Assembly (NCBI GenBank): GCA_015056585.1
Contig: SVFZ01000013.1
Coordinates: 1-64,000, forward strand
Direction of reading: 5' to 3'
From: Butyrivibrio sp.
Lineage (GTDB): Bacteria > Bacillota > Clostridia > Lachnospirales > Lachnospiraceae
DNA: 64,000 nt
In this document: piece after piece, positions 1 to 64,000 of the stretch
Position numbering within the stretch: the first letter of the stretch is position 1
How the letters are laid out: every line of letters starts with the position of its first letter
Notes under the pieces: model-generated
Database searches by the model: none
Seen by the model: only the letters and a program-made list of their open reading frames with translations
Told to the model about the DNA's origin: nothing
Program-made: the position numbers and the translations under genes

Positions 1-186
1 CTGTGCGATCTCGAATACTGCCTTGTAAGCCTCGTCAACCTTAACAACTGACTTCTGAAGATCGATAATGTGGATACCGTTTCTCTCTGTGAAGATGTAA
101 GGAGCCATTTTAGGGTTCCATCTTCTGGTCTGGTGTCCAAAATGTACACCTGCTTCAAGTAACTGTTTCATTGATACAACGCTCAT
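1..186 (-). CDS. rpsB: 30S ribosomal protein S2, N-terminal part (runs off the left edge)
   Basis: The 62 codons visible begin [20 protein letters not shown] and continue with [20 protein letters not shown], the highly conserved start of ribosomal protein S2, which docks S1 and stabilises the small subunit head. The start codon ATG at 186 follows a good ribosome binding site (AGGAGGTATTAAA in mRNA sense). The rest of the gene lies beyond position 1. It has its own promoter about 190 bases upstream, so it is separate from the flagellar operon that ends at 481. Confidence 0.97.
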
Positions 187-368
187 TTTAATACCTCCAT
201 TTGGTTTGATCTTCCGCATATCCTCAACCCGTAATTCCACAAGGGAGCGTTATCCGCTGTGGCAGGTTCTCTTCTGATCAGTTTCACTGACACCGGAAAA
301 GAATCGGATAGGCGTGTTTATTTGTTTCGTGCTGTCATATAGGCATAATATCCCCATAAATCAACAGC
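187..368 (-). promoter_or_regulatory. rpsB 5' leader with small hairpins
   Basis: About 180 bases of untranslated leader separate the predicted promoter from rpsB. It is less AT-rich than the flanks and contains at least two perfect small stems: TCAGT/ACTGA (278-290) and AGCG/CGCT (246-258). Long structured leaders upstream of ribosomal protein genes are often autoregulatory sites for the encoded protein. That this is an S2-binding leader is inference; only the length and hairpins are seen. Confidence 0.4.
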
Positions 369-374
369 TTTTTT

Positions 375-403
375 AATATAACATATGAATTTTCTAAATT
401 CAA
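375..403 (-). promoter_or_regulatory. sigma-A promoter of rpsB
   Basis: On the minus strand TTGAAT (398-403) is followed after 17 bases by TATATT (375-380), close to the TTGACA/TATAAT consensus. It lies between the terminator of the flagellar cluster and rpsB, in the right orientation. Confidence 0.65.
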
Positions 404-449
404 GGGTATTTTTCTAATTTTATCAAAGAAAGACTATTTTAAAAAGAAA

Positions 450-482
450 AAGGACACCAGGTGTAATATCCTGAATGTCCTT
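450..482 (-). terminator. terminator at the end of the fla/che cluster
   Basis: In transcription order AAGGACA (476-482) pairs with TGTCCTT (450-456), followed by a T-rich run (TTTCTTTTT). The stem overlaps the stop codon of the preceding gene. It separates the long flagellar/chemotaxis transcript from the rpsB promoter. Confidence 0.75.
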
Positions 483-1392
483 ATTTACAGATAATATTTG
501 CTATGTCCTGGTATGTGGAGCCTGCAGGAATAGTTTTGGTTCCGGATCTGATGATACGGTCCATACGATTGTCACACAGATACTGATTGAAGCTGTACGC
601 ACTGTCAACAATTCCCTCTCTCTGAAGGATTGAAGCCACCTGGTCCGATCCAAGGCCTCCGGGAATTGTTATTGTCTTGGTAACTGAGGTCTTAGAACCA
701 AGCCCTGATGTTTTATTCTGAGTAGTCTGAGTAGTCTGCGTAGTTTGTGTGTTAACTGATTCAGATGCATCTGCAGTTTGATTAGAAGATGCATTATCTG
801 TGGCAGAATCCGTTGTCTTTGAAGTAGAAGCATTGTCTGCAGCAGATACAGTTTTCTTTGAATCAGTAGCTTTATCACTCGAAGTCTTCGAATCAGTCTT
901 AGCCGTATCTGTTTTGGAGTCATTAGCTTTAGACTTACCGGTATCGGCGTCATCTGTCTTGATTTCATCTGCAACTGCAGTATCTTCTTCAACCTTTAAA
1001 GACTCTTCTTTGCTGCTATTTTCTGCAGCTTCATTTGCCTCTTCAGCTTCCGTGCCTTCAGCTTTTTTTGTTCCTTCGACAGCCGCTTCATCCAATCCAG
1101 AATCCGATACACTGTTAGAAGCGAATTCTTCGTTGATTTCTTCAGATACTTCTTCTCCTGTTTGATCCAGTGTCTCACCGGATGCAGACGTATTCTCTTC
1201 ATTTTGATCAGCTCCGTTTGAAGGTCCGCTTAAAACACCACTGGAAGGATCTATCATTCCCAGATTCTTGGCTCTCTCAATTACCTCAGCATCTGAAATT
1301 GTAGCTTTTCTGCCTCCCAGGGCGAAGCCCATAACAATCGCAGTCAGGATAATACCTATACCCATGCCGCGAAGGTAATACTTTAGTTTCAT
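481..1392 (-). CDS. membrane-anchored protein with C-terminal MltG/YceG-like domain, no catalytic part
   Basis: This 303-residue protein has one N-terminal membrane segment (about residues 7-26), then about 200 residues of Ser/Thr/Asp/Glu/Lys-rich low-complexity linker. The C-terminal 65 residues (ITIPGGLGSDQVASILQREG onward, with a later IPAGSTYQDIANII) resemble the LysM-like subdomain found at the N-terminus of MltG/YceG endolytic transglycosylases. The catalytic MltG domain is absent, so it is probably a surface-exposed anchor that touches peptidoglycan rather than an enzyme. It is the last gene of the flagellar/chemotaxis cluster, 29 bases after the DUF6115 gene, and the terminator overlaps its stop codon. 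Function is unknown; the domain match is from pattern memory. Confidence 0.6.
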   Translation of the reverse strand: MKLKYYLRGMGIGIILTAIVMGFALGGRKATISDAEVIERAKNLGMIDPSSGVLSGPSNGADQNEENTSASGETLDQTGEEVSEEINEEFASNSVSDSGLDEAAVEGTKKAEGTEAEEANEAAENSSKEESLKVEEDTAVADEIKTDDADTGKSKANDSKTDTAKTDSKTSSDKATDSKKTVSAADNASTSKTTDSATDNASSNQTADASESVNTQTTQTTQTTQNKTSGLGSKTSVTKTITIPGGLGSDQVASILQREGIVDSAYSFNQYLCDNRMDRIIRSGTKTIPAGSTYQDIANIICK

Positions 1393-1421
1393 CTTATTGT
1401 ATATTTCCTTAATTTATTTAA

Positions 1422-2474
1422 TTATTTGACTTTACGATGTTTGTTGGAAAGATCGATCACAAGCTTTACTTCACCTATACCAAGACCAAGTTCTCTTGCA
1501 ATAACCATATTGGATTTTCCGGCCTTATGCATTTCAATTATCTGTCTGTTTTGTGAAATCGGATCATTTGCAGTCAGCTCTTTCATGTTCTTATCGGGAT
1601 TGGCCAATCTGCTTTCAGACCTTTTTGCCTCAGTCAGCTGAACCACTTTACCTGAGCCTGAAGATGCAGCCGATTCAAGCTTGTTTCCGATAACATGCAA
1701 ATTCGCAGCCTGATCCGATGAAATAACCTGAGCAGGAATCTCATGAAGATGTAAAAGATTTTCCTCAGATACATATCCGCTCTCATTTGAAGCTGCATTA
1801 TCTGATACAGAACTCACATTAGGCGAAACCGTAACCTTGCTTACAGAAATATTTTCTGTTTCATTTCTGACTGTCTGACCAAGATCCTCTGTATCCGGAA
1901 TTTCTTTTTCCTTATAAGGAATGCGGATTCCGCTAAGTTTATCTTTAGCCTCATCCAACAAAATAGCCCTTACATTCTCCTGACCGGGTATAACCGGATT
2001 ACGTGCCACGCTCTCAAGGCTTGATGATGCCTCTTTAGCCTCTCTTGCAGTCACTTCCGCATCACGAACAGCCTGCCTTGCTTCATCAGTCTTTTTACTG
2101 ACTTCCGAAACAACACTGGTAAGATTCTTGTGCTTATCGTTGAGCATGTCATACATAAACATGACTTCATCATGATTCTTGTGGATATCATTAATGACAG
2201 TATCAGAATATTCACCGATTGCAGAAAGCTTCTCGTTGGAAATACGCTCCATGGCGCGTTCGGTTCTGTCAAGGGAATTATCTACGGTGTCATCCACCAT
2301 ATTTGCGATGGTTTCCTTCTGGTCTTCAACCTCACGACGAACAAGCTCACGAATCTCCCTCTCCATGAGCATTTTGTCCTCTTCATCCATCTCCTTACTG
2401 GCTGGAAGAAGGTAACCAATAATGATAGCTGCAAATCCTGCAACTATTAGAACTATTTCAGTGATGCTAATCAT
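1422..2474 (-). CDS. DUF6115 domain protein with coiled coil
   Basis: The 350-residue product has one N-terminal membrane segment (residues about 4-24), a long charged helical region predicted to form a coiled coil (about 30-165, rich in E, K, R, D), a variable Ser/Asn-rich stretch, and a C-terminal block ending in AGKSNMVIARELGLGIGEVK and a short basic tail. That last block looks like a helix-turn-helix-like motif and is the signature of DUF6115. From memory, the family occurs in clostridial flagellar operons but has no assigned role. A structural or membrane-scaffold role is a guess. Confidence 0.7.
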   Translation of the reverse strand: MISITEIVLIVAGFAAIIIGYLLPASKEMDEEDKMLMEREIRELVRREVEDQKETIANMVDDTVDNSLDRTERAMERISNEKLSAIGEYSDTVINDIHKNHDEVMFMYDMLNDKHKNLTSVVSEVSKKTDEARQAVRDAEVTAREAKEASSSLESVARNPVIPGQENVRAILLDEAKDKLSGIRIPYKEKEIPDTEDLGQTVRNETENISVSKVTVSPNVSSVSDNAASNESGYVSEENLLHLHEIPAQVISSDQAANLHVIGNKLESAASSGSGKVVQLTEAKRSESRLANPDKNMKELTANDPISQNRQIIEMHKAGKSNMVIARELGLGIGEVKLVIDLSNKHRKVK

Positions 2475-2538
2475 CTCCGCCCAAATCCCCTAAAAAACAA
2501 CAAAACACAATACCTTAAGATATTATATAATAACTAAA

Positions 2539-2931
2539 TTAAATCTTCAAATCAAACCCCGAAGAAATACCAAAGTTAACCGGTTTGCCATTTCGATCCA
2601 GCACATGAGAGGCAATTTTTTCCATCTTATCAGCAGATAGCTGCCTTTCTAAAATGGCACTTTTTTCCTCGTCGTCTCTTTTACCCGGTCTGTTTCTGCC
2701 GCCGTCTCCAAAATACTCATTGCTCCCCTTGTCCTGCGCGTCAGAATGTAGTTCCCCTTGTCCTACATCATCCTTTTGAGTAACCTGGCTGCGCTGATTA
2801 TCAACTTCCTGATTAAACTGAGTCTGGAAGTTGCGCTGATCCATAAGAGGCCTGGCTTCTTCTGCAGCTTTAAGACTTCCAACTTCGCTTGAAGCTGCTA
2901 CTACACCAAAATCAATCCTGTTTATAGACAT
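2539..2931 (-). CDS. hypothetical protein, 130 residues, flagellar operon
   Basis: A small, hydrophilic, Gln/Asp-rich protein that starts MSINRIDFGVVAASSEVGSL and ends NGKPVNFGISSGFDLKI. No membrane segment or signal peptide is visible and I recognise no domain. A strong ribosome binding site (GGAGGGG) precedes the ATG. It sits between fapA and the DUF6115 gene in the same orientation with short gaps, so it is cotranscribed with the sigD-fapA group. Function unknown. Confidence 0.6.
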   Translation of the reverse strand: MSINRIDFGVVAASSEVGSLKAAEEARPLMDQRNFQTQFNQEVDNQRSQVTQKDDVGQGELHSDAQDKGSNEYFGDGGRNRPGKRDDEEKSAILERQLSADKMEKIASHVLDRNGKPVNFGISSGFDLKI

Positions 2932-2990
2932 ATTAACCCCTCCTTCCCAAGCTCATTATTACATGACGGAGGGCATAATTCAAGCATTTA

Positions 2991-4571
2991 TCAAATAGGA
3001 GCCAGCCTCACGTCACCATCTTTTACTACAAATCGGCTGTACTGTACCGGCTTCTTTACTATCATTGATAATTCACCTATATTTACCGTAGTTCCGGGAT
3101 AGGCTGTGCCTTCAACTATAACAACTGCTTCTTTCTGCTCAGCAAGCTTTTCCATCAGCGAAGAATATTCCTCAGAGTTATTCTGAAGCTGCTCTGTAAG
3201 TGCTTTATTCATTCCGACGAGCTTTTGAACATTGGCTATCTGGTCCGGAGTAAACTTGGCTCCGGCTTTTAACATCTTACTAAAGCCTTCAATAGTGGGC
3301 TTTATAGCTTCGATATTTTTCTGAGCATCAGCCATCATCTTCTGAAGCTCTTTAAGTCTGATTTTGATCTGAGGATCTGCTCCAACTTCAATTATTGTAT
3401 TTGCCCCCATCTCAGACCCCAGCACTCTTGCATGGATCTTGTCGGAAGCGCAAACTTTACCACCTGCAATAAAGCCTCTTTTACCAACTACATTAATCTC
3501 AGTACCAGAAATTACATTTGAATGAAGGATACACTCACAGGTAATACCGCCCTTGGCAGAGAGTGTGGCATTTTCAATAAATTTAGCAATGATATTGCCA
3601 TCTGCCTTAATGTTACCGCCTGCCTTGGCACCACATTCAAGAATGACATCGCCGCCGGCTTCAAGTGATGCTCCTTCAACTATTCCTTTTACTATAATGT
3701 TTCCTCCGGCCTTAACGCTGAAATTTGATGCAATTACGCCTTTTACTTCAACACTGCCTTCATATTCAATATTACCTGTAGAAAGATCAACATTTTCTAC
3801 AACAAGAACATCAGATACCGTTACTTTACCGTCTTTAAGAGTAACATGTCCTGACTTTTCAGCTGTAAGGGTCATTTTATCTTCGGAAATAACAGTATTT
3901 TTTCCATATTTAATAAACGCAGACTTTACAGCAGCAGGCTTTATTGTTTCTCCGTATATATTTGTACCACTTTCTCCGGGAATCTCTTTATGAAGTGTGG
4001 CAAGAAGGTCTCCAGCGTTACAATTATTGATTATGTTTAAATGAAAATAGTCAACACTTCCATCTTCTCTGAGAGTTGGCTTTGGCCTTAAATTGGCATT
4101 AAAATGCAGTTCCACATAAGCATTTTGTCCCTGCTTTACAGGATTTCCCTGGGCAACGACAATTTCCGTACAATACTTTCTATGTTCAAAGAAATCATGA
4201 ATGGCTTCAGTCTGAACTCCATAGGTTATCTTTCTGTAGGCAAGGCTTCCTAAGATTTCCTGTTCAGTCATAAGTTCTCCGCCCTCTGTAGGGGGATAAA
4301 AAATAGCTGTGACAGTCATCTTATCTTTGGAAACGTCAAATCTTACACCTTCTCTTTCTGGCAAAATTTTAGCCTTAGAAAAGATAATGACATTTTCGCT
4401 ATCAGAACCGGTCACAGCTTCATTAACTTTAACTACATCGTATTCAATTTTTCTGTCATCCAGGTAATCCCTGACGATGTTCACATCAAGAGCAGTTCCA
4501 TCCTCAGTAGGTTTAAAAACCCTTATACCGGTTCCTTCATCTGTGATAACCAGTTGAAAATATCCGTTCAT
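2991..4571 (-). CDS. FapA family protein (DUF342)
   Basis: This 526-residue protein matches the FapA/DUF342 family: an N-terminal alpha/beta region, then a central repetitive beta-helix part rich in Gly (about residues 245-400, with repeats such as SLEAGGDVILECGAKAGGNI), then a coiled-coil segment (about 405-480) and a short C-terminal beta domain. FapA (flagellar assembly protein A) influences flagellation in some bacteria; polymer-forming beta-helix domains of this type are also found in cell-envelope proteins. It lies 18 bases downstream of sigD, and its start has the ribosome binding site GAGGACGTATC. The position fits a late motility gene. Mechanism is not established. Confidence 0.85.
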   Translation of the reverse strand: MNGYFQLVITDEGTGIRVFKPTEDGTALDVNIVRDYLDDRKIEYDVVKVNEAVTGSDSENVIIFSKAKILPEREGVRFDVSKDKMTVTAIFYPPTEGGELMTEQEILGSLAYRKITYGVQTEAIHDFFEHRKYCTEIVVAQGNPVKQGQNAYVELHFNANLRPKPTLREDGSVDYFHLNIINNCNAGDLLATLHKEIPGESGTNIYGETIKPAAVKSAFIKYGKNTVISEDKMTLTAEKSGHVTLKDGKVTVSDVLVVENVDLSTGNIEYEGSVEVKGVIASNFSVKAGGNIIVKGIVEGASLEAGGDVILECGAKAGGNIKADGNIIAKFIENATLSAKGGITCECILHSNVISGTEINVVGKRGFIAGGKVCASDKIHARVLGSEMGANTIIEVGADPQIKIRLKELQKMMADAQKNIEAIKPTIEGFSKMLKAGAKFTPDQIANVQKLVGMNKALTEQLQNNSEEYSSLMEKLAEQKEAVVIVEGTAYPGTTVNIGELSMIVKKPVQYSRFVVKDGDVRLAPI

Positions 4572-4589
4572 GATACGTCCTCGTATTTT

Positions 4590-5363
4590 TTATTTAGAAT
4601 TTGTAAGAATACCAAGATATGCGCCCAGTTTTTCGCGCATCTTTTGAAGAGCCTTGGTATGCAGCTGCGATACTCTTGATTCAGATACTTCAAGAACTTC
4701 GCTTATTTCCTTTAAAGTAAGCTCTTCGTAATAATACAGGAGAATTACCTTTCTTTCTTTTTCCGTCAAAAGATCCAGCGACTGAGCCAGCATCTTTTTA
4801 AGTTCTTCTTTTTCTACAGCCTCCTCAGGCTTAATGAAACCTGAGTTTCTGTTATTGGCATCTTCAGGAATATCTGCACCCTGATCCATGAACTCATTTA
4901 AAGATACTACTCCGGTGACCTTCATCTGATTTTGCCAGTTTGCATATTCATCCTCAGAAATCTGCATTTTGGCAGCTATTTCAGAATCTGTAGCCACATG
5001 ACCGCCATCTCTTTCTATTTCTCTTATGGCAGCATCAATCTTTTTTTGCCTCTGTCTGATAGTTCTCGGAATCCAGTCCATCTTTCTGATCTGGTCCAAA
5101 ATAGCACCACGAATACGAAGGCTTGCATAAGTTTCAAACTTTACATCCTTCATAAGATCGAATTTATCGATAGCATCAATAAGGCCAAAGATACCATATC
5201 CGACAAGATCATCGTACTCAACATTAAAGCCAAGATACATACTAAGTCTGCCGGCAACAAGCTTAACTAAAGGCGCATATTCAAGTATCAGCTTTTCTCT
5301 TGTATCAGCTGATTTAGTCTTATTATAATCTTCCCATAATTTACTTCTTGCCGCTTCGTCCAT
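4590..5363 (-). CDS. sigD: flagellar RNA polymerase sigma factor sigma-28 (FliA/WhiG family)
   Basis: The 257-residue product is a group 3 sigma factor. Region 2 is evident in NVEYDDLVGYGIFGLIDAID and KFETYASLRIRGAILDQIRK; region 3 follows, and region 4 ends in ERKVILLYYYEELTLKEISE then EVSESRVSQLHTKALQKMRE, the -35 recognition helix. Sigma-28 directs RNA polymerase to late flagellar and chemotaxis promoters of the type TAAA-N15-GCCGATAA. A good match to that promoter stands upstream of cheA, five genes earlier in this same operon, which implies positive autoregulation. Length is normal for the family. No anti-sigma factor flgM is visible in the window. Confidence 0.95.
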   Translation of the reverse strand: MDEAARSKLWEDYNKTKSADTREKLILEYAPLVKLVAGRLSMYLGFNVEYDDLVGYGIFGLIDAIDKFDLMKDVKFETYASLRIRGAILDQIRKMDWIPRTIRQRQKKIDAAIREIERDGGHVATDSEIAAKMQISEDEYANWQNQMKVTGVVSLNEFMDQGADIPEDANNRNSGFIKPEEAVEKEELKKMLAQSLDLLTEKERKVILLYYYEELTLKEISEVLEVSESRVSQLHTKALQKMREKLGAYLGILTNSK

Positions 5364-5390
5364 TTAGAAATCCCCACATTGTCAGTATTT

Positions 5391-5801
5391 TCAGAATTGA
5401 GTTGGAACATCCTCATCCTGAATTATTTCAGGGCCCTGCTGCGATGCATCCCTTAAAGCTTCAGCCTCCATTGCAGCTCTGGCTTCTTCTTCGCGTTTTT
5501 CAGCTTCACGCCTTTCAGCTACTGCCTTGTCATAATTAATATCTACAAACCCTGCGATCATTCTCTCTACAATTGATCCCATGACAAGAAAAATACAAAC
5601 ACAGATAACCAAAACGCGAATCCACACGCCAACCGGATAATGCTTAAAGTACGTATATACAGCAATAAATAACGTAGCAGTAAGCACTATCACAGGCGTA
5701 ACCACCTTAGCATTCCACTTCTTGATATCGTCATATACTACAGGTGTTTCTTCTTCATTCAGTTCCGTACTGTCTTTGATTTCTTCTAAATCGGTACTCA
5801 T
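5391..5801 (-). CDS. small two-TM membrane protein between cheD and sigD
   Basis: This 136-residue protein has two hydrophobic segments (about residues 32-50 and 57-75), flanked by an acidic N-terminus and a highly charged C-terminal helix rich in Ala, Arg and Glu. Its start overlaps the stop of cheD by 4 bases (ATGA), which suggests translational coupling. A small membrane protein at this place in the operon seems typical of related clostridia, but I know of no function. The C-terminal tail could be a coiled coil in the cytoplasm. Confidence 0.65.
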   Translation of the reverse strand: MSTDLEEIKDSTELNEEETPVVYDDIKKWNAKVVTPVIVLTATLFIAVYTYFKHYPVGVWIRVLVICVCIFLVMGSIVERMIAGFVDINYDKAVAERREAEKREEEARAAMEAEALRDASQQGPEIIQDEDVPTQF

Positions 5802-6283
5802 ATAATCTTTTCCGGTTTACCTACCGCTCTGATTACAAAATTTCCGTTTTCAGGATAAAAAATGACTGTTCTTCCATATGAATCGCCTGTATCCTGTGCA
5901 AGTACAGGAATGTTCATCTCCTTTAATTTCTTTAGGGTAGCCTGAACATTTCTATCACCAACCCTCATTGAAGTATTCGCAGTTTGAAAAGCAAACATCT
6001 GCGCTCCACCGGCAATCTTGGCAACAAGCCTTGATCTCGAAGCGCCTTTTGCCACAATCTGCTTGATAAGCTCTTCGATTCCGGTATCAGCAAATTTAGG
6101 GATATTGGTGTTATTCTTGATCTCCGTGGAATCCGGCAGCATAATATGCGCCAGGCCTCCAATCTTTGTCACAGGATCACGGACAGCTATTCCTACGCAT
6201 GAGCCAAGGCCCAGTGTCGTAATGCCATCGGGGCTTACACAAATATTAAGATCAGCCATACCAACCTTTATTATCTGACTCAT
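5798..6283 (-). CDS. cheD: chemoreceptor glutamine deamidase CheD
   Basis: CheD deamidates glutamines on methyl-accepting chemotaxis proteins and binds CheC, stimulating its phosphatase activity. The 161-residue product carries the catalytic triad motifs: Cys in GLGSCVGIAVRD (about residue 29), His in GLAHIMLPDS (about residue 46), and the following KIAGGAQMF region. It lies 15 bases after cheC, matching the known partnership. No cheR is present in the window, so adaptation needs a methyltransferase encoded elsewhere. Confidence 0.95.
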   Translation of the reverse strand: MSQIIKVGMADLNICVSPDGITTLGLGSCVGIAVRDPVTKIGGLAHIMLPDSTEIKNNTNIPKFADTGIEELIKQIVAKGASRSRLVAKIAGGAQMFAFQTANTSMRVGDRNVQATLKKLKEMNIPVLAQDTGDSYGRTVIFYPENGNFVIRAVGKPEKII

Positions 6284-6298
6284 ATAATGCCCCTTTGC

Positions 6299-6931
6299 TT
6301 AAAGCTCAATACCCGTTATTCCCAGTGAAGAAAGAATCTTTTTATAACCATCCACATCAGGCAACATGATAAAGTATCCACTTAGTTTTACTTCATCAAA
6401 GAACTGATTTTCAATCAAAAGTATCTTATCACCCATCATTCCAAACTGTATGGCCGGTACGGATAAAATAGCTCCGGCCATATCTATTGCAACAAAAGGA
6501 ATAGACGGAACAAGTTTAAGGTTTGTCATCATTGACAAGGAATTTAAGTAAGAACCGGTAATGATATTTCCGACTTCTTTCAGAGCCGAAAGCTCTACTT
6601 CATCAAATTCCGCATCGTCATCCTTGTGTCCGGTGCCCATCAGCTTATCTACAAGATGTCTGGCTGCAACTTTTCCCAGAAGAAACATAATGCTTCCGTC
6701 GATGTCGCCTTCAACAGCCAGATAAATACCTGCCATTATCTGCTCAGCGCCGCCCATCATGTCTCCCACATCTTTAAAATCAAGAAGTCTGACCTGAGGA
6801 ACAGACATATCAACTTTTGTTCCAATCATCTGAGCAAGAGCTGTAGTAGCATTACCTGCACCGATATTGCCCAGTTCTTTGAGAACATCAAAATACTGGT
6901 TGGACAGATCGTCCAAACTCAAATCTCCCAT
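6299..6931 (-). CDS. cheC: CheY-P phosphatase CheC
   Basis: CheC removes phosphate from CheY-P. Two copies of the family motif [DS]xxxExxN are present: FDVLKELGNIGAGNATTALA near residue 13 and LSALKEVGNIITGSYLNSL near residue 112, both followed by a conserved Pro (MSVP and LVPSIP). Length (210 residues) is normal. The start at 6931 has a strong ribosome binding site (GGAGGAATCAAT). With FliY it gives this organism two CheC-type phosphatase proteins and no CheZ. Confidence 0.95.
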   Translation of the reverse strand: MGDLSLDDLSNQYFDVLKELGNIGAGNATTALAQMIGTKVDMSVPQVRLLDFKDVGDMMGGAEQIMAGIYLAVEGDIDGSIMFLLGKVAARHLVDKLMGTGHKDDDAEFDEVELSALKEVGNIITGSYLNSLSMMTNLKLVPSIPFVAIDMAGAILSVPAIQFGMMGDKILLIENQFFDEVKLSGYFIMLPDVDGYKKILSSLGITGIEL

Positions 6932-6945
6932 ATTGATTCCTCCAA

Positions 6946-7437
6946 TTAACTAGCGCTGGCAGTTTCCTTTGCTTCCTTTTCCGAAACAACTGCTTCAAGA
7001 TCAAGAATAGAAACAAGGCCTCCGTCATAGTGACCAACTCCGCTGACAAAAGATGCATTGGCCTTCTTGTTCTTCTCATCGAAGCGCATCTTTTCAATGT
7101 TATTTGAATCAAGAGTAAGAACCTGATTAACCTGATCCACAATAATACCTACCAGATCTCCCGAATCAGTCTTTAAGATAATGATCCTGGATTTATCTGT
7201 GATCACATCCTCATCAAGTCCCATTTTCATACGAACACTCATAACCGGAACAATTTCGCCACGGATATTGATAACACCCTTAAGATAGGCATCAACCTTG
7301 GGAACTCTGGTGATCTGCTGCATTCTAACTATGTTGTCGATGAATTTGATATTTATTCCATATTGCTCATCATCAATTTTGATAATGATATACTGAATAA
7401 GTTCTCCTACATCTGAATTATCTCTAAGTTCATTCAT
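6946..7437 (-). CDS. cheW: chemotaxis adaptor protein CheW
   Basis: A 163-residue single CheW domain protein (YIIIKIDDEQYGINIKFIDN, then GVINIRGEIVPVMSVRMKMG and GIIVDQVNQVLTL) that couples chemoreceptors to the CheA kinase. It sits between cheA and cheC in the same operon. The short acidic N-terminus and Ala/Glu-rich C-terminus are variable parts. Nothing unusual. Confidence 0.95.
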   Translation of the reverse strand: MNELRDNSDVGELIQYIIIKIDDEQYGINIKFIDNIVRMQQITRVPKVDAYLKGVINIRGEIVPVMSVRMKMGLDEDVITDKSRIIILKTDSGDLVGIIVDQVNQVLTLDSNNIEKMRFDEKNKKANASFVSGVGHYDGGLVSILDLEAVVSEKEAKETASAS

Positions 7438-7475
7438 ATGCTCTTCTTCCTTTCCTAAAAGTCAAAAGACAAACA

Positions 7476-9584
7476 TCAGAAAATTGCATTTGTATCAAGG
7501 ATAAGTGCTATCTCACCATCTCCAAGGATTGTAGCGCCGCTTATGAGCTTACATTTATTTGTGTATTTTCCAAGTGGCTTAATAACGATTTCCTGCTGTC
7601 CCATAAGTTCATCAATAACGAGACCAATCTGCTGATCACCTTTTCTGGTGATAACAACTACCATATCCTCTTCAGGAGCCTTGGTAGAATCTGTATCTAG
7701 AACTTTATTAAGCCTGACTATAGGAGTTACGCTGCCACGAAGATTTATAACTTCTTTATTCTCAACAAGCTTTAAATCTGATGGAGAAACATCCTCAATG
7801 CTCTGGATTGAATCAAGAGGAATAGCATATTTCTCGTTTCCTACTATAACCATGAGAGCCTGGATAATAGCAAGTGTAAGCGGAAGTCTTATGATCCATG
7901 TGGATCCTTCGCCAAGCTTTGTCTTAACTGTAACTTCACCTGAAAGTGATTCTACTTTAGACTTAACAACGTCAAGTCCTACGCCTCGTCCTGAAATTTC
8001 AGATACCTGTTTGGCTGTAGAAAATCCCGGATGGAAAAGAAGTTCAACACACTGCTTTTCTGTCAAAAGAGCTGCCTGATCAGGTGTAACTACGCCCTTT
8101 TCAATAGCTTTATTCTTAACTGCCTCTGCATCAATTCCGTTACCGTCATCACCAACTTCAATAACAACGCTGTTACCATCCTGGAAGGCGTGGAGGAAAA
8201 TCTGTCCAACCTCAGGTTTGCCACGCTGTGCACGAAGTTCAGCGTTCTCGATACCATGGTCAGCACTGTTTCTGATAAGGTGCATCAAAGGATCACCGAT
8301 CTCATCAACCACAGTACGATCCATTTCTGTATCTTCACCGGTCATTGTCAGTTCCATCTTCTTGTTAAGAGTCTTATTAAGATCTCTGATCATACGAGGG
8401 AACTTCTGAAGTACACTCTCAATAGGAACCATTCGAACTTTCATGACTGATTCATGAAGGTTTGTGGTTACACTCTCAAGGTACTCAATCTGCTCATTTA
8501 CTCCACTGCTGCTTACTCCTGATGTATTTGCAGCAGAGATAAGGGAGTTCTTTGCAATAATAAGCTCTGATACAAGGTTCATAAGAACATCGAGCTTTTC
8601 AATATCTACACGAACCGTTCTGTTAACAACAGGTTTTCCGACAGGCTTCTTTCCACCTGCTCCGCCACCACCGGCAGCTGCAGGAGCCGGAGTATTAGCT
8701 GCAGGAGCTGCAGGTGTTGCAGCCTTTGCAGGTGCTGCCTCAGCTGCAGGAGCTTCATCTTTATCTTCAGCAGCCTTTGCGCCGGAAGGATCAAATTCTC
8801 CCACTTCACAGCCTTCAACTTCTGAAACCGCCTTAACAATCTCTTCTACCTTAGCCTTATCTTCATCAGTAATAAGAATAAGGCTAAAGCTGAATTCAAA
8901 TTTTTCATCTTCAATATCCTGAGTATTAGGCTCTGAACAAGCAATCTCACCGATTTCTTCAAGCCCTTTGAATACGAGGAAGCCTCTGGCCGCTTTCAGG
9001 ATACATGACTCCTGAATGTGCACTGTTACGCCCCAGATCTTTTTACCCTGAGACTTAGCTTCCTCCAATGTGGATTTAACTGATGGATCAAGTTTGATAG
9101 CGCGATAATCAGTAGTACCGTCTGCTCCAACCGCAGGTTCGTCAGAAGACTCTGCAGCATCACCGGCAGGCGCAGCAGAAGCATCAGCTGCAGGCGCAGC
9201 ACCACCATTTCTGATATCCGCCAAAGATTTTATAATATTCTGATGCTCGTCAGTACCCTCGTCCTGATTCTCTGTTATGTTGTCAACATACTCCTGAATA
9301 GCATCCAGACACTGAAGGAGAACATCGATATCTGCAGATTTGATCTTAATTTTACCTGCACGAACATCTGAGAAAACATCCTCCATATCATGGGTCAGAT
9401 TCTGCATTCTGGTATAACCCATGGTTCCGGCCATACCTTTCATGGAATGAGCCGATCTGAATATCTCATTAATACAATCCTCATTCTCGGGATCCTGCTC
9501 CAGAGTCATGATATTGTCATTAAGAGACTGAAGGTGCTCCTTCGCTTCATCAAGAAAGACACTTAGATACTGGGAAACATCCAT
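7476..9584 (-). CDS. cheA: chemotaxis sensor histidine kinase CheA
   Basis: CheA autophosphorylates and passes phosphate to CheY and CheB. The 702-residue protein has a P1 phosphotransfer domain with the phosphorylated His in FRSAHSMKGMAG (about residue 46), a P2 region (about 155-265), an Ala/Pro/Gly-rich linker (about 270-320), the P3 dimerisation helix pair, a HATPase domain with IRNSADHGIE (N box), VGDDGNGID and SGRGVGLDVVKSKVESL (G boxes), and a C-terminal CheW-like P5 domain. It is the first gene after a 143-base gap that carries a sigma-28 promoter. The ribosome binding site is GGAGG. Confidence 0.97.
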   Translation of the reverse strand: MDVSQYLSVFLDEAKEHLQSLNDNIMTLEQDPENEDCINEIFRSAHSMKGMAGTMGYTRMQNLTHDMEDVFSDVRAGKIKIKSADIDVLLQCLDAIQEYVDNITENQDEGTDEHQNIIKSLADIRNGGAAPAADASAAPAGDAAESSDEPAVGADGTTDYRAIKLDPSVKSTLEEAKSQGKKIWGVTVHIQESCILKAARGFLVFKGLEEIGEIACSEPNTQDIEDEKFEFSFSLILITDEDKAKVEEIVKAVSEVEGCEVGEFDPSGAKAAEDKDEAPAAEAAPAKAATPAAPAANTPAPAAAGGGGAGGKKPVGKPVVNRTVRVDIEKLDVLMNLVSELIIAKNSLISAANTSGVSSSGVNEQIEYLESVTTNLHESVMKVRMVPIESVLQKFPRMIRDLNKTLNKKMELTMTGEDTEMDRTVVDEIGDPLMHLIRNSADHGIENAELRAQRGKPEVGQIFLHAFQDGNSVVIEVGDDGNGIDAEAVKNKAIEKGVVTPDQAALLTEKQCVELLFHPGFSTAKQVSEISGRGVGLDVVKSKVESLSGEVTVKTKLGEGSTWIIRLPLTLAIIQALMVIVGNEKYAIPLDSIQSIEDVSPSDLKLVENKEVINLRGSVTPIVRLNKVLDTDSTKAPEEDMVVVITRKGDQQIGLVIDELMGQQEIVIKPLGKYTNKCKLISGATILGDGEIALILDTNAIF

Positions 9585-9657
9585 AACCTATTTACCTCCA
9601 TTATGTAGTGATGATTATTCAAAAGCATATTTTTTAAACCGCACACTTTTGAATGTA

Positions 9658-9685
9658 TTATCGGCTATATGAATGGAGGAATTTA
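9658..9685 (-). promoter_or_regulatory. sigma-28 promoter of cheA-cheW-cheC-cheD-sigD
   Basis: On the minus strand the -10 element GCCGATAA (9658-9665) is a perfect match to the flagellar sigma-28 consensus, preceded after 16 bases by TAAA (9682-9685); the usual spacing is 15. It sits in the 143-base gap between cheB and cheA, about 75 bases before the cheA start. Because sigD is in the transcript it would drive, this predicts a positive feedback loop. Confidence 0.75.
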
Positions 9686-9727
9686 GAAAATAGAAATAAA
9701 ATTTAAGTTAATAAGTAATGAAATCCC

Positions 9728-10798
9728 TCAATTCACACCGACGTGTAATATTATTTCCTGGGCAACGTCTTCAAGCTTTACGACCTGATCGACAAGTCCA
9801 GCTGTTGCTACTGCTTTAGGCATTCCATACACAGTACAGGTACTTTCTTCCTGTCCGATAACATAAACTTTTTTCTTACTCTTTAAATTCTTTATCCCCT
9901 CTGTTCCGTCAGCTCCCATTCCGGTCAGAACTACGCAGCAAATTTCGTCGTAATCAGAATCCATGAGAGACTCGTACATAAAGTTGGCGCAAGGTCTTAC
10001 TCCCTCTCTTGTAGGACCGTCCATGTAATGGATAACACTTTTTCCGCCCTGCTTTATGACGTGCATATGCTTGCCACCTCTGGAGATATAAACCCATCCG
10101 GGTTTTAATACATCTCCCTCGGCTGCTTCTTTCACGCTTACCTCGGAAAGAGAATCAAGCCTTTCTGCAAGAGAAGCTGTAAAGCCTTCAGGCATATGCT
10201 GCACGAGAACTACCGGTGTTTTTAAGTTTTTGGGAAGTTTTGGAATAACAGACTGAAGCGCCCTGGGTCCACCGGTGGAACTTGCGATAGCTACAATTCT
10301 GCTACCGGTTATCTTGCTTGCGGATTTGCTTACAAGCTCAACAACCTTTCTGGACTCCTTAGCATCTTCAATTGAAAAAGCTCTGGCTGCAACCGGTGCT
10401 CTTGATTCAGCAACCGCTGCAAGAGTATTGATGAAGTGCTTTGTAAAGTCCTCTCCCCTACATTCTGAAGCTCTGTCCGGTTTATGAACAAAGTCCAGTG
10501 CCCCCAGGTCAAGAGCATCCATCGTAACCTTCGCACCTTCTTTAGTATCGGTGCTGGCCATCATGATCTTTGCTCTGATCTTATTTTTTTGAAGCTCCCG
10601 AAGTAACGTAATACCGTCCATTCTTGGCATGTTTATATCAAGAACAACAGCGTCATACGTATTCTTTTTCAGAAGATCCAAGCCTTCAACCCCATCTTTG
10701 GCCTTGTCGACCACCTTGAATCTCGGATCTGAATTAATAATATCACTGAGAACAGTTCTCATGAGTGCAGAGTCATCAATAATTAAAATTTTTTTCAT
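9728..10798 (-). CDS. cheB: chemotaxis protein-glutamate methylesterase/glutaminase CheB
   Basis: CheB is a response regulator fused to a methylesterase that demethylates chemoreceptors when phosphorylated by CheA. The receiver domain shows IIDDSALMRT and phospho-acceptor Asp54 in VVLDINMPRMDG. The esterase domain shows catalytic Ser in IASSTGGPRAL (about residue 174), His in VQHMPEGFTASL (about residue 201) and Asp in LTGMGADGTEG. Length is normal (356). It lies 2 bases after the PilZ gene, upstream of the cheA promoter, so it belongs to the preceding transcript as well as to the chemotaxis group by function. Confidence 0.96.
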   Translation of the reverse strand: MKKILIIDDSALMRTVLSDIINSDPRFKVVDKAKDGVEGLDLLKKNTYDAVVLDINMPRMDGITLLRELQKNKIRAKIMMASTDTKEGAKVTMDALDLGALDFVHKPDRASECRGEDFTKHFINTLAAVAESRAPVAARAFSIEDAKESRKVVELVSKSASKITGSRIVAIASSTGGPRALQSVIPKLPKNLKTPVVLVQHMPEGFTASLAERLDSLSEVSVKEAAEGDVLKPGWVYISRGGKHMHVIKQGGKSVIHYMDGPTREGVRPCANFMYESLMDSDYDEICCVVLTGMGADGTEGIKNLKSKKKVYVIGQEESTCTVYGMPKAVATAGLVDQVVKLEDVAQEIILHVGVN

Positions 10799-10800
10799 AA

Positions 10801-11538
10801 TTAAGTTTGCTTCTTTCTTATTTTTCGTTCTTCCTCAAAGATAAAGTGGATGATATCTTCTCTGGAATCCTCATCAATGTTGATGTACTGAATTCTATGT
10901 TCAAAAAGCCCGGGCCTGCTTTCTAGTTCCTGTACCTTTAAAACGCTGCAGAGCATTTCATAGTCCTTGTCGTTTACATTTCCCGGAAGCTTGTATGAAC
11001 AGTAAATGGTCGATCCTTCTTCATACCTGAAGTTTGCTACAAATCTAAGTCCTCCGCCACTGATATCTACAACAACACTTCTTTGAAGTGCGCTTGTATC
11101 AAGTAAAAAGCGCCTGTTAAGTTCGAATGCTTCAATGTCTTCACGGGAGCACAGCTTTGATTTAAGTTCCAGCGCACAGCTGAATCTGTAATACTCTCTT
11201 CGTTGAAGCTTTTGAAGCTGGCTTGTAAGATCCAGTACAAGGACATATATGTTGTCACTTCTATAGCGGTCAACAATCCTTGAATAACACTGGAAAAGAC
11301 CTTTTGTACTGTAAAAACAAAGACTGTATTCTCCGTCTACAGGTAAAAGTACAAGTCTCCCTTTTTCGTAGGGCATCAGAATTTCGATTCTGTCATCGGA
11401 TGTTACATCCATGACCTTACTCATATAAATTTGTCTTGTTCTGGCATCATTATCCATCCAGATTTTACCGGTGGCTTTAAGTTCTACCCGGTTGCCAGGT
11501 GAAATATAGTCAGCCAACATATTTTCAGTATTCTCCAT
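10801..11538 (-). CDS. c-di-GMP binding flagellar brake protein (YcgR-like, PilZ domain)
   Basis: The 245-residue protein has a YcgR-type N-terminal beta domain and a C-terminal PilZ domain. The c-di-GMP binding motifs are both present: RREYYRF (RxxxR) at about residue 115 and DISGGGLRF (DxSxxG) at about residue 159. Such proteins slow or bias the flagellar motor when c-di-GMP is high. It sits between flhG and cheB. The ATG at 11538 has no clear ribosome binding site, while an in-frame ATG six codons later (11520) follows GGAG, so the true start may be there. Confidence 0.9.
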   Translation of the reverse strand: MENTENMLADYISPGNRVELKATGKIWMDNDARTRQIYMSKVMDVTSDDRIEILMPYEKGRLVLLPVDGEYSLCFYSTKGLFQCYSRIVDRYRSDNIYVLVLDLTSQLQKLQRREYYRFSCALELKSKLCSREDIEAFELNRRFLLDTSALQRSVVVDISGGGLRFVANFRYEEGSTIYCSYKLPGNVNDKDYEMLCSVLKVQELESRPGLFEHRIQYINIDEDSREDIIHFIFEEERKIRKKQT

Positions 11539-11543
11539 TCATT

Positions 11544-12452
11544 TTAGTTTGGAAAAACATTTGGTGTATTGCTTAATTTTCGGCCCGTTATTATATGTGA
11601 AAAGAAACCGGCCATACCTCTTTGTTTGATCTCGATAACCTCTCCGGGATTCATAAGCCTTGAGGCTATCGCTTCAAATGCCTTGACTGACTTGGCATTT
11701 GGATATTGTAAAGAAACCGGCGACTGCTGCATAACACTTCTTGAAAGCATCTGATCCTGAGGAATCGCGCCAAGATATGTCAGAGGGAGCTTCAAATATC
11801 TCGCAACAACAGCATTTAATTTGTTAAAGAGCTGCTGTCCCTCATCATCTGAGGAGACTCTGTTTGAAACAACCTTGACCTTTGTATTTTCCCTGGAAAA
11901 TCTAGGTGTCTGGTTCAGTGCTTTAAGCAGCGAATAAGAATCCGTTATAGATGTTGGCTCAGGAGTCGTTACTAAAATAATCTCTCCGCTTGCCACAAGG
12001 AATTCTGTTACAGCGCTTGATATACCGGCGCCGGTATCTACAATAATTATATCGGCAATTGCATCAAGTTCGGCGAGATTTACAATAATGTAAACCAGAT
12101 AATCCCTGCTTAAATTGTACATTCCGGAAATGCCGGAACCACCTGAAATAAATCCAATTCCTTCAGGTCCCCAGGTTATGATATCCTTGATATTTTTTCC
12201 CTGATAAATAAGATCGCAAAGATTATGCTTTGGTACAGTGCCGAACATGATCTCTATATTTGCAAGTCCAAAATCGGCATCGAGAATTATTACTCTTTTA
12301 CCCATTTTTTTGAACTGTATAGCAAGATTTATAGCAACATTCGATTTACCTACACCGCCCTTACCACTTGTAACCGTGATGATTCGGGCAAGAGGCCGCT
12401 GCTGCACATTAGAATTCTTGATTATATTCCTAAGCTGCGTAGCCTGATCCAT
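11544..12452 (-). CDS. flhG: flagellar number regulator FlhG (MinD-like ATPase)
   Basis: FlhG, also called YlxH or FleN, is a MinD/ParA-type ATPase that works with FlhF to set the number and place of flagella. The deviant Walker A motif SGKGGVGKSN, IILDADFGLANIE and IIIVDTGAGIS are present. I chose the ATG at 12452 (MDQATQLRNI), which follows GGGTGG at good spacing, over an upstream in-frame TTG at 12467. It follows flhF with an 18-base gap and precedes the PilZ gene. Confidence 0.94.
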   Translation of the reverse strand: MDQATQLRNIIKNSNVQQRPLARIITVTSGKGGVGKSNVAINLAIQFKKMGKRVIILDADFGLANIEIMFGTVPKHNLCDLIYQGKNIKDIITWGPEGIGFISGGSGISGMYNLSRDYLVYIIVNLAELDAIADIIIVDTGAGISSAVTEFLVASGEIILVTTPEPTSITDSYSLLKALNQTPRFSRENTKVKVVSNRVSSDDEGQQLFNKLNAVVARYLKLPLTYLGAIPQDQMLSRSVMQQSPVSLQYPNAKSVKAFEAIASRLMNPGEVIEIKQRGMAGFFSHIITGRKLSNTPNVFPN

Positions 12453-12470
12453 ATATATTCCACCCAAATA

Positions 12471-13733
12471 TTAACTCTTTCCACCCAGAAGATTTTTAAC
12501 GATACGCTGTGCGTCAAAAACAGCTATATCATCCGGAACATTCTGACCGTTTGTAATATATCCGATAGGTGCACCTGTGTGCATACGCACATTATAAAGA
12601 TTTCCCTTTGCACCTGTTTCATCCATCTTGGTAAATATCAGTTTGTAGGCCACTAGCTCAGAGTATGAATCGGCAATATCGATAAGATCCCTGTACTTGG
12701 TCGTGGCTGAGAGAACAAGGTAATTTTCACAATCCATTATATCTTCAAGGGTCCTGATATAATTCTCAATGTCGGTCTTAAGCTCATCATTGTGCTGAGA
12801 ATGCCCGGCAGTATCCACCATTATGTAATCATAATTCTTAAAATCTTCAGCAGCCTGCTTCATTTCATCAACAGAATAGATTACTCTGAATGGAATCTCC
12901 AAAATTGACGCATAGGTCCGAAGCTGCTCTGCTGCGGCTATTCTATAGGTGTCCACAGTCAAAAGAGCTACTTTCTTCCTGAGCGTAACAGAAAGCTCGG
13001 AAGCAAGCTTGGCAATTGTTGTAGTTTTGCCTACACCGGTAGGACCAATGAAAATCTCTGCTCTTGGGCCGTTGCCATCAACTTCTTCTATAGGCTCTGC
13101 CTTTCCGAATTTGAGAACCATCTTCTGATAAACATTTGCCAGAGCGAAGTCAAAGGGCATTCCGGGCTTTGTTATTTTTTCAACCTCATCGGTAAGCTGG
13201 TTGACATAGATTTCGTCAACTTCATTCTCTATAAGAGTATTATACAACAGTTTAATGAAAGATAGATTTTCCTCAGAAATATCATTTTTCTTATTCTTTG
13301 AAACTGCAGCTCCGGGGGCGGGTTCAGATGAAGTTTCCTCTTCATCTCTTACGGTATTTTTGATATTTTTTTCTAAAAGAGAACTTAAGTTATCAAGTTT
13401 CTCCTCGATGGCGCTGCTGTCATCGATAATATCAGGAGATTTGTTGATCTTAATAGGCTCGCGAAGAACATCACTCTGACTGACATCAACCAGAGGATTT
13501 CTCGGAACAGGTCTGGTATTCTTGTCAGGAGTATAAGTCCTGGCTATAGGAGTTTTTTCAGTTTCTTCCTCAAGAGCCACGGTCACTTCAATTTTCTGGG
13601 ACTGAAAAATTGAAAAAAAGCCGTTCTTTTTTACAGGTCTGACATTCATTACAACAATGTTCTGACCCAGCTCCTTTTTAGCCTCTTCTGTAGCCTCACT
13701 CTCGGTTTTTCCAACATACTTTTTGATAATCAT
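12471..13733 (-). CDS. flhF: flagellar biosynthesis GTPase FlhF
   Basis: FlhF is an SRP-family GTPase that recruits flagellar assembly to the right site. The 420-residue protein has a basic N-terminal B domain (MIIKKYVGKTESEATEEAKK), a variable acidic linker (about 60-160), and the NG domain with P-loop GPTGVGKTTTIAKLA, then LLTVDTYRIAAAEQLRTYA and the G-domain motifs DTAGHS and FTKMDETGAKG. The start abuts the flhA stop codon with no gap. Confidence 0.96.
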   Translation of the reverse strand: MIIKKYVGKTESEATEEAKKELGQNIVVMNVRPVKKNGFFSIFQSQKIEVTVALEEETEKTPIARTYTPDKNTRPVPRNPLVDVSQSDVLREPIKINKSPDIIDDSSAIEEKLDNLSSLLEKNIKNTVRDEEETSSEPAPGAAVSKNKKNDISEENLSFIKLLYNTLIENEVDEIYVNQLTDEVEKITKPGMPFDFALANVYQKMVLKFGKAEPIEEVDGNGPRAEIFIGPTGVGKTTTIAKLASELSVTLRKKVALLTVDTYRIAAAEQLRTYASILEIPFRVIYSVDEMKQAAEDFKNYDYIMVDTAGHSQHNDELKTDIENYIRTLEDIMDCENYLVLSATTKYRDLIDIADSYSELVAYKLIFTKMDETGAKGNLYNVRMHTGAPIGYITNGQNVPDDIAVFDAQRIVKNLLGGKS

Positions 13734-15791
13734 TTATGCAGTTACCATCCCCACTGATTGTAATTCTATATTAGGCTCCACTTCGTTGTACGAGATTACA
13801 ACCAAATCCTTGTAATAATCCTCTGTCATTTTCTTAAAGTACATTCTGACAATAGGCGATGCCATAATAATGGCCATTCTGCCAGCGTCTTCAAGCTTTT
13901 TGACCTGTTCCCCAACAGCATTTAAAATAGCTTTCGTTCTGGCAGGATCCAAAGTAAGATAAGCGCCTGTCTCAGTCTGTTTGACACTGCTCATGATCTC
14001 CTGCTCAATCTTGGGATCAAGCGTAAGGACACTAGTTGTCTCACCGGGAATAAAATATTTACTTGAAATTGCTCTTTTAAGTCCCTGCCTTACATATTCT
14101 GTAAGAATATCGGGATCATGTGTGGACGGAGCAAAATCAGCCAGCGTCTCAAATATAGTTACAAGATCTCTTATCGATACACCTTCGCTGAGAAGATTTT
14201 GAAGAACTTTTTCTATTTCACCAAGATTCATGAGCTTAGGCACAAGCTCCTCCACAAGAGCAGGGTTATTCTCTTTGAGATTGTCCACAAGATTCTGTAC
14301 ATCCTGTCTGGTCAAAAGCTCTGCGATATGAGTTCTTATAACCTCGGTAAGATGTGTGGCAATAATGGATGGAGGATCCACAACGGTATAACCGAGGCTC
14401 TCTGCTCTCTCACGCTGTCCCTCCGTAATCCAGATAGCCGGAAGGTGGAATGAAGGCTCAAATGTAGGAATACCGGTTATTTCGTCCTCTACATGTCCGG
14501 GATTCATAGCCATATAGTGGTCAAATAAAATCTCGCCATCACTTACCTGTATACCTTTAATTTTAATGATATATTGATTAGGATTCAACTGAATATTATC
14601 CCTCAGTCGAATGATGGGAACTACAGTACCCAGTTCAAGCGCCACCTGACGTCTTATCATAACTACTCTGTCAAGAAGGTCACCACCTTGATTTACATCT
14701 GCAAGAGGAATGATTCCGTATCCAAATTCAAGCTCGATAGGATCAACCTGAAGAAGGCTGGTGACATTTTCAGGCTGCCTGATTTCTTCTGCCTGCGTCT
14801 CCTCAGGAGAAGCCACTTCAGCTTCCGTTGCAACTTCTTCTATTGTCTGGCTTGTGATTCTACCAAGAACAATAAAGGATGCTCCGAAAGTAACATACAA
14901 AAGCGTTGGAAGCGGTGAAAAAATACCAAGACCGCAAAGCACGCCTCCTACCAGATACAGCGTCTTTGGCATACCAAAGAGCTGATTGATAAGCAGGTGT
15001 CCAAAGTCTGCTTCTTTTGATCCCTTTGTAACAAGGATACCTGTTGACATAGATATCATAAGTGACGGAATCGAGCTTACAAGACCATCACCCATCGTAA
15101 GTATCGAATAGGTGTTAATTGCTGTGTTTATATCCATGCCACGTCTTAAAATTCCCATGGCAATACCGCCAATAAGGTTTGTGGCTGTGATGATCAGTCC
15201 CGCTGTGGCATCTCCCTTAACATACTTGGTAGCACCATCCATTGCGCCGAAAAAGCTTGCCTCTTCCTGTATTTTATCTCGCCTTCTCTTTGCTTCTGCG
15301 TCTGTAATGGCACCGGTATTAAGATCTGCATCAATAGCCATCTGTTTACCCGGCATAGCATCAAGCGTGAATCTTGCTGAAACTTCGGCAACTCGTTCAG
15401 AACCTTTGTTGATGACCATAAGCTGAACTATGATAAGAATTACATACACAATAGCTCCGACTATAAGATCACCGCCGCCTACGAAGGATCCAAACACAGT
15501 GATAACTTCTCCCGCGCTTCCCTGCGTAAGTATAAGTCTTGTAGATGAAACGTTAAGTGCAATCCTGAAAATAGTGGTAAACAAGAGGATTGTCGGAAAA
15601 AAAGACATCTGCAAAACGTCGGTAGCAAACATTGCTGTAAACATGATCACAAAAGAAAGCGCCATATCAAAAGCAAGAAGAATATCCAAAAGCCAGTCCG
15701 CAAGAGGAATGATGAGCATAACAATGGCTGCCACAATGTAGAGGGCAAGGCCATAATCATAGACACGATTAATGATTTTCTTTTTATCCAT
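13734..15791 (-). CDS. flhA: flagellar type III export protein FlhA
   Basis: FlhA is the central membrane component of the flagellar export gate. The 685-residue product has eight predicted membrane segments in its first 320 residues with the conserved cytoplasmic FHIPEP-type signature (VAEVSARFTLDAMPGKQMAI), and a large cytoplasmic domain that binds export substrates and chaperones. Length is standard. It lies 39 bases after flhB. Confidence 0.97.
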   Translation of the reverse strand: MDKKKIINRVYDYGLALYIVAAIVMLIIPLADWLLDILLAFDMALSFVIMFTAMFATDVLQMSFFPTILLFTTIFRIALNVSSTRLILTQGSAGEVITVFGSFVGGGDLIVGAIVYVILIIVQLMVINKGSERVAEVSARFTLDAMPGKQMAIDADLNTGAITDAEAKRRRDKIQEEASFFGAMDGATKYVKGDATAGLIITATNLIGGIAMGILRRGMDINTAINTYSILTMGDGLVSSIPSLMISMSTGILVTKGSKEADFGHLLINQLFGMPKTLYLVGGVLCGLGIFSPLPTLLYVTFGASFIVLGRITSQTIEEVATEAEVASPEETQAEEIRQPENVTSLLQVDPIELEFGYGIIPLADVNQGGDLLDRVVMIRRQVALELGTVVPIIRLRDNIQLNPNQYIIKIKGIQVSDGEILFDHYMAMNPGHVEDEITGIPTFEPSFHLPAIWITEGQRERAESLGYTVVDPPSIIATHLTEVIRTHIAELLTRQDVQNLVDNLKENNPALVEELVPKLMNLGEIEKVLQNLLSEGVSIRDLVTIFETLADFAPSTHDPDILTEYVRQGLKRAISSKYFIPGETTSVLTLDPKIEQEIMSSVKQTETGAYLTLDPARTKAILNAVGEQVKKLEDAGRMAIIMASPIVRMYFKKMTEDYYKDLVVISYNEVEPNIELQSVGMVTA

Positions 15792-15830
15792 TCACCGTTC
15801 CTCCTTTCTTCTTTGCTTTTAATGCAAAAA

Positions 15831-16937
15831 TCATGCTTTTCCTTTAAGGTGATATACATATGCGAGAACTTCCGCAACTGCCTTGTAAAGCTCGGGAGGT
15901 ACCATTTCCCCCACTTCCACATTGGCAAAAAGCATTCTTGCAAGAGGCTTGTTTTCTACAATTTCAACTTTGTTTTCTTTAGCTATCTCTTTTATCCTCT
16001 GTGCAATGTAGTCGGCACCCTTAGCCACAACAATCGGCGCATCCGCTTCTTCAGCATCATACCTTATGGCAACAGCATAGTGAGTAGGGTTCGTGATAAC
16101 AACATCGGCCTGTGGTATCTGCTGCATCATACGCCGCCTTGATGCCTGCATCATACGCCTCTTCTGAGCACCCTTAATTTCCGGGTTTCCTTCAGAGTTC
16201 TTGAACTCATCCTTTACTTCCTGCTTGGTCATCATCATATCCTTGTTGAATTTGCGCCTCTGATATATAAGATCTGCAAAAGCAATTATCATATATGCAG
16301 CTGCAATCCTTATTCCAAGGTCTATGATAAGATTTCCCATGAGGCCAATGGCCTTTTTCAGAGGCATATCGTACAAGAGAAAAAGAGACTCCTCTCTGCC
16401 GCTAAAAAAGGAAATAATGACCACCGCCATAATACCAAGCTTTAATATGGACTTAGCCAGTTCAAAAAGCTTTCTTGTAGAAAAAATCTTTTTCATGCCG
16501 CTTATTGGATCAAGCTTTGAAAACTTTGGCTGAAGGGGCTTGCCTGTAGGCTTAAAACCCACTTGAACAAGGTCGCATAAAAAAGCAATCAGAAATCCCA
16601 CCAAAAAGAACGGAGCGCATATAAGAAGCATGGTTAAAAGCGCATTATTCAGGATGCTCTTTATGTATTCAACAGGCAGATATCCGTTATAGGTTCTGGC
16701 CACATTCGGAATGTTGTTGTAAACTCTCCCAAAGATATTCTGGAAATTAGTCCCCATGAAGCCGTAGCCCACGCGCAAGATAATAAAAAACGCAAGAAGC
16801 GAGAAGGCTGTAGCTACTTCCTGGCTTTTTGCCACCTGACCTTCTTTTCTGGCATCATCAAGCTTCTTGGCTGTAGGCTGCTCGGTTTTTTCAGCACCAT
16901 TTGCATCCTCAGCAAAGAACTGCAGATTCAGTTTCAT
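15831..16937 (-). CDS. flhB: flagellar type III export switch protein FlhB
   Basis: FlhB controls the switch of export specificity from hook to filament substrates. It has four membrane helices (about residues 30-210 in the chosen frame) and the autocleavage motif NPTH in VVITNPTHYAVAIRY. I chose the ATG at 16937 (MKLNLQFFAE, 368 residues); the longer frame starts with a TTG at 16985 that would overlap fliR by 29 bases. The end KAVAEVLAYVYHLK is typical. Confidence 0.95.
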   Translation of the reverse strand: MKLNLQFFAEDANGAEKTEQPTAKKLDDARKEGQVAKSQEVATAFSLLAFFIILRVGYGFMGTNFQNIFGRVYNNIPNVARTYNGYLPVEYIKSILNNALLTMLLICAPFFLVGFLIAFLCDLVQVGFKPTGKPLQPKFSKLDPISGMKKIFSTRKLFELAKSILKLGIMAVVIISFFSGREESLFLLYDMPLKKAIGLMGNLIIDLGIRIAAAYMIIAFADLIYQRRKFNKDMMMTKQEVKDEFKNSEGNPEIKGAQKRRMMQASRRRMMQQIPQADVVITNPTHYAVAIRYDAEEADAPIVVAKGADYIAQRIKEIAKENKVEIVENKPLARMLFANVEVGEMVPPELYKAVAEVLAYVYHLKGKA

Positions 16938-16956
16938 TCGCGGCACATAATATTCA

Positions 16957-17745
16957 TCAGCCACTCTGCTGCATGCTATAGACAAAATTCTCCATAAGCT
17001 CCTTCATGTTTATAAAAACAAAGTTTGATGCATCATTTAGCATCGAAACAGTAACAAACATTATCATCAGACCGATAACAATCTTAATCTGAATACCCAC
17101 CGCAAACATGTTCATCTGAGGCGATACCTTCGCAAGTACACCAAGAACAACGTTTGTGATAAAAGTTATAATAAAGATCGGAAGACAAATCCTGAATCCG
17201 ATAACTATGTAGTCCCTCATAAATTTAAGGATGGATTCAAGAAGCATATCCGAATTTATAACCGCACTGTTTACCGGAATAAGGGTAAAAGTGTCTGCAA
17301 GAGCCCTTAAAATATGCTGATACATTCCCGTCAGGATCAGCATCATGGTAAGTACCTGCGAATACAGACTTCCGGTGATGGTTACCTGTTCATTGGTGTT
17401 GGGGTCAAATATATTTACCATTGACAGACCAATCTGCATATCAACTATAGTTCCGGCAAAAGATGCTATCAGCTCACAAATCTGTACGGCATATCCTATA
17501 AGAAAACCGGCCAGAATTTCTTTAAGAACAATAATCGTAAATCCCATTACAGTATTGTACTCAGGCGGAGAAAAAGGCGCAGTGCCAAAGAGCATCATGG
17601 ATAAAAGCATGGAAAATCCAATCTTTACCAGGTTCGGAGTCTGCCTTCCGCCAAAAAAAGGACAAACAAACACAAAACTTGTTACTCTGACCAATATAAG
17701 CAAAAATATCTCCAGATCCCCGTAACTAAAATCGTAGCTTATCAT
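16957..17745 (-). CDS. fliR: flagellar type III export protein FliR
   Basis: A 262-residue, very hydrophobic protein with about six membrane segments and the FliR hallmarks VRVTSFVFVCPFFGGRQTP near the start and VDMQIGLSMVNIFDPNTNEQ in the middle. FliR forms the export gate with FliP and FliQ. It follows fliQ by 6 bases and is followed by flhB at 19 bases, a conserved order. Confidence 0.95.
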   Translation of the reverse strand: MISYDFSYGDLEIFLLILVRVTSFVFVCPFFGGRQTPNLVKIGFSMLLSMMLFGTAPFSPPEYNTVMGFTIIVLKEILAGFLIGYAVQICELIASFAGTIVDMQIGLSMVNIFDPNTNEQVTITGSLYSQVLTMMLILTGMYQHILRALADTFTLIPVNSAVINSDMLLESILKFMRDYIVIGFRICLPIFIITFITNVVLGVLAKVSPQMNMFAVGIQIKIVIGLMIMFVTVSMLNDASNFVFINMKELMENFVYSMQQSG

Positions 17746-17751
17746 ACTTTT

Positions 17752-18024
17752 TTACCTGACATATTGAGAAAAACTGGACCAGAGCTGTACAATAAATCCG
17801 GATAATTCTGTCAGCATCCAGTTTCCGATAAGCATGATAACAAGGAACACGCCAAGTACTTTAGGTACAAAGGTCAGGGTCTGCTCCTGAATAGAGGTAA
17901 CAGTCTGGAATATCGAAATTACAAGACCGATAATCATTGATGTTAAGAGGATCGGAAGGGACATTTTTATAACCATATAAAGAGCTGAACTTACGATCAG
18001 ATTTATATCTTCTATTGTGATCAT
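17752..18024 (-). CDS. fliQ: flagellar type III export protein FliQ
   Basis: A 90-residue protein with two membrane helices, matching FliQ in length and motif (PILLTSMIIGLVISIFQTVT followed by SIQEQTLTFVPKV). It is the smallest component of the FliPQR export gate and lies between fliP and fliR. Confidence 0.95.
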   Translation of the reverse strand: MITIEDINLIVSSALYMVIKMSLPILLTSMIIGLVISIFQTVTSIQEQTLTFVPKVLGVFLVIMLIGNWMLTELSGFIVQLWSSFSQYVR

Positions 18025-18049
18025 TTTTCTCTCCCTCTCCTTTTTTTAA

Positions 18050-18994
18050 TCAGTAGAATGACTTTACAAGATTACCGATGATAAGGCTCCAGCCGTCTGC
18101 AAGAACAAAAAGCAGGATCTTAAACGGCAAGGAAATTGTGGTCGGCGGTAACATCATCATACCCATACTCATAAGTACCGAAGCCACAACCATGTCTATT
18201 ACAATAAACGGTATATATATCAAAAAGCCGATAATAAAAGCTGTTCTTAGCTCACTAACAATAAAACTTGGAATGAGTACCACATTTGGAATGCTCTCAA
18301 GTTCGCCGTCCCATTCAATACCATCTATCTGCATGAACAGGATCACGTCCTTCTTTTGCGTCTGACCATACATGAACTGTCTGAAAGGGTCCATTGCTTT
18401 TTCATAGAACTCCCTCTGCTCCATCTCCCCATTTTCAAAAGGGATAACTGCATCATTGTAAACAGTTGTAAGAGTTGGCTGCATTATAAAAAGAGTCATA
18501 AACAAAGCGATACCGATCATCACAAGGTTTGGTGGTGATGTCTGGGTACCTATGGCAGTTCTGGTAAAATGGAGAGCTACAATGATCCTCGTAAAAGAGG
18601 TCATCATAACAAGAAGCGTTGGAGCCAGAGAAATTAAAGTTAAGATGATAAGGATTCTCAGAGCACCGTTTAAAGAGCCATTTCCATTGTCATAGGTTAT
18701 GGTCACCGTATTTGCAATGTTGAGTTCTTTAAGGTCCTCCGGATCCTCTGAAGAACCGGGTTCGTTAATATAGGTTCTCTCTCCCTGAGTACCGGTCAAG
18801 TGATCTACTGTGTCAGTAGTGGGATCTGTAGGTGAAGTATCTACAATTATATTCTCAGTAGCATAAGTTGTAATTCCAAAAGATAAGGACAGGAAGAAAG
18901 CCATAATAAGCATTAAAAGCGAACGCTTTAAAATGCCCACATGGTTTAAGGTTTTTTTATCTTTTCTCTTCCTATCTCCCCACTTTATTTGCAT
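18050..18994 (-). CDS. fliP: flagellar type III export protein FliP
   Basis: FliP is the core of the flagellar export gate. The 314-residue product starts with a basic stretch and a hydrophobic segment (about residues 26-45, ending TYATEN), consistent with a cleaved signal peptide as in other FliP proteins, then a variable Thr/Glu-rich region, and the conserved core from ILIILTLISLAPTLLVMMTS through TSPPNLVMIGIALFMTLFIM to MGMMMLPPTTISLPFKILLF. The start overlaps the fliO stop as TAATG. Confidence 0.96.
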   Translation of the reverse strand: MQIKWGDRKRKDKKTLNHVGILKRSLLMLIMAFFLSLSFGITTYATENIIVDTSPTDPTTDTVDHLTGTQGERTYINEPGSSEDPEDLKELNIANTVTITYDNGNGSLNGALRILIILTLISLAPTLLVMMTSFTRIIVALHFTRTAIGTQTSPPNLVMIGIALFMTLFIMQPTLTTVYNDAVIPFENGEMEQREFYEKAMDPFRQFMYGQTQKKDVILFMQIDGIEWDGELESIPNVVLIPSFIVSELRTAFIIGFLIYIPFIVIDMVVASVLMSMGMMMLPPTTISLPFKILLFVLADGWSLIIGNLVKSFY

Positions 18995-19374
18995 TACTTC
19001 TTTTTCTCACCCTTGATTTTTTCGAGAATGTCTTTAAAAGACATATTCTCTTTTTCACCCGTATTAAGCATAAGCTCATCGGATAAGACGTCTCCAAGAT
19101 TTACAATCTGATCTTTGGAAACGCCGATTGCAACATATCTGTTACCGATACGTATTATCTGAACATACTTGGTGGCAGAAATCTTGCAGGTTTCTACAAC
19201 TTCAATATTCTTACCGATATCTGCACCCTTTTGATAATTTGCCATCCATTTGGTGGCATAATAAGTAGCGCCCAAAACAACTATAAATATTATCAGTACA
19301 GATATAAACTGCAGGTAAGAATCAAATTCACTTCTCAGATTCTGCCCATTTTGCACAATAAGCAAATATGCCAT
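18994..19374 (-). CDS. fliO: flagellar export assembly protein FliO
   Basis: A 126-residue protein with one membrane segment (about residues 22-42) and a small cytoplasmic domain with the FliO motif VVETCKISATKYVQIIRIGN RYVAIGVSKD in two parts. FliO assists FliP complex assembly. The position between fliY and fliP is canonical. The slot that carries cheY in Bacillus, between fliY and fliO, is empty here. Confidence 0.9.
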   Translation of the reverse strand: MAYLLIVQNGQNLRSEFDSYLQFISVLIIFIVVLGATYYATKWMANYQKGADIGKNIEVVETCKISATKYVQIIRIGNRYVAIGVSKDQIVNLGDVLSDELMLNTGEKENMSFKDILEKIKGEKKK

Positions 19375-19394
19375 TATATGTTCCCCAAAAACTT

Positions 19395-20651
19395 TTATTG
19401 TACTATCTCGGTTACACGAACGCCGAAACTTTCCTCGATAACAACTACTTCTCCCTTTGCAACAAACTTGCCGTTAACAAGAACATCCACCGGTTCGCCG
19501 GCAACTTTATCAAGCTCAATGATGGTACCCGGTGCAAAATCAAGAATATCAGCGATAGGTTTGGCTGTTCTTCCAAGCTCAACAGTAACTTCAAGAGGCA
19601 CATCTTTGATGATACCGATGTTTTCGCCGCCTGCCATGATAGTTGTGCCACCGGAAAAATTCTGGAACTGTGCCGGCTGAATATTCATGTTCATCATCTG
19701 AGGCATAGGCATTTGCATCGGCATACCCATCTGAGGCATACCCATCTGTGGCATTCCCATCTGTGGCATTCCCATGCCCATTTGGCCGGCCATCATATTT
19801 GGATCCATTTGAGGCATTGCTGCAGCGCCGGCATCCGGAGCCGGTGCAGGAGCCGGTGCAGGAGCAGGCGAAGGCGCAGGAGCCGGTTCTGGCTCGGATG
19901 ATGCTCCGGCATCTGTAAGAACCGTATCTTTAAGAGTCTTTGCAAAATCTATAGGATACAGCTGCATAAGAGTTGAATCCACCAGATCGCCCACCTGCAT
20001 CTTAAATGATATCTTAACAAATGTTCCTGTTAAGAAATCAGCAATATCAGACGGATCATCATTGATCATATCAAGAAGAGTAGCCTGTGGCGGACTTATA
20101 TCAACTTTCTGATTGATCATTGTTGAAAGAGATGTGGCTGCAGCACCCATCATCTGGTTCATAGCTTCTGAAATAGCTGACAGCTGCAGTTCTCCGATCT
20201 CACCATCAGTATTGGTTCCGTCACCACCCATCATAAGGTCGGTAATAACCATTACATCGTGTTCCTTTAGAATAAGGATATTTGTTCCGTCAAGACCTAC
20301 TGTGTATTTGATCTGAATAAATACGCAGGGTCTCTCATAATTGTTAATAACGCTTCCCCAGTTAGCCAATTCTACCTGAGGTGTTGTGATATTAACTTTC
20401 TGATTAACAAGGGAATACAGCGTTGTAGCTGAAGATCCCATACTGATATTAGCCACTTCACCAATTGCATCTTTTTCAGCATCGGTAAGAAGTGACTCGT
20501 CGATTCCGCTGTCCCCGGCAGATGGTGCGGCAGCTCCAGTATCAGGAGCAGGTGTATCCGCAGAATCACCTGCAGCAGCATCTCCACCACCGGAAGTATC
20601 CATACCGGCTAATAGTGCATTGATTTCATCTTGTGATAACATTCCATCCAT
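19395..20651 (-). CDS. fliY: flagellar motor switch phosphatase FliY
   Basis: FliY combines a CheC-type CheY-P phosphatase with a FliN-type C-terminal SpoA domain in the switch complex. The N-terminus (MLSQDEINALLAGM) is the CheY-P binding segment. Two phosphatase motifs are intact: DAIGEVANISMGSSATTLY and SAISEAMNQMMGAAATSLS. A Pro/Ala then Met/Gly/Pro/Gln linker follows (about residues 258-318), with tandem QMGMP repeats. The C-terminal SpoA domain (about 335-418) includes VELGRTAKPIADILDFAPG. At 418 residues it is a little long because of the linker. Confidence 0.95.
   Translation of the reverse strand: MDGMLSQDEINALLAGMDTSGGGDAAAGDSADTPAPDTGAAAPSAGDSGIDESLLTDAEKDAIGEVANISMGSSATTLYSLVNQKVNITTPQVELANWGSVINNYERPCVFIQIKYTVGLDGTNILILKEHDVMVITDLMMGGDGTNTDGEIGELQLSAISEAMNQMMGAAATSLSTMINQKVDISPPQATLLDMINDDPSDIADFLTGTFVKISFKMQVGDLVDSTLMQLYPIDFAKTLKDTVLTDAGASSEPEPAPAPSPAPAPAPAPAPDAGAAAMPQMDPNMMAGQMGMGMPQMGMPQMGMPQMGMPMQMPMPQMMNMNIQPAQFQNFSGGTTIMAGGENIGIIKDVPLEVTVELGRTAKPIADILDFAPGTIIELDKVAGEPVDVLVNGKFVAKGEVVVIEESFGVRVTEIVQ
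19720..19779 (-). repeat. four 15-bp tandem repeats inside fliY
   Basis: Units GGCATACCCATCTGA, GGCATACCCATCTGT, GGCATTCCCATCTGT and GGCATTCCCATGCCC (plus strand) follow one another without a gap. Each encodes about five residues of the Met/Gly/Pro/Gln linker of FliY, so the linker length can change in frame by slippage. Confidence 0.9.
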
Positions 20652-20655
20652 GCTG

Positions 20656-21639
20656 CTACTCTTCCTCCTCTCTTACAACCGAAGTTATCCTTACGGCATA
20701 TTTATCCTTCGCAGTTCCGGGCAAAGCTGTGAATTTAAACAGATTACCCACATAAACCTGCATATCTGTATTTACTCTGTTATCTAATCTAATGATGTCC
20801 CCAGCCTGAAGATGAACAAAGTCGTTTACAGAAACATTACATTTACCAAGTATGGCTTTTACCGGAACATCCACATGTCTTACCATTGTTTCCAGCGTAT
20901 CTTCATAATTCTCATCAGTATTCTTCTGCATTGTAGAGAACCAGAACTTGGTATTAAGTTTGTCCATAACGGACTCTAAAGTAAAGTATGGAAGGCAGAC
21001 ATTCATAAGACCTTCCGTATCGCCAATCTTGATATTCAAAGTGACGATAGCAATCATATCTGTAGGAGAAATAACCTGAGCAAACTGAGGGTTTGTCTCT
21101 ATCCTCTCCATTACGGGATTGATCGCAACAACGTTCTGCCATGGCTCTACCATCAGCTGCATACAGATGGTAACAAGTTTCTCTATTAGTGGCATCTCAA
21201 TGTCGGTAAAAGGTCTTGGCTTATCCAGAGTTCCTCCCTCACCTCCAAGCATTCTGTCAATGAAGGAAAAACCAATGTTTGCCTGTAGTTCCAAAATTAT
21301 CGTGCCCTGCAGAGGTAAAAAATTGATTACTCCTAAAATTACAGGGTTTGACAGAGCGTTACTGAATTCCGAATAAGTAACGGTCTCAGAGTTAGCAACA
21401 GAAACCGATACGTTCTTACGCAGGTATAAAGGCAAAGTTGTAGATAAAAGTCTTCCGTAATGCTCATAGATCATCTCAAGAGTACGAAGATGCTCTTTGG
21501 AGAATTTCGCAGGGCGCTTAAAGTCATAATCTTTGACCTTCTTTTCATCTGCGGCCTGCATTTGATCTACGTCAAGCTCACCAGTTGAGAGTGCTGCCAG
21601 CAGACTATCTATTTCATTTTGTGACAGTACTTCACTCAA
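20656..21639 (-). CDS. fliM: flagellar motor switch protein FliM
   Basis: FliM is the CheY-P receptor of the motor switch. The 327-residue product has the N-terminal CheY-P binding segment VLSQNEIDSLLAAL, the CheC-like middle domain and a C-terminal SpoA domain. The start is a TTG at 21639 preceded by AAAGGAG at a good distance. It is followed by fliY after 4 bases. Confidence 0.96.
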   Translation of the reverse strand: MSEVLSQNEIDSLLAALSTGELDVDQMQAADEKKVKDYDFKRPAKFSKEHLRTLEMIYEHYGRLLSTTLPLYLRKNVSVSVANSETVTYSEFSNALSNPVILGVINFLPLQGTIILELQANIGFSFIDRMLGGEGGTLDKPRPFTDIEMPLIEKLVTICMQLMVEPWQNVVAINPVMERIETNPQFAQVISPTDMIAIVTLNIKIGDTEGLMNVCLPYFTLESVMDKLNTKFWFSTMQKNTDENYEDTLETMVRHVDVPVKAILGKCNVSVNDFVHLQAGDIIRLDNRVNTDMQVYVGNLFKFTALPGTAKDKYAVRITSVVREEEE

Positions 21640-21681
21640 ATTAAATCTCCTTTCTTCAAGCCATATAAAGACCTGAAAGCT

Positions 21682-22215
21682 TTACTGATAAAGAACGCTT
21701 GAGAATGTAACTTCATAAATAAAGTTGGAATTAAACAGTTCCTGAACTTCATCAAGGATCTTGTCCTTGGCAGCAGTGTCGTCTGCCTGAAGTTCCTCAA
21801 GAGTATAGGATGAAAGAACATTAGTTATTTTACCTTTTATAAGTTCTCTCATATTTGCCAGTGATTCCTCGGTACCAAGAGTAGCGTAGTCTCCTGAAGC
21901 CGTATTCATGGTAAATACAACTTCAACAAGCATATAATGGCTCTTTCCATCCTCTCCCGGTTTAAGATTGATGGTAAGCTGATCGTCTCCCGTAAATCCA
22001 TAGGTTGCGATATTTCCAACCCCACCACCTGCTGAGCCTGTAAATCCACCGGTATTACCGCCGTTAGCCTCCAGTTCAAGAGCTGCGGCTATATCAGAAA
22101 TCAGTTTTGCCGTCTGTGAATTGGTAGTCATTACGCTAAGCAGCATAAATCCTGTCATTGCGATATTAACTACCAAAAGTGCAAGAATAATAATAGATAG
22201 CAGGTTCTTTTTCAT
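21682..22215 (-). CDS. fliL: flagellar basal body-associated protein FliL
   Basis: A 177-residue single-pass membrane protein (membrane helix about residues 5-28) with a periplasm-side domain that ends EVQELFNSNFIYEVTFSSVLYQ, matching FliL. FliL surrounds the stator and supports torque. A short Gly-rich stretch (about residues 52-67) is a local oddity. It lies between motB and fliM. Confidence 0.85.
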   Translation of the reverse strand: MKKNLLSIIILALLVVNIAMTGFMLLSVMTTNSQTAKLISDIAAALELEANGGNTGGFTGSAGGGVGNIATYGFTGDDQLTINLKPGEDGKSHYMLVEVVFTMNTASGDYATLGTEESLANMRELIKGKITNVLSSYTLEELQADDTAAKDKILDEVQELFNSNFIYEVTFSSVLYQ

Positions 22216-22237
22216 ATTCAGGTTCTCCCTCTCATAA

Positions 22238-23071
22238 TCAGTAGTTGGCGCTAAGCGGATTGTAAATCTTGATCTCTACACGTCTGTTTCTGGCTCTTCC
22301 CTCATCCGTGGAGTTGTCCGCAATGGGATCATATTCCCCTCTTCCTGTGTGGAGAAGTTTGGCCGGATCAAGATTTGTATTTTCCACAAAATAATTAAAT
22401 ATGGACAGAGCTCTTCCCGAGCTCAGCTCATCATTATTACTGTATTTGCCACCACCGCTCATAGGAACATTATCTGTATGTCCTTCAATCTCTATGGTGC
22501 CGCCGGCATAAGATTCAAGAATCTGTCCAACTTTATCAATAACAGGAATTGCGTCTTCCTTTATATCAACCTTTCCTGAGTTGAAAAGAATAGAGCCTTG
22601 AATCGTAAGTTCAACATATTGGCTTGTATAGTTTAAAAATACTTGATTTTCAATATCTCCTTCTTCTATCGCTTCCTGTATCTGCTCTGCAAGTTCCTGA
22701 GAAGCTTCCAGCTGCTTTTCTTCAAGAGCTTCTTTAAGTTCATGCTCTTCTTTTTCGCCAACTGCGTCTTCCTCTGCATCAGAGTCCTCACCTGACTGGG
22801 CAAGACCCATGGAGGTAATATAGCTTGAAAGCTCAGTAAGCTGTGATACGCCGTCTCCAATCAGAGCTCCTTTTCCAATGGCCATTTCGCCTCCGGAAAA
22901 GATACCAAATGCAGAACTGAAAGAAGCTGCAACTTCTTCAAATTTTGCTGCATCCATAGTTGCCATAGAGAATAGCAAAACGAAGAAGCACAAAAGAAGG
23001 TTCATAAGATCACCAAAGGTTCCCTGCCAGGCAGGTAGACCCGGTTTTATTTCTTCCGGTTTCTTTGCCAT
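22238..23071 (-). CDS. motB: flagellar stator protein MotB
   Basis: MotB anchors the stator to peptidoglycan. The single membrane helix follows PAWQGTFGDLMNLLLCFFVL, with the proton/sodium-binding Asp in GTFGDLMN (about residue 21). A linker, a charged helical region (about 95-135) and a C-terminal OmpA/Pal domain follow (EIEGHTDNVPMS, RALSIFNYFVE, GRARNRRVEIKI). The start ATG overlaps the motA stop (TAATG). Length 277 is typical. Confidence 0.96.
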   Translation of the reverse strand: MAKKPEEIKPGLPAWQGTFGDLMNLLLCFFVLLFSMATMDAAKFEEVAASFSSAFGIFSGGEMAIGKGALIGDGVSQLTELSSYITSMGLAQSGEDSDAEEDAVGEKEEHELKEALEEKQLEASQELAEQIQEAIEEGDIENQVFLNYTSQYVELTIQGSILFNSGKVDIKEDAIPVIDKVGQILESYAGGTIEIEGHTDNVPMSGGGKYSNNDELSSGRALSIFNYFVENTNLDPAKLLHTGRGEYDPIADNSTDEGRARNRRVEIKIYNPLSANY

Positions 23072-23871
23072 TATTCTCCTCCATCACCTGAGCCGTTCTC
23101 AGCTTCATAAGCAGCTCTGTCACTTGGTGACAGGAATGATTTAAGTTTCTCCTCGGTTACACGAGGGTTTTCTCCGGCCTGAATGGACAAAAGACCTTCA
23201 ATAATAATGCTCTTAGCCATATATTCAGCATTACTGCGGGCTTTAAGCTTGTTCTCTGCAGGATAACAGAACCAGTTCGCCAAAACAGATCCATAGAAAG
23301 TTGTAATGAGGGCAACCGCCATGGACGGTCCGATTGATGAAGGATCTGACATGTTCTGAAGCATAAGAACCAGTCCAAGGAGGGTTCCGATCATACCCCA
23401 GGAAGGGCCCATACCTGCAACATCTGCAAAGAAAGAATAATTTTCTTTATGTCTCTCAGACATGGCATCGATCTCGGCTTCCAATATGCTCTTAACCAGC
23501 TCCGGTTCAGTACCGTCAACAATAAGGCCTACGCCTTTTTTCATAAAGGCATCTTCAAGGTTTCCGGCAGCTTCTTCCAGTGCAAGAAGTCCTTCCTTAC
23601 GGGCGGTATTTGAAAGATCAATGATAGTCTTAATCGTGCCCTTGGTATCATCAGCCGGCATCTTAAAAATCAAAGTATATGATTTAAGGCCGCTTATGAA
23701 ACTGGGCATGGAACGGGATGCCAGAACCGCCATGAACGCTCCGCCAAAGGTAATCATAGCAGAAGGTGCATCCAGGAAGTATTTAACACCGGTAATTCCG
23801 GCACTAAATACAATACTCAGGATCATAAACAAAAAACATAATCCTACACCAAGCAATGACGCAATATCCAC
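23071..23871 (-). CDS. motA: flagellar stator protein MotA
   Basis: MotA forms the pentameric part of the stator around MotB. The 266-residue product has four membrane helices with the conserved cytoplasmic loop and GMGPSWGMIGTLLGLVLMLQ followed by GPSMAVALITTFYGSVLANW. The start is a GTG at 23871 preceded by AAGGGGG at 7 bases. Upstream lies a 250-base gap containing a long palindrome and a promoter candidate, so motA may head its own transcript. Confidence 0.96.
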   Translation of the reverse strand: MDIASLLGVGLCFLFMILSIVFSAGITGVKYFLDAPSAMITFGGAFMAVLASRSMPSFISGLKSYTLIFKMPADDTKGTIKTIIDLSNTARKEGLLALEEAAGNLEDAFMKKGVGLIVDGTEPELVKSILEAEIDAMSERHKENYSFFADVAGMGPSWGMIGTLLGLVLMLQNMSDPSSIGPSMAVALITTFYGSVLANWFCYPAENKLKARSNAEYMAKSIIIEGLLSIQAGENPRVTEEKLKSFLSPSDRAAYEAENGSGDGGE

Positions 23872-23924
23872 AAATATACCCCCTTCTCATAAGTATATGT
23901 ATGATATGACTCAAAGTATTGAAA

Positions 23925-24054
23925 TTGTATCTACGAACAAAAATATACATCGTCGCTCATAGTTCTGAGCATTTCAGAATGCCAAATCATAAGATTTGTC
24001 ATTCTTCCATAGAACTAAAAGCGCTCCTTATATATATTTTTGTTCTTGATACAA
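23925..24054. repeat. 130-bp imperfect palindrome upstream of motA
   Basis: From the outside in, the two halves pair as TTGTATC (23925-23931) with GATACAA (24048-24054), GAACAAAAATATA (23935-23947) with TATATTTTTGTTC (24033-24045), CGCT/AGCG, TAGTTCT (23960-23966) with AGAACTA (24011-24017), AGAATG (23976-23981) with CATTCT (24000-24005), and CAAATC (23983-23988) with GATTTG (23993-23998), closed by a four-base loop. There is no T tract that would make it a simple terminator. It contains no open reading frame of note. Confidence 0.85.
24027..24054 (-). promoter_or_regulatory. candidate sigma-A promoter of motA-motB operon
   Basis: On the minus strand TTGTAT (24049-24054) and TATAAG (24027-24032) are 16 bases apart. 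If used, transcription would begin near 24020, just before the inner hairpin (24017 to 23960), leaving a 5' untranslated region of about 150 bases before the motA GTG. It is the outer right arm of the palindrome itself. Confidence 0.45.
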
Positions 24055-24121
24055 ATGTTTACTACATGAGTATCCATTCATAAGAAAAAGTACTATCGCA
24101 TAACAAATTTCCAGCAAGTTA

Positions 24122-24298
24122 TCATCCTTCCTGGATCAGTTTCCAAATTTCTTCCAAGCTCTCCTTAACAAGGAGTTTTCTTCCCCCGCTCAGAATAATT
24201 ACAGTATCCGGATTTGATTCCACTGTCTGAATACTTCTGGCATTTACCAGAATCTTGCGTGTATCCAGCTTGGTTAAAAGAAGTAAGCTCTTCTCCAT
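24122..24298 (-). CDS. flbD: flagellar FlbD family protein (58 residues)
   Basis: A short gene found by reading the minus strand: MEKSLLLLTKLDTRKILVNA, then RSIQTVESNPDTVIILSGGR, then KLLVKESLEEIWKLIQEG. This matches the small FlbD family (about 60 residues; LTxLxGxxxxLNxxxIExIExxPDTxIxLxxGxxxxVxES). AAGGA lies 8 bases before the ATG. It sits between flgE and motA, as flbD does in many Firmicutes. The function of this family is not established. Confidence 0.88.
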   Translation of the reverse strand: MEKSLLLLTKLDTRKILVNARSIQTVESNPDTVIILSGGRKLLVKESLEEIWKLIQEG

Positions 24299-24616
24299 GG
24301 CATAAATCCTTGTACATTAACCCCTGTTGTTATAAATTTAGAATTATTTCACACATGACTGAAATTTTATTTCTACATGCATTAATTTTACCACATTTAA
24401 TGTACCACAGACCCATGTTTTGTTCACAATTTATACATATTTGAAGCATAATTTCACTTGCTCTGACCGAGAATGAAATTTACTTTCCGATACGAAACTT
24501 AATTGTGATTCCAATAAGCGCATAATACAACATATTGTGGTATCACTCTAATTGTAACACTTTTTTATTTCAAGAACAGTATTAATCTTGATTTTTATAT
24601 CTTTTTTATGGTTCTT
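24299..24616. other. AT-rich intergenic region between flgE and flbD
   Basis: About 320 bases without a convincing gene on either strand. The only promoter-like signal I see toward flbD is an extended -10 (TGGTAAAAT, with TAAAAT at 24385-24390 on the minus strand) and no good -35 partner. No sigma-28 -10 element was found. The plus-strand reading frames crossing it are shadows with no ribosome binding site. Confidence 0.5.
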
Positions 24617-24644
24617 AAAGGGGCTGCCGGATGACAGCCCCTTT
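24617..24644 (-). terminator. hairpin after flgE
   Basis: AAAGGGGCTG (24617-24626) pairs perfectly with CAGCCCCTTT (24635-24644) around an 8-base loop. It lies 43 bases after the flgE stop. Only three T residues follow on the minus strand, so it may be a weak terminator or an mRNA 3' stabiliser rather than a full stop. Confidence 0.65.
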
Positions 24645-24686
24645 ATCTTTGTATTTTGATGGATTATTTGCAGTTAAAAGTTAAAA

Positions 24687-27600
24687 TTATCTCTTAAGGT
24701 TGGTGAGTTCCTCAAGAAGTGTATCAGATACGGTGATGATACGGCTGTTAGCCTGGAATCCACGCTGTGTAGTGATCATCTCTGTAAACTCTTTTGAAAG
24801 GTCTACGTTTGACATTTCCAGAACGCCTGTGTTCATGTAACCGCCGTCTGTGGTGATATCCTGGATTGTAGCTTCTCCTGAGTTAAGCGTTGATGCATAA
24901 AGGTTATCACCTTCCTTGGCAAGACCGGATGCATTTGCAAATTCTGCTGATGCAATCTGTCCAAGAAGCTTTGTCTGGCCGTTTGAATAAGTAGCGTAGA
25001 TTGTTCCGTCGGTACTTATTGTAACGCCGTTCATCTCTCCTACTGCACGACCAGTATTGAGGGATGACTTATCACCCTTTACAACCTTGATTGTTGAGGA
25101 ACCGTTTGTGTTGTAGTTTGTAACAGTTGAGAAGTCGATTTCGATTGATCCGACAGTTCTCTCTGATCCCGGAGTTTCCTGGAATCCAAATGCCTCAAGA
25201 CCTGGAACGCTTTGGTCAAATACCAGGTCAACTTTCTTTGTTGTCTCGTTTTCATTTGCTGACTTAATATTACCTGTTGCTGCGTCAAATACCAGCTGTA
25301 TAGTCTTGTTGGCTCTTGACATGTCAGCTTTTGATGTGTAGAGCTTGATTCCAAGGTCTTCGTCAATTGTATAATAGCCCTCTGATCCGTAAGCTCTTGC
25401 GTCCGCATCAGTTATTCCGTATACATTCTGCAAAAGACCTTTTGTCTGTGTGTTTGCTGTTGTAAGAATATCTGAAATGTTGCCTTCCAGAGCAAAAGTC
25501 TTTCCATCTGTTGTATCAAGAGGATATGCAATTACATCGTTAGCTGTTGTATACTTTGCAACACCGTCAGTTACTTCGCAGAGGTAATCAGGATTAAGCT
25601 CAACATTGTCAGTCCACTCATGAGTAATTGTGATCTTACCACCGTTTATGAAAGATACTTTAAACTCTTCATTCTGAAGTGAACTGAAATCATCTGTAAA
25701 GCCTGCAGTCTTTCCTTTATTAAAAACCTTTACTTCGTCAGCTGTAACGCCGTAGATTTTCTGAAGGATCGGAGCCACCTCATCCATTGTGAAGCCATCG
25801 CCACCATCTGATAGAACATATCCGGTCTTCTTTGTAGCAGAATCTCTAAAGACTATTGTAGGAACATCATAGTCGTAGGTTGTAGTATCAGCGTTAAACG
25901 GCTGCTCGTTTCTGTTAAATGTAGCATATGGTGTTTCGTCAAGATCAAGTGACTTTACGTCATAATAAACTTTTGTTGTAAAACCTGTTGTACCAGTGAT
26001 GTCGCGGACCGTTGGTGTAAATGTTGCGCTGTTAAAATCAACGTTATCAACATCTGATTCTGTTACAAGAGACTTAAATTCATTTCTTTGTGTAGCATTT
26101 GTAAGATCAGTATAATTCAGAGTAATGTTTGTATCCATTAAAGAAGTATACAGATCTAAACTTGTTGCATCATCATCAGCTACAGTAATCTCGTAGGTAT
26201 TAGCAGGTGATGCATTGTTGTCTGTAATTGTAATAGTGAAATCAGCAGTAAGGGCATCATACTTCGATGTTGCTGTAACATTTGTGCTTGTAAGGTCAAC
26301 TACACCAGCTCCTGCTTTTGCGTCAACCAAAGCTTTAAGCTGAGCAAACTCAGTTGACGTAGAAGCCGGAATAGTCATTGGCTGATCGGAAGCTATCTTA
26401 TCCGATAGAAGTTCAAAAAGCTTTGGTGTAGCAGAAGGTGTTATGGATGCATCATTGTTCTTATTTTCTGTCTTTGATTTTCCGCCATAGATATTCAGGA
26501 TTCCATCAGAATCAGAATACTCATAGTATGCTCCGTATGGATAGTTTGTATCATCTGCTGCAATTTCTGCGATAATATCACTGATTGTCTTGCCTGATAA
26601 ATCCTTGTTTGTAAAATAGTTGTTATATGTACTCTTAAGCTTTGTAGCCTTCTCTGCTTCTTCTGTATCTTCCGGAACCTTGCTGGCTACAACTGTGAGC
26701 TTGTCATCATCGAATGTGTATCTGTAGTTATTGATATCTGCCAAAATGGCAGAAGCCGTTGTTGAATTAAGCTTAAATACATCAGCAAGCATATCTTTGT
26801 TTAATGAATTCATCTTGCCGCCATCCTCTGAAGGAGCCAGGTACCCAAAATTATCCGACTGCCTTGAATAGTAGTAGTCAGTATTATCCTTTACAAAGGA
26901 CTTATAAGTTGTATTTGTGATAGATGAACTAAAGTCTGAAAAATCAAATGTAACATCAAGTGTATCCTGGTTGATTTCGAAGTTCTTGATATTAGCATAT
27001 CTCTTTGTGCTGGCTGTCGGATACATCTTTGAGAGGAATCCCTCGATATTTGAAAGTGTTGTGATAGAATCACCTGTTGCCGGAACATTCTCAAATACTG
27101 TCTGGCCACTCTGCTGATAGATAGTAGCAACTGTCTTATCTGTAGCGTCGGCTGCTATATAGTATCCACCCTGTATTTCTTTGTAACCTTCACTGTCCTG
27201 AATGTTACCGAAGCTTACGCCTTCCATCTGAGCTGCTGTAAGTTTGTTTCCCTTAGAATCAATGATCTCTGTAAGCTCGCAGGAGAAAAGATGATCTTCA
27301 CCTGTATCCTTGATGTTGAATTTTCCTGTGTAGAGATAACCCTTGTTGTCATAGAACTCAAGAGTAATTGTCTTACCATCATCAGATACAACGTTAGGGT
27401 CCTTGTCATCAATATTTCCGCTTACAAGAGCAGATGTTGTAGATGCCGGAGAATATGTTGAGTTTTCAGCACTCATGATCTGAAGGTTTGAAAGCTCACC
27501 GTTTTTGTTAACTGTAATCTCACCTGTATCAGGATCTTCAATTGCATTCCATCCCATTACAAAGTATCCGTTTGACTGCATTGCAAGGTTACCTGCTCCG

Positions 27601-27965
27601 TCAACGTAGAAAGAACCGTCTCTTGTGTAGAGGTTTTCTTTTCCGTTGTTAACAACGAAGAAAGCTTTTCCTGTGATCATGATGTCAAAAGGATTGTTTG
27701 TGGTCTGGGTTGCGCCCTGAGACTCAATGGCTGTTCCAATAGCACCTGACTTGGCACCAAGACCGATCTGACGAGCATTTACACCGCCCTTGGTCTCTGT
27801 TGCACCGGATGCAGCCTGAGTTGTCTGATACATAAGATCTGAAAAAGTGATCGACTGAGATTTGAAAGAAGTTGTATTTACGTTCGCGATGTTGTTACCA
27901 AGAACATCCATCTTAGTCTGATGTGTACGAAGTCCTGCTACACCAGAATACAAAGATCTCATCAT
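24687..27965 (-). CDS. flgE: very large flagellar hook protein FlgE
   Basis: The N-terminus (MMRSLYSGVAGLRTHQTKMD then VLGNNIANVNTTSFKSQS) and C-terminus (NVDLSKEFTEMITTQRGFQA then NSRIITVSDTLLEELTNLKR) are the D0/D1 rod-hook signatures of FlgE. The protein is 1092 residues from the ATG at 27965, which follows GGAGGA by 9 bases; upstream in-frame codons lack a site. A typical FlgE is about 400-500 residues, so roughly 600 extra residues, rich in Asp, Thr, Lys and Asn, sit in the surface-exposed middle. The frame is open throughout and no second gene is fused. It follows the TIGR02530 gene. Confidence 0.93.
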   Translation of the reverse strand: MMRSLYSGVAGLRTHQTKMDVLGNNIANVNTTSFKSQSITFSDLMYQTTQAASGATETKGGVNARQIGLGAKSGAIGTAIESQGATQTTNNPFDIMITGKAFFVVNNGKENLYTRDGSFYVDGAGNLAMQSNGYFVMGWNAIEDPDTGEITVNKNGELSNLQIMSAENSTYSPASTTSALVSGNIDDKDPNVVSDDGKTITLEFYDNKGYLYTGKFNIKDTGEDHLFSCELTEIIDSKGNKLTAAQMEGVSFGNIQDSEGYKEIQGGYYIAADATDKTVATIYQQSGQTVFENVPATGDSITTLSNIEGFLSKMYPTASTKRYANIKNFEINQDTLDVTFDFSDFSSSITNTTYKSFVKDNTDYYYSRQSDNFGYLAPSEDGGKMNSLNKDMLADVFKLNSTTASAILADINNYRYTFDDDKLTVVASKVPEDTEEAEKATKLKSTYNNYFTNKDLSGKTISDIIAEIAADDTNYPYGAYYEYSDSDGILNIYGGKSKTENKNNDASITPSATPKLFELLSDKIASDQPMTIPASTSTEFAQLKALVDAKAGAGVVDLTSTNVTATSKYDALTADFTITITDNNASPANTYEITVADDDATSLDLYTSLMDTNITLNYTDLTNATQRNEFKSLVTESDVDNVDFNSATFTPTVRDITGTTGFTTKVYYDVKSLDLDETPYATFNRNEQPFNADTTTYDYDVPTIVFRDSATKKTGYVLSDGGDGFTMDEVAPILQKIYGVTADEVKVFNKGKTAGFTDDFSSLQNEEFKVSFINGGKITITHEWTDNVELNPDYLCEVTDGVAKYTTANDVIAYPLDTTDGKTFALEGNISDILTTANTQTKGLLQNVYGITDADARAYGSEGYYTIDEDLGIKLYTSKADMSRANKTIQLVFDAATGNIKSANENETTKKVDLVFDQSVPGLEAFGFQETPGSERTVGSIEIDFSTVTNYNTNGSSTIKVVKGDKSSLNTGRAVGEMNGVTISTDGTIYATYSNGQTKLLGQIASAEFANASGLAKEGDNLYASTLNSGEATIQDITTDGGYMNTGVLEMSNVDLSKEFTEMITTQRGFQANSRIITVSDTLLEELTNLKR

Positions 27966-28142
27966 AAGGCAAAGTCCTCCATCTGTTTTTAGGCTGACTT
28001 TAATAAACGTAAGGCTCACCATTCCTTACAAATTAAAGCTTACCCTCTTTTTGATTTTGGACGGTTTGGGTAATTTTTAGAAGATTTCCTCTGTCAGTCA
28101 GAAATCTAAGATCTCCTAAAGGCTAAAGCCTTTTCGGTCCAA

Positions 28143-28565
28143 TCAAGCAATTACCGCTCCGTCTATGTTTGTAAAAACGTTACTGTTGTTTTCTGTCTGA
28201 TCCATTGCTGTCACTACTGTGTGATTTGGTACATTTACTATAAATGCCAGCTGATCCACCAGGATAAGGGAATCCTTTATTCCTCTTTCACCGGCCTGCC
28301 TTGCACCTTCCTGAAGTCGTTGCATCTGGTCGTTTGTAAGTTCTATATTTCTAAGGCTCAATCTGTTGACCGCGTGCTTTGAAAATCTGACATCAGTTGC
28401 ACCCTCGCTATTAATATCGGCAGATTCTTTTACTTTATTTAGTACCGAAGCAAAAGAAGATTCACCGGAAGGAAGTGGAGTCTTATCCACTTTGTTAGTC
28501 TTCGGATTTAAGTACTGATCCTGGACTTGTCCGATGGAAAAGAACTGGCGATCATCCATTATCAT
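28143..28565 (-). CDS. flagellar operon protein, TIGR02530 family
   Basis: A 140-residue protein with the family block FSKHAVNRLSLRNIELTNDQ, then MQRLQEGARQAGERGIKDSL and ILVDQLAFIVNVPNHTVVTA. TIGR02530 proteins lie between flgD and flgE in many Firmicutes and Spirochaetes and probably help hook assembly, but their precise role is not established. Here they keep that position: 29 bases after flgD, 177 before flgE. Start at ATG 28565 (a second ATG two codons on is possible). Confidence 0.88.
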   Translation of the reverse strand: MIMDDRQFFSIGQVQDQYLNPKTNKVDKTPLPSGESSFASVLNKVKESADINSEGATDVRFSKHAVNRLSLRNIELTNDQMQRLQEGARQAGERGIKDSLILVDQLAFIVNVPNHTVVTAMDQTENNSNVFTNIDGAVIA

Positions 28566-28594
28566 CCTTTTTCCTCCATCATTTTAAAGAAATT

Positions 28595-29284
28595 TCATGA
28601 TTTTTTAGTTTCTTCTGTCTTTAGGCTTCTGTATTCGTCACCACGCATCTCATCAAGTCTGTTTACATATTGCTGAAGGGAAGTAACGTAATCACTGTTC
28701 ATCATCTTTTTAGCCTTGTCAGACATATGTTCAGTGTAGAACTCGTACATAGTGTCAATTGTAAGTCCGTGTTCTTCGTCTGAAATAAAGTCCACACTGC
28801 TTGGAAGTTTATCGATTGCTTCCATTAACTCTTTTGCAGTATCGATTGCTTCTGTATATTCAGGATCATAAACCTGCGAAACACTTTCAATATCGTAATT
28901 GGTACCGTTGATGCTAAGATATGCCTTGTTTCCGCTGTAGGTTACATAGTCAACAACTCCTGTGACCTCAACTGTCTTTCCTGTATCAGCATTTGTGGTC
29001 TGAACCAGAACAGTTTTTCCAACCATCTCAGATGCTCTTGACAGAGCCATGGCATTTGCCATGTTACTTAGCTGTTCAACCTGTGTGAACTGAGCATACT
29101 GAGCAATATATTCAGTGTTTGATGTGGGCTCAAGAGGATCCTGATATTTCATCTGTGCTACAAGGATCTGCATAAAAGAGTCTTTGTCATAACCTGTAGT
29201 GGTGTTCTTGACCGCCTTGTCGGCTTCCAGATTAGTGACCTTGCCATCTTTTACGATAGCATTAACTGAATTCACATCTGCCAT
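28595..29284 (-). CDS. flgD: flagellar hook assembly (capping) protein FlgD
   Basis: FlgD forms the temporary cap needed for hook polymerisation. The 229-residue product has the FlgD core DKDSFMQILVAQMKYQDPLE followed by EYIAQYAQFTQVEQLSNMAN and a C-terminal region (VGKTVLVQTTNADTGK, TGVVDYV) then an extra 80-residue helical tail. It lies 23 bases after fliK. Confidence 0.93.
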   Translation of the reverse strand: MADVNSVNAIVKDGKVTNLEADKAVKNTTTGYDKDSFMQILVAQMKYQDPLEPTSNTEYIAQYAQFTQVEQLSNMANAMALSRASEMVGKTVLVQTTNADTGKTVEVTGVVDYVTYSGNKAYLSINGTNYDIESVSQVYDPEYTEAIDTAKELMEAIDKLPSSVDFISDEEHGLTIDTMYEFYTEHMSDKAKKMMNSDYVTSLQQYVNRLDEMRGDEYRSLKTEETKKS

Positions 29285-29307
29285 AATCCCCTCTTTCTGA
29301 TCTTAGC

Positions 29308-30789
29308 TTAGGCACTAAAATCAATTGTGTTACCGTTATAAGCCATCATCTGTGCTGCTATAAGTTCAGCCTGAGTCATCTCTTCTTCTATTTCTTCATC
29401 AATCTCGGATAGATTGATCCTTCTTAAAGATTTCTTATTTTTTTCCATCTGATCTCTTGCTGTTTCGCCCCTGTCATCCTGCTGGAGGTTTTGTTCGAAC
29501 GCATGAGATGCGATAGTTACTTCAACAGATGTGACCTTTACTCCCTGTTCATCAAACTTCTGCATAAGTGTCTGCATCTGGTTTTCAACTGCTTCTTTTA
29601 CTATCTCGTTTTGAGCGGTAAACTTAGCAGTTATACCATCCTTGGAACTTGTCAGTAAGATATTTACGTTTCCAAGTGAAGCCGGATGAAGCTGTAGTTC
29701 CATTGATGTTTCATCAGTTCCTGCCAAAACAGTTATCTTTTCAGTAATCTGTCTGACAATGTTTTCCATCTGTGCTCTGTCAGTGTAGGCGTTAACCTCA
29801 TTTGTTTCAGGGGTTACTGCATCTACAATATTCTGTACAAGCTGGTTAAAAGGATTTATTGTCTCCTGATTCTTAAACAGATTGCTTCCCATTTCCCTGT
29901 GTTCAGAAGAATTCGATGTTCCGTCCCCGGTTTCCTGCATATTGGAAATAGTATTTTCAGGTTCCAATTCGATGCTTTCCGGTTTGGGAATACTTGTTTC
30001 GGTTTTAATTTCTACCTTAACAGTATTTTTATCGATATTCTCTTCAGGAACCTCCTGAAGAATTTCATTAAACAGCTTCTCTTCTCTTTCTTCAGGTACT
30101 TTCGCTTCCTTCATTGTGGCAATTACATCTGTTAAATCCTCTTCTGACAGGTCATATTCAGATACAAGTTCTTCTCTCATCTCATTGACTGAAGAAAGAA
30201 TATCTTTAAGGGAGTCGTAAAGGTCTGAATCAACTATGAGGTCGACTCCGGTGTTTTCTCCTGAAATAGAATTAACTACCTGTATCACATTTTCAGGATT
30301 TAAAAGATCTGCGGGAGTTATTCCGATCATCTGCATTACTGCGATGATCTCCTCCTCGGAAACATCGGTCATCTCGGCTATTTCTTGTATTATTTTCTTG
30401 CCATCTTCTGTTATGGCGTTCTGCAGCTCTTTATCAGCCTCCTTGCCATCTGTTTCAGTTGTTTTTACAGCATTTTCTTCATTTACCTTAGCGGTTTTAG
30501 TATCATTCTGTACATTATCTGTACTTTTAGGTTCTTTTTCTTTTGCCGATACATTCTCCGCCTTTTTTGAAGTGTCTAAATCATCGGTTTTCGCATCCTT
30601 GCTACTTGCGATATTGCCCTTGGGATCAGAGTTTTGACTGCTGTTTTGACTGCTTATATTAGTCAGTATGCTGTCAAAGCCGTTTCCTGACGGGTCTTTT
30701 TTTAGCGATGCTGTAAACGAAACATTTGTGGCTGCAGTGCTCTGAGTCATGTAGGATAAAACACCTACCTGTGTCTGTGCACTGCTCAT
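29308..30789 (-). CDS. fliK: flagellar hook-length control protein FliK
   Basis: FliK measures hook length and triggers the FlhB switch. The 493-residue protein has a long variable, acidic N-terminal region (Asn/Ser/Lys/Glu-rich) and the conserved C-terminal Flg_hook domain (about 365-445): SMELQLHPASLGNVNILLTS, then ITAKFTAQNEIVKEAVE. A strong ribosome binding site (GGAGG) precedes the ATG. A terminator and promoter candidate lie upstream. Given the very large hook subunit, the ruler may have to match a different hook geometry. Confidence 0.9.
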   Translation of the reverse strand: MSSAQTQVGVLSYMTQSTAATNVSFTASLKKDPSGNGFDSILTNISSQNSSQNSDPKGNIASSKDAKTDDLDTSKKAENVSAKEKEPKSTDNVQNDTKTAKVNEENAVKTTETDGKEADKELQNAITEDGKKIIQEIAEMTDVSEEEIIAVMQMIGITPADLLNPENVIQVVNSISGENTGVDLIVDSDLYDSLKDILSSVNEMREELVSEYDLSEEDLTDVIATMKEAKVPEEREEKLFNEILQEVPEENIDKNTVKVEIKTETSIPKPESIELEPENTISNMQETGDGTSNSSEHREMGSNLFKNQETINPFNQLVQNIVDAVTPETNEVNAYTDRAQMENIVRQITEKITVLAGTDETSMELQLHPASLGNVNILLTSSKDGITAKFTAQNEIVKEAVENQMQTLMQKFDEQGVKVTSVEVTIASHAFEQNLQQDDRGETARDQMEKNKKSLRRINLSEIDEEIEEEMTQAELIAAQMMAYNGNTIDFSA

Positions 30790-30882
30790 TCAAATCCTCC
30801 TTTCCTTTTAGCTTTAAGTTCTATGTCACCTTATGCATATCCAGCATATATGCATAAACATGTCCATAGAATCTCAACTAAT

Positions 30883-30909
30883 ATATCGGCAAAGAGGTCT
30901 TTAAAATTA
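30883..30909 (-). promoter_or_regulatory. candidate sigma-28 promoter before fliK
   Basis: On the minus strand GCCGATAT (30883-30890) matches the Bacillus-type sigma-28 -10 element, and TAAT (30906-30909), one base from TAAA, lies 15 bases upstream. It follows the terminator after the motE-like gene, so a restart of transcription here for fliK-flgD-flgE is plausible. The -35 is imperfect. Confidence 0.45.
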
Positions 30910-30976
30910 CCCTTTAATGGAAAAAATATCTGGACCGAAAATATAAAACTTTAATAAAATTTTTACAGACAAAAAA

Positions 30977-31023
30977 AACTCTTACCCCGGTAGCCTAAAC
31001 TAAAGAGCTAAAGGATAAGAGTT
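30977..31023 (-). terminator. terminator after the motE-like gene
   Basis: In transcription order AACTCTTATCC (31013-31023) pairs with GGTAAGAGTT (30977-30986; one bulge), followed by a run of eight T residues. The loop is about 26 bases. It begins 12 bases after the stop of the motE-like gene and splits the flagellar cluster between this gene and fliK. Confidence 0.8.
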
Positions 31024-31034
31024 CTTTTATATTT

Positions 31035-31985
31035 TTATTTATTGTCTCCGGTAACCTGAGGTGATTCTTTTTCAAGAGCTGATGGCTCAAGCATCTGAGT
31101 AAGCTTGGCTGCATTTGATTTCTCCATGGCAGCCAGGATATCGGAACGGTTTTCAATTGTCATCTGAGCAAGGATCCTTGATACAAGTGTGATCTGATTC
31201 TCGTTTATCATCTCATCAAAGACCTGAGCAGCAGTCTTTGCCTTCATTCCCGAATAGGTTGTGACAAAAGCGCTTATGGCTTCATCATCAATCTCTTCCT
31301 TTACAACCTGCTCATAAATCTTTGCAGCATTATCAGGATCTATCATTTCGTAATAAGAGGCGTAGGTCGACGGGTCAGGAGCATAATCTCCGTAAACCAC
31401 ACTGGAATAAAAATTTGCCCTCTCTTCGTAAAAGTCTTTTTGCTGCTGTTCAAAAGGCTCAAGCCTTTTTACCTCAGCTTCAAGTTTTTCTATCTGGGAT
31501 GCATAACTGCTGTTTTGCTCCATCTCTGCCTGGAGTGCCTCTTCAAGTCTCTTGATATAGGCATTTGCAGCTTCCAAAGAATCAATTCCCGATTCCTGTG
31601 TTCCCTCCACATCACCGGTTTCTGCAACAGCAGTTTCGTTTTTCATCTCTTCCAAAACCTTATCAGGTAAGATCAGATTAAGGTATGGAACGTCTTTTAT
31701 GATGGGAGCAAGGATGTCAGAACCAAACCTGCCCACATCCAGTTTTATCAGAACAGCCATTATTGCAATCCAGATCAGGATGATAAGGAAAGTAATAACG
31801 ATAGTTGCAAGGCCTCCCGCATTATCGCCATACAGTTCTGCCTGTCTGTCAGCAAATTCCTGCTGCTTTTCTTTCTGGCTTTTTCTCTGTTCCTTTAACT
31901 GCTTCTGATATTCTTTTTTGTCAGCCTTAAGTTTAGCTTTGACCGCCTTGGGGTCTTCACCAACAGGTAATTTGGTATCTGCCAT
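31035..31985 (-). CDS. MotE-like protein with MgtE N-terminal-type domain
   Basis: This 316-residue protein has a basic N-terminal helix (about 1-50), one membrane segment (about 58-80, TIVITFLIILIWIAIMAVLI), a coiled coil (about 130-175) and a C-terminal domain of repeated helices (AAKIYEQVV, AFVTTYSGMKAKTAAQVFDE, ISRILAQM, ILAAMEKSNAAKLTQML) similar to the MgtE N-terminal superhelix. Proteins of this type lie next to fliJ and are called MotE or flagellar protein; MotE in rhizobia is a chaperone of MotC. The exact role in Firmicutes is unknown. It lies 22 bases after fliJ. Confidence 0.75.
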   Translation of the reverse strand: MADTKLPVGEDPKAVKAKLKADKKEYQKQLKEQRKSQKEKQQEFADRQAELYGDNAGGLATIVITFLIILIWIAIMAVLIKLDVGRFGSDILAPIIKDVPYLNLILPDKVLEEMKNETAVAETGDVEGTQESGIDSLEAANAYIKRLEEALQAEMEQNSSYASQIEKLEAEVKRLEPFEQQQKDFYEERANFYSSVVYGDYAPDPSTYASYYEMIDPDNAAKIYEQVVKEEIDDEAISAFVTTYSGMKAKTAAQVFDEMINENQITLVSRILAQMTIENRSDILAAMEKSNAAKLTQMLEPSALEKESPQVTGDNK

Positions 31986-32007
31986 TTACTTCCTCCAAAT
32001 GGATAGA

Positions 32008-32469
32008 TCAGGAATTTTCATCGCGTTGTCTCTGCGTATAAGTAAAACTGGTGCGCTGATCTGTTTCCTTAAATTCTTCCTGTTTTTCTTCTTCCAGGTA
32101 TTCAGCATATGCTCTGTCTCTTAAGGTTTCCTGCATTTTTCTCTCCTGGATCGCTCTGGTAAGCCTGATTCTTATTTTCTCAACAACATCCTGTTGCTTT
32201 GCCACAACTTTGCTCTGATGAGCTATCATAACATCCATCTGCGCCGTGGCATACTGGTTGTCCAAAATATCCTGAAGCTTAAGGCTCTCTGCATTCCTAA
32301 GTTCCTCAGCTTCTGTAAGATAGTCCTCTTTACGTCTTATGTATTCCTCCAAAATATCAAGCTGTTTGTTAAGCTCTGACTGGGCTGATGCAAATTCCAT
32401 TTTAACCTGCCCCTCAGTCTTTTCCTTGATATTTAGGACACTTTGCATTCTGTAAACAAATCTTGCCAT
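32008..32469 (-). CDS. fliJ: flagellar export stalk protein FliJ
   Basis: A 153-residue, entirely helical and charged protein (coiled coil throughout), starting FVYRMQSVLNIKEKTEGQVK, as in FliJ. FliJ acts as the rotor stalk of the FliI ATPase and recycles export chaperones. It follows fliI with a 49-base gap. No clear ribosome binding site is seen before the ATG, which is mildly unusual here. Confidence 0.88.
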   Translation of the reverse strand: MARFVYRMQSVLNIKEKTEGQVKMEFASAQSELNKQLDILEEYIRRKEDYLTEAEELRNAESLKLQDILDNQYATAQMDVMIAHQSKVVAKQQDVVEKIRIRLTRAIQERKMQETLRDRAYAEYLEEEKQEEFKETDQRTSFTYTQRQRDENS

Positions 32470-32518
32470 ACACTGCGCCTAAATTAAAATCTGTAAACAT
32501 CAAACAATGATACAAAGA

Positions 32519-33877
32519 TCAGTCATTAAACATGTTAACCAAAGTATCTCTGATCTCTTCAAAGGTAAACTTCTCATCGGTTTCCTGCATAAGAAATTCA
32601 TTGACCTTTTCAATCTTGGATACAGCATAATCAATATTCTTATTGGCACCGCTTCTGTATGCACCGATATTTATAAGATCCTCTGCATCATTGTAGGTTG
32701 CAAGAACATTCTTAAGCTTTCCGGCAGCTTTTTTGTGCTCCGGGTCAGCAATAGCTGACATACATCTGGAAATGCTGGCAAGAACATCTATCGCCGGATA
32801 ATGATTCTTTTGAGCAAGCTTACGGTTTAGCACAATATGTCCGTCAAGAATACCTCTGGCAGTATCCGTTATGGGCTCATTCATATCATCGCCATCCACA
32901 AGAACAGTATAAAGACCTGTAATTGAGCCTTTACGAGATCTGCCGGCTCTCTCAAGAAGCTTTGGCATCTCAGCATAAACACTTGGCGGATATCCCCTTG
33001 ATACAGGAGGCTCGCCACTGGCAAGACCAATTTCTCTTTGAGCCATTGAAAATCTGGTGAGAGAGTCCATCATAAGAAGCACATCTTTTCCCTTATCCCT
33101 GAAATACTCAGCAATAGATGTAGCTGTCTTGGCAGCCTTAAGCCTCTCCAGAGCTGGTTTATCGGAAGTGGCACAGACCACAATAGAACGTCTCATGCCC
33201 TCTTCGCCAAGGTCTCTTTCTATAAACTCACGAACTTCCCTTCCACGCTCTCCGATCAGGGCGATTACATTTATATCTGCCTGGGTGTTTCTGGCAAACA
33301 TACCAAGAAGTGTACTCTTACCAACGCCGGAACCGGCAAAGATTCCGATACGCTGACCTTTCCCCACAGTAAGCAGGCCATCAACAGCCTTAACTCCAAG
33401 GGAAAGAACCTCCGAAATAGGATCTCTTGTCATTGGATCCGGAGGCTGATTTTCAACGGAATAAGCTATACCATCTTCAAGCATAACCCCTTTTCCGTAG
33501 CTTGTTCCGTCAATTCTGCCAAGCCCGTCCAGGGTTTTGCCAAGAAGTCCTTCACCTACATTTACACGAAGGGGTGAATCTGTATTTTCAACAATGCTCC
33601 CGTTACCGATGCCACTGGTATTTTCGTAGGGCATAAGCTGAACATGGTTGTCCTTAAAACCCACAACTTCTGCCATGGCAGGTTTACCTTTGCTCTCTGA
33701 TAAAGCCTCATTATCCTTTTTCTTAGGATAGATAAGACAGATATCACCCAGCTTTGCATCAGGGCCTGCGGACTCAATCGTAAGACCGATAACATTTACG
33801 ACTTTACCGGACATACGATAAAATGGCGCATTCTGCATTTTTTTATACTTGGACAAATCTATTGAAGATACAAGCAT
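32519..33877 (-). CDS. fliI: flagellar export ATPase FliI
   Basis: FliI is the hexameric ATPase of the export apparatus. The 452-residue product has Walker A in GIFAGSGVGKSTLLGMF, the arginine-finger region and Walker B in VLLMMDSLTRFSMAQREIGL, and ASGEPPVSRGYPPSVYAEMP, a hallmark of FliI/type III ATPases. The ATG follows GAGAGG. Length is typical. Confidence 0.97.
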   Translation of the reverse strand: MLVSSIDLSKYKKMQNAPFYRMSGKVVNVIGLTIESAGPDAKLGDICLIYPKKKDNEALSESKGKPAMAEVVGFKDNHVQLMPYENTSGIGNGSIVENTDSPLRVNVGEGLLGKTLDGLGRIDGTSYGKGVMLEDGIAYSVENQPPDPMTRDPISEVLSLGVKAVDGLLTVGKGQRIGIFAGSGVGKSTLLGMFARNTQADINVIALIGERGREVREFIERDLGEEGMRRSIVVCATSDKPALERLKAAKTATSIAEYFRDKGKDVLLMMDSLTRFSMAQREIGLASGEPPVSRGYPPSVYAEMPKLLERAGRSRKGSITGLYTVLVDGDDMNEPITDTARGILDGHIVLNRKLAQKNHYPAIDVLASISRCMSAIADPEHKKAAGKLKNVLATYNDAEDLINIGAYRSGANKNIDYAVSKIEKVNEFLMQETDEKFTFEEIRDTLVNMFND

Positions 33878-33897
33878 AAAAACCTCTCGGTAAAAAA

Positions 33898-34773
33898 TTA
33901 TCTCTTTGCTCTGTCAAAGGATAAAAGCTTAAGTTTCCTGGATAGTTCTGAAAGTTCCACTCCCAGACTGCAGTCAAAGATTCCGCTGTCAGACTCTATC
34001 ATGCACTCATTTTCTTTAAGAAGCGGATCTTCGATAATTTCCATGGTGGTTGACGGTGATGTTATGCAGGCATCAAGAGAGTCTTTTTCATCTATCACAT
34101 CATCGTAATCATCGGATGAAACATGGACGATCAGGTTATTTCCCGGCTCAATCCTTGACAGAGTGCTCTTTAAAAGATGAAGAATAATTCCTTTGTCGTC
34201 CCTTAATTCTATTCCAAGTACGTGCTCGTAAATCTGAGTGAGCACATCCACCATTTCAGGTTCAAGACCATCAACGATCTGTTGGTATTCCGCTTCAAGA
34301 TCACCTCTTTGCTGCTCTATTTCAGCCTTTAGACTCTCCGCTGCAGCCACACCTTCCTGGTATCCTGCTTCATACCCCTGCCTGTGGCCTTCTTCCTGAG
34401 CCTGTGAGATGATCGCATCTGCCTGAGCCTGAGCATCCTGAATTATAGCATCAGCCTGCTCCTGTGCCTGCTGAAGTTTTAAGTCAATCTCCGCCTGCAT
34501 GGCTTCCATATCAAACTGAGGATCAGGAAATGATCCCAGCATACCTTGATCCTCAGTAAGTTGCGAAAGCTGTTCCATATCGATTCCGGGGACAAAGTCT
34601 TCATCGGTTGTCTCTTCCTGACTTTCTTCGTCCTCTGCCATCAGCTCTCTTTGTTTGTTTAATTCAAGTTCTCTAAAAGCTTCAATTTTCTTGTTGGCAA
34701 GTTCGTTTGAATCAATAACAAATGCATCTGAACTGTCATAATTAACAAAACCCGCCTTGAACAGATTAGACAA
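33898..34773 (-). CDS. fliH: flagellar export ATPase regulator FliH
   Basis: A 291-residue protein with an acidic N-terminus, a Gln/Ala/Glu-rich helical stretch with repeated AQxQADAI units (about 95-135) and GYEAGYQEGVAAAE, then a C-terminal domain with a VLxxIYEHVLGIEL-like region. FliH regulates FliI and links it to the C ring. It starts with TTG and overlaps the end of fliG by 8 bases, indicating coupling. Confidence 0.9.
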   Translation of the reverse strand: MSNLFKAGFVNYDSSDAFVIDSNELANKKIEAFRELELNKQRELMAEDEESQEETTDEDFVPGIDMEQLSQLTEDQGMLGSFPDPQFDMEAMQAEIDLKLQQAQEQADAIIQDAQAQADAIISQAQEEGHRQGYEAGYQEGVAAAESLKAEIEQQRGDLEAEYQQIVDGLEPEMVDVLTQIYEHVLGIELRDDKGIILHLLKSTLSRIEPGNNLIVHVSSDDYDDVIDEKDSLDACITSPSTTMEIIEDPLLKENECMIESDSGIFDCSLGVELSELSRKLKLLSFDRAKR

Positions 34774-35815
34774 TTAACTCATCACCTCCACCTCTGGAGA
34801 TTACAATTTCACCGGCGTCTTCAAGCTTTCTGATAACGTTAACAATCTTCTGCTGAGCTTCTTCAACATCCTTCATACGCACAGGACCCATGAAATCCAT
34901 ATCTTCCTTGATCATGGCTGCAAGACGTTTAGACAAATTGTTAAAGATTGCTGTCTGAACATTTTCTGTAGCTCCCTTAAGCGCAAGACCAAGGTCAGCA
35001 TTTTCAACTTCACGCAGCACTCTCTGAATAGAACGATCGTCCAGAAGAAGTACGTCTTCGAATACGAACATCTTCTTTCTGATCTCGTCGGCAAGCTCCG
35101 GCTCTTCGATTTCCAAAGTTTCCATGATATGTTTTTCTGTAGCTCGATCTACTGTGTTGAGGATCTCTACTACTGCATCTACGCCACCAACAATGGTGTA
35201 GTCCTGATTGACAAGAGAAGACAGTTTTGATTCCAATACTTTCTCGACCTCTTTGATAGTATCCGGACTTGTTCTGTCCATGGCTGCTATACGCTTTGCA
35301 ACATCAGCCTGTCTGTCCGGCGGAATTGCTGACAAAATAAGTGCACTCTGAGCAGGCGACATATATGACAAAATAAGAGCAATTGTCTGAGGATGCTCGT
35401 CCTGGATAAAGGTAAGGATCTGTGAAGGCTCAGTTTTACGAATAAATTCGAAAGGCTTAACCTGCAGAGATGCAGTAAGCTTACTGATAACATCAAGAGC
35501 CTTGTCTTCTCCGAGAGCTTTTTCAAGAAGCTCTTTCGCATAGCTGATACCACCTTCAGCAATGTACTGCTGTGCAAGAAGTACACCATAGAATTCCTCT
35601 AAAACCGCCTCTTTTATCTGAGAAGTAACACTTCTGGTATTGGCGATTTCTAGAGTAAGCTCCTCAATCTCTTCCTCTTTAAGATGCTTGAATATGGCGG
35701 ATGATTTTTCCGGTCCAAGTGCGATAAGAAGAATAGCCGCTTTTTGAGTCCCCGTAAAGTCCGCTATTAAACTGCTACTGCTACTGCTACCGCCACCACT
35801 AGCTTCTACGTCCAT
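34766..35815 (-). CDS. fliG: flagellar motor switch protein FliG
   Basis: FliG transmits torque between stator and rotor. The 349-residue protein has the N-terminal domain (TGTQKAAILLIALGPEKSSA), the EHPQ motif in IQDEHPQTIALILSYMSP, and the C-terminal charged ridge (MFVFEDVLLLDDRSIQRVLR). A Gly/Ser-rich tract (GGGSSSSSS) at residues 7-15 extends the N-terminus. Confidence 0.97.
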   Translation of the reverse strand: MDVEASGGGSSSSSSLIADFTGTQKAAILLIALGPEKSSAIFKHLKEEEIEELTLEIANTRSVTSQIKEAVLEEFYGVLLAQQYIAEGGISYAKELLEKALGEDKALDVISKLTASLQVKPFEFIRKTEPSQILTFIQDEHPQTIALILSYMSPAQSALILSAIPPDRQADVAKRIAAMDRTSPDTIKEVEKVLESKLSSLVNQDYTIVGGVDAVVEILNTVDRATEKHIMETLEIEEPELADEIRKKMFVFEDVLLLDDRSIQRVLREVENADLGLALKGATENVQTAIFNNLSKRLAAMIKEDMDFMGPVRMKDVEEAQQKIVNVIRKLEDAGEIVISRGGGDELIV

Positions 35816-35830
35816 ATATCTCTCCCCTAA

Positions 35831-37450
35831 TTAACCGTAATCTTCATTCAGCCAGTTACGAAGTAGCGTAGCTGCTGCTTCCGGATTCTCGTCAACAAAC
35901 TTTTCAATAAGTCTCTTTGTTTCGGATCCGGTATCCATTTCAATATCTTCAAGCACAACATCCTCAGGCTGGGACTCAAGAAGCTGCTCAACTGAAAGCT
36001 GTTCGGGTTCAGCCTCTTCTTCAACTGCTTTCTTGGTCCACATACTTCTGATAACGATAAATGCAAGAAGACCTAAAATAACAAGTATTGTTATGATCTG
36101 CAGAATATCTGTGACAGTAATAGCTGCTCCTGTTCTGTCAAAGAATACATACTGCGTGTAAGCTGCCATTGCAACATTTTCTGCGGAAATACCGGTTGCC
36201 TTTGAAACCACATTGATCATATCCTGCGGAACTTCCATAACCACAGGCTCAGTATTCTGAAGTTTGTACTCAGTCCAGGTCATGTTGTTGTTTGCACCTG
36301 AATCATAATTCTCTTCTTTCATGACAATATAATTTATTGCTGTCACTGAAATTGAGGATTCATCATACTTTATAGCTCCGGGAATATTAGTTGTGGTTGT
36401 GATCTTTTCGTTTGGCAGATAATCTCGTTCTGTCTCCTCAATTGTCGAATTAGAATTAGTATTATCCTGCGTTACGTAAGTTGTTTCATCATCTGCATTT
36501 GTATCTGTACCCGGAATGCCGCTGACACCGTTTACATTCTCTGCATTATAAGTTGACTCATGGCTGAGCACACCCTGAGTCTGGTCCTGAGCAGGAGTAT
36601 AATCGTGCTGTACTGTTTCTTCATTGGAGAAATCAAAGACGAGATTTGAAGCAACCTCAATGTTATCATAGAGTTTGGTTCCAAGAAGAACCTTTCTCAC
36701 TTCTCCCTTTACAACCTGTTCCGCCTTGTTCTTGATAGTAAGCTGAGTGCTGGCGATTCGAGGAGAATCTGTATCCTCTGAGCCGGAAAACAGCATATTT
36801 CCCTGGGTATCAAGAATAACAATATCGTTGGTTGTCTTATTTCCTAAAGCAGCAGCTGCGGCCTTTGCCAGAAATGCCGCATTATCTTCGGTAAACTCTG
36901 CACCCTCCTGAAGTTCAAGCAATATCCAGGCTGAGGATTCTTCCTGATTGCCGATAAGTGTTCCATCATTATCCGGAATGTGAAGATCTACATTGGCGGA
37001 TTTGATAGCATCAAATTTTGCCAGAAAGTCCTGTTCCAATCGGTTTTCCAAATAAACTATATACTTTTTTTGCTTATCGGATTCAGTAGTTGAAAAGCTG
37101 CTGGTGGTGACATTATCAATTGTGTAGGCATAGGACTGAATGTCATTGGCACCAAGAAGCAGGTTCGCTTCTGCCTGGTCCTTTTTTAGGATCTTAAATT
37201 CCAGACCATCGTCAGATAATTTATAGTTTATGGAACTTCCATCCAGAAGTTCCTTTATCTCAGAAGCTTCTTTGGTAGAATTGGCTTGAACCAAAAGAAC
37301 ATACTGAGGCTGGTTTAAAACTGTAACCAAAAAAATCACGGTGAGCAGTATTACTGCCGAGGCTCCAACAATAAGTGTCTTCTGCCTGGCTGTGAACTGA
37401 TTCCACCAGTCGAGAACTTTTTGCCACAAGGCTCTTAATCTTTCAGCCAT
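35831..37450 (-). CDS. fliF: flagellar MS-ring protein FliF
   Basis: FliF forms the MS ring. The 539-residue product has an N-terminal membrane helix (about 25-45), the YscJ-type domain (VLLVQANSTKEASEIKELLD), a variable periplasm-side region and a second membrane helix (about 450-470), then an acidic C-terminal tail that ends ENPEAAATLLRNWLNEDYG, the FliG-binding motif. It lies 15 bases before fliG. Confidence 0.96.
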   Translation of the reverse strand: MAERLRALWQKVLDWWNQFTARQKTLIVGASAVILLTVIFLVTVLNQPQYVLLVQANSTKEASEIKELLDGSSINYKLSDDGLEFKILKKDQAEANLLLGANDIQSYAYTIDNVTTSSFSTTESDKQKKYIVYLENRLEQDFLAKFDAIKSANVDLHIPDNDGTLIGNQEESSAWILLELQEGAEFTEDNAAFLAKAAAAALGNKTTNDIVILDTQGNMLFSGSEDTDSPRIASTQLTIKNKAEQVVKGEVRKVLLGTKLYDNIEVASNLVFDFSNEETVQHDYTPAQDQTQGVLSHESTYNAENVNGVSGIPGTDTNADDETTYVTQDNTNSNSTIEETERDYLPNEKITTTTNIPGAIKYDESSISVTAINYIVMKEENYDSGANNNMTWTEYKLQNTEPVVMEVPQDMINVVSKATGISAENVAMAAYTQYVFFDRTGAAITVTDILQIITILVILGLLAFIVIRSMWTKKAVEEEAEPEQLSVEQLLESQPEDVVLEDIEMDTGSETKRLIEKFVDENPEAAATLLRNWLNEDYG

Positions 37451-37490
37451 TATTCTCCCTCCCCTTTAAAATTTTGAAACTAAATAACCC

Positions 37491-37832
37491 TTAGATTTGC
37501 ATCTGCGTAATCTCTCTATAAGCAGAGAGTGCTCTGTCTCTTACTGCAATTGTATACTGCAAAGTTGTCTGTGCCTTCTGAAGCGCCACAGCAAGATCAT
37601 GTGTGTTCTCAGTCTGACCGAGAGCCCACTTTATCTCTTCATTTTCAGCATCTGACAAGTACGCATTTGTAGTGTCAATATTTTCAAGCGCTCTGTTAAA
37701 GATCGTGGAGAACTTACTCTCCGGATCCTCTTCTTTTCCAAGGACATTGTAAACTGTGCTGTTTCTTGCCTCCGCAGCTCTTATAACATCAGAAGTTACA
37801 TTGCGAAGACTTGCTATGTCAGGTGAAGCCAT
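37491..37832 (-). CDS. fliE: flagellar hook-basal body protein FliE
   Basis: FliE joins the rod to the MS ring. I chose the ATG at 37832 (MASPDIASLR, 113 residues), which follows GGGAGGG by 6 bases; the longer frame would start with a GTG at 37877 with no site. The C-terminus VALQKAQTTLQYTIAVRDRA then LSAYREITQMQI is typical of FliE. Confidence 0.92.
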   Translation of the reverse strand: MASPDIASLRNVTSDVIRAAEARNSTVYNVLGKEEDPESKFSTIFNRALENIDTTNAYLSDAENEEIKWALGQTENTHDLAVALQKAQTTLQYTIAVRDRALSAYREITQMQI

Positions 37833-37918
37833 ATAGTACCCTCCCAATTTAATAAAATCCATAATATATAGGTTCACGCATTATTGCTTAAATAATTCTT
37901 TTAAAGCCTTAAATAATT

Positions 37919-38365
37919 TTATGACTGACCAAGCTCCAATCCTCTGGTTGCCAGGTTCTTGCTGGCGTTAAATGCCGTGGCATTAGCTTCATATGACCTC
38001 TGTGCATCAATGAGGTTGGTCATTTCAGTTACCGTATTAACGTTAGGATAGGTAACATATCCATTCTCATCAGCATCAGGATGTGACGGATCATAAACTA
38101 TGTTCATCTGAGTCCATGTATCTTCCTGAACCTGAACCACCTTTACTCCTCGCCCTGAATACTGGTCAAGTCTGTCATGCAAAATACGGGAAAAAGGCGT
38201 CTGTCCACCCTTTTCCTGGAATCTGACAACCTTCCTCACATATGGACTTCCGTCCTCAGTTCTGGTAGTGTTGGCATTTGCGATATTTTCAGAAATAATA
38301 TCCATTCTAAAACGCTGTGCTGTCATTCCGGATGAGTTGATATTAAAAGAATCATATATACTCAT
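37919..38365 (-). CDS. flgC: flagellar basal-body rod protein FlgC
   Basis: A 148-residue rod protein with the N-terminal signature FNINSSGMTAQRFRMDIISE then NIANANTTRTEDG and the C-terminal VTEMTNLIDAQRSYEANATA. It has the ribosome binding site AGGAGGTCAAT and lies between flgB and fliE. Confidence 0.95.
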   Translation of the reverse strand: MSIYDSFNINSSGMTAQRFRMDIISENIANANTTRTEDGSPYVRKVVRFQEKGGQTPFSRILHDRLDQYSGRGVKVVQVQEDTWTQMNIVYDPSHPDADENGYVTYPNVNTVTEMTNLIDAQRSYEANATAFNASKNLATRGLELGQS

Positions 38366-38379
38366 ATTGACCTCCTGTA

Positions 38380-38775
38380 TTATGACGATTTACATACTGC
38401 TTGCAGGTTGGTGAATTCATTGTTAAGCGAAGCCATAAGACCCTGATACTTTATCTGGTTAGCAGCAAGCATAACGTTCTCGGTGTCCACATCCACATTG
38501 TTGTAATCAAGTCTGTAAGAAAATCCCGAATAATCATTTACTACTCTTGGAGCAAGCCTCTCATCCTGAACATCCCTTACCTTGGCATCCATTGTCTTAT
38601 ACTTGGAATAGCCAAGAGCCTTTTCAAGCTCATCCTCAAAATTAACGTCCTGTCTTTTATAGTAAGGAGTATCAATATTAGCAAGATTGTTTGCTATTAC
38701 CTCATTTCTTTTCCATGCAGCATCTGAGGCTTTATCTAGCACATTAACATAGTCAAATACACTGCTGTTTATCAT
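38380..38775 (-). CDS. flgB: flagellar basal-body rod protein FlgB
   Basis: A 131-residue rod protein with the FlgB motif VIANNLANIDTPYYKRQDVN and KYQGLMASLNNEFTNLQAVC near the end. It is the first gene of the fla/che cluster; AGGAGGT precedes its ATG and a sigma-A promoter candidate lies about 65-90 bases upstream, with a codY terminator just before. Confidence 0.95.
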   Translation of the reverse strand: MINSSVFDYVNVLDKASDAAWKRNEVIANNLANIDTPYYKRQDVNFEDELEKALGYSKYKTMDAKVRDVQDERLAPRVVNDYSGFSYRLDYNNVDVDTENVMLAANQIKYQGLMASLNNEFTNLQAVCKSS

Positions 38776-38839
38776 TTTTACCTCCTGAAAACTGAAAAAA
38801 GGATATAAAAAGACACATTAATTTTATTGTATTATATTT

Positions 38840-38868
38840 ATAATAAAATTATTTTGAGCAAAATACAA
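38840..38868 (-). promoter_or_regulatory. sigma-A promoter of the flgB operon
   Basis: On the minus strand TTGTAT (38863-38868) is followed after 17 bases by TATTAT (38840-38845). A perfect TATAAT (38831-38836) lies just downstream as an alternative -10. The region is very AT-rich and sits between the codY terminator and flgB. Confidence 0.6.
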
Positions 38869-38927
38869 GTGGCTTATACCTTATATAGTGTTTTTATATC
38901 CAAAAAACTACAAGATGTATAAAAAAA

Positions 38928-38959
38928 GAAAGGATCTACCTAAAATGATAAATCCTTTC
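38928..38959 (-). terminator. terminator after codY
   Basis: GAAAGGAT (38952-38959, transcription sense) pairs with ATCCTTTC (38928-38935) and is followed by seven T residues. It begins about 27 bases after the codY stop and separates codY from the flgB operon. Confidence 0.85.
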
Positions 38960-38985
38960 ATCTGCATCCATCCTGTAATATACTT

Positions 38986-39765
38986 TTACAGTTCCTGCTT
39001 AAGTTTCTTTATCTCACCAAACACCACATCGTTTGTGACCTTGATGTATGTTCCCTTCATTCCTGAAGATCTGGACTCTATTACTCCTGCACTTTCAAAT
39101 TTCCTGAGAGCATTTACAATAACACTTCTTGTGATACCTACTCTGTCAGCAATCTTACTTGCAACAAGCACGCCCTCCATACCGTCAAGTTCATCAAAAA
39201 TATGTATAATAGCCTGCATTTCGGAAAATGAAAGTGTACTGATGGCTGATTTAACAACTGCAAGCTTTCTGCTCTCCTCGGCGTTTTCTTCATTGACCGC
39301 CCTGAGCATTTCAAGACCCACAACAGTGGTTCCGTACTCACAAAGAATGATATCATCAATATCATATGGGGCATCTGTTTTATAGATAAAGAGTGTTCCA
39401 AGCCTTTCGCCGGCGATTTCAATAGGAGTTATAATGGCCTGGAATTTTGAAAAATCAATTCCCTCAAAACCAAGTGTTTCAAGATTGACATTCTCTTTTG
39501 TGGAGAGAATTGTCAGTAATCTCTCATTTAACATAGGGTCAATGAAAGAACCCACATTTTCAACCAAAAGATCACTTAAAGATTCAACATTTGCGCTTTC
39601 GCCAATACCAAGTACTTTTCCTTTTCTACTGATAACAAACATGTTTGAGGATAGTATGTCACAAAGTACACGGCAGATATCGTTAAATACGACTTTTCCG
39701 GAGTTGCTGTTGTGCAATAGTTTTCCTATCTTACGGGTCTTATCCAGTAGTTGTACACTACTCAT
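38986..39765 (-). CDS. codY: GTP-sensing global transcription regulator CodY
   Basis: CodY represses stationary-phase and nutrient-uptake genes when GTP and branched-chain amino acids are plentiful. The 259-residue product has an N-terminal GAF domain (MSSVQLLDKTRKIGKLLHNS) and a C-terminal winged helix-turn-helix with VASKIADRVGITRSVIVNAL then RKFESAGVIESRSSGMKGTY. It lies directly upstream of the flagellar cluster, which it controls in Bacillus. The ribosome binding site is GAAGGAG. A CodY-box-like sequence lies about 150 bases upstream. Confidence 0.97.
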   Translation of the reverse strand: MSSVQLLDKTRKIGKLLHNSNSGKVVFNDICRVLCDILSSNMFVISRKGKVLGIGESANVESLSDLLVENVGSFIDPMLNERLLTILSTKENVNLETLGFEGIDFSKFQAIITPIEIAGERLGTLFIYKTDAPYDIDDIILCEYGTTVVGLEMLRAVNEENAEESRKLAVVKSAISTLSFSEMQAIIHIFDELDGMEGVLVASKIADRVGITRSVIVNALRKFESAGVIESRSSGMKGTYIKVTNDVVFGEIKKLKQEL

Positions 39766-39864
39766 TACATCTCTCCTTCATACATTATTTCCCCAAAGCG
39801 ATAAATCATAAACGCAAATACGCATATAATTCTTTAACGCTATTGTTATCATAGCATAAAAAAA

Positions 39865-39891
39865 TAGGCGCTTCAAACAATAAAGCGCCTA
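39865..39891 (-). terminator. terminator after topA
   Basis: TAGGCGCTT and AAGCGCCTA (39865-39873 and 39883-39891) form a perfect 9-bp stem with a 9-base loop, followed by seven T residues in minus-strand sense. It lies about 50 bases after the topA stop, so codY must have its own promoter in the remaining 100 bases. Confidence 0.85.
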
Positions 39892-39911
39892 CAATTATGA
39901 AAAAAAGCTAA

Positions 39912-39926
39912 AGTTTTCAGAAAGTT
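39912..39926. promoter_or_regulatory. CodY-box-like sequence
   Basis: AGTTTTCAGAAAGTT matches 13 of 15 positions of the CodY box AATTTTCWGAAAATT and is nearly palindromic. It lies between the topA stop and the topA terminator, about 150 bases upstream of codY. A role in autoregulation is possible but the position is far from the codY start. Confidence 0.4.
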
Positions 39927-39942
39927 GTAATAATAATATATA

Positions 39943-42042
39943 TCATTCTTTTGGCTTCTCGCCTACATATCCACATTCCTGATTGCTGCAAACAATCTTA
40001 TTGCTCTTAGCATACATCATGCTTCCGCATTTAGGACATTTTTGTGATACAGGGCGCTGCCAGGACATAAAGTCGCACTCCGGATTGCCGATACAGCCGT
40101 AGTACATTCTGCCCTTTCTCGTCCTCTTAAGGACAATATCTTTCCCGCACTTAGGACATTCCACACCTATCTTTTCAAAGTAAGGCATAGTGTTCTTACA
40201 CTCCGGGAATCCCGGGCATGCAAGGAATTTGCCATGAGGGCCGTATTTGATAACCATATTTCTGCCGCAGCACTCACAGATCTGATCTGTAACTTCGTCC
40301 TGAACCTGAACCTTCTCCAGTTCTTTTTCAGCAGCTTCAACTGCCTTGTTAAGATCCGGGTAAAAGTTCTCAATTACAGTCTTCCACTTAACTTCGCCTT
40401 CCGCAATACCATCCAGAAGTGCCTCCATATTTGAAGTAAAGTTAACATCTACAATCTGAGGGAAGGCTTCAAGCATCATTTTGTTAACGGCCTGTCCAAG
40501 CTCTGTTATGAATATGGCCTTATTCTCTTTGGTTATATAATGTCTTGCCAGAATTGTAGAAATTGTGGGAGCGTAAGTACTTGGTCTTCCAATTCCCAAA
40601 GCCTCCAGGTCATGCACCAGTGAAGCCTCTGTGTAGTGAGGTGCAGGTTGTGTAAAGTGCTGCGCTGACTCAAATTCCTTGAAAGAAAGCTTTGTGGATG
40701 TATCAAGATTCTGTGTCAGAACATTCTTTTCAATCTGGTCATCTTCGTCTGTATATACATTGAGGAATCCGTCAAATACTGTCTTGGATGCAGATACTGT
40801 AAATCTGTGTTCTCCCGCATCAATCTTTACAGAAGTGGTTTCGTATCTGGCATTAGCCATGCGGCTTGCCATAAATCTTCTCCAGATAAGCTGGTATAGC
40901 CTGAACTGATCCCTTGAAAGATACTCTTTAACCATTACAGGAGTATTTTCAATATAGGTGGGTCTGATTGCCTCGTGGGCATCCTGTATCTTGGCATCAT
41001 TTTTCTTTGAATTTTCGCCTTCTGCCAGGTACTCAGCCCCAAAATTCTGCTTAATATAGTCACCGGCAGCTGCCACAGCCTCCGCAGATACTCTGGTGGA
41101 ATCTGTACGAAGATATGTGATAAGACCTACTGTTCCCTGTTTGCCAAGTTCAATTCCTTCATAAAGCTGCTGGGCAACTCTCATTGTCTTCTGAGTTGAG
41201 AAATTCAGAGATTTTGAAGCTTCCTGCTGAAGTGTTGATGTGGTAAAAGGAAGTGGTGCTTTTTTGCTGCGCTCACCTTTTTTGACATCTACAACCTTAT
41301 ACTTCTTGCCCTTAAGAGAAGCGCAGATCTCTTCCATTTCTTTCTTGGATTTTATCTCTTTTTTCTCATTGCCACTGCCGTAGTAATGAGCTACAAGAGG
41401 TTTCTTCTCCCCTTCAACCGTAAGATCAACGTCAAGAGTCCAATACTCGCTTGGAATAAAGTTATCGATTTCTTCCTCTCTGTCAGCAATGATCCTAAGC
41501 GCTACGGATTGAACTCTTCCGGCACTTAAGCCTCTTTTTATCTTGGACCAGAGAAGCGGTGAAATGCTATATCCCACCATTCTGTCAAGAACACGTCTTG
41601 CCTGCTGGGCATCCACCAGATTCATATCGATATCTCTGGGATGCTTCATGGCCTCTTTTACCGCATTCTTTGTTATCTCATTAAAAGTTACTCTCTGAAC
41701 TGTAGCATCAGCCTGGTCAAGCTTAAGAGCAGAAACAAGATGCCAGCTGATAGCCTCTCCTTCACGGTCAGGGTCAGTTGCAAGATATATCTTGTCAGCC
41801 TTTTTAACCTGCTTGCGCAGCTGTGCTAAAACGTCTCCTTTTCCGCGAATAGTAATATATTTAGGTTCAAAGTCGTGCTCAATGTCAACGCCCATAGAGC
41901 TCTTGGGTAAATCCCTCACATGACCGTTGCTGGCAGCAACTTCATAACCTGTACCCAAAAACTTCTTGATGGCCTTAACCTTAGTCGGTGACTCAACAAT
42001 AAGCAGTGAATTCTTTTTGGAAGATGTTGTTTTTGTTGCCAT
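39943..42042 (-). CDS. topA: DNA topoisomerase I
   Basis: Type IA topoisomerase that relaxes negative supercoils. The 699-residue product shows the Toprim domain (SLLIVESPTKVKAIKKFLGT, LATDPDREGEAISWHL), the active-site Tyr in GLITYLRTDSTRVS, and three C-terminal zinc-finger motifs (CECCGRNM..CPGFPEC, CPKCGKDI..CIGNPEC, CPKCGSMM..CSNQEC). Length is typical of Firmicutes. Confidence 0.97.
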   Translation of the reverse strand: MATKTTSSKKNSLLIVESPTKVKAIKKFLGTGYEVAASNGHVRDLPKSSMGVDIEHDFEPKYITIRGKGDVLAQLRKQVKKADKIYLATDPDREGEAISWHLVSALKLDQADATVQRVTFNEITKNAVKEAMKHPRDIDMNLVDAQQARRVLDRMVGYSISPLLWSKIKRGLSAGRVQSVALRIIADREEEIDNFIPSEYWTLDVDLTVEGEKKPLVAHYYGSGNEKKEIKSKKEMEEICASLKGKKYKVVDVKKGERSKKAPLPFTTSTLQQEASKSLNFSTQKTMRVAQQLYEGIELGKQGTVGLITYLRTDSTRVSAEAVAAAGDYIKQNFGAEYLAEGENSKKNDAKIQDAHEAIRPTYIENTPVMVKEYLSRDQFRLYQLIWRRFMASRMANARYETTSVKIDAGEHRFTVSASKTVFDGFLNVYTDEDDQIEKNVLTQNLDTSTKLSFKEFESAQHFTQPAPHYTEASLVHDLEALGIGRPSTYAPTISTILARHYITKENKAIFITELGQAVNKMMLEAFPQIVDVNFTSNMEALLDGIAEGEVKWKTVIENFYPDLNKAVEAAEKELEKVQVQDEVTDQICECCGRNMVIKYGPHGKFLACPGFPECKNTMPYFEKIGVECPKCGKDIVLKRTRKGRMYYGCIGNPECDFMSWQRPVSQKCPKCGSMMYAKSNKIVCSNQECGYVGEKPKE

Positions 42043-42138
42043 TACTGATATTATGCCCCTTCATACATTAAACTTAAAAAATCACTTTCTTATTAATAGC
42101 CATTTTTAAACTATTCGTCAACCCCTACTATAAATCAC

Positions 42139-43293
42139 TCAGCCTACATAGTGTCTTCTGTCAGACAGATGGTGCTGAATCTTCTCTTTGTACATTTTTC
42201 GGTCGATGTATTCCATGAAATCTTTAACCTTCATGCCACTGTTAAAATCATAAACAGCTACACCGGTACTGATTGAAAGATCCATTTCCCCCTTATTTGA
42301 CCAGTCAATTTCCGAAACAGCCTTCTTAATCCTGCGAATTTTCTGCTGAAGCGAATTTTCATCAATTATCTGCGTGATAATACAGAACTCATCACCGCCA
42401 AACCTTCCGACTACATCCTCGTCGTCAAAAGAATCACGAAGCACCGATGCGATATTCTCCAAAACTTCATCTCCGGCTTTGTGACCGTATTTATCGTTTA
42501 TCTTTTTAAAGTAGTCAACATCGATCATAATGGCTGCAAATTCTTTGCCCTTGCAGTCATAAATGGCTCTCCTGAGCGCAATATCAATACCGCGCCTGTT
42601 TACCACACCTGTCAGATAGTCAATGTTTACATCCTTTTTCTGAACACAGATGAGAAGCATCAGACATGCTATAACAGTTGCTGCGTACTCCAGATTTATA
42701 TTGATCACAGCGGCCTGTAAAAATCCGCCCAAAGCAACGATCAGCGGGAAAAGAGTAATCGGAACCCTATAGCTCTGGTTTATGTTTTTTCTAAAGAGAA
42801 GCATGTACAAAACAACGGTAAAACAAAGCAGAACATGAAGCATCGCCCGCACAAAATAGTACTGTCCTCTTTGATAAACCATTCCATCAAAGTAATAGAA
42901 CCATTTATTTCCCGCTATCAAAGAATAGCTTACAAGAATGAAATTTATCACGGAATAGATTCTCAAAGCCCAGATAAAATAAAGCCTTTTCCTGTCACAA
43001 CCATCCACAATATATGAATCTATATATGACAGTGCAAATAAGAATCCAAGCGGATCCAGTGCAAAAATAAAATAAATGCTGAATTTGTTGATGAAAAAGA
43101 ACTGCGGCGGAAGATTTGCAGCAATATCACCCAATATGGAAACTCCGACCAGAAGAGCCAAAATAGAAACAAGCTTGATAAAAGCTATATTTGATTTGGA
43201 TTTGCGATCAGTATCCTGGAACAGAAGTAACATAAGTGCCAGAATAAAGGTATAAACATCTAAAATAACATCCCCACTTATACTTAATGCCAT
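42139..43293 (-). CDS. membrane-bound diguanylate cyclase (GGDEF)
   Basis: The 384-residue protein has about seven N-terminal membrane segments (first 220 residues) and a C-terminal GGDEF domain with an intact active site RFGGDEF (residues 299-303 for GGDEF), preceded by DVDYFKKINDKYGHKAGDEV. It should make c-di-GMP. The position of the inhibitory RxxD site reads DDED, so product feedback through that site is unlikely. The substrate sensed by the membrane part is unknown. It stands upstream of topA with its own promoter candidate. Confidence 0.9.
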   Translation of the reverse strand: MALSISGDVILDVYTFILALMLLLFQDTDRKSKSNIAFIKLVSILALLVGVSILGDIAANLPPQFFFINKFSIYFIFALDPLGFLFALSYIDSYIVDGCDRKRLYFIWALRIYSVINFILVSYSLIAGNKWFYYFDGMVYQRGQYYFVRAMLHVLLCFTVVLYMLLFRKNINQSYRVPITLFPLIVALGGFLQAAVININLEYAATVIACLMLLICVQKKDVNIDYLTGVVNRRGIDIALRRAIYDCKGKEFAAIMIDVDYFKKINDKYGHKAGDEVLENIASVLRDSFDDEDVVGRFGGDEFCIITQIIDENSLQQKIRRIKKAVSEIDWSNKGEMDLSISTGVAVYDFNSGMKVKDFMEYIDRKMYKEKIQHHLSDRRHYVG

Positions 43294-43579
43294 GACCTCT
43301 CTCCTAACAAAAAAATTAATAAAAACGCCCCATTAAAATTAACCGATTCAAAAACACTATAGAAAATGTTTTACTATATTTAACAATTTTTTTCAAGTCC
43401 AAAGCTGAAATTAATACAAGCTAATAAATGGCAATTTCAGGTATTTCTTATGTTTTTATAAACAATTATTAAATTTCAATAAACTAATTTAGCAATTTAA
43501 CGTGCTTAATATTATCTTATTTGCTCGCTAATTTATTTTAAGCAAAATAACTTTAAGCCATAGATACAAAAAAATCATA
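43294..43579. other. AT-rich intergenic region with promoter candidate for the diguanylate cyclase
   Basis: Very AT-rich, no credible gene on either strand. On the minus strand TTGTTA (43381-43386) and TATAGT (43356-43361) are 19 bases apart, a weak sigma-A promoter toward the diguanylate cyclase gene. Confidence 0.4.
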
Positions 43580-43622
43580 AAAAAATGATGTCAAAACAGT
43601 TTTAGTTTTGACATCATTTTTT
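43580..43622. terminator. strong terminator after the oxidoreductase gene
   Basis: A perfect 18-bp stem (43580-43597 with 43605-43622; core ATGATGTCAAAAC/GTTTTGACATCAT) around a 7-base loop, with A/T tracts on both sides. It lies 18 bases after the stop of the oxidoreductase gene and can act in both directions. Confidence 0.92.
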
Positions 43623-43640
43623 CAGTTTATGACTGCATCT

Positions 43641-46508
43641 TTACTTATCGTTTTCTGAAAGCCATGCTGTTTCCTTAGGAGTCTTTTTGATGAAAGGTCT
43701 CTTAAGAGCCTGCATAGCTCCGTTTGGAAGAATATATTTAAGCTTATCCTCTGCTTTTCTCATAGTTGAAGCATCCGGATTGTCTCTGGTAAGTGTGATC
43801 GCATCAAATTCACATCTTGTTGTGCAAAGTCCACAGCCCACACACTTGTTAGGATCAATGATCGAAGCGCCACATCCAAGACAGCGTGAGGTTTCTTTTT
43901 TGACCTGTTCCTCAGTAAATACCTTCTTGATATCTCTAAATGACAGCTTGCCATCAGCACTCTTTTCATCAGCTGCCACCTGACGGCCCACATGGTCATA
44001 ATCCCTTACAAGAATATCATCCTTATCAAGTTCAATGAAGAAGTTAGGATCACGGCCAATAGTAAGTGAAGAATGAGGCTGTACAAATCTATGGATTGAC
44101 TCAGCGCCTTCTCTTCCGCAGGCAATGGCATCAATGGCAAATCTTGGACCATAGAACATATCTCCGCCCACAAAAATGTCTTTTACACTGGTCTGGAATG
44201 TTACGCTGTCCGCAACAGGAGCCGGTCCCTTAAATTCCACATTTTCATCTTTAAGAAGGTCTCCCCAGACAGTAGCCTGACCAACTGCCAGAATAATGTT
44301 TGAACATGCTATTTCCATAGTCTCGTTCTCGTCATACTTTGGATCAAAGCGACCTTCTGCATTTTTCACCTGTGTACACTTCTTAAATATGATGCCTTTA
44401 ACTTTGCCATTATCAGTAAGGATTTCCTTAGGTCCCCAGCCTCCTACGATTTCTATTCCTTCTGATTCCGCAAGCTCAATTTCTTCAGGTAGAGCCGGCA
44501 TTATATCTCTTGTTTCAAGAGAAACCTGTGTAATCTTAGATGAACCGCAGCGAATGGCAGTACGGCTTACATCGATAGCCACATTACCACCGCCAATTAC
44601 AACTGTATCGCCTTCAAGCTTGTAATTCTCATCATCAATAACGTCATGAAGAATATCTACGCCCTTGATAACACCTTTTGCATCTTCTCCGGGAACACCT
44701 ATTCCTCTGCCGCCCTGACAGCCTATAGCAATGTAAAAAGCTTTGTAGCCTTCATCACGAAGCTGCTTTAAAGTAATATCTTTTCCGACTTCAACACCAA
44801 GGCGGATATCAACTCCAAGCTCTCTAAGTACGTCAACCTCTGCCTCAACTACGTCTTTTTCCATTACGAAGGAAGGAATACCGTAAGTTACCATTCCGCC
44901 CGGCTTCTTGTTTTTATCAAACAAAGTAGGTTTATAGCCCTTAAGAGCAAGGTAATATGCACAGGAAATACCGGCAGGTCCGGCTCCTATGATGGCTACT
45001 TTCTCATCAAAACCGCCACCGATCTTAGGTATAACTTTCTTCGGGATATAGCGGGTATTTGATTTAAGGTCACGCATTGCAACAAACTTTTTAACTTCAT
45101 CGATTGCAAGAGCCTTGTCTATAGTTCCTCTGGTACATGCATCCTCACATCTCCTGTTACATACATGTCCGCACACTGCAGGAAGTGGATTGTATTTCTT
45201 AATAAGAGCAAGCGCCTCGTCATATCTACCCTGAGAAGCCATATTAATGTATCCCTGTACGGGAATATGAGCAGGGCAGGCTGTTTTACATGGCGCTGTT
45301 CCGGTCTTGTGGGTATTGATCCTGTTGATGTCACGGTAATCTTCTGTCCACATCTCGCGTGACCACTTTTTCTCAGTTGGAAGAGGCATCTTGGGATAAG
45401 TAACTTCGGTGCCATCCTTTTTGCAGAGCTTTTGCCCCAGTGTGGGAGCTCCTGCAGGACATACTTCCACGCATCTTCCGCAGGCTACGCACTTTTGCTT
45501 ATCGACATGTGCCACATATGCTGAACGTGACATATTAGGTGTATTGAAAAGCTGTGATGTCCTTAAGGCATAACATACGTTAACATTGCAGTTACAGATT
45601 GCAAATATCTTGTTCTCACCATCAATATTAGTTATTTGATGAACAAAGCCGTTGTCCTCTGCCTGTTTAAAGATTTCAAGAGCTTCCTGCCTTGTGATGT
45701 ATCGGCCATCCTTTTGAGTCTCAACCACATAGTCAGCCATATCACCAACAGCAATGCACCATCCTTCCGGATCGTCAGCACAGCCCTGGTCAAAAGTCTT
45801 TCTGGATCTTCTGCAGGAACATGGGGATGCAGCGTATTTTCCCTCATATTTGTCCAGCCAGTATGATATATGCTCAAGATTTATAGAGGTATTTGACATC
45901 TCTATTGATTTCTCTACAGGAATAACGTGCATTCCAACACCGGCTCCGCCCATAGGAACCATATGTGTGAGTCCTTCAAGAGGAATTCGGCTCATTCTTT
46001 CAAAGAAAGCTCCTGCCTCAGGGTGAGCTTCCAAAACCTGATGATTCATATTTCCAAATTCAGCAGATCCGGGAACATACATAGGCAGCACGTATTGTTT
46101 CTCATGCCTGTCATTTTCATAGTTCCATTCTATGACACCGTTAAAAGACATTTCATCGAGCTGCTTTTGAAGCTCTTCCTTTGTATATTCGGGACAAAGA
46201 GCCGCAATTTCATCAAATGTCTTGGGGTGACGTTTTTCCATTTTCAGTGCTATCTCGCACTGTTCATCTGTAATCAGATTGTAAAGTCCCCAGTATTCAG
46301 GACTTTCTTTTGTGATTTTTTCAATGCCAAGTTTAATGTTTTTTCTGTCAGTTACAACCTTCGAAAACCTTGCAAGAGGCTCACGGAAAGGCGCATTTAA
46401 ATCCACCGTATCCGGTATAACTCCGGCTCTGGGGTCTTCTCTGTTGCGATTCGGATCCAGAGAATAAGGTGTCTCAAGGTCTTTCATATCAAATTTGTTC
46501 ATATCCAT
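43641..46508 (-). CDS. large iron-sulfur/FAD NAD(P)-dependent oxidoreductase (GltD-like)
   Basis: This 955-residue protein has several modules. Residues about 1-225 are helical and unassigned. A Cys-rich part follows (CSCRRSRKTFDQGC, CNCNVNVCYALR) and a ferredoxin motif CVACGRCVEVCPAGAP (about 338-353). Then comes a GltD-type N-terminal iron-sulfur domain (CKTACPAHIPVQGYINMA, CGHVCNRRCEDACTRG), an FAD site (VAIIGAGPAGISCAYYLA) and an NAD(P)H site (VVIGGGNVAIDVSRTAIRCG), and a C-terminal ferredoxin pair (CLGCGAS, CVGCGLCTTRCEFDAI). It moves electrons between NAD(P)H and an unknown partner. It lies 31 bases downstream of hypA, which suggests a link to hydrogen metabolism, but this is inference. 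Confidence 0.85.
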   Translation of the reverse strand: MDMNKFDMKDLETPYSLDPNRNREDPRAGVIPDTVDLNAPFREPLARFSKVVTDRKNIKLGIEKITKESPEYWGLYNLITDEQCEIALKMEKRHPKTFDEIAALCPEYTKEELQKQLDEMSFNGVIEWNYENDRHEKQYVLPMYVPGSAEFGNMNHQVLEAHPEAGAFFERMSRIPLEGLTHMVPMGGAGVGMHVIPVEKSIEMSNTSINLEHISYWLDKYEGKYAASPCSCRRSRKTFDQGCADDPEGWCIAVGDMADYVVETQKDGRYITRQEALEIFKQAEDNGFVHQITNIDGENKIFAICNCNVNVCYALRTSQLFNTPNMSRSAYVAHVDKQKCVACGRCVEVCPAGAPTLGQKLCKKDGTEVTYPKMPLPTEKKWSREMWTEDYRDINRINTHKTGTAPCKTACPAHIPVQGYINMASQGRYDEALALIKKYNPLPAVCGHVCNRRCEDACTRGTIDKALAIDEVKKFVAMRDLKSNTRYIPKKVIPKIGGGFDEKVAIIGAGPAGISCAYYLALKGYKPTLFDKNKKPGGMVTYGIPSFVMEKDVVEAEVDVLRELGVDIRLGVEVGKDITLKQLRDEGYKAFYIAIGCQGGRGIGVPGEDAKGVIKGVDILHDVIDDENYKLEGDTVVIGGGNVAIDVSRTAIRCGSSKITQVSLETRDIMPALPEEIELAESEGIEIVGGWGPKEILTDNGKVKGIIFKKCTQVKNAEGRFDPKYDENETMEIACSNIILAVGQATVWGDLLKDENVEFKGPAPVADSVTFQTSVKDIFVGGDMFYGPRFAIDAIACGREGAESIHRFVQPHSSLTIGRDPNFFIELDKDDILVRDYDHVGRQVAADEKSADGKLSFRDIKKVFTEEQVKKETSRCLGCGASIIDPNKCVGCGLCTTRCEFDAITLTRDNPDASTMRKAEDKLKYILPNGAMQALKRPFIKKTPKETAWLSENDK

Positions 46509-46539
46509 CTCTTCTACCTCATTTTTTGAAAAAGCTTTT

Positions 46540-46884
46540 TTAGGTTGCAGCTATTTCTTTAATAATAAATTCATTGCCTTTAATTAAATAAGTATGAGAA
46601 CTCCCGCAATTCGGGCATGTCCTGCCATAGACAACCGTTTCATACTCAGATTTGCAGTCTTCGCAAAATGTTACTGCAGGAAGTGTCTCGATTATCAGCT
46701 CTGCCCCTTTCATCAGATCTGTCTTATCTGATGCCCATTTCCAGGCATCATTTAAAAGGGATGGAACTACCCCGGACACTTCGCCCAGTTCCAGAGTTAC
46801 CGAATGGATCTTTTCCAGCTCATTCTCTTTTCCAAGCTTTGTAAGATCATCGATAATATGGAATACAACTCCAAGTTCATGCAT
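46540..46884 (-). CDS. hypA: hydrogenase nickel incorporation protein HypA
   Basis: HypA delivers nickel to [NiFe]-hydrogenase precursors with HypB. The 114-residue product starts MHEL (His2 is the nickel ligand) and has the zinc site CEDCKSEYETVVYGRTCPNC. Length is typical. It lies between hypB and the oxidoreductase gene; no hydrogenase structural gene is in the window. Confidence 0.94.
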   Translation of the reverse strand: MHELGVVFHIIDDLTKLGKENELEKIHSVTLELGEVSGVVPSLLNDAWKWASDKTDLMKGAELIIETLPAVTFCEDCKSEYETVVYGRTCPNCGSSHTYLIKGNEFIIKEIAAT

Positions 46885-46930
46885 AAGTTTTTCCTATATG
46901 TTTGTTTCAAGAACATTTAAGTTTAAATAA

Positions 46931-46983
46931 TGCCGTGCGATAAAGAAGGTAAATTCATATTTCCCCAGGTCTATCGCACGGCA
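46931..46983. repeat. 12-bp perfect inverted repeat between hypB and hypA
   Basis: TGCCGTGCGATA (46931-46942) and TATCGCACGGCA (46972-46983) are a perfect inverted repeat with a 29-base loop. On the minus strand TTATTTAAACTT follows, a poor T tract. It may be a partial terminator or processing site that lowers hypA relative to hypB, or a protein binding site. Confidence 0.75.
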
Positions 46984-47014
46984 TCTGAATTATCTCGCCG
47001 CCATATATAAGCTC

Positions 47015-47683
47015 TTATTTAATAGCTTCTTCGATGTTCTTAGAAAGCCAATTTGCCCATTCTTCCATACCTTGGCCTGTCTTGGCGCAGATAGGAATTA
47101 TCTCGGCCTTTGGATTTCGCATCAAAATGTTTTCCTTACATTTTTCAAGATCAAAATCAAAATATGGCATTACGTCGATTTTATTTATCAAAACCACGTC
47201 ACAGATAGAGAACATAAGCGGATATTTAAGGGGCTTATCATGTCCCTCAGGAACAGAAAGTATCATAGCATTCTTGGTAGAGCCGGTATCAAATTCCGCA
47301 GGACAAACCAGGTTTCCGACGTTTTCAAGGACTGCAAAATCAACGTCCTCAACACCCAGCTCTTTTATTCCCTGCCTTGTCATATCGGCATCAAGATGAC
47401 ACATACCGCCTGTATGGAGCTGAATAGCTTTAACCCCTGTAGATGCAATAGTCCTCGCATCAACATCAGAGTCTATGTCAGCCTCCATAACTCCGATTCT
47501 GTATTTATCTTTAAGAAGCTCAATCGTTCTTGTCAGGGTTGTAGTCTTTCCTGACCCCGGAGAAGACATAAGATTAAGGAGAAAAGTCTTTGACTCTTTC
47601 AGCTCACTTCTTAATTTCTCGGCATCCTGATCGTTGCTTTCAAAAATGCTTCTCTTTACTTCTATTACTCTTACGTTATCCAT
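47015..47683 (-). CDS. hypB: hydrogenase accessory GTPase HypB
   Basis: HypB is the nickel-transferring GTPase of hydrogenase maturation. The 222-residue product has the P-loop MSSPGSGKTTTLTRTIELL, the metal-site segment HTGGMCHLDADM with conserved Cys and His, ENVGNLVCPAEFD, and the G4 motif INKIDVMPY. No His-rich N-terminal nickel store is present. A promoter candidate lies just upstream. Confidence 0.95.
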   Translation of the reverse strand: MDNVRVIEVKRSIFESNDQDAEKLRSELKESKTFLLNLMSSPGSGKTTTLTRTIELLKDKYRIGVMEADIDSDVDARTIASTGVKAIQLHTGGMCHLDADMTRQGIKELGVEDVDFAVLENVGNLVCPAEFDTGSTKNAMILSVPEGHDKPLKYPLMFSICDVVLINKIDVMPYFDFDLEKCKENILMRNPKAEIIPICAKTGQGMEEWANWLSKNIEEAIK

Positions 47684-47696
47684 TTATTCCTCCTGA

Positions 47697-47770
47697 AACT
47701 GATAAAGAATTTGATTTTTTATACATAAACTCAATATTCATATTATCAGTTCCAATCCTGCTTTCGTCAA
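47697..47770 (-). promoter_or_regulatory. promoter of hypB with overlapping 9-bp inverted repeat
   Basis: On the minus strand TTGACG (47765-47770) and GATAAT (47742-47747) are 17 bases apart. The -10 overlaps one arm of a perfect inverted repeat AACTGATAA (47697-47705) / TTATCAGTT (47743-47751); the other arm lies next to the hypB ribosome binding site. It could be an operator or a hairpin in the leader. Confidence 0.55.
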
Positions 47771-47780
47771 TACAAATGGA

Positions 47781-48902
47781 TCAAACTTCCGCTCTTTCCA
47801 TAGCAAGCTTAAAGTCTTTAGTATCGCCAAATACTTCATTTGCATAAGGATTCTTGCCAAGCTTAACTGATCTCTTGATAATCTCAGTGATGCAGACAAC
47901 GTTGACAACAATTGAAAGAATTGCTACAACACCCTGAGCTGTAGGATTAGCTGTGATGCCCATGGATGAGATGATATCTCCTGCCTGCGCTGTCTTGCCG
48001 TTTCCTGAATTGTAAAGCTCAATAGCCTTTGCATAAAGATCCATTGTTGTGATGCCATTTTCTGTAGCTCCTCCGTAAACTGAAGGAAGAGCTGCTGCAA
48101 ACTTAGAGCTAAGCTGGAATGCAGGAACTACCTGAGCCCACATGCACCAGATTGCAAGAGTGTTGGCACGGTTCTGAATCCATGCGCCCTTGTTCCAGAA
48201 TGCATTGGCAAATGTAGGAGCAAGTAAAAGTGCAACGCCACAGTACCATGAATGTGTAGGAAGGTTGAGGTATGTGTATTCAAAGTTCCATACGTCATAA
48301 GCTACGATGAACCATATGCACATATCAGGCCAGAGCATATCTGCATGATTTTTGTCCTTGGATGTATAAAGATGTACGCATCCTGTCATACAGAAAATGT
48401 TGATCAAACCGGCAAGTGCATTAACAACATTCCACCATCCGCCATAGATAAATACGCCTTCATTTGATGCCCACCATGCACCGGAAAGATTTCCTGTGAT
48501 TGAATAAGCAGCAAGTGCAGATTCCATATCGGAAACATTTGCAATCATGATGTTGGCTGCAACGATGAACCATGGGAACCATGCAAACCATTTTTCTTTG
48601 CCGATACCCCATTTATACTTGATCATCATGAAGCCTACACATCCTATATCAGCCGCATAAAGTTTGAAATAATGGAACCATCCGTCCATGAATGCTACAG
48701 TTGGGTTTGCTTTGCCACCGAACATACCCAAATGTGCAAGAATGAAATAAACTGTGAGAATACAAGGAATAACCACAAATACGATCATTCCGCCTGCCTT
48801 GGTTCTACGACCGATCTCATTCATAAGAATAAGACCACAAAATACCAACACCCAGCCAACGAGCTGCATTGCAGCATGGTCACTATAAAGTTGGAATAGC
48901 AT
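47781..48902 (-). CDS. DUF5692 family integral membrane protein
   Basis: A 373-residue polytopic membrane protein with about 8-10 hydrophobic segments, rich in Trp, with the stretches WFHYFKLYAADIGCVGFMMI, WWNVVNALAGLINIFCMTGC and VAYDVWNFEYTYLNLPTHSW. It matches what I recall of DUF5692, common in gut Clostridia. No function is known to me. It has a strong ribosome binding site and its own promoter, and ends 98 bases upstream of hypB. No terminator separates them, so some read-through into hypB is possible. Confidence 0.75.
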   Translation of the reverse strand: MLFQLYSDHAAMQLVGWVLVFCGLILMNEIGRRTKAGGMIVFVVIPCILTVYFILAHLGMFGGKANPTVAFMDGWFHYFKLYAADIGCVGFMMIKYKWGIGKEKWFAWFPWFIVAANIMIANVSDMESALAAYSITGNLSGAWWASNEGVFIYGGWWNVVNALAGLINIFCMTGCVHLYTSKDKNHADMLWPDMCIWFIVAYDVWNFEYTYLNLPTHSWYCGVALLLAPTFANAFWNKGAWIQNRANTLAIWCMWAQVVPAFQLSSKFAAALPSVYGGATENGITTMDLYAKAIELYNSGNGKTAQAGDIISSMGITANPTAQGVVAILSIVVNVVCITEIIKRSVKLGKNPYANEVFGDTKDFKLAMERAEV

Positions 48903-48965
48903 AAAAACCTCCTTTTGATATCGCTCTTATTTTTGTGCGAAATATCGTCATTATTATATATCAAT

Positions 48966-48994
48966 ATATTAGCATAATGCACAACTTTAAGCAA
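48966..48994 (-). promoter_or_regulatory. sigma-A promoter of the DUF5692 gene
   Basis: On the minus strand TTGCTT (48989-48994) and TAATAT (48966-48971) are separated by 17 bases, about 65 bases before the ATG at 48902, which has the ribosome binding site AAAGGAGG. Confidence 0.6.
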
Positions 48995-49080
48995 TATTAT
49001 TATAGTTTTTTTAGCATTTTGGGGCACTGGTCTGCATTTGCGCAGTTTCCATTATTTGCTAATTATCACTATAATAAATT

Positions 49081-49118
49081 AAAGGTTGATGGTATATTGT
49101 TTATTTCCATCAACCTTT
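49081..49118 (-). terminator. terminator after hemZ
   Basis: A perfect 12-bp stem, AAAGGTTGATGG (49081-49092) with CCATCAACCTTT (49107-49118), loop 14 bases. The stronger T run is on the plus-strand side, but the position about 80 bases after the hemZ stop makes it the likely end of that transcript. Confidence 0.65.
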
Positions 49119-49199
49119 TTCGCCTGAAACAATATTTTCTGTACTTTTATGATTGTTAATCAATTACGATTCTTGGCTCTAAAATACAGTATTTCAATA

Positions 49200-50615
49200 T
49201 CATTTAAAGAGCTCTCGTTTCCTCTCGATCATCTCCTCAATGCTATCCATATATAGCTTTACATCTTTTACATTATCACAGCGTTCAATCCTTCCGTTTC
49301 CATAAACCCTTTTGGTCACTGTTCCGGCCCCCAATGCAACTATGGATTGAACCTCCTCATTAATCAAAATATTGTAAATTCCTGCCATGCCCTCTCTTGC
49401 GTATCCTGTATTTTCAAAATTCCCGCTTATATTCTTTTGCCTGTACAGATAGTATGGAGAAAGCCCCATGTCACGGGCTCCGTCAGCTGCAATCTTCATC
49501 ATCTCTACTGTGTTGTTGATAGAACTAAGAATCGGAACTTTCAGTTCTCCTTTCATTTCCTTCTCATGAAGAACCTCATAAAGTTTTGACCCTCGCTTTA
49601 TGGCCAGTGAATGAACAGTTAGATCATCGGGACCAAGTTTTTTAATTTCCTCTATGGTGTGCGTAACTTCTGCGGATGTTTCTCCCGGAAGCCCCAGGAT
49701 AATATCCATGTTAATGTTGTCAAATCCTTCTTCTCTTGCCAGATTAAAGGCATCAATAAGTTGCTTTACATCATGTCTTCTGCCGATAAGCTTTAGCGTC
49801 TCATCGTTCATGGTCTGTGGGTTAACTGAAATTCTTGTTACCCCCATCTTTTTCATGGCCCTTAGCTTTTCTCTTGTAATAGAATCCGGTCTTCCTGATT
49901 CAACCGTAAATTCTTTTACATGAGAAAGGTCAAGCTTATCTTTAAGGTAACCAATAAGTCTCTCTATCTGATGCGGTTCAAGGGTAGTAGGTGTTCCGCC
50001 GCCTATATATATGGTATCGAGAGTCTTTCCTTTAAAATTCTCCGCCACATAATCTATTTCTTTTTCTATGCAACTTAAGTAATCATCTACTATATTCTTA
50101 AAAGCACCGATAGGATATGACGTGAAGGAACAATAAAGACATGTTGTAGGGCAAAAAGGTATTCCGATGTAGAGGCTATAGCCGTTTTCATAATCGATAT
50201 CTTTAAGGATTTCTTTTTCCCTGTGGGCAATTTCAAGGCAAAGTGAAAGCTTTTCATCACTGACAAAATAGGTATTTTTCATGTAGTCCCATATCTCTTC
50301 GTCAGTCTTTCCCTCTTCTATAAGATTCATGGCAATCCTGGTAGGACGAATGCCGGTAAGATCTCCCCAGGGAAGCTCTTTTTTGCATTTTTTTGAAAGT
50401 TCCTTATATATTCTCTTTTTTAGATCGTTTTTATCGGTATTCTCAATATTATCCAGTTCAAAAATCAGATCGCTCTCTGAAATCAAAGCTTCCTTTTCGG
50501 GAAAAGAGCCTTTTTCTCCAGCAAGCACCATTACATCCTCTTCAGGATAAAAAGCCTTAAAGAGTGAATGTACATCATACTGATATTTATCAAAATCCAA
50601 ATAAACTACTATCAT
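49200..50615 (-). CDS. hemZ: coproporphyrinogen dehydrogenase HemZ (radical SAM)
   Basis: HemZ is a HemN-like radical SAM enzyme. The 471-residue product has an N-terminal domain of about 150 residues and the radical SAM core with the cluster motif CxxxCxxC in FCPTTCLYCSFTSY (about residue 155), then IYIGGGTPTTLEPHQIERLI and RISVNPQTMNDETLKLIGRR. Whether it makes heme or another tetrapyrrole step here is unclear, as no other heme genes are visible. Its ATG overlaps the stop of the upstream metallo-hydrolase by 4 bases. Confidence 0.9.
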   Translation of the reverse strand: MIVVYLDFDKYQYDVHSLFKAFYPEEDVMVLAGEKGSFPEKEALISESDLIFELDNIENTDKNDLKKRIYKELSKKCKKELPWGDLTGIRPTRIAMNLIEEGKTDEEIWDYMKNTYFVSDEKLSLCLEIAHREKEILKDIDYENGYSLYIGIPFCPTTCLYCSFTSYPIGAFKNIVDDYLSCIEKEIDYVAENFKGKTLDTIYIGGGTPTTLEPHQIERLIGYLKDKLDLSHVKEFTVESGRPDSITREKLRAMKKMGVTRISVNPQTMNDETLKLIGRRHDVKQLIDAFNLAREEGFDNINMDIILGLPGETSAEVTHTIEEIKKLGPDDLTVHSLAIKRGSKLYEVLHEKEMKGELKVPILSSINNTVEMMKIAADGARDMGLSPYYLYRQKNISGNFENTGYAREGMAGIYNILINEEVQSIVALGAGTVTKRVYGNGRIERCDNVKDVKLYMDSIEEMIERKRELFK

Positions 50616-51280
50616 ATTCTATAAACTCCGCACTCGGGATTGTACAGTTTTTCATGGCCGATTGTGGTGATTTCGCCATGGCCCGGGTAACAATATGTAT
50701 CATCAGGAAGGACAAACAGTCTTTCATTTATAGACCTTATAAGCTCACTTAAAGAACCTGTAGGAAGATCTGTTCTGCCCACTGATTCTTCAAAGAGAGT
50801 ATCTCCGCAAAAGAGTTTTTTCTCTTCCTCAAAGTAGTAGCAACAGCCGCCTGATGTGTGTCCAGGAGTTGCTATAAGCTTGCAGGTAAGATTTGCTGCG
50901 CTTATCTCTTCTTCATCTTTGTAGTAAATGTCCGGAACAACCTGTGCGTTCATCCCGAAATAAACAGATGCATTCAGATGCAGATCGTTGCACAGCGCCA
51001 TCTCTTTTTCATAGCAGCCAATCTTTGCTCCGGAGAGTTTGCGCAGTTCATCTGCACCGCCAATATGATCCAAATGTCCGTGAGTAAGCAAAATAAGATC
51101 GACAACAAAGCCCTTATTTGCCAGCGAATCATATATCATTTTCCCTTTTTCAGCCGGATCTATGAAGATTCCATGCTTCTTGCCATTTTCATCAGTGAAA
51201 TTGTCATCAAATATAAAATAACAGTTTGTGGCAAACATCCCCAGGGTCAGGCAGGCAACCTGCACGTTTTTCTCTCCCAT
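50612..51280 (-). CDS. MBL-fold metallo-hydrolase (glyoxalase II-like)
   Basis: A 222-residue metallo-beta-lactamase fold hydrolase with the metal motif LLTHGHLDHIGG, ATPGHTSGGCCYYF, LFCGDTLF and YPGHGEITT. Members of this subfamily are usually annotated hydroxyacylglutathione hydrolase-like; the substrate is not known. I chose the ATG at 51280, which follows AAAGGA by 8 bases; an upstream in-frame GTG at 51310 lies inside the relA terminator. It is translationally coupled to hemZ. Confidence 0.88.
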   Translation of the reverse strand: MGEKNVQVACLTLGMFATNCYFIFDDNFTDENGKKHGIFIDPAEKGKMIYDSLANKGFVVDLILLTHGHLDHIGGADELRKLSGAKIGCYEKEMALCNDLHLNASVYFGMNAQVVPDIYYKDEEEISAANLTCKLIATPGHTSGGCCYYFEEEKKLFCGDTLFEESVGRTDLPTGSLSELIRSINERLFVLPDDTYCYPGHGEITTIGHEKLYNPECGVYRI

Positions 51281-51300
51281 AACAAAAATCCTTTCTAAAG

Positions 51301-51328
51301 AAAAAACCACAGTTTTCAGCCTGTGGTT
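51301..51328 (-). terminator. terminator overlapping the end of relA
   Basis: AACCACAG and CTGTGGTT (51305-51312 and 51321-51328) form an 8-bp stem with an 8-base loop and six T residues follow on the minus strand. The first arm is part of the last codons of relA. It should reduce read-through into the metallo-hydrolase and hemZ genes 20 bases later. Confidence 0.75.
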
Positions 51329-53598
51329 CTCTCGATATCTATTACACTATCAATCTGTCTGATCTTATCTACTATTTCTCTGAGCTGTTCCCTTGAAGAT
51401 ACCTGGAATGAAGTCTCCAAAGTAGCAAGCCCCTGCTTACTGGTTCTGGTGTTCATCGAAATAATGTCAATGTTTTTCTCGGAAAGTGTTCTGGATATAT
51501 CTGCCAAAAGACCGCTTCTGTTATTAGCAAATATCTTGATCGTAGCAGCATACTTGCCGCCACCATCCAAACCATCACTCTGCCATTTTGCTTCGATGAG
51601 CCTTGTTCTGTCCTCATCCTGCATTTTGATAACATTGACGCAGTCTCTTCTGTGAATCGATACGCCTCTTCCTCTTGTGACAAATCCACATATATCATCA
51701 CCGGGTACAGGGTTACAACACTTCGAGAATCTGACTGCCACATCATGTACACCCTTAACTATTATGGCGTTATCAGAACTTGAAATCTGTGGTGTGACAT
51801 TCGATTCAGCAACCGCAGCAAGAACTTCCTCATCAGTGATATTGCGCTTGTGGTCCTTATCATCAAGTTCAAGCATTTTATTGATGATCTGGCCCTCACG
51901 AAGTCCTCCGTGTCCAACAGCTGCAAGAACAGCATTCCAGTCATGGAAACCGTACTTCCTGATGACAATGCTCTGGAATTCAGGCTTGGATATAGCAAAC
52001 AGATCAATTCCCTTACTCTTACAGTAATCTATGAGAAGCTCACGTCCTCTTGCTATATTCTCTTCCTTAAGTTCATTCCTGAACCACTGATTTATTTTGT
52101 TCTTGGTGGATGTTGCCTTTGCGATAGCAAGCCAGTCACGGCTGGGACCTCTTGAGTTCTGGCTGGTAATAATCTCAACACGGTCGCCGTTTTGTATCTT
52201 GTAATCAATAGGAACAAGCTTGCCGTTAACTTTGGCACCAATCATCTTGTTACCTACAGCTGAATGAACGCTGTAAGCAAAATCTATAGGTGTAGCTCCC
52301 GCAGGTAGATTCTTGACTTCTCCTGTAGGTGTAAAGCAATATACATCCTCGGAAAAGAGGTTTAGATCGCTCTTTAAAAGACTCATGAATTCCTGGTTGT
52401 CAGACATGTCCTGTTGCCATTCCAGTATCTGACGGAGCCATGTGAGCTTTTCTTCCTCACCCTTATCAGCTTTTTTACCATCCGATGTCTCTTTGTACTT
52501 CCAGTGAGCAGCAATACCATATTCAGCAGCTTTATGCATGTCATAGGTACGGATCTGAATTTCAAAAGGCTGTCCTGTCTGTCCGATCAAAGTCGTATGG
52601 AGAGACTGATACATATTGGGTTTGGGCATTGCTATGTAATCCTTGAACCTGCCGGGAATCGGCTTGTACATTTCATGGATAACGCCAAGGGCAGCATAGC
52701 AATCTTTTACAGTCGAAACAATAATACGAATAGCAAACAGATCATATATCTGATCAAGAGTCTTGTTCTGATTGCGCATCTTCTTGTAGATACTAAAGAA
52801 ATGCTTGACTCTACCGTTTACTTCTCCTTCTATACCTGCGGCCTTTATACTCTCACGTACATGTTCGCAGATATCCTCCACATATTTTTCTCTCTCGCTC
52901 TTTCTGACACTTACCTTATCTACAAGTTCATAGTAGATATCGGGCTTTAGATATTTAAGTGAAAGGTCGTCCAGCTCAACTTTTATTCTGCTGATACCAA
53001 GTCTTCCGGCGATGGGAGAATAAATATCAAGAGTTTCCTGGGCTATTCGCTGCTGCTTCTCAGGGATCATATGAGCTAAAGTTCTCATATTATGAAGCCT
53101 GTCGGCAAGTTTTATCAGAATTACCCTGATATCCTTCGCCATAGCCAGGAACATTTTACGCAGGTTCTGAGCCTGCATGTCAGTCTGTTCCTGAGTTTTA
53201 TTGGTGCTCTCAGTTGATAACTGCAAAGCTGACAGTTTTGTTACTCCATCAACCAAAAGAGCCACGTCTGCGCCGAAGGTATGCTCTATCTCTTCCTTTG
53301 TAAGGATCGTATCCTCAATGACATCATGAAGAAGCCCTGCCGCGATGGTCTCTTTATCCATCTCAAGATCGGCAAGAATAATAGCCACGCAAAGCGGGTG
53401 AATAATATAAGGCTCACCGGATTTGCGCAGCTGCTCTTTGTGAGCTTCTGCCGCCTTAATATATGCTTTCTCGATAAGGGAGATATCATCGGAAGGGTGA
53501 TACTTCCTCACTCTCTGAATAAGTCCCTCATAAAGCACATCCGGCGACTGAAACTCTTCTATGGCTTCAATTTTTCCGTCATCGAAATTCTGAGCCAT
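51316..53598 (-). CDS. relA: bifunctional (p)ppGpp synthetase/hydrolase Rel
   Basis: The single long Rel/Spo enzyme of Firmicutes, which makes and degrades (p)ppGpp. The 760-residue product has the HD hydrolase domain (GLLHDVIEDT), the synthetase domain (FKDYIAMPKPNMYQSLHTTL), a TGS domain (VYCFTPTGEVKNLPAGATPI), and a C-terminal ACT domain. Length is typical. It is cotranscribed with apt, 3 bases after its stop. Because CodY senses GTP, the nearby codY and relA genes tie into the same starvation response by function. Confidence 0.97.
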   Translation of the reverse strand: MAQNFDDGKIEAIEEFQSPDVLYEGLIQRVRKYHPSDDISLIEKAYIKAAEAHKEQLRKSGEPYIIHPLCVAIILADLEMDKETIAAGLLHDVIEDTILTKEEIEHTFGADVALLVDGVTKLSALQLSTESTNKTQEQTDMQAQNLRKMFLAMAKDIRVILIKLADRLHNMRTLAHMIPEKQQRIAQETLDIYSPIAGRLGISRIKVELDDLSLKYLKPDIYYELVDKVSVRKSEREKYVEDICEHVRESIKAAGIEGEVNGRVKHFFSIYKKMRNQNKTLDQIYDLFAIRIIVSTVKDCYAALGVIHEMYKPIPGRFKDYIAMPKPNMYQSLHTTLIGQTGQPFEIQIRTYDMHKAAEYGIAAHWKYKETSDGKKADKGEEEKLTWLRQILEWQQDMSDNQEFMSLLKSDLNLFSEDVYCFTPTGEVKNLPAGATPIDFAYSVHSAVGNKMIGAKVNGKLVPIDYKIQNGDRVEIITSQNSRGPSRDWLAIAKATSTKNKINQWFRNELKEENIARGRELLIDYCKSKGIDLFAISKPEFQSIVIRKYGFHDWNAVLAAVGHGGLREGQIINKMLELDDKDHKRNITDEEVLAAVAESNVTPQISSSDNAIIVKGVHDVAVRFSKCCNPVPGDDICGFVTRGRGVSIHRRDCVNVIKMQDEDRTRLIEAKWQSDGLDGGGKYAATIKIFANNRSGLLADISRTLSEKNIDIISMNTRTSKQGLATLETSFQVSSREQLREIVDKIRQIDSVIDIERTTG

Positions 53599-53601
53599 GA
53601 A

Positions 53602-54126
53602 TTACTTCCCTTCGTAGCTGATAGCTGCATCTAATCTATAATTCTTAATTCTTTCTCTTCCGTTTAATCCCTTAAGTTCCATAAGAACTGCAACACCGGC
53701 AACTTCTCCGCCAAGCTTCTCAACGAGCTTGATCATAGCTTCGATAGTACCGCCTGTAGCCATAAGGTCATCTACAAGAAGAACCTTCTGTCCGGGTTTA
53801 ATTGCATCCTTATGAAGCTCCAAAACAGCCTTGCCGTACTCAAGATCGTATTCAACCTCGATTGTCTCACAAGGGAGCTTGCCCTTCTTACGAACCGGAA
53901 CCAGAGCTTTTCCTCTGTTATAGGCAATTGGTGCACTGAAAATGAATCCTCTTGATTCAGCACCAAGAACTACATCAAAATCAAGATCTGCAACCATCTC
54001 CTGCATCTTGTCGATTGCAAGGTGGAAACCTTCAGGATCCTGAAGTACTGATGTAATATCTCTGAACATAATGCCTTTTTCAGGAAAATCAGGTATTGTT
54101 CTTACGTAATCTTTTAAATCCTTCAT
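53602..54126 (-). CDS. apt: adenine phosphoribosyltransferase
   Basis: Apt salvages adenine to AMP with PRPP. The 174-residue product shows IPDFPEKGIMFRDITSVLQD at the N-terminus and the PRPP motif VLLVDDLMATGGTIEAMIKL. Length is standard. The order apt-relA is conserved in Firmicutes. Confidence 0.97.
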   Translation of the reverse strand: MKDLKDYVRTIPDFPEKGIMFRDITSVLQDPEGFHLAIDKMQEMVADLDFDVVLGAESRGFIFSAPIAYNRGKALVPVRKKGKLPCETIEVEYDLEYGKAVLELHKDAIKPGQKVLLVDDLMATGGTIEAMIKLVEKLGGEVAGVAVLMELKGLNGRERIKNYRLDAAISYEGK

Positions 54127-54169
54127 ATTAGAAAACCCTCTCTAAATAAAAATAATTCTTCAAAATAAT

Positions 54170-54200
54170 ATTATATCACAATATTTCAGCATTTTTACAA
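54170..54200 (-). promoter_or_regulatory. promoter of apt-relA
   Basis: On the minus strand an extended -10, TGATATAAT (TATAAT at 54170-54175), is preceded by TTGTAA (54195-54200) at 19 bases. It lies about 45 bases before the apt start. Confidence 0.6.
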
Positions 54201-54273
54201 TAAATTGAATATAATTTTCATTCAAACACAATAAATAGTTACTGCTTGCGGATTCATTATTACATAAACAGTC

Positions 54274-54302
54274 TTGAAAAGTAAACTTCTCATATGTATA
54301 AT
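54274..54302 (+). promoter_or_regulatory. promoter of the tRNA-Thr gene
   Basis: TTGAAA (54274-54279), 17 bases, TATAAT (54297-54302): a near-perfect sigma-A promoter 22 bases before the tRNA, facing away from apt. Confidence 0.85.
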
Positions 54303-54324
54303 TAAGTCTGTGCCTTGTGCATGT

Positions 54325-54397
54325 GCTGGAATAGCGCAGTCGGTAGCGCAACTGATTCGTAATCAGTAGGTCGAGGGTTCAAGTCCCTTTTCCAGCT
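54325..54397 (+). tRNA. tRNA-Thr (anticodon CGT)
   Basis: A 73-base cloverleaf: acceptor stem GCTGGAA/TTCCAGC, D arm GCGC/GCGC, anticodon stem ACTGA/TCAGT with the loop TTCGTAA (anticodon CGT, reads ACG), variable AGGTC, and T arm GAGGG-TTCAAGT-CCCTT. CCA is not encoded. It is the only plus-strand gene in the window. Confidence 0.96.
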
Positions 54398-54465
54398 TTA
54401 CGATGATTGGAAAGCTGAGAATAATTGCTCACTTTTCCTTCGCAGTAATTTTCTAAATAAAAAGA

Positions 54466-54524
54466 ACACGGAAATGATTCCTTTCATGTTATTCAGAGAA
54501 GTCATCATTCCCGTGTCCTTTTTT
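54466..54524. terminator. bidirectional terminator between tRNA-Thr and the glgB-like gene
   Basis: ACACGGAAATGAT (54466-54478) and ATCATTCCCGTGT (54504-54516) pair with one mismatch; six T residues follow on the plus strand and a TCTTTTTATTT run on the minus strand. It serves the tRNA and the convergent glgB-like gene. Confidence 0.85.
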
Positions 54525-54632
54525 ATTTGAAAATTTTTCTGCTCGTCAAAATGCTTCGCAATTTATCTCATTCTTTCCAATTCAGCCGCACCAGGTTCTT
54601 TGAAATGCCGTACGCATTTTTGTTAGTTTTAA

Positions 54633-57179
54633 TTATTTCTTGCCGGTGGGCTTAGTGGAAGTTTTTGTTGCTTTTTGGGCAGCAGCTTTCTTTGGTGCTT
54701 TTGTGGTCTTTGCTGCTTTTGTTGCGGAAGCTTTCTTGGACTTTGTAGCAGTTTTAGGCTTTGGAGCTGTCTTTGGTTTTGTTGCAGATTCGATGCCCTT
54801 TACGGCTTCTTCTGTAACGATACTGAAGATTCTCTCCTCTTCAATCTTTTCGTATTTTTCTTCTATAGCCTTTTCCTGCTCTGCAAGCTCTTTTTCATAT
54901 TTCAGTTTAAGTTCTGCAAGGAGCTTTTGCTCTTCCTGATCATGCTTTTCTTTAAGAGCCGCGATTTTCTCCTTCTTCTCCTGTTCTTTCTTTATCTCTT
55001 CCTCTTCCTTGATTGCACGGATCAGCTTCTCCTGCTCCGAATAAGGAATAAAGCTAAAAATTGCCAGTGAAACCGCACCTAGTTTTATTGAAATGCTGTA
55101 ATTTCTGCCATCCATCTCAACGCGCTTGGTTTCTTTTTTGCCGGGATTAAGAACACCGGTTCCGCCAAAGCTGATGTCATCGCTGTTGAAAACTTCGGTG
55201 TATCTTCCATCAATCGGAACGCCAATTTCAAAATCTCTTTCTATACCGGCCATATTGGCAACTACAAGCAGCATTTCTTTATCGTTGTTGCTCTTTCTGA
55301 CAAAAGAGACCATACATTCATCTGACGCCATATTGTTGATCCACTCAAATCCAGAATCAGAGCTGTCCAGCTGATGAAGTGCATCGTGAGTGTAATAAAG
55401 GTCATTTAATCTGTGAAGGAGATTTTCCACAAATACTGCCTGGTCGACTGTAAGAGCATCCGGCTCCATGTAAAGATGCTTTCTTCCGGGATGAACCATC
55501 ATAAAGCTCAGCGCCAGCCTTAAATTAGCCATCTTCTGGGCAGAATCTCCGGGCATAAGGTAATAAAGCCCCTCCAGGCCCTTCTCTATATCTTCATGTG
55601 TAAGGGCAAGGATAAACCTCTCAGTGTAACAGTAGATAAGACTAAATGTCAGCTCATCATGATGGCCTGCCCTGAAAATAGGGTCGTTCTGCATATAGGA
55701 CAGGAAATCTCTTGTCCACCCGTTGTTCCACTTATAATCAAAGCCAAGACCTCCTGCATCGACAGAATCTGTAAGCTGTGGCCAGCAGGCTGTCTCTTTT
55801 GTGATCATAATAACACCGGGATTATCCTTGTGAACAATTTGATTCAGCTGTTTGATAAACTCAAGTGCTTCGAGATTTTCATTTCCGCCGTAAATATTTG
55901 GGATCCATTCGCCGGGCTTTCTGTCATAATCAAGATAAAGAATCCTTGAAATATCAGAAGTTCTAAGCCCATCAATATGGAAATTCTCGATCCAGTAAAG
56001 CGCGTTGGAAATAAGGAAGTTTGCCACTTCCTTTCTGCCGTAATCAAAAATAAGATCGCCTGACTTTGGATGTATGCCAATTCTTGGGTCAGAATACTCG
56101 TACAGAGGTCTTCCGTCAAAATCACTAAGGCCACATGATGCTTTAGGGAAGAATGTAGGAACCCAGTCAAGCAGCACCCTTATCCCTGCATTATGCATCT
56201 CATTAACGAAAGTCTGGAATTCTTCCACGCTTCCGCTGCTGTCATCCAGAGCAAAAAAGTCGAGAATATGATAAAAATGTCCCGGAAGATGCTTCATTAC
56301 AGGCATCAGTTCAATAGTATTAAATCCATGGTTCTGAACATATTCAAGGACGTCTCTTGTAATTTCCTGCATACTGGTTCTCTGACCATGTCTGCCTGCA
56401 AATGCCTCAAGAGAAATTTCGCAGATAGAAAGTGCGCTTTCATCAAGGTCAAATTTTCTTCTGTCAGCAAGCCATTTTTCGTCAGTCCATGCAATCTGTT
56501 TAGGCTTTCTGATAACAGAAATTATTCCATTTTCACCCTTTGATTCTATTGCATAAGGATCAGGTCTTTTGAATATAAGTCCGCTTCTGGTCTTGATTTC
56601 AAACTGATAGCCGTCAAGCTCCATAGCTCCCGGAACAAAAATCTCAAAGATACCTATAGGATCAAGCCTGTGCATCTGGCATAATCTGCCGTCCCAATTG
56701 TTAAAATCGCCTATAACACTGACCCTTGATGCAGTAGGTGCCCAGACAGCAAACTCAGTACCGTCAACACCATTCCTTGTCTTGGGATGTGCTCCAAGCT
56801 TTTCAAAAATATGATAGTGAATACCGCTGCCAAACTTGATAAAATCCTCTCTGTCCATAAGAGGTTCAAATGCATAAGGATCAGAAATACTCTTTGCCTT
56901 ACCTGTCGAATCCTTAATACGTAATTTGTATTTAAGCTTGTCAACATATGGAACCAACACAGCATAAAAGCCGGCCTCATCAGCAAGTTCCATCTCGTAC
57001 TCTTTTTTGGTGTTCTCAACGTAAACACTCATGGAATCCGCATCCGGATAAAAAGCCTGGATCAGATAGCTGTTCCCCACTTTATGAGCTCCGAGTATTC
57101 TGTGAGGATTATCTCCATCAGAATAGATGATCTCCTCAATCTCAGGCCAGTTCATCATTTTGTATAGTTTATTATTCAC
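54633..57179 (-). CDS. GlgB-like glycogen branching enzyme homologue, probably inactive, with histone-like tail
   Basis: The 848-residue protein (GTG start after GGAGGGG) has two N-terminal beta domains including CBM48 (FAVWAPTASRVSVIGDFNNW, about 143-200), a GH13 barrel (about 245-575) and an all-beta C-terminal domain, all clearly of the branching-enzyme type (LIFDYGRKEVANFLISNALY, NIYGGNENLEALEF, DAGGLGFDYKWNNGW). The catalytic residues are changed: nucleophile Asp (E. coli D405) is Ser408 in GLRTSDIS, acid/base Glu (E458) is Lys461 in ITKETACWP, D526 is Glu529 in LTHED, His340 is Phe343 and Tyr300 is Phe309. A coiled coil (about 715-785) and a Lys/Ala/Thr/Pro-rich tail (about 800-848) follow. 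Probably a glycogen-binding pseudoenzyme. Confidence 0.88.
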   Translation of the reverse strand: MNNKLYKMMNWPEIEEIIYSDGDNPHRILGAHKVGNSYLIQAFYPDADSMSVYVENTKKEYEMELADEAGFYAVLVPYVDKLKYKLRIKDSTGKAKSISDPYAFEPLMDREDFIKFGSGIHYHIFEKLGAHPKTRNGVDGTEFAVWAPTASRVSVIGDFNNWDGRLCQMHRLDPIGIFEIFVPGAMELDGYQFEIKTRSGLIFKRPDPYAIESKGENGIISVIRKPKQIAWTDEKWLADRRKFDLDESALSICEISLEAFAGRHGQRTSMQEITRDVLEYVQNHGFNTIELMPVMKHLPGHFYHILDFFALDDSSGSVEEFQTFVNEMHNAGIRVLLDWVPTFFPKASCGLSDFDGRPLYEYSDPRIGIHPKSGDLIFDYGRKEVANFLISNALYWIENFHIDGLRTSDISRILYLDYDRKPGEWIPNIYGGNENLEALEFIKQLNQIVHKDNPGVIMITKETACWPQLTDSVDAGGLGFDYKWNNGWTRDFLSYMQNDPIFRAGHHDELTFSLIYCYTERFILALTHEDIEKGLEGLYYLMPGDSAQKMANLRLALSFMMVHPGRKHLYMEPDALTVDQAVFVENLLHRLNDLYYTHDALHQLDSSDSGFEWINNMASDECMVSFVRKSNNDKEMLLVVANMAGIERDFEIGVPIDGRYTEVFNSDDISFGGTGVLNPGKKETKRVEMDGRNYSISIKLGAVSLAIFSFIPYSEQEKLIRAIKEEEEIKKEQEKKEKIAALKEKHDQEEQKLLAELKLKYEKELAEQEKAIEEKYEKIEEERIFSIVTEEAVKGIESATKPKTAPKPKTATKSKKASATKAAKTTKAPKKAAAQKATKTSTKPTGKK

Positions 57180-57226
57180 AACAATCCCCTCCGTTGCATG
57201 TAATAATTAAAAACTTTTGTTCAAGC

Positions 57227-58480
57227 CTATCTAAGTGTACCATTAATTCCGTGAATAAATAACCCGCTAAGTAGCTTTGGTTCGAACCATGTCGACTTCG
57301 GAGGCATCAAAAGCCCCGCATCTGCTACATTTATAAGTTCCGAAATGGATGTAGGATGCATGGAAAAAGCAATCTTCATATCTTCATGGCATCTTTTTTC
57401 AAGTTCCGAAAGACCCCTTATTCCGCCCACAAAGTCAATTCTTTTATCAGTCTTTGGATCATCTATTCCAAGAATCGGTGAAAGTACATTGTTCTGAAGA
57501 ATAGACACATCAAGGCCCTCTACAGGATCAAGGCTTAGAATCTCCTTTTTCGCAGTGAGCTTGTACCATTTGTCTTCCATATAAAGGCCAAATTCACCCT
57601 TATTTTCAGGTTTTAACGCTTCGCCTGCTTCTTGTATCTCAAATTTGTCTGATAATTTTTCCAAAAACTCCTCACATGTAAGGCCGTTAAGATCTTTTAC
57701 CACACGATTGTAATCCATGATCATAAGATCTTCGTCAGCAAAAAGAACTGACAAAAAATAGTCGCTTTCAAGCTTTCCACGAACTTTCCCACTAAGCTCC
57801 TGTCTTTTTCTAAGTCCAACCTTAACAGCAGAGGCACATCTGTGATGCCCATCTGCAATATAGACAGAATCTATGGTTGTAAAAATACGGGCAATAGTGT
57901 CTATCTCCTCCTGATCTTCTACAATAAAAATCCTGTTTTTTACATTATCTTCTGATACAAATTCATAAATAGGTTCGTCAACATCTCTTATTCTGTCAAT
58001 AAGTTCGCTTAACAACCTGTGTTTTCTGTAGCACAAAAAAATAGGACCGGTCTGAGCTTCACAAGTATAGACGTGATTTATCCTGTCCTCTTCTTTTTCC
58101 TGTCTTGTGTTTTCATGCTTTTTTATTACATTGTTCAAATAATCGTCAATCGAAGATAAAGCTACAATTCCGGTCTGAGTCCTGCCATTCATGGTCTGCT
58201 CATAAATGTAAAAGCATGGTTTCTCGTCCTGAATAAATGTACCGTCTTCAATCTGCTTCCACAATTCATCATGAGCCTTTTTGTAGACTATAGGATCGTA
58301 CATATCCTGATCCGGTGAAAAAAAGGTCTCCGGTCTGTCTATGGCAAGGAAGCTGTCCGGATTCTGCCTTACCTTTTCCATCGCTTCTTTTCTGTTAAAA
58401 ACATCGTAAGGAAGCGATGCTTTTTTCTCCACAATATCATTATTAGGCCTAAAGGCCCTAAAAGGTCTTATATCTGCCAT
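57227..58480 (-). CDS. DUF1015 family protein
   Basis: A 417-residue protein starting MADIRPFRAFRPNNDIVEKK with the block YIADGHHRCASAVK (about residue 210), the signatures of DUF1015 (SerC-associated family). The gene is commonly found next to serA and serC in Clostridia, as here. The function is not established to my knowledge; a role linked to serine or phosphoserine metabolism is suggested only by the neighbours. Strong ribosome binding site GGAGGAAAA. Confidence 0.88.
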   Translation of the reverse strand: MADIRPFRAFRPNNDIVEKKASLPYDVFNRKEAMEKVRQNPDSFLAIDRPETFFSPDQDMYDPIVYKKAHDELWKQIEDGTFIQDEKPCFYIYEQTMNGRTQTGIVALSSIDDYLNNVIKKHENTRQEKEEDRINHVYTCEAQTGPIFLCYRKHRLLSELIDRIRDVDEPIYEFVSEDNVKNRIFIVEDQEEIDTIARIFTTIDSVYIADGHHRCASAVKVGLRKRQELSGKVRGKLESDYFLSVLFADEDLMIMDYNRVVKDLNGLTCEEFLEKLSDKFEIQEAGEALKPENKGEFGLYMEDKWYKLTAKKEILSLDPVEGLDVSILQNNVLSPILGIDDPKTDKRIDFVGGIRGLSELEKRCHEDMKIAFSMHPTSISELINVADAGLLMPPKSTWFEPKLLSGLFIHGINGTLR

Positions 58481-58496
58481 TTTTCCTCCAACTTAT

Positions 58497-60242
58497 TTAC
58501 ATATTTTTGATGATCTCTTCTGCATCCTTAGGCGAAATAGGGCGTCCCCACAAAAATCCCTGTACATAATCGCATCCGATTTTCAAAAGAGTTTCCAGCT
58601 GTTCCTTTTCTTCCACACCTTCAGATATTACTTCGAGCCCGAGAATATGTCCCATTGATATTATAGCTTCAACATACTGCTTGGAAGACTCGCTTTCATT
58701 CATTCTGTCTATAAACGATTTATCGATTTTCAAAAGATTTGCAGGAATATTATTCAGATAGCTCAGTGATGAGTATCCAGTACCAAAGTCATCAATGGCT
58801 ATTCTGATCCCCATTTTCTTTAGTTCAGACAAAGTGACAAGAGCATTTTCAAAAGAATCGATTATTATCGACTCTGTTATTTCTATCTCAAGATTCTTTG
58901 GAGGCAGCTGACTTGACTGCAGAATTTCTTTTACCTCTTCCAGAAAATTAGTCTTCATCAGATGCCGAACTGAAATATTTACGCCCAGAATAATATCTGC
59001 GTCATACTTTTTTATCTGCTCTCCCATAAACATTGCAGCTGATTTAAATACAATAAGGTCAATAGTATCGACAAGTCCTGTAGATTCAGCAACAGGAATG
59101 AATTCATTTGGACTTACCGCCCTGTTATCATCATCCCTCATTCTGGCAAGAGCCTCAAAACCGCGCAGTTTGTGTTCAAAGTCATACTGGGGCTGCAGGC
59201 TGTAGTATATTCTGTTATTTGAAAGTGCTGATCTTATTGTGCTCTCAAGTTTTATAACTCTGTCGCCCTTGAGCATCCCTACATCAAATCTTAAAATATG
59301 TCTTTCATTCGGGTTTTGCTTTACTTCTCTAAGAGCCACTTCGGCATAGGAAATCATTGAATCCCTGTCATCGGAATCTTCAGGGAAAAGAGAATATCCA
59401 AAGCTTGCAGTGATAAAACAGTCATATCCGTCAATTAACATCTTTTCATTTAAAGCATCAGAGTACTTTTTGATTGTATCGTATATATTATTTTCGCTTT
59501 TAAAATTGCGGATTATGAGTATAAATTCATCACCGGAAGTTCTTCCTATAAAATCTTTTGTCCCGGATCTGCCTTGCTCGGATACATTGTCCCATCTGCG
59601 TGCAATTTCCTTCAAAGCACGGTTTCCGATGTCAAATCCCATCGCCTCATTAAAGTCTTTGAAATTATCAAGGTTAATAAGAACTACAGCGCATTTTTCT
59701 TTTTTCTTTATAACATCGGAAAGATACTCCGAAACAGCAAATCTGTTGGGAAGCCCCGTAAGAATGTCAATAAGCGCCTGATCATACAGTTTTCTCTGAT
59801 AAACGCTTATCTTTGCACCATAAAAATAAATAATGCTGATAGCAGTTATAGTAAGTAAATTGCCAACAACACCGGGAAGTGAAGCAAAGTTGCGCCTTAT
59901 AAAAAGATTTTGGTAATACCCGATAAAATTAAGAGAAAGCAGAACAAGTGAAGTGATATATCCAAGTTTCCCGAAGGCACCTGAAAGAAAAATCACAAAG
60001 ATATTGGCAAGAGAAGAAAAAACTCCTGCAAAAACACTTAAAGGGACCGGATTGTTCATAATATTTATAGTGCCGCTCGAACTCGATACATATATGACAA
60101 TCCTTGTTGCCACAAGATAAAGAATAATAAAAAACACAAAAAGACTTTTCGGCATAAGCAGGCTGCCGGAGAGGTTTTGTAAAGTTCTCTCCAGCACACG
60201 CCTGTTCTCAGGATCTAAATTGGTACTTTTGTTTTTTCCCAC
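58497..60242 (-). CDS. GGDEF-EAL protein, probable c-di-GMP phosphodiesterase
   Basis: The protein has about five membrane segments (about residues 25-145), a GGDEF domain in which the signature is degenerate (GRTSGDEF, SGDEF), and an EAL domain with intact motifs GFEALARM, NISVRHL, EITESIIID, IAIDDFGTGYSSLSYL and KIDKSFI. The EAL side should hydrolyse c-di-GMP while the cyclase side is doubtful. I chose the GTG at 60242 (MGKNKSTNLD, 581 residues), with GAGAGGA 6 bases upstream; the longer frame begins with TTG. It interrupts the serC-serA-DUF1015 group. Confidence 0.88.
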   Translation of the reverse strand: MGKNKSTNLDPENRRVLERTLQNLSGSLLMPKSLFVFFIILYLVATRIVIYVSSSSGTINIMNNPVPLSVFAGVFSSLANIFVIFLSGAFGKLGYITSLVLLSLNFIGYYQNLFIRRNFASLPGVVGNLLTITAISIIYFYGAKISVYQRKLYDQALIDILTGLPNRFAVSEYLSDVIKKKEKCAVVLINLDNFKDFNEAMGFDIGNRALKEIARRWDNVSEQGRSGTKDFIGRTSGDEFILIIRNFKSENNIYDTIKKYSDALNEKMLIDGYDCFITASFGYSLFPEDSDDRDSMISYAEVALREVKQNPNERHILRFDVGMLKGDRVIKLESTIRSALSNNRIYYSLQPQYDFEHKLRGFEALARMRDDDNRAVSPNEFIPVAESTGLVDTIDLIVFKSAAMFMGEQIKKYDADIILGVNISVRHLMKTNFLEEVKEILQSSQLPPKNLEIEITESIIIDSFENALVTLSELKKMGIRIAIDDFGTGYSSLSYLNNIPANLLKIDKSFIDRMNESESSKQYVEAIISMGHILGLEVISEGVEEKEQLETLLKIGCDYVQGFLWGRPISPKDAEEIIKNM

Positions 60243-60280
60243 AGACAATCCTCTCAAAATGTTATGACATGTAATTCATC

Positions 60281-60308
60281 AAAAGACAAAAAACAAAATT
60301 TGTCTTTT
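60281..60308 (-). terminator. AT-rich hairpin after serA
   Basis: AAAAGACAAA (60281-60290) pairs with TTTGTCTTTT (60299-60308) around an 8-base loop, 7 bases after the serA stop. The stem ends in T residues on the minus strand but no longer T run follows, so it is a weak terminator candidate. Confidence 0.5.
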
Positions 60309-60314
60309 AATATA

Positions 60315-61484
60315 TTATACGTCTTTTCGTACAACTCGTACACGTATAACATCATCAATTTTTTCAATTTTGCTTACAAGCGCATCCTCTATTTCATCTT
60401 CAAGATCGATAAGCGTATAAGCATAGTCTCCTCTTGATTTATTGGTCATATCAGAAATATTGTATCCTGCATCTCCAAGAAGTGATGTGAACTGACTGAT
60501 CATATTTGCAACGTTCTTATGGAAAATAGCAATACGAGGTCCGTCGCAAATTCCCATATCACAGTTAGGATAGTTTACGGAGTTGTTGATATTACCGTTT
60601 TCCAGATAATCCTTAAGCTCAAGTACTGCCTTAACAGCGCAGTTATCCTCTGATTCCTCTGTTGATGCTCCAAGGTGAGGAATAACGATACATCCGTCAT
60701 GCCCCGCTGTTGTTGGGTTCGGGAAATCAGTAACATATTTTCTGATCTTGCCGGAATTGATGCCTGCAAGAATGTCAACTTCATTGCAGAGAATATCTCT
60801 TGCAAGATTAAGGATGATAACACCCTTCTTCATCTTGGCGATAGCCTCAGCATTTATCATGCCCTTTGTTGAATCAAGAGCAGGAACATGAATAGTAATA
60901 ATATCGCACTTTGAATAAATATCATCAACATTAGTAACATGCTTAACGTCGGAAGAAAGTCTCCATGCAGCATCGATAGAAAGATATGGATCATATCCGT
61001 AAACTTCCATACCAAGCTGACGGGCAGCATTCGCAACTCTTACACCGATGGCTCCAAGACCGATAATTCCAAGTTTCTTACCAAAAATCTCAGTTCCTGC
61101 AAATTTCTTTTTGGACTTCTCAGTAAGCTTTGCAATGTCAGGATCTCCTGCATTGGCCTTTACCCACTCTGTTCCGCCGATGATATCTCTTGAAGCAATA
61201 AGCATTGCAGCGAGAACCATCTCTTTTACACCGTTAGCATTGGCTCCCGGAGTATTAAAAACAACAATTCCCTGCTGCGCACACTTATCAAGCGGAATGT
61301 TGTTGACGCCTGCACCGGCTCTTGCAATTGCTAGAAGGTTGTCAGAAAAGTCCATCTCAAGCATATTGGCACTTCTTACAAGGATACCCTCAGCGTCATC
61401 TGCATTATCTACTGCCTGATACTGATCTGTGAAATTATTAAGACCAATCTTCGCGATTGGATTCATGCACTTATACTTGTACAT
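60315..61484 (-). CDS. serA: D-3-phosphoglycerate dehydrogenase
   Basis: SerA oxidises 3-phosphoglycerate in the first step of serine synthesis. The 389-residue product has the Rossmann motif GLGAIGVRVANAARQLGMEV, the catalytic region LNLARDILCNEVDI and HLGASTEESEDNCA, and a C-terminal ACT domain (about 315-389) for serine feedback. I chose ATG 61484 (MYKYKCMNPI), which follows GTGAGGA; the upstream ATG at 61514 has no site. It is 53 bases after serC. Confidence 0.93.
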   Translation of the reverse strand: MYKYKCMNPIAKIGLNNFTDQYQAVDNADDAEGILVRSANMLEMDFSDNLLAIARAGAGVNNIPLDKCAQQGIVVFNTPGANANGVKEMVLAAMLIASRDIIGGTEWVKANAGDPDIAKLTEKSKKKFAGTEIFGKKLGIIGLGAIGVRVANAARQLGMEVYGYDPYLSIDAAWRLSSDVKHVTNVDDIYSKCDIITIHVPALDSTKGMINAEAIAKMKKGVIILNLARDILCNEVDILAGINSGKIRKYVTDFPNPTTAGHDGCIVIPHLGASTEESEDNCAVKAVLELKDYLENGNINNSVNYPNCDMGICDGPRIAIFHKNVANMISQFTSLLGDAGYNISDMTNKSRGDYAYTLIDLEDEIEDALVSKIEKIDDVIRVRVVRKDV

Positions 61485-61537
61485 CTCAAAGTCCTCACTT
61501 TCTATTATTCGCATTTATTCAGAATCTGTAAATGTAA

Positions 61538-62617
61538 TCAGTTATTCTTCTCAAATTTATCCATAAACTCTACGAGCTTCTTAACGCCTTCGATTGGCAT
61601 AGCGTTGTAGATACTTGCACGCATACCGCCTACTGTTCTGTGTCCCTTAAGGCTTACAAATCCGGCCTTGGTAGCTTCTGCGATGAACTTTGCATTAAGT
61701 TCCTCAGAATCAGTAACAAAAGGAACATTCATAAGAGATCTGTCCTCAGGTCTAACTGTTCCCTTGAACATCTTGCTGTTATCAAGATAGTCGTAAAGAA
61801 CCTTTGCCTTCTCTTCGTTTCTCTTCTTCATTTCTGCAAGTCCGCCCTGAGCTTTGAGCCACTTGAATACAAGACCGCACATATAGATGCTCCAGCAGTT
61901 AGGAGTATTGTATAAAGAGCCGTTGTCAGCCTGAGTCTTCCACTTAAGCATTGTAGGTGTATATGAAGGAACATCATCTGTAATGAGATCCTCTCTGATA
62001 ATGCTGATAACAAGACCTGCAGGGCCTACATTCTTCTGAACGCCGCCATAGATAACACCGTACTTTGATACATCTACAGGTTCTGACAAGAAGCATGAAG
62101 AAACATCAGAAACAAGAATGTGTCCCTTAGTATTTGGAAGAGTCTTGAACTTTGTTCCGTAAATAGTATTGTTCTCACAGATGTATACGTAATCAAGGTC
62201 GTCTGCGATATCAAGATCGGAGCAATCCGGAATGTAAGAGAATGTCTTATCTGCGCTTGATGCAAGTTCTACAGCTTCGCCATACTTCTGAGCTTCCTGA
62301 TATGCTTTCTTTGCCCACTGACTAGTGATGATGTATCCGGCCTTCTTGTTCTTCATAAGGTTAAGAGGAACAGCTGCAAACTGCTGGCTTGCGCCACCCT
62401 GAAGGAAAAGCACCTTATAGTTGTCAGGAATATTCATAAGATCTCTGATATCCTGCTCTGCTGTCTGGATAACATTGTCAAATGTCTTGGATCTATGACT
62501 CATCTCATTGATTGACATTCCGCATCCTGCATAATCAAGCATCTCTGCTGCAGCCTGCTTAAGTACCTCCTCCGGTAAAACTGCCGGACCTGCTGAAAAA
62601 TTGTAAACTCTTGACAT
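61538..62617 (-). CDS. serC: phosphoserine aminotransferase
   Basis: SerC makes phosphoserine from 3-phosphohydroxypyruvate and glutamate with PLP. The 359-residue product starts MSRVYNFSAGPAVLPEEVLK; YGGVQKNVGPAGL holds the PLP lysine and LNCWxx-like PNCWSIYMCGLV follows. I chose ATG 62617, which follows AGGAGG, over the upstream ATG at 62644. serC and serA form a serine operon. Confidence 0.95.
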   Translation of the reverse strand: MSRVYNFSAGPAVLPEEVLKQAAAEMLDYAGCGMSINEMSHRSKTFDNVIQTAEQDIRDLMNIPDNYKVLFLQGGASQQFAAVPLNLMKNKKAGYIITSQWAKKAYQEAQKYGEAVELASSADKTFSYIPDCSDLDIADDLDYVYICENNTIYGTKFKTLPNTKGHILVSDVSSCFLSEPVDVSKYGVIYGGVQKNVGPAGLVISIIREDLITDDVPSYTPTMLKWKTQADNGSLYNTPNCWSIYMCGLVFKWLKAQGGLAEMKKRNEEKAKVLYDYLDNSKMFKGTVRPEDRSLMNVPFVTDSEELNAKFIAEATKAGFVSLKGHRTVGGMRASIYNAMPIEGVKKLVEFMDKFEKNN

Positions 62618-62717
62618 TTCTTTTACTCCTCCTGGCGTATTCATATTATTAAAATTATTTGTTTTAGCGTCAAAACACTTTGCTCGTTTAAATCGTTAAA
62701 AACAATCTTTAAAAAAC

Positions 62718-62745
62718 ATTCTAATCGCATTAAAAAAAATGTCAA
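62718..62745 (-). promoter_or_regulatory. sigma-A promoter of serC-serA
   Basis: On the minus strand TTGACA (62740-62745, a perfect -35) is followed after 16 bases by TAGAAT (62718-62723). It lies about 100 bases before the serC start. No clear CodY box or T-box structure was seen in the leader. Confidence 0.75.
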
Positions 62746-62800
62746 TATTGTTATTCCATAATTAATGTTATTTAATTGTTTTAAGTATGATATTCGTAAA

Positions 62801-62830
62801 AAAAGAGAGCATTTTTATCTGCTCTCTTTT
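62801..62830 (-). terminator. terminator after the L,D-transpeptidase gene
   Basis: AAAAGAGAGC (62801-62810) and GCTCTCTTTT (62821-62830) form a perfect 10-bp stem with a 10-base loop; further T residues follow on the minus strand. It lies about 33 bases after the stop at 62863. Confidence 0.85.
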
Positions 62831-62862
62831 TATTAATAATATGTACTTAAACTGCTTTAAAT

Positions 62863-64000
62863 CTAGTAATAAAGCACAACAGGTGTCCCCACATCGACCA
62901 CTTCCCAAAGTACAGAAACCTTTTCTTCAGGGCAATTAATACATCCGTGAGATCCATCTCTTTTATAAATATCTTCACCAAATTTGCTGCGCCAATTTGC
63001 ATCATGGATGCCGACTCCTTTATTGACCCCCAGCCAATAATTTACATAAGAAACATAGTCAGCTCCCCTTAAATATGTATGATACCGTTTATTATATACA
63101 TTGAAAATACCGGTGGGTGTTCCTCTGTTTCTGTTGATATTCCCTGTAACGATCGGCATATCCATGTTAAGCATACCGTCAACATAATAATAAAGCATCT
63201 GGTCTTCCATATCTATCTCTATATATGTTTTTCCAAGATACGACTCACCGTCATAGACTTTAACATCGTCAAAGAGCTCTATATCGATGGTTTTATCAAC
63301 GCTTAGATTGTTTTCAAGAAATGCAGCCTTTACGTCTTCAAAGGCTTTGGCAGAGTCAAAAATCTTCCCGTTTCCTTTTCTGTTATCCCGAATTAAAATC
63401 TCAGATTCATTGCCTTCTCTGTACTCTTTTAGCAACCATTTTGTATCGTACTCGTCAGCAATTTTCTCAAGAAAATCAAAAATCTTTTTCTCGCTGATAA
63501 GCAAATTTCCATCATGATCAAGAACAAACCCATTATTTAAAATAATTGTTTCTTCAGAAGAAAGCTCTTTTTCAAAAGACTCTTTTTCGCCGCATACGAT
63601 ATAATGTCCTTCAAGATCATTTTTCTTTCCTGCGTCAATCAAGAGACCATCCAAAAGGTCTTCTTCTTTAACAAAAAAGTTTCCGACATCTCGTCTGTTT
63701 AAAGGTATCAATTTATCAAAAACTTTGAGTTTTATTCCGCAGTTTAAAAGGCTGTCAAGCTTTGAATACAGCTTAATTGTGCTCTTATCTTCAGTTGAAA
63801 GCGGAATATCGGTAAATGTATCTTTATATGCAGTCAGATCTATGGAAATTTCAAGATTTCTCATTGCATTTTTGGAAGCTGCTACAATATGCTCCTCGTT
63901 AGGTATATTTTCAAGACCATTTATCAAAACATACCCGTCGTCAGTTTCTTCTATGGCAACTTTTAAATTCTGCTGCTTAAAAACTGACCAGGACAAAACT
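62863..64000 (-). CDS. L,D-transpeptidase (YkuD) with peptidoglycan-binding domain, N-terminus beyond the window
   Basis: The readable 378 residues end in a YkuD domain with the active-site motif SHGCINCPEEKVSVLW and the His in GIHDANWRSKFG. Such enzymes make 3-3 peptidoglycan cross-links. The N-terminal part looks like the putative peptidoglycan binding domain (PF12229 type). The frame stays open to position 64000, so the start and any membrane anchor are outside. Confidence 0.88.
   Translation of the reverse strand, partial: VLSWSVFKQQNLKVAIEETDDGYVLINGLENIPNEEHIVAASKNAMRNLEISIDLTAYKDTFTDIPLSTEDKSTIKLYSKLDSLLNCGIKLKVFDKLIPLNRRDVGNFFVKEEDLLDGLLIDAGKKNDLEGHYIVCGEKESFEKELSSEETIILNNGFVLDHDGNLLISEKKIFDFLEKIADEYDTKWLLKEYREGNESEILIRDNRKGNGKIFDSAKAFEDVKAAFLENNLSVDKTIDIELFDDVKVYDGESYLGKTYIEIDMEDQMLYYYVDGMLNMDMPIVTGNINRNRGTPTGIFNVYNKRYHTYLRGADYVSYVNYWLGVNKGVGIHDANWRSKFGEDIYKRDGSHGCINCPEEKVSVLWEVVDVGTPVVLYY

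Follow-up and report, generated by a model that had tools for sequence, protein, structure and literature searches.

The GlgD protein of Firmicutes has been described as an inactive subunit that modulates GlgC (PMC9093745), and the plant GH13 protein ISA2 as a non-catalytic partner proposed to act through its glucan-binding sites (PMC12510319). PTST1 combines coiled coils with a CBM48 module (PMC6243121), and the branching domain of a chlamydial GlgA-GlgB fusion found in Criblamydiaceae and Waddliaceae is reported to be inactive (PMC11046441). Glycogen inclusions have been seen in B. proteoclasticus B316 (PMC2914790), and two or three glgB homologues are reported for Dorea and Blautia, in passages that do not mention catalytic residues (PMC10395257). 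B. hungatei MB2003 bhn_I1458 (glgB2, 824 aa, GH13 CBM48), published as a branching enzyme (PMC5716241), is probably an orthologue of the gene described here, judged from its size and name. Among the matches listed for open-licence PMC, titles and abstract openings yielded no description of a conserved inactive GlgB in Lachnospiraceae, and nothing was found there on a GlgB pseudoenzyme or on an inactive glycogen branching enzyme in Blautia. A term search of the main texts of three Butyrivibrio proteome or CAZyme-expression studies likewise returned no mention of a branching enzyme, a negative that weighs against the role proposed below.

Here we describe glgB2, encoded in a 64,000-nucleotide stretch of DNA (the window) from Butyrivibrio sp. 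(GCA_015056585.1, contig SVFZ01000013.1, positions 1 to 64,000). We propose, with a probability of roughly 0.6, that its product is a GlgB pseudoenzyme which, without catalysing, organises glycogen synthesis through glucan binding or serves in it as a regulatory subunit.

Domain architecture and locus

According to the ORF list and translation, glgB2 comprises 848 codons from a GTG start. Orthologue rows from Butyrivibrio share this first residue position, where they have V, M or L, in line with GTG, ATG or TTG starts. The gene, its domains and its conserved neighbours are as follows.

54633..57179, minus strand: glgB2, predicted GlgB-like pseudoenzyme, 848 aa (ORF, Pfam/NCBIfam matches, 60 distinct Butyrivibrio-type rows including the window copy)
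57186..57192, minus strand: ribosome-binding site GGAGGGG, 6 nt 5' of the glgB2 GTG (sequence)
56874..57149, minus strand: GlgB_N domain, aa 11-102 (PF22019, E 7.1e-30)
56550..56801, minus strand: CBM48 domain, aa 127-210 (PF02922, E 9.5e-29)
55500..56417, minus strand: GH13-type barrel, about aa 255-560 (alignment to GlgB)
55056..55343, minus strand: C-terminal all-beta domain, aa 613-708 (PF02806, E 3.3e-15)
54795..55043, minus strand: charged, coiled-coil-like segment, aa 713-795 (composition; ~70% mean identity to the query in Butyrivibrio-type rows; PF13476 below cut-off)
54636..54794, minus strand: variable Lys/Ala/Thr/Pro-rich tail, aa 796-848 (~26% mean identity)
57227..58480, minus strand: DUF1015 gene, 47 nt upstream of glgB2, conserved neighbour (PF06245, synteny)
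60315..61514, minus strand: serA-like phosphoglycerate dehydrogenase, conserved neighbour (Pfam/NCBIfam, synteny)
61538..62644, minus strand: serC phosphoserine transaminase, conserved neighbour (NCBIfam, synteny)

GlgB_N, CBM48, Alpha-amylase and Alpha-amylase_C were all matched over cut-off and in the usual GlgB order, as were TIGR01515 (596.3 bits; cut-off 463.95) and NF008967 (614.1; cut-off 577). The protein fell under the cut-offs of four other branching-enzyme models, for example NF003811 (641.9; cut-off 741). Judged by family scores and domain order, glgB2 is by descent a GlgB of GH13 subfamily 9. The GlgB-type domain set with a CBM48 module, which the original prediction had recognised as a GlgB fold, is borne out, and the two conserved blocks it named, LIFDYGRKEVANFLI and DAGGLGFDYKWNNGW, are present in the translation. 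With two NCBI equivalog cut-offs passed, automatic annotation labels the disarmed protein GlgB.

The CBM48 is recognised directly; a coiled coil is suggested by composition, conservation and the sub-cut-off PF13476 match. The segment concerned (70%) is conserved about as well as the folded domains of the Butyrivibrio-type rows (67-76%), percentages that, like the survey of active-site columns that includes E. coli Y306 below, were taken over 61 Butyrivibrio-type rows with the window copy counted twice, to small effect. In other Lachnospiraceae, the serC-serA-DUF1015-glgB locus carries either an intact long GlgB or a long GlgB that has lost different residues. An Rfam scan of positions 40000-64000 returned one tRNA, and a promoter and terminator scan gave about as many sites as shuffled sequence.

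Active-site residues

Two alignments were used to call residues, one with E. coli K-12 GlgB (b3432, L117) and one with a profile built from 65 GlgBs that have the triad, E. coli and the long-branched L219 included. Orthologues were compared as 60 distinct Butyrivibrio-type rows within 177 overall. The residue roles (D405 nucleophile, E458 acid/base and so on) are those we assume from E. coli GlgB and the GH13 mechanism.

56151..56153, minus strand: Phe343 at the E. coli His340 column (profile alignment, posterior '*')
55956..55958, minus strand: Ser408 at the nucleophile column D405; S/A/P/T among orthologues (profile alignment, 60 rows)
55953..55955, minus strand: Asp409 at the A406 column, 60/60; A or G in 65 active rows (row comparison)
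55797..55799, minus strand: Lys461 at the acid/base column E458; K in 58 and R in 2 of 60 (profile alignment, 60 rows)
55593..55595, minus strand: Glu529 at the D526 column; E in 58 and D in 2 of 60 (profile alignment, 60 rows)

The E. coli triad D405/E458/D526 corresponds to S408/K461/E529 in glgB2, and H340 to F343, each in the top posterior class ('*'). A phmmer alignment to the solved M. tuberculosis GlgB (3k1d) agrees in register, with no gap near the triad or H340. The triad is absent from all 60 distinct Butyrivibrio-type rows, which is not chance. These replacements are those of the original prediction, whose RTSDI, TKET and THED blocks are found in the translation and whose question of whether close relatives share them is thereby answered. 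Its claim that all catalytic residues are lost was nevertheless too strong, because glgB2 retains Y300 (as Y303), D335 (D338), R403 (R406) and H525 (H528); the claim holds for the triad and for H340, the one residue lost among these five further active-site positions. The assignment of Tyr300 to Phe309 has to be withdrawn. Y300 aligns to Y303 with posterior 9, one step under the top, with a one-residue gap set beside Y303 by phmmer; across the 60 distinct rows this column holds Y 49 times, F 10 times and H once. F309 aligns instead to E. coli Y306, a column where Phe occurs in 13 of 64 active GlgBs as well.

With the nucleophile absent and the acid/base Glu replaced by Lys, neither alpha-1,4 cleavage nor alpha-1,6 branch formation would be expected. 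Based on these residues, glgB2 is very probably unable to branch glycogen in the usual way, as had been predicted. The substrate-groove residues W298, Q301, W370, H530 and K532 are changed in all or nearly all 60 rows, and the groove may therefore be unable to hold glucan. The CBM48 Lys189 position, which we take to be glucan-contacting in the AMPK-beta CBM48, is Gln in 60/60 Butyrivibrio-type rows and counts against a glucan organiser.

Second GlgB and selection

The same genome encodes an intact short GlgB (L006:7495-9465, minus strand, 656 aa) that retains the triad, together with glgA, two glgC-glgD pairs, with both GlgD proteins over cut-off, and two glgP; the second glgB sought by the original prediction is thus present. 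The triad was found in 17/17 Butyrivibrio short copies read, and in an evenly drawn sample of the order 18/18 same-genus genomes held two GlgB matches, the second being counted but not read in each. All 14 non-Butyrivibrio genomes tested that carry a disarmed long copy also have two GlgB matches, the other one with intact motifs (14/14). Eight other genomes have one GlgB match, with the best match of long type (G230, G373, G391, G410, G381, G406, G285 and G372; copies read in all but G410). Taken as raw counts across genomes, these figures are suggestive of a tie between losing catalysis and carrying a second GlgB.

Among 37 same-genus genomes the long copy occurs in 34 and is disarmed in 34/34, and the three without it are 60-72% complete. 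Comparison of the core with L039 gave a pN of 0.044 and a pS of 0.71. Purifying selection on glgB2 is strong and in the range of neighbouring genes, in keeping with the earlier view that this is no decaying gene. In the barrel, divergence is about three times that of the intact paralogue (7 usable of 16 paired genomes), so constraint appears partly relaxed, a point against the proposed role. Judged by the loss of catalytic residues under purifying selection, glgB2 is a pseudoenzyme.

Repeated loss of catalysis and proposed role

On a 105-row tree the catalytic state changes nine times, eight of which are forced, and a careful 40-row tree gives eight changes, seven forced, with a single origin rejected (AU p = 0.0002). 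Two changes fall within one genus (AU p 1e-5), and a one-time origin of catalytic loss is rejected by these tests. Rumen Butyrivibrio retain this conserved look-alike beside a normal branching enzyme, and among related gut bacteria catalysis seems to have been removed from the same gene on several independent occasions; such repeated disarming of a gene that is kept suggests a useful job without catalysis.

From its sequence we strongly infer that glgB2 is catalytically inactive, and we infer a function as organiser or regulator. On this view it represents, in Butyrivibrio, the long GlgB that Lachnospiraceae carry at the serC-serA-DUF1015-glgB locus. Alpha-glucan chains could be held by its CBM48, N and C domains and perhaps by the changed groove of the barrel. 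The conserved coiled-coil-like segment could join glgB2 molecules to one another or to partners, and the basic tail could contact an anionic partner. In this way glgB2 might position the intact short GlgB or GlgA, or tune either of them. With the short GlgB providing the branches in that cell, the long copy would be free for several losses of catalysis in different lineages and retained for its other, non-catalytic job.

Alternative explanations

An unlikely alternative is that the old active site was rebuilt, either to bind a new ligand (as a sugar phosphate, nucleotide sugar or oligosaccharide sensor) or to perform another reaction. In Butyrivibrio-type rows, D409, K/R461 and C465 are newly fixed (each 60/60) beside the kept R406 (60/60) and D338 (58/60). 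Asp at the A406 column, found in 28/40 disarmed and 0/65 active rows with four changes on the tree, points the same way, but an independent-pairs test for Asp406 was not significant (at most three informative pairs, median p 0.25). Extreme as the contrast of 28/12 with 0/65 is, the rows are related, and we rejected Asp406 convergence as a proven association, keeping it for the more speculative version below. A DQR-type clade shows a different set of fixed residues (D-D ... Q-E ... R in 8/8 rows, D405 kept), with a motif II conservation of 0.92 against a barrel average of 0.72. The Butyrivibrio-type rows speak against rebuilding, since their nucleophile column varies among S, A, P and T and motif IV reaches 0.60 against 0.71 for the barrel. 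Fixed residues at the site are clade-specific, being Lys-Glu in Butyrivibrio and Gln-Glu plus Arg in the other clade. A more speculative and improbable version holds that Lachnospiraceae repeatedly rebuilt, rather than just broke, the same GlgB site, with the pocket now sensing the state of glucan or sugar phosphate and signalling it to the glycogen machinery.

The conserved neighbours of glgB2 belong to serine biosynthesis and not to glg, which counts against the glycogen-organiser reading and raises the doubtful prospect that the protein works outside carbohydrate metabolism, serving through its basic tail the serine/DUF1015 operon or another process, such as contact with nucleic acid or ribosomes. 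From serC to glgB2 the gaps along the strand are 23, 57, 16 and 47 nt, with a GGDEF-EAL gene within the run, and synteny with serC, serA and DUF1015 is conserved; Lys-rich tails occur in 31/40 disarmed long, 21/31 active long and 3/34 other rows. However, intact and presumably branching long GlgBs share both the synteny and the tails, and the CBM48 and C domain are recognised far over cut-off.

It is very improbable that glgB2 still branches with catalytic residues moved to Asp409 (60/60), Glu462 (60/60) and Glu529 (58/60), the takeover that the original prediction had named as evidence against itself. Posteriors are maximal at all three columns and a compensating gap is absent; D409 lies one column off, E462 is the conserved E459, all 60 rows have Lys or Arg at the acid/base column, and H340 is gone. 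Asp at 406 also arose in the DQR clade, where D405 is retained, and a register with D409 as nucleophile is unlikely from the posteriors and the phmmer alignment. Least credible is a decaying gene or assembly artefact, since despite divergence faster than that of the intact paralogue, long open frames in both isolates and metagenome-assembled genomes, low pN/pS and coherent substitutions across 60 distinct rows contradict either.

Comparison with known systems

Intact and disarmed versions at one locus, with several independent losses, amount to a natural experiment on the non-branching roles of a branching enzyme, and the locus could throw light on the organisation of glycogen particles in bacteria. 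It also makes glgB counts unsafe for inferring the branching capacity of gut bacteria.

With the GlgBs of GH13 subfamily 9 (E. coli b3432, M. tuberculosis 3k1d, Cyanothece BE1) glgB2 shares the domain order and D335, R403, H525 and Y300. It differs in lacking the triad and H340, in its added coiled-coil-like segment and basic tail, and in a barrel that evolves faster than that of the intact paralogue. As expected of an ISA2- or GlgD-type arrangement, that paralogue lies in the same genome (L006:7495-9465(-)). GlgD offers an analogy as a non-catalytic relative kept beside an active glycogen-pathway enzyme, but it belongs to another enzyme family and acts in a known GlgC/GlgD heterotetramer, whereas a partner of glgB2 is only proposed. 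ISA2 may be likened to glgB2 as a relative of an active enzyme without a functional catalytic site; it differs in belonging to a plant debranching subfamily and having a known partner, ISA1, while the bacterial locus records repeated losses. The plant starch-targeting proteins PTST1/2 are comparable in being non-catalytic and carrying a CBM48, with coiled coils in PTST1, although to our knowledge they have no GH13 barrel, unlike glgB2. In the chlamydial case inactivity is ascribed to gene fusion in a defective pathway, whereas glgB2 is a separate, conserved gene in a genome in which the pathway genes are present.

Gene and active site

Three features of the window concern us here:
54633-57179, minus strand: glgB2, 848 codons, GTG start, good ribosome-binding site
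54325-54397, plus strand (opposite to glgB2): tRNA gene in the glgB2-apt gap (Rfam RF00005, 73.2 bits)
58497-60257, minus strand: GGDEF-EAL gene between serA and DUF1015, its GGDEF motif reading SGDEF, with the EAL motif present

The glgB2 product carries the Pfam domains GlgB_N, CBM48, Alpha-amylase and Alpha-amylase_C. It passes the curated cut-offs of two NCBIfam branching-enzyme equivalogs (TIGR01515, 596.3 against 463.95; NF008967, 614.1 against 577) and misses the cut-offs of four further branching models (NF003811, 641.9 against 741; NF011293, NF009221 and NF011294). The top-scoring related loci belong to Butyrivibrio, both isolates and metagenome-assembled genomes.

We aligned glgB2 with Escherichia coli GlgB (b3432) and 113 homologous ORFs, and separately using a profile made solely from 65 rows with an intact triad (E. 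coli D405/E458/D526). The profile places S408 at D405, K461 at E458, E529 at D526 and F343 at H340, all four in the highest posterior class, and the register is identical against the solved Mycobacterium tuberculosis GlgB (3k1d), without gaps near these columns. The original prediction that every catalytic residue is lost thus holds for the triad and H340 but not for D335 (D338), R403 (R406), H525 (H528) and Y300, which is kept as Y303 (posterior 9, with an adjoining one-residue gap in the 3k1d alignment). Its replacement of Tyr300 by Phe309 was a misalignment; F309 pairs with E. coli Y306, a column where 13 of 64 active rows have F. Branching by GH13 enzymes needs a nucleophile-linked covalent intermediate plus an acid/base. 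Since glgB2 should allow neither, we infer from its sequence that it makes no branches, in line with the earlier expectation that it cannot perform usual glycogen branching.

Conservation in Butyrivibrio

A second, larger alignment, in which the query and E. coli are counted, comprised 177 distinct proteins; the triad is present in 90 and absent from 87. As had been suggested, close relatives share the substitutions: the triad is missing in 60/60 distinct Butyrivibrio-type rows, whose nucleophile column reads S (40), A (10), P (5) or T (5), the acid/base column K (58) or R (2), and the D526 column E (58) or D (2), while R403, Asp409 (A or G in active rows) and Cys465 are invariant. Such row counts are not prevalence estimates, since relatives were gathered because they resembled the query or matched peptide patterns taken from it, and only higher-scoring matches of the order sample were fetched. 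This long copy, the GlgB of the serC-serA-DUF1015-glgB locus, occurs in 34 of 37 same-genus genomes, disarmed (triad lost) in all 34; the three genomes without it are 60-72% complete.

Between glgB2 and its close relative L039 (91% identical), pN and pS are 0.044 and 0.71 for the core and 0.046 and 0.70 for the barrel. Across four comparisons the core ratio is 0.02-0.06, a rough figure because dS is near saturation, and lies within the range of neighbouring genes, bearing out the view that the gene is not decaying. Of 16 paired genomes, 7 had both copies in the de-duplicated alignment, and in these the long copy diverges faster than the intact short GlgB (barrel 3.0x, CBM48 1.6x, C domain 1.4x, whole core 2.2x). 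The catalytic domain is therefore constrained, though less than in the intact enzyme.

A second, intact glgB, which the original prediction proposed looking for, is present in the window's genome (3.44 Mb, 94.5% complete) and encodes 656 aa. This gene (L006:7495-9465) adjoins flagellin, ksgA-like and tatD-like genes, named from their translations, outside any glg cluster. The genome also encodes one GT5 glycogen synthase and two phosphorylases; two separate glgC-glgD pairs (C88 and C119) were observed, both GlgD passing the curated cut-off. Two GlgB matches occur in 18/18 same-genus genomes of an evenly drawn order sample, and the triad is present in all 17 Butyrivibrio short copies read (L006, L138-L149, L154-L157).

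Repeated loss in Lachnospiraceae

The genes serC, serA and DUF1015 adjoin, in conserved order, both intact copies (L092, L095, L184, L185, L187, L190, L212, L214 and others) and disarmed ones (the window, L039-L052, L054-L064, L099, L182, L196 and others). Because of this common synteny, the losses appear to have occurred in situ, in orthologous genes. Some or all of these neighbours are missing elsewhere, as in the AKE rows L065 and L067-L070 (letters give the residues at the D405, E458 and D526 columns), and many fetched stretches are short. The GGDEF-EAL gene was seen at this position in the window and L039; no other Butyrivibrio locus whose retrieved stretch covers both serA and DUF1015 shows it there.

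Outside Butyrivibrio, another GlgB with intact-pattern motifs was found in 14/14 tested genomes with a disarmed long copy (L222-L233, L235, L236), a check that leaves out the disarmed loci L090, L091, L096-L104, L108 and L113. In G374 the second GlgB sits in an 800-codon frame. Locus L234 comes from G389; the long copy of that genome (L219) has diverged strongly but bears the triad. Three GlgB-like matches each were noted in G359, G398, G401, G360 and G374.

Catalytic loss happened repeatedly in the long GlgB. A tree of 105 rows (reduced at 80% identity; fragments under 400 core residues excluded; motif columns removed) has 71 rows on the Lachnospiraceae long-GlgB side, 40 disarmed and 31 intact, and 34 others, all intact; it requires nine changes, eight forced by well-supported branches, although support from this quick method is less sure. 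A careful tree of 40 rows, hand-picked as lineage representatives, requires eight, seven of them forced. A single disarmed clade was rejected there (AU test, p 0.0002) and in a 17-row tree (p 1e-5), ten rows of which are one genus and which requires two changes; the D405N of its row L174, next to an intact sister, may have arisen very recently or be erroneous. The lost-residue sets vary by lineage, with xKE and PRD in the Butyrivibrio type and DQR, DEE, EDH, DDR, NED, DEH, NEN, NER, PED, SED, GEE, VDD, DER and DET elsewhere. In the DQR clade (L197, L200, L203, L205, L207, L216, L100, L103) the nucleophile Asp is kept, with Gln at the acid/base and Arg at the D526 column, in 8/8 rows.

Beyond the C domain of Butyrivibrio-type proteins comes a charged, coiled-coil-like stretch of 83 residues. 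Its mean identity to the query (70%) is about that of the folded domains (67-76%), and the variable Lys-rich end that follows has 26%. Among disarmed rows 31/40 end in a tail of at least 30 residues with a Lys+Arg content of 20% or more, as do 21/31 intact long and 3/34 other rows. Since intact long rows also have them, a tail-linked function may be older than the loss of catalysis.

Possible function

The analysis shows that glgB2 has lost the triad and been retained, that its genome holds the pathway genes as well as an intact branching enzyme, and that catalytic residues were lost more than once. On a more speculative reading of the residue patterns, the active site may be a rebuilt pocket. 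Conservation in the Butyrivibrio type is 0.80 for motif II, 0.83 for motif III and 0.60 for motif IV against a barrel average of 0.71, and each of the four motifs lies above the barrel average in the DQR type. The A406 column reads Asp in 28/40 disarmed and 0/65 active rows, with four changes on the tree, but an independent-pairs test of this association was not significant. Branching enzymes have several surface glucan sites outside the active site, and mutating some lowers activity (PMC6243121). Against a simple glucan holder stand the replacement of CBM48 K189 by Q in 60/60 rows and of several groove residues. By analogy, glgB2 is probably a glucan-binding organiser or regulatory subunit, comparable to ISA2 (PMC12510319), PTST1 (PMC6243121) and GlgD (PMC9093745).
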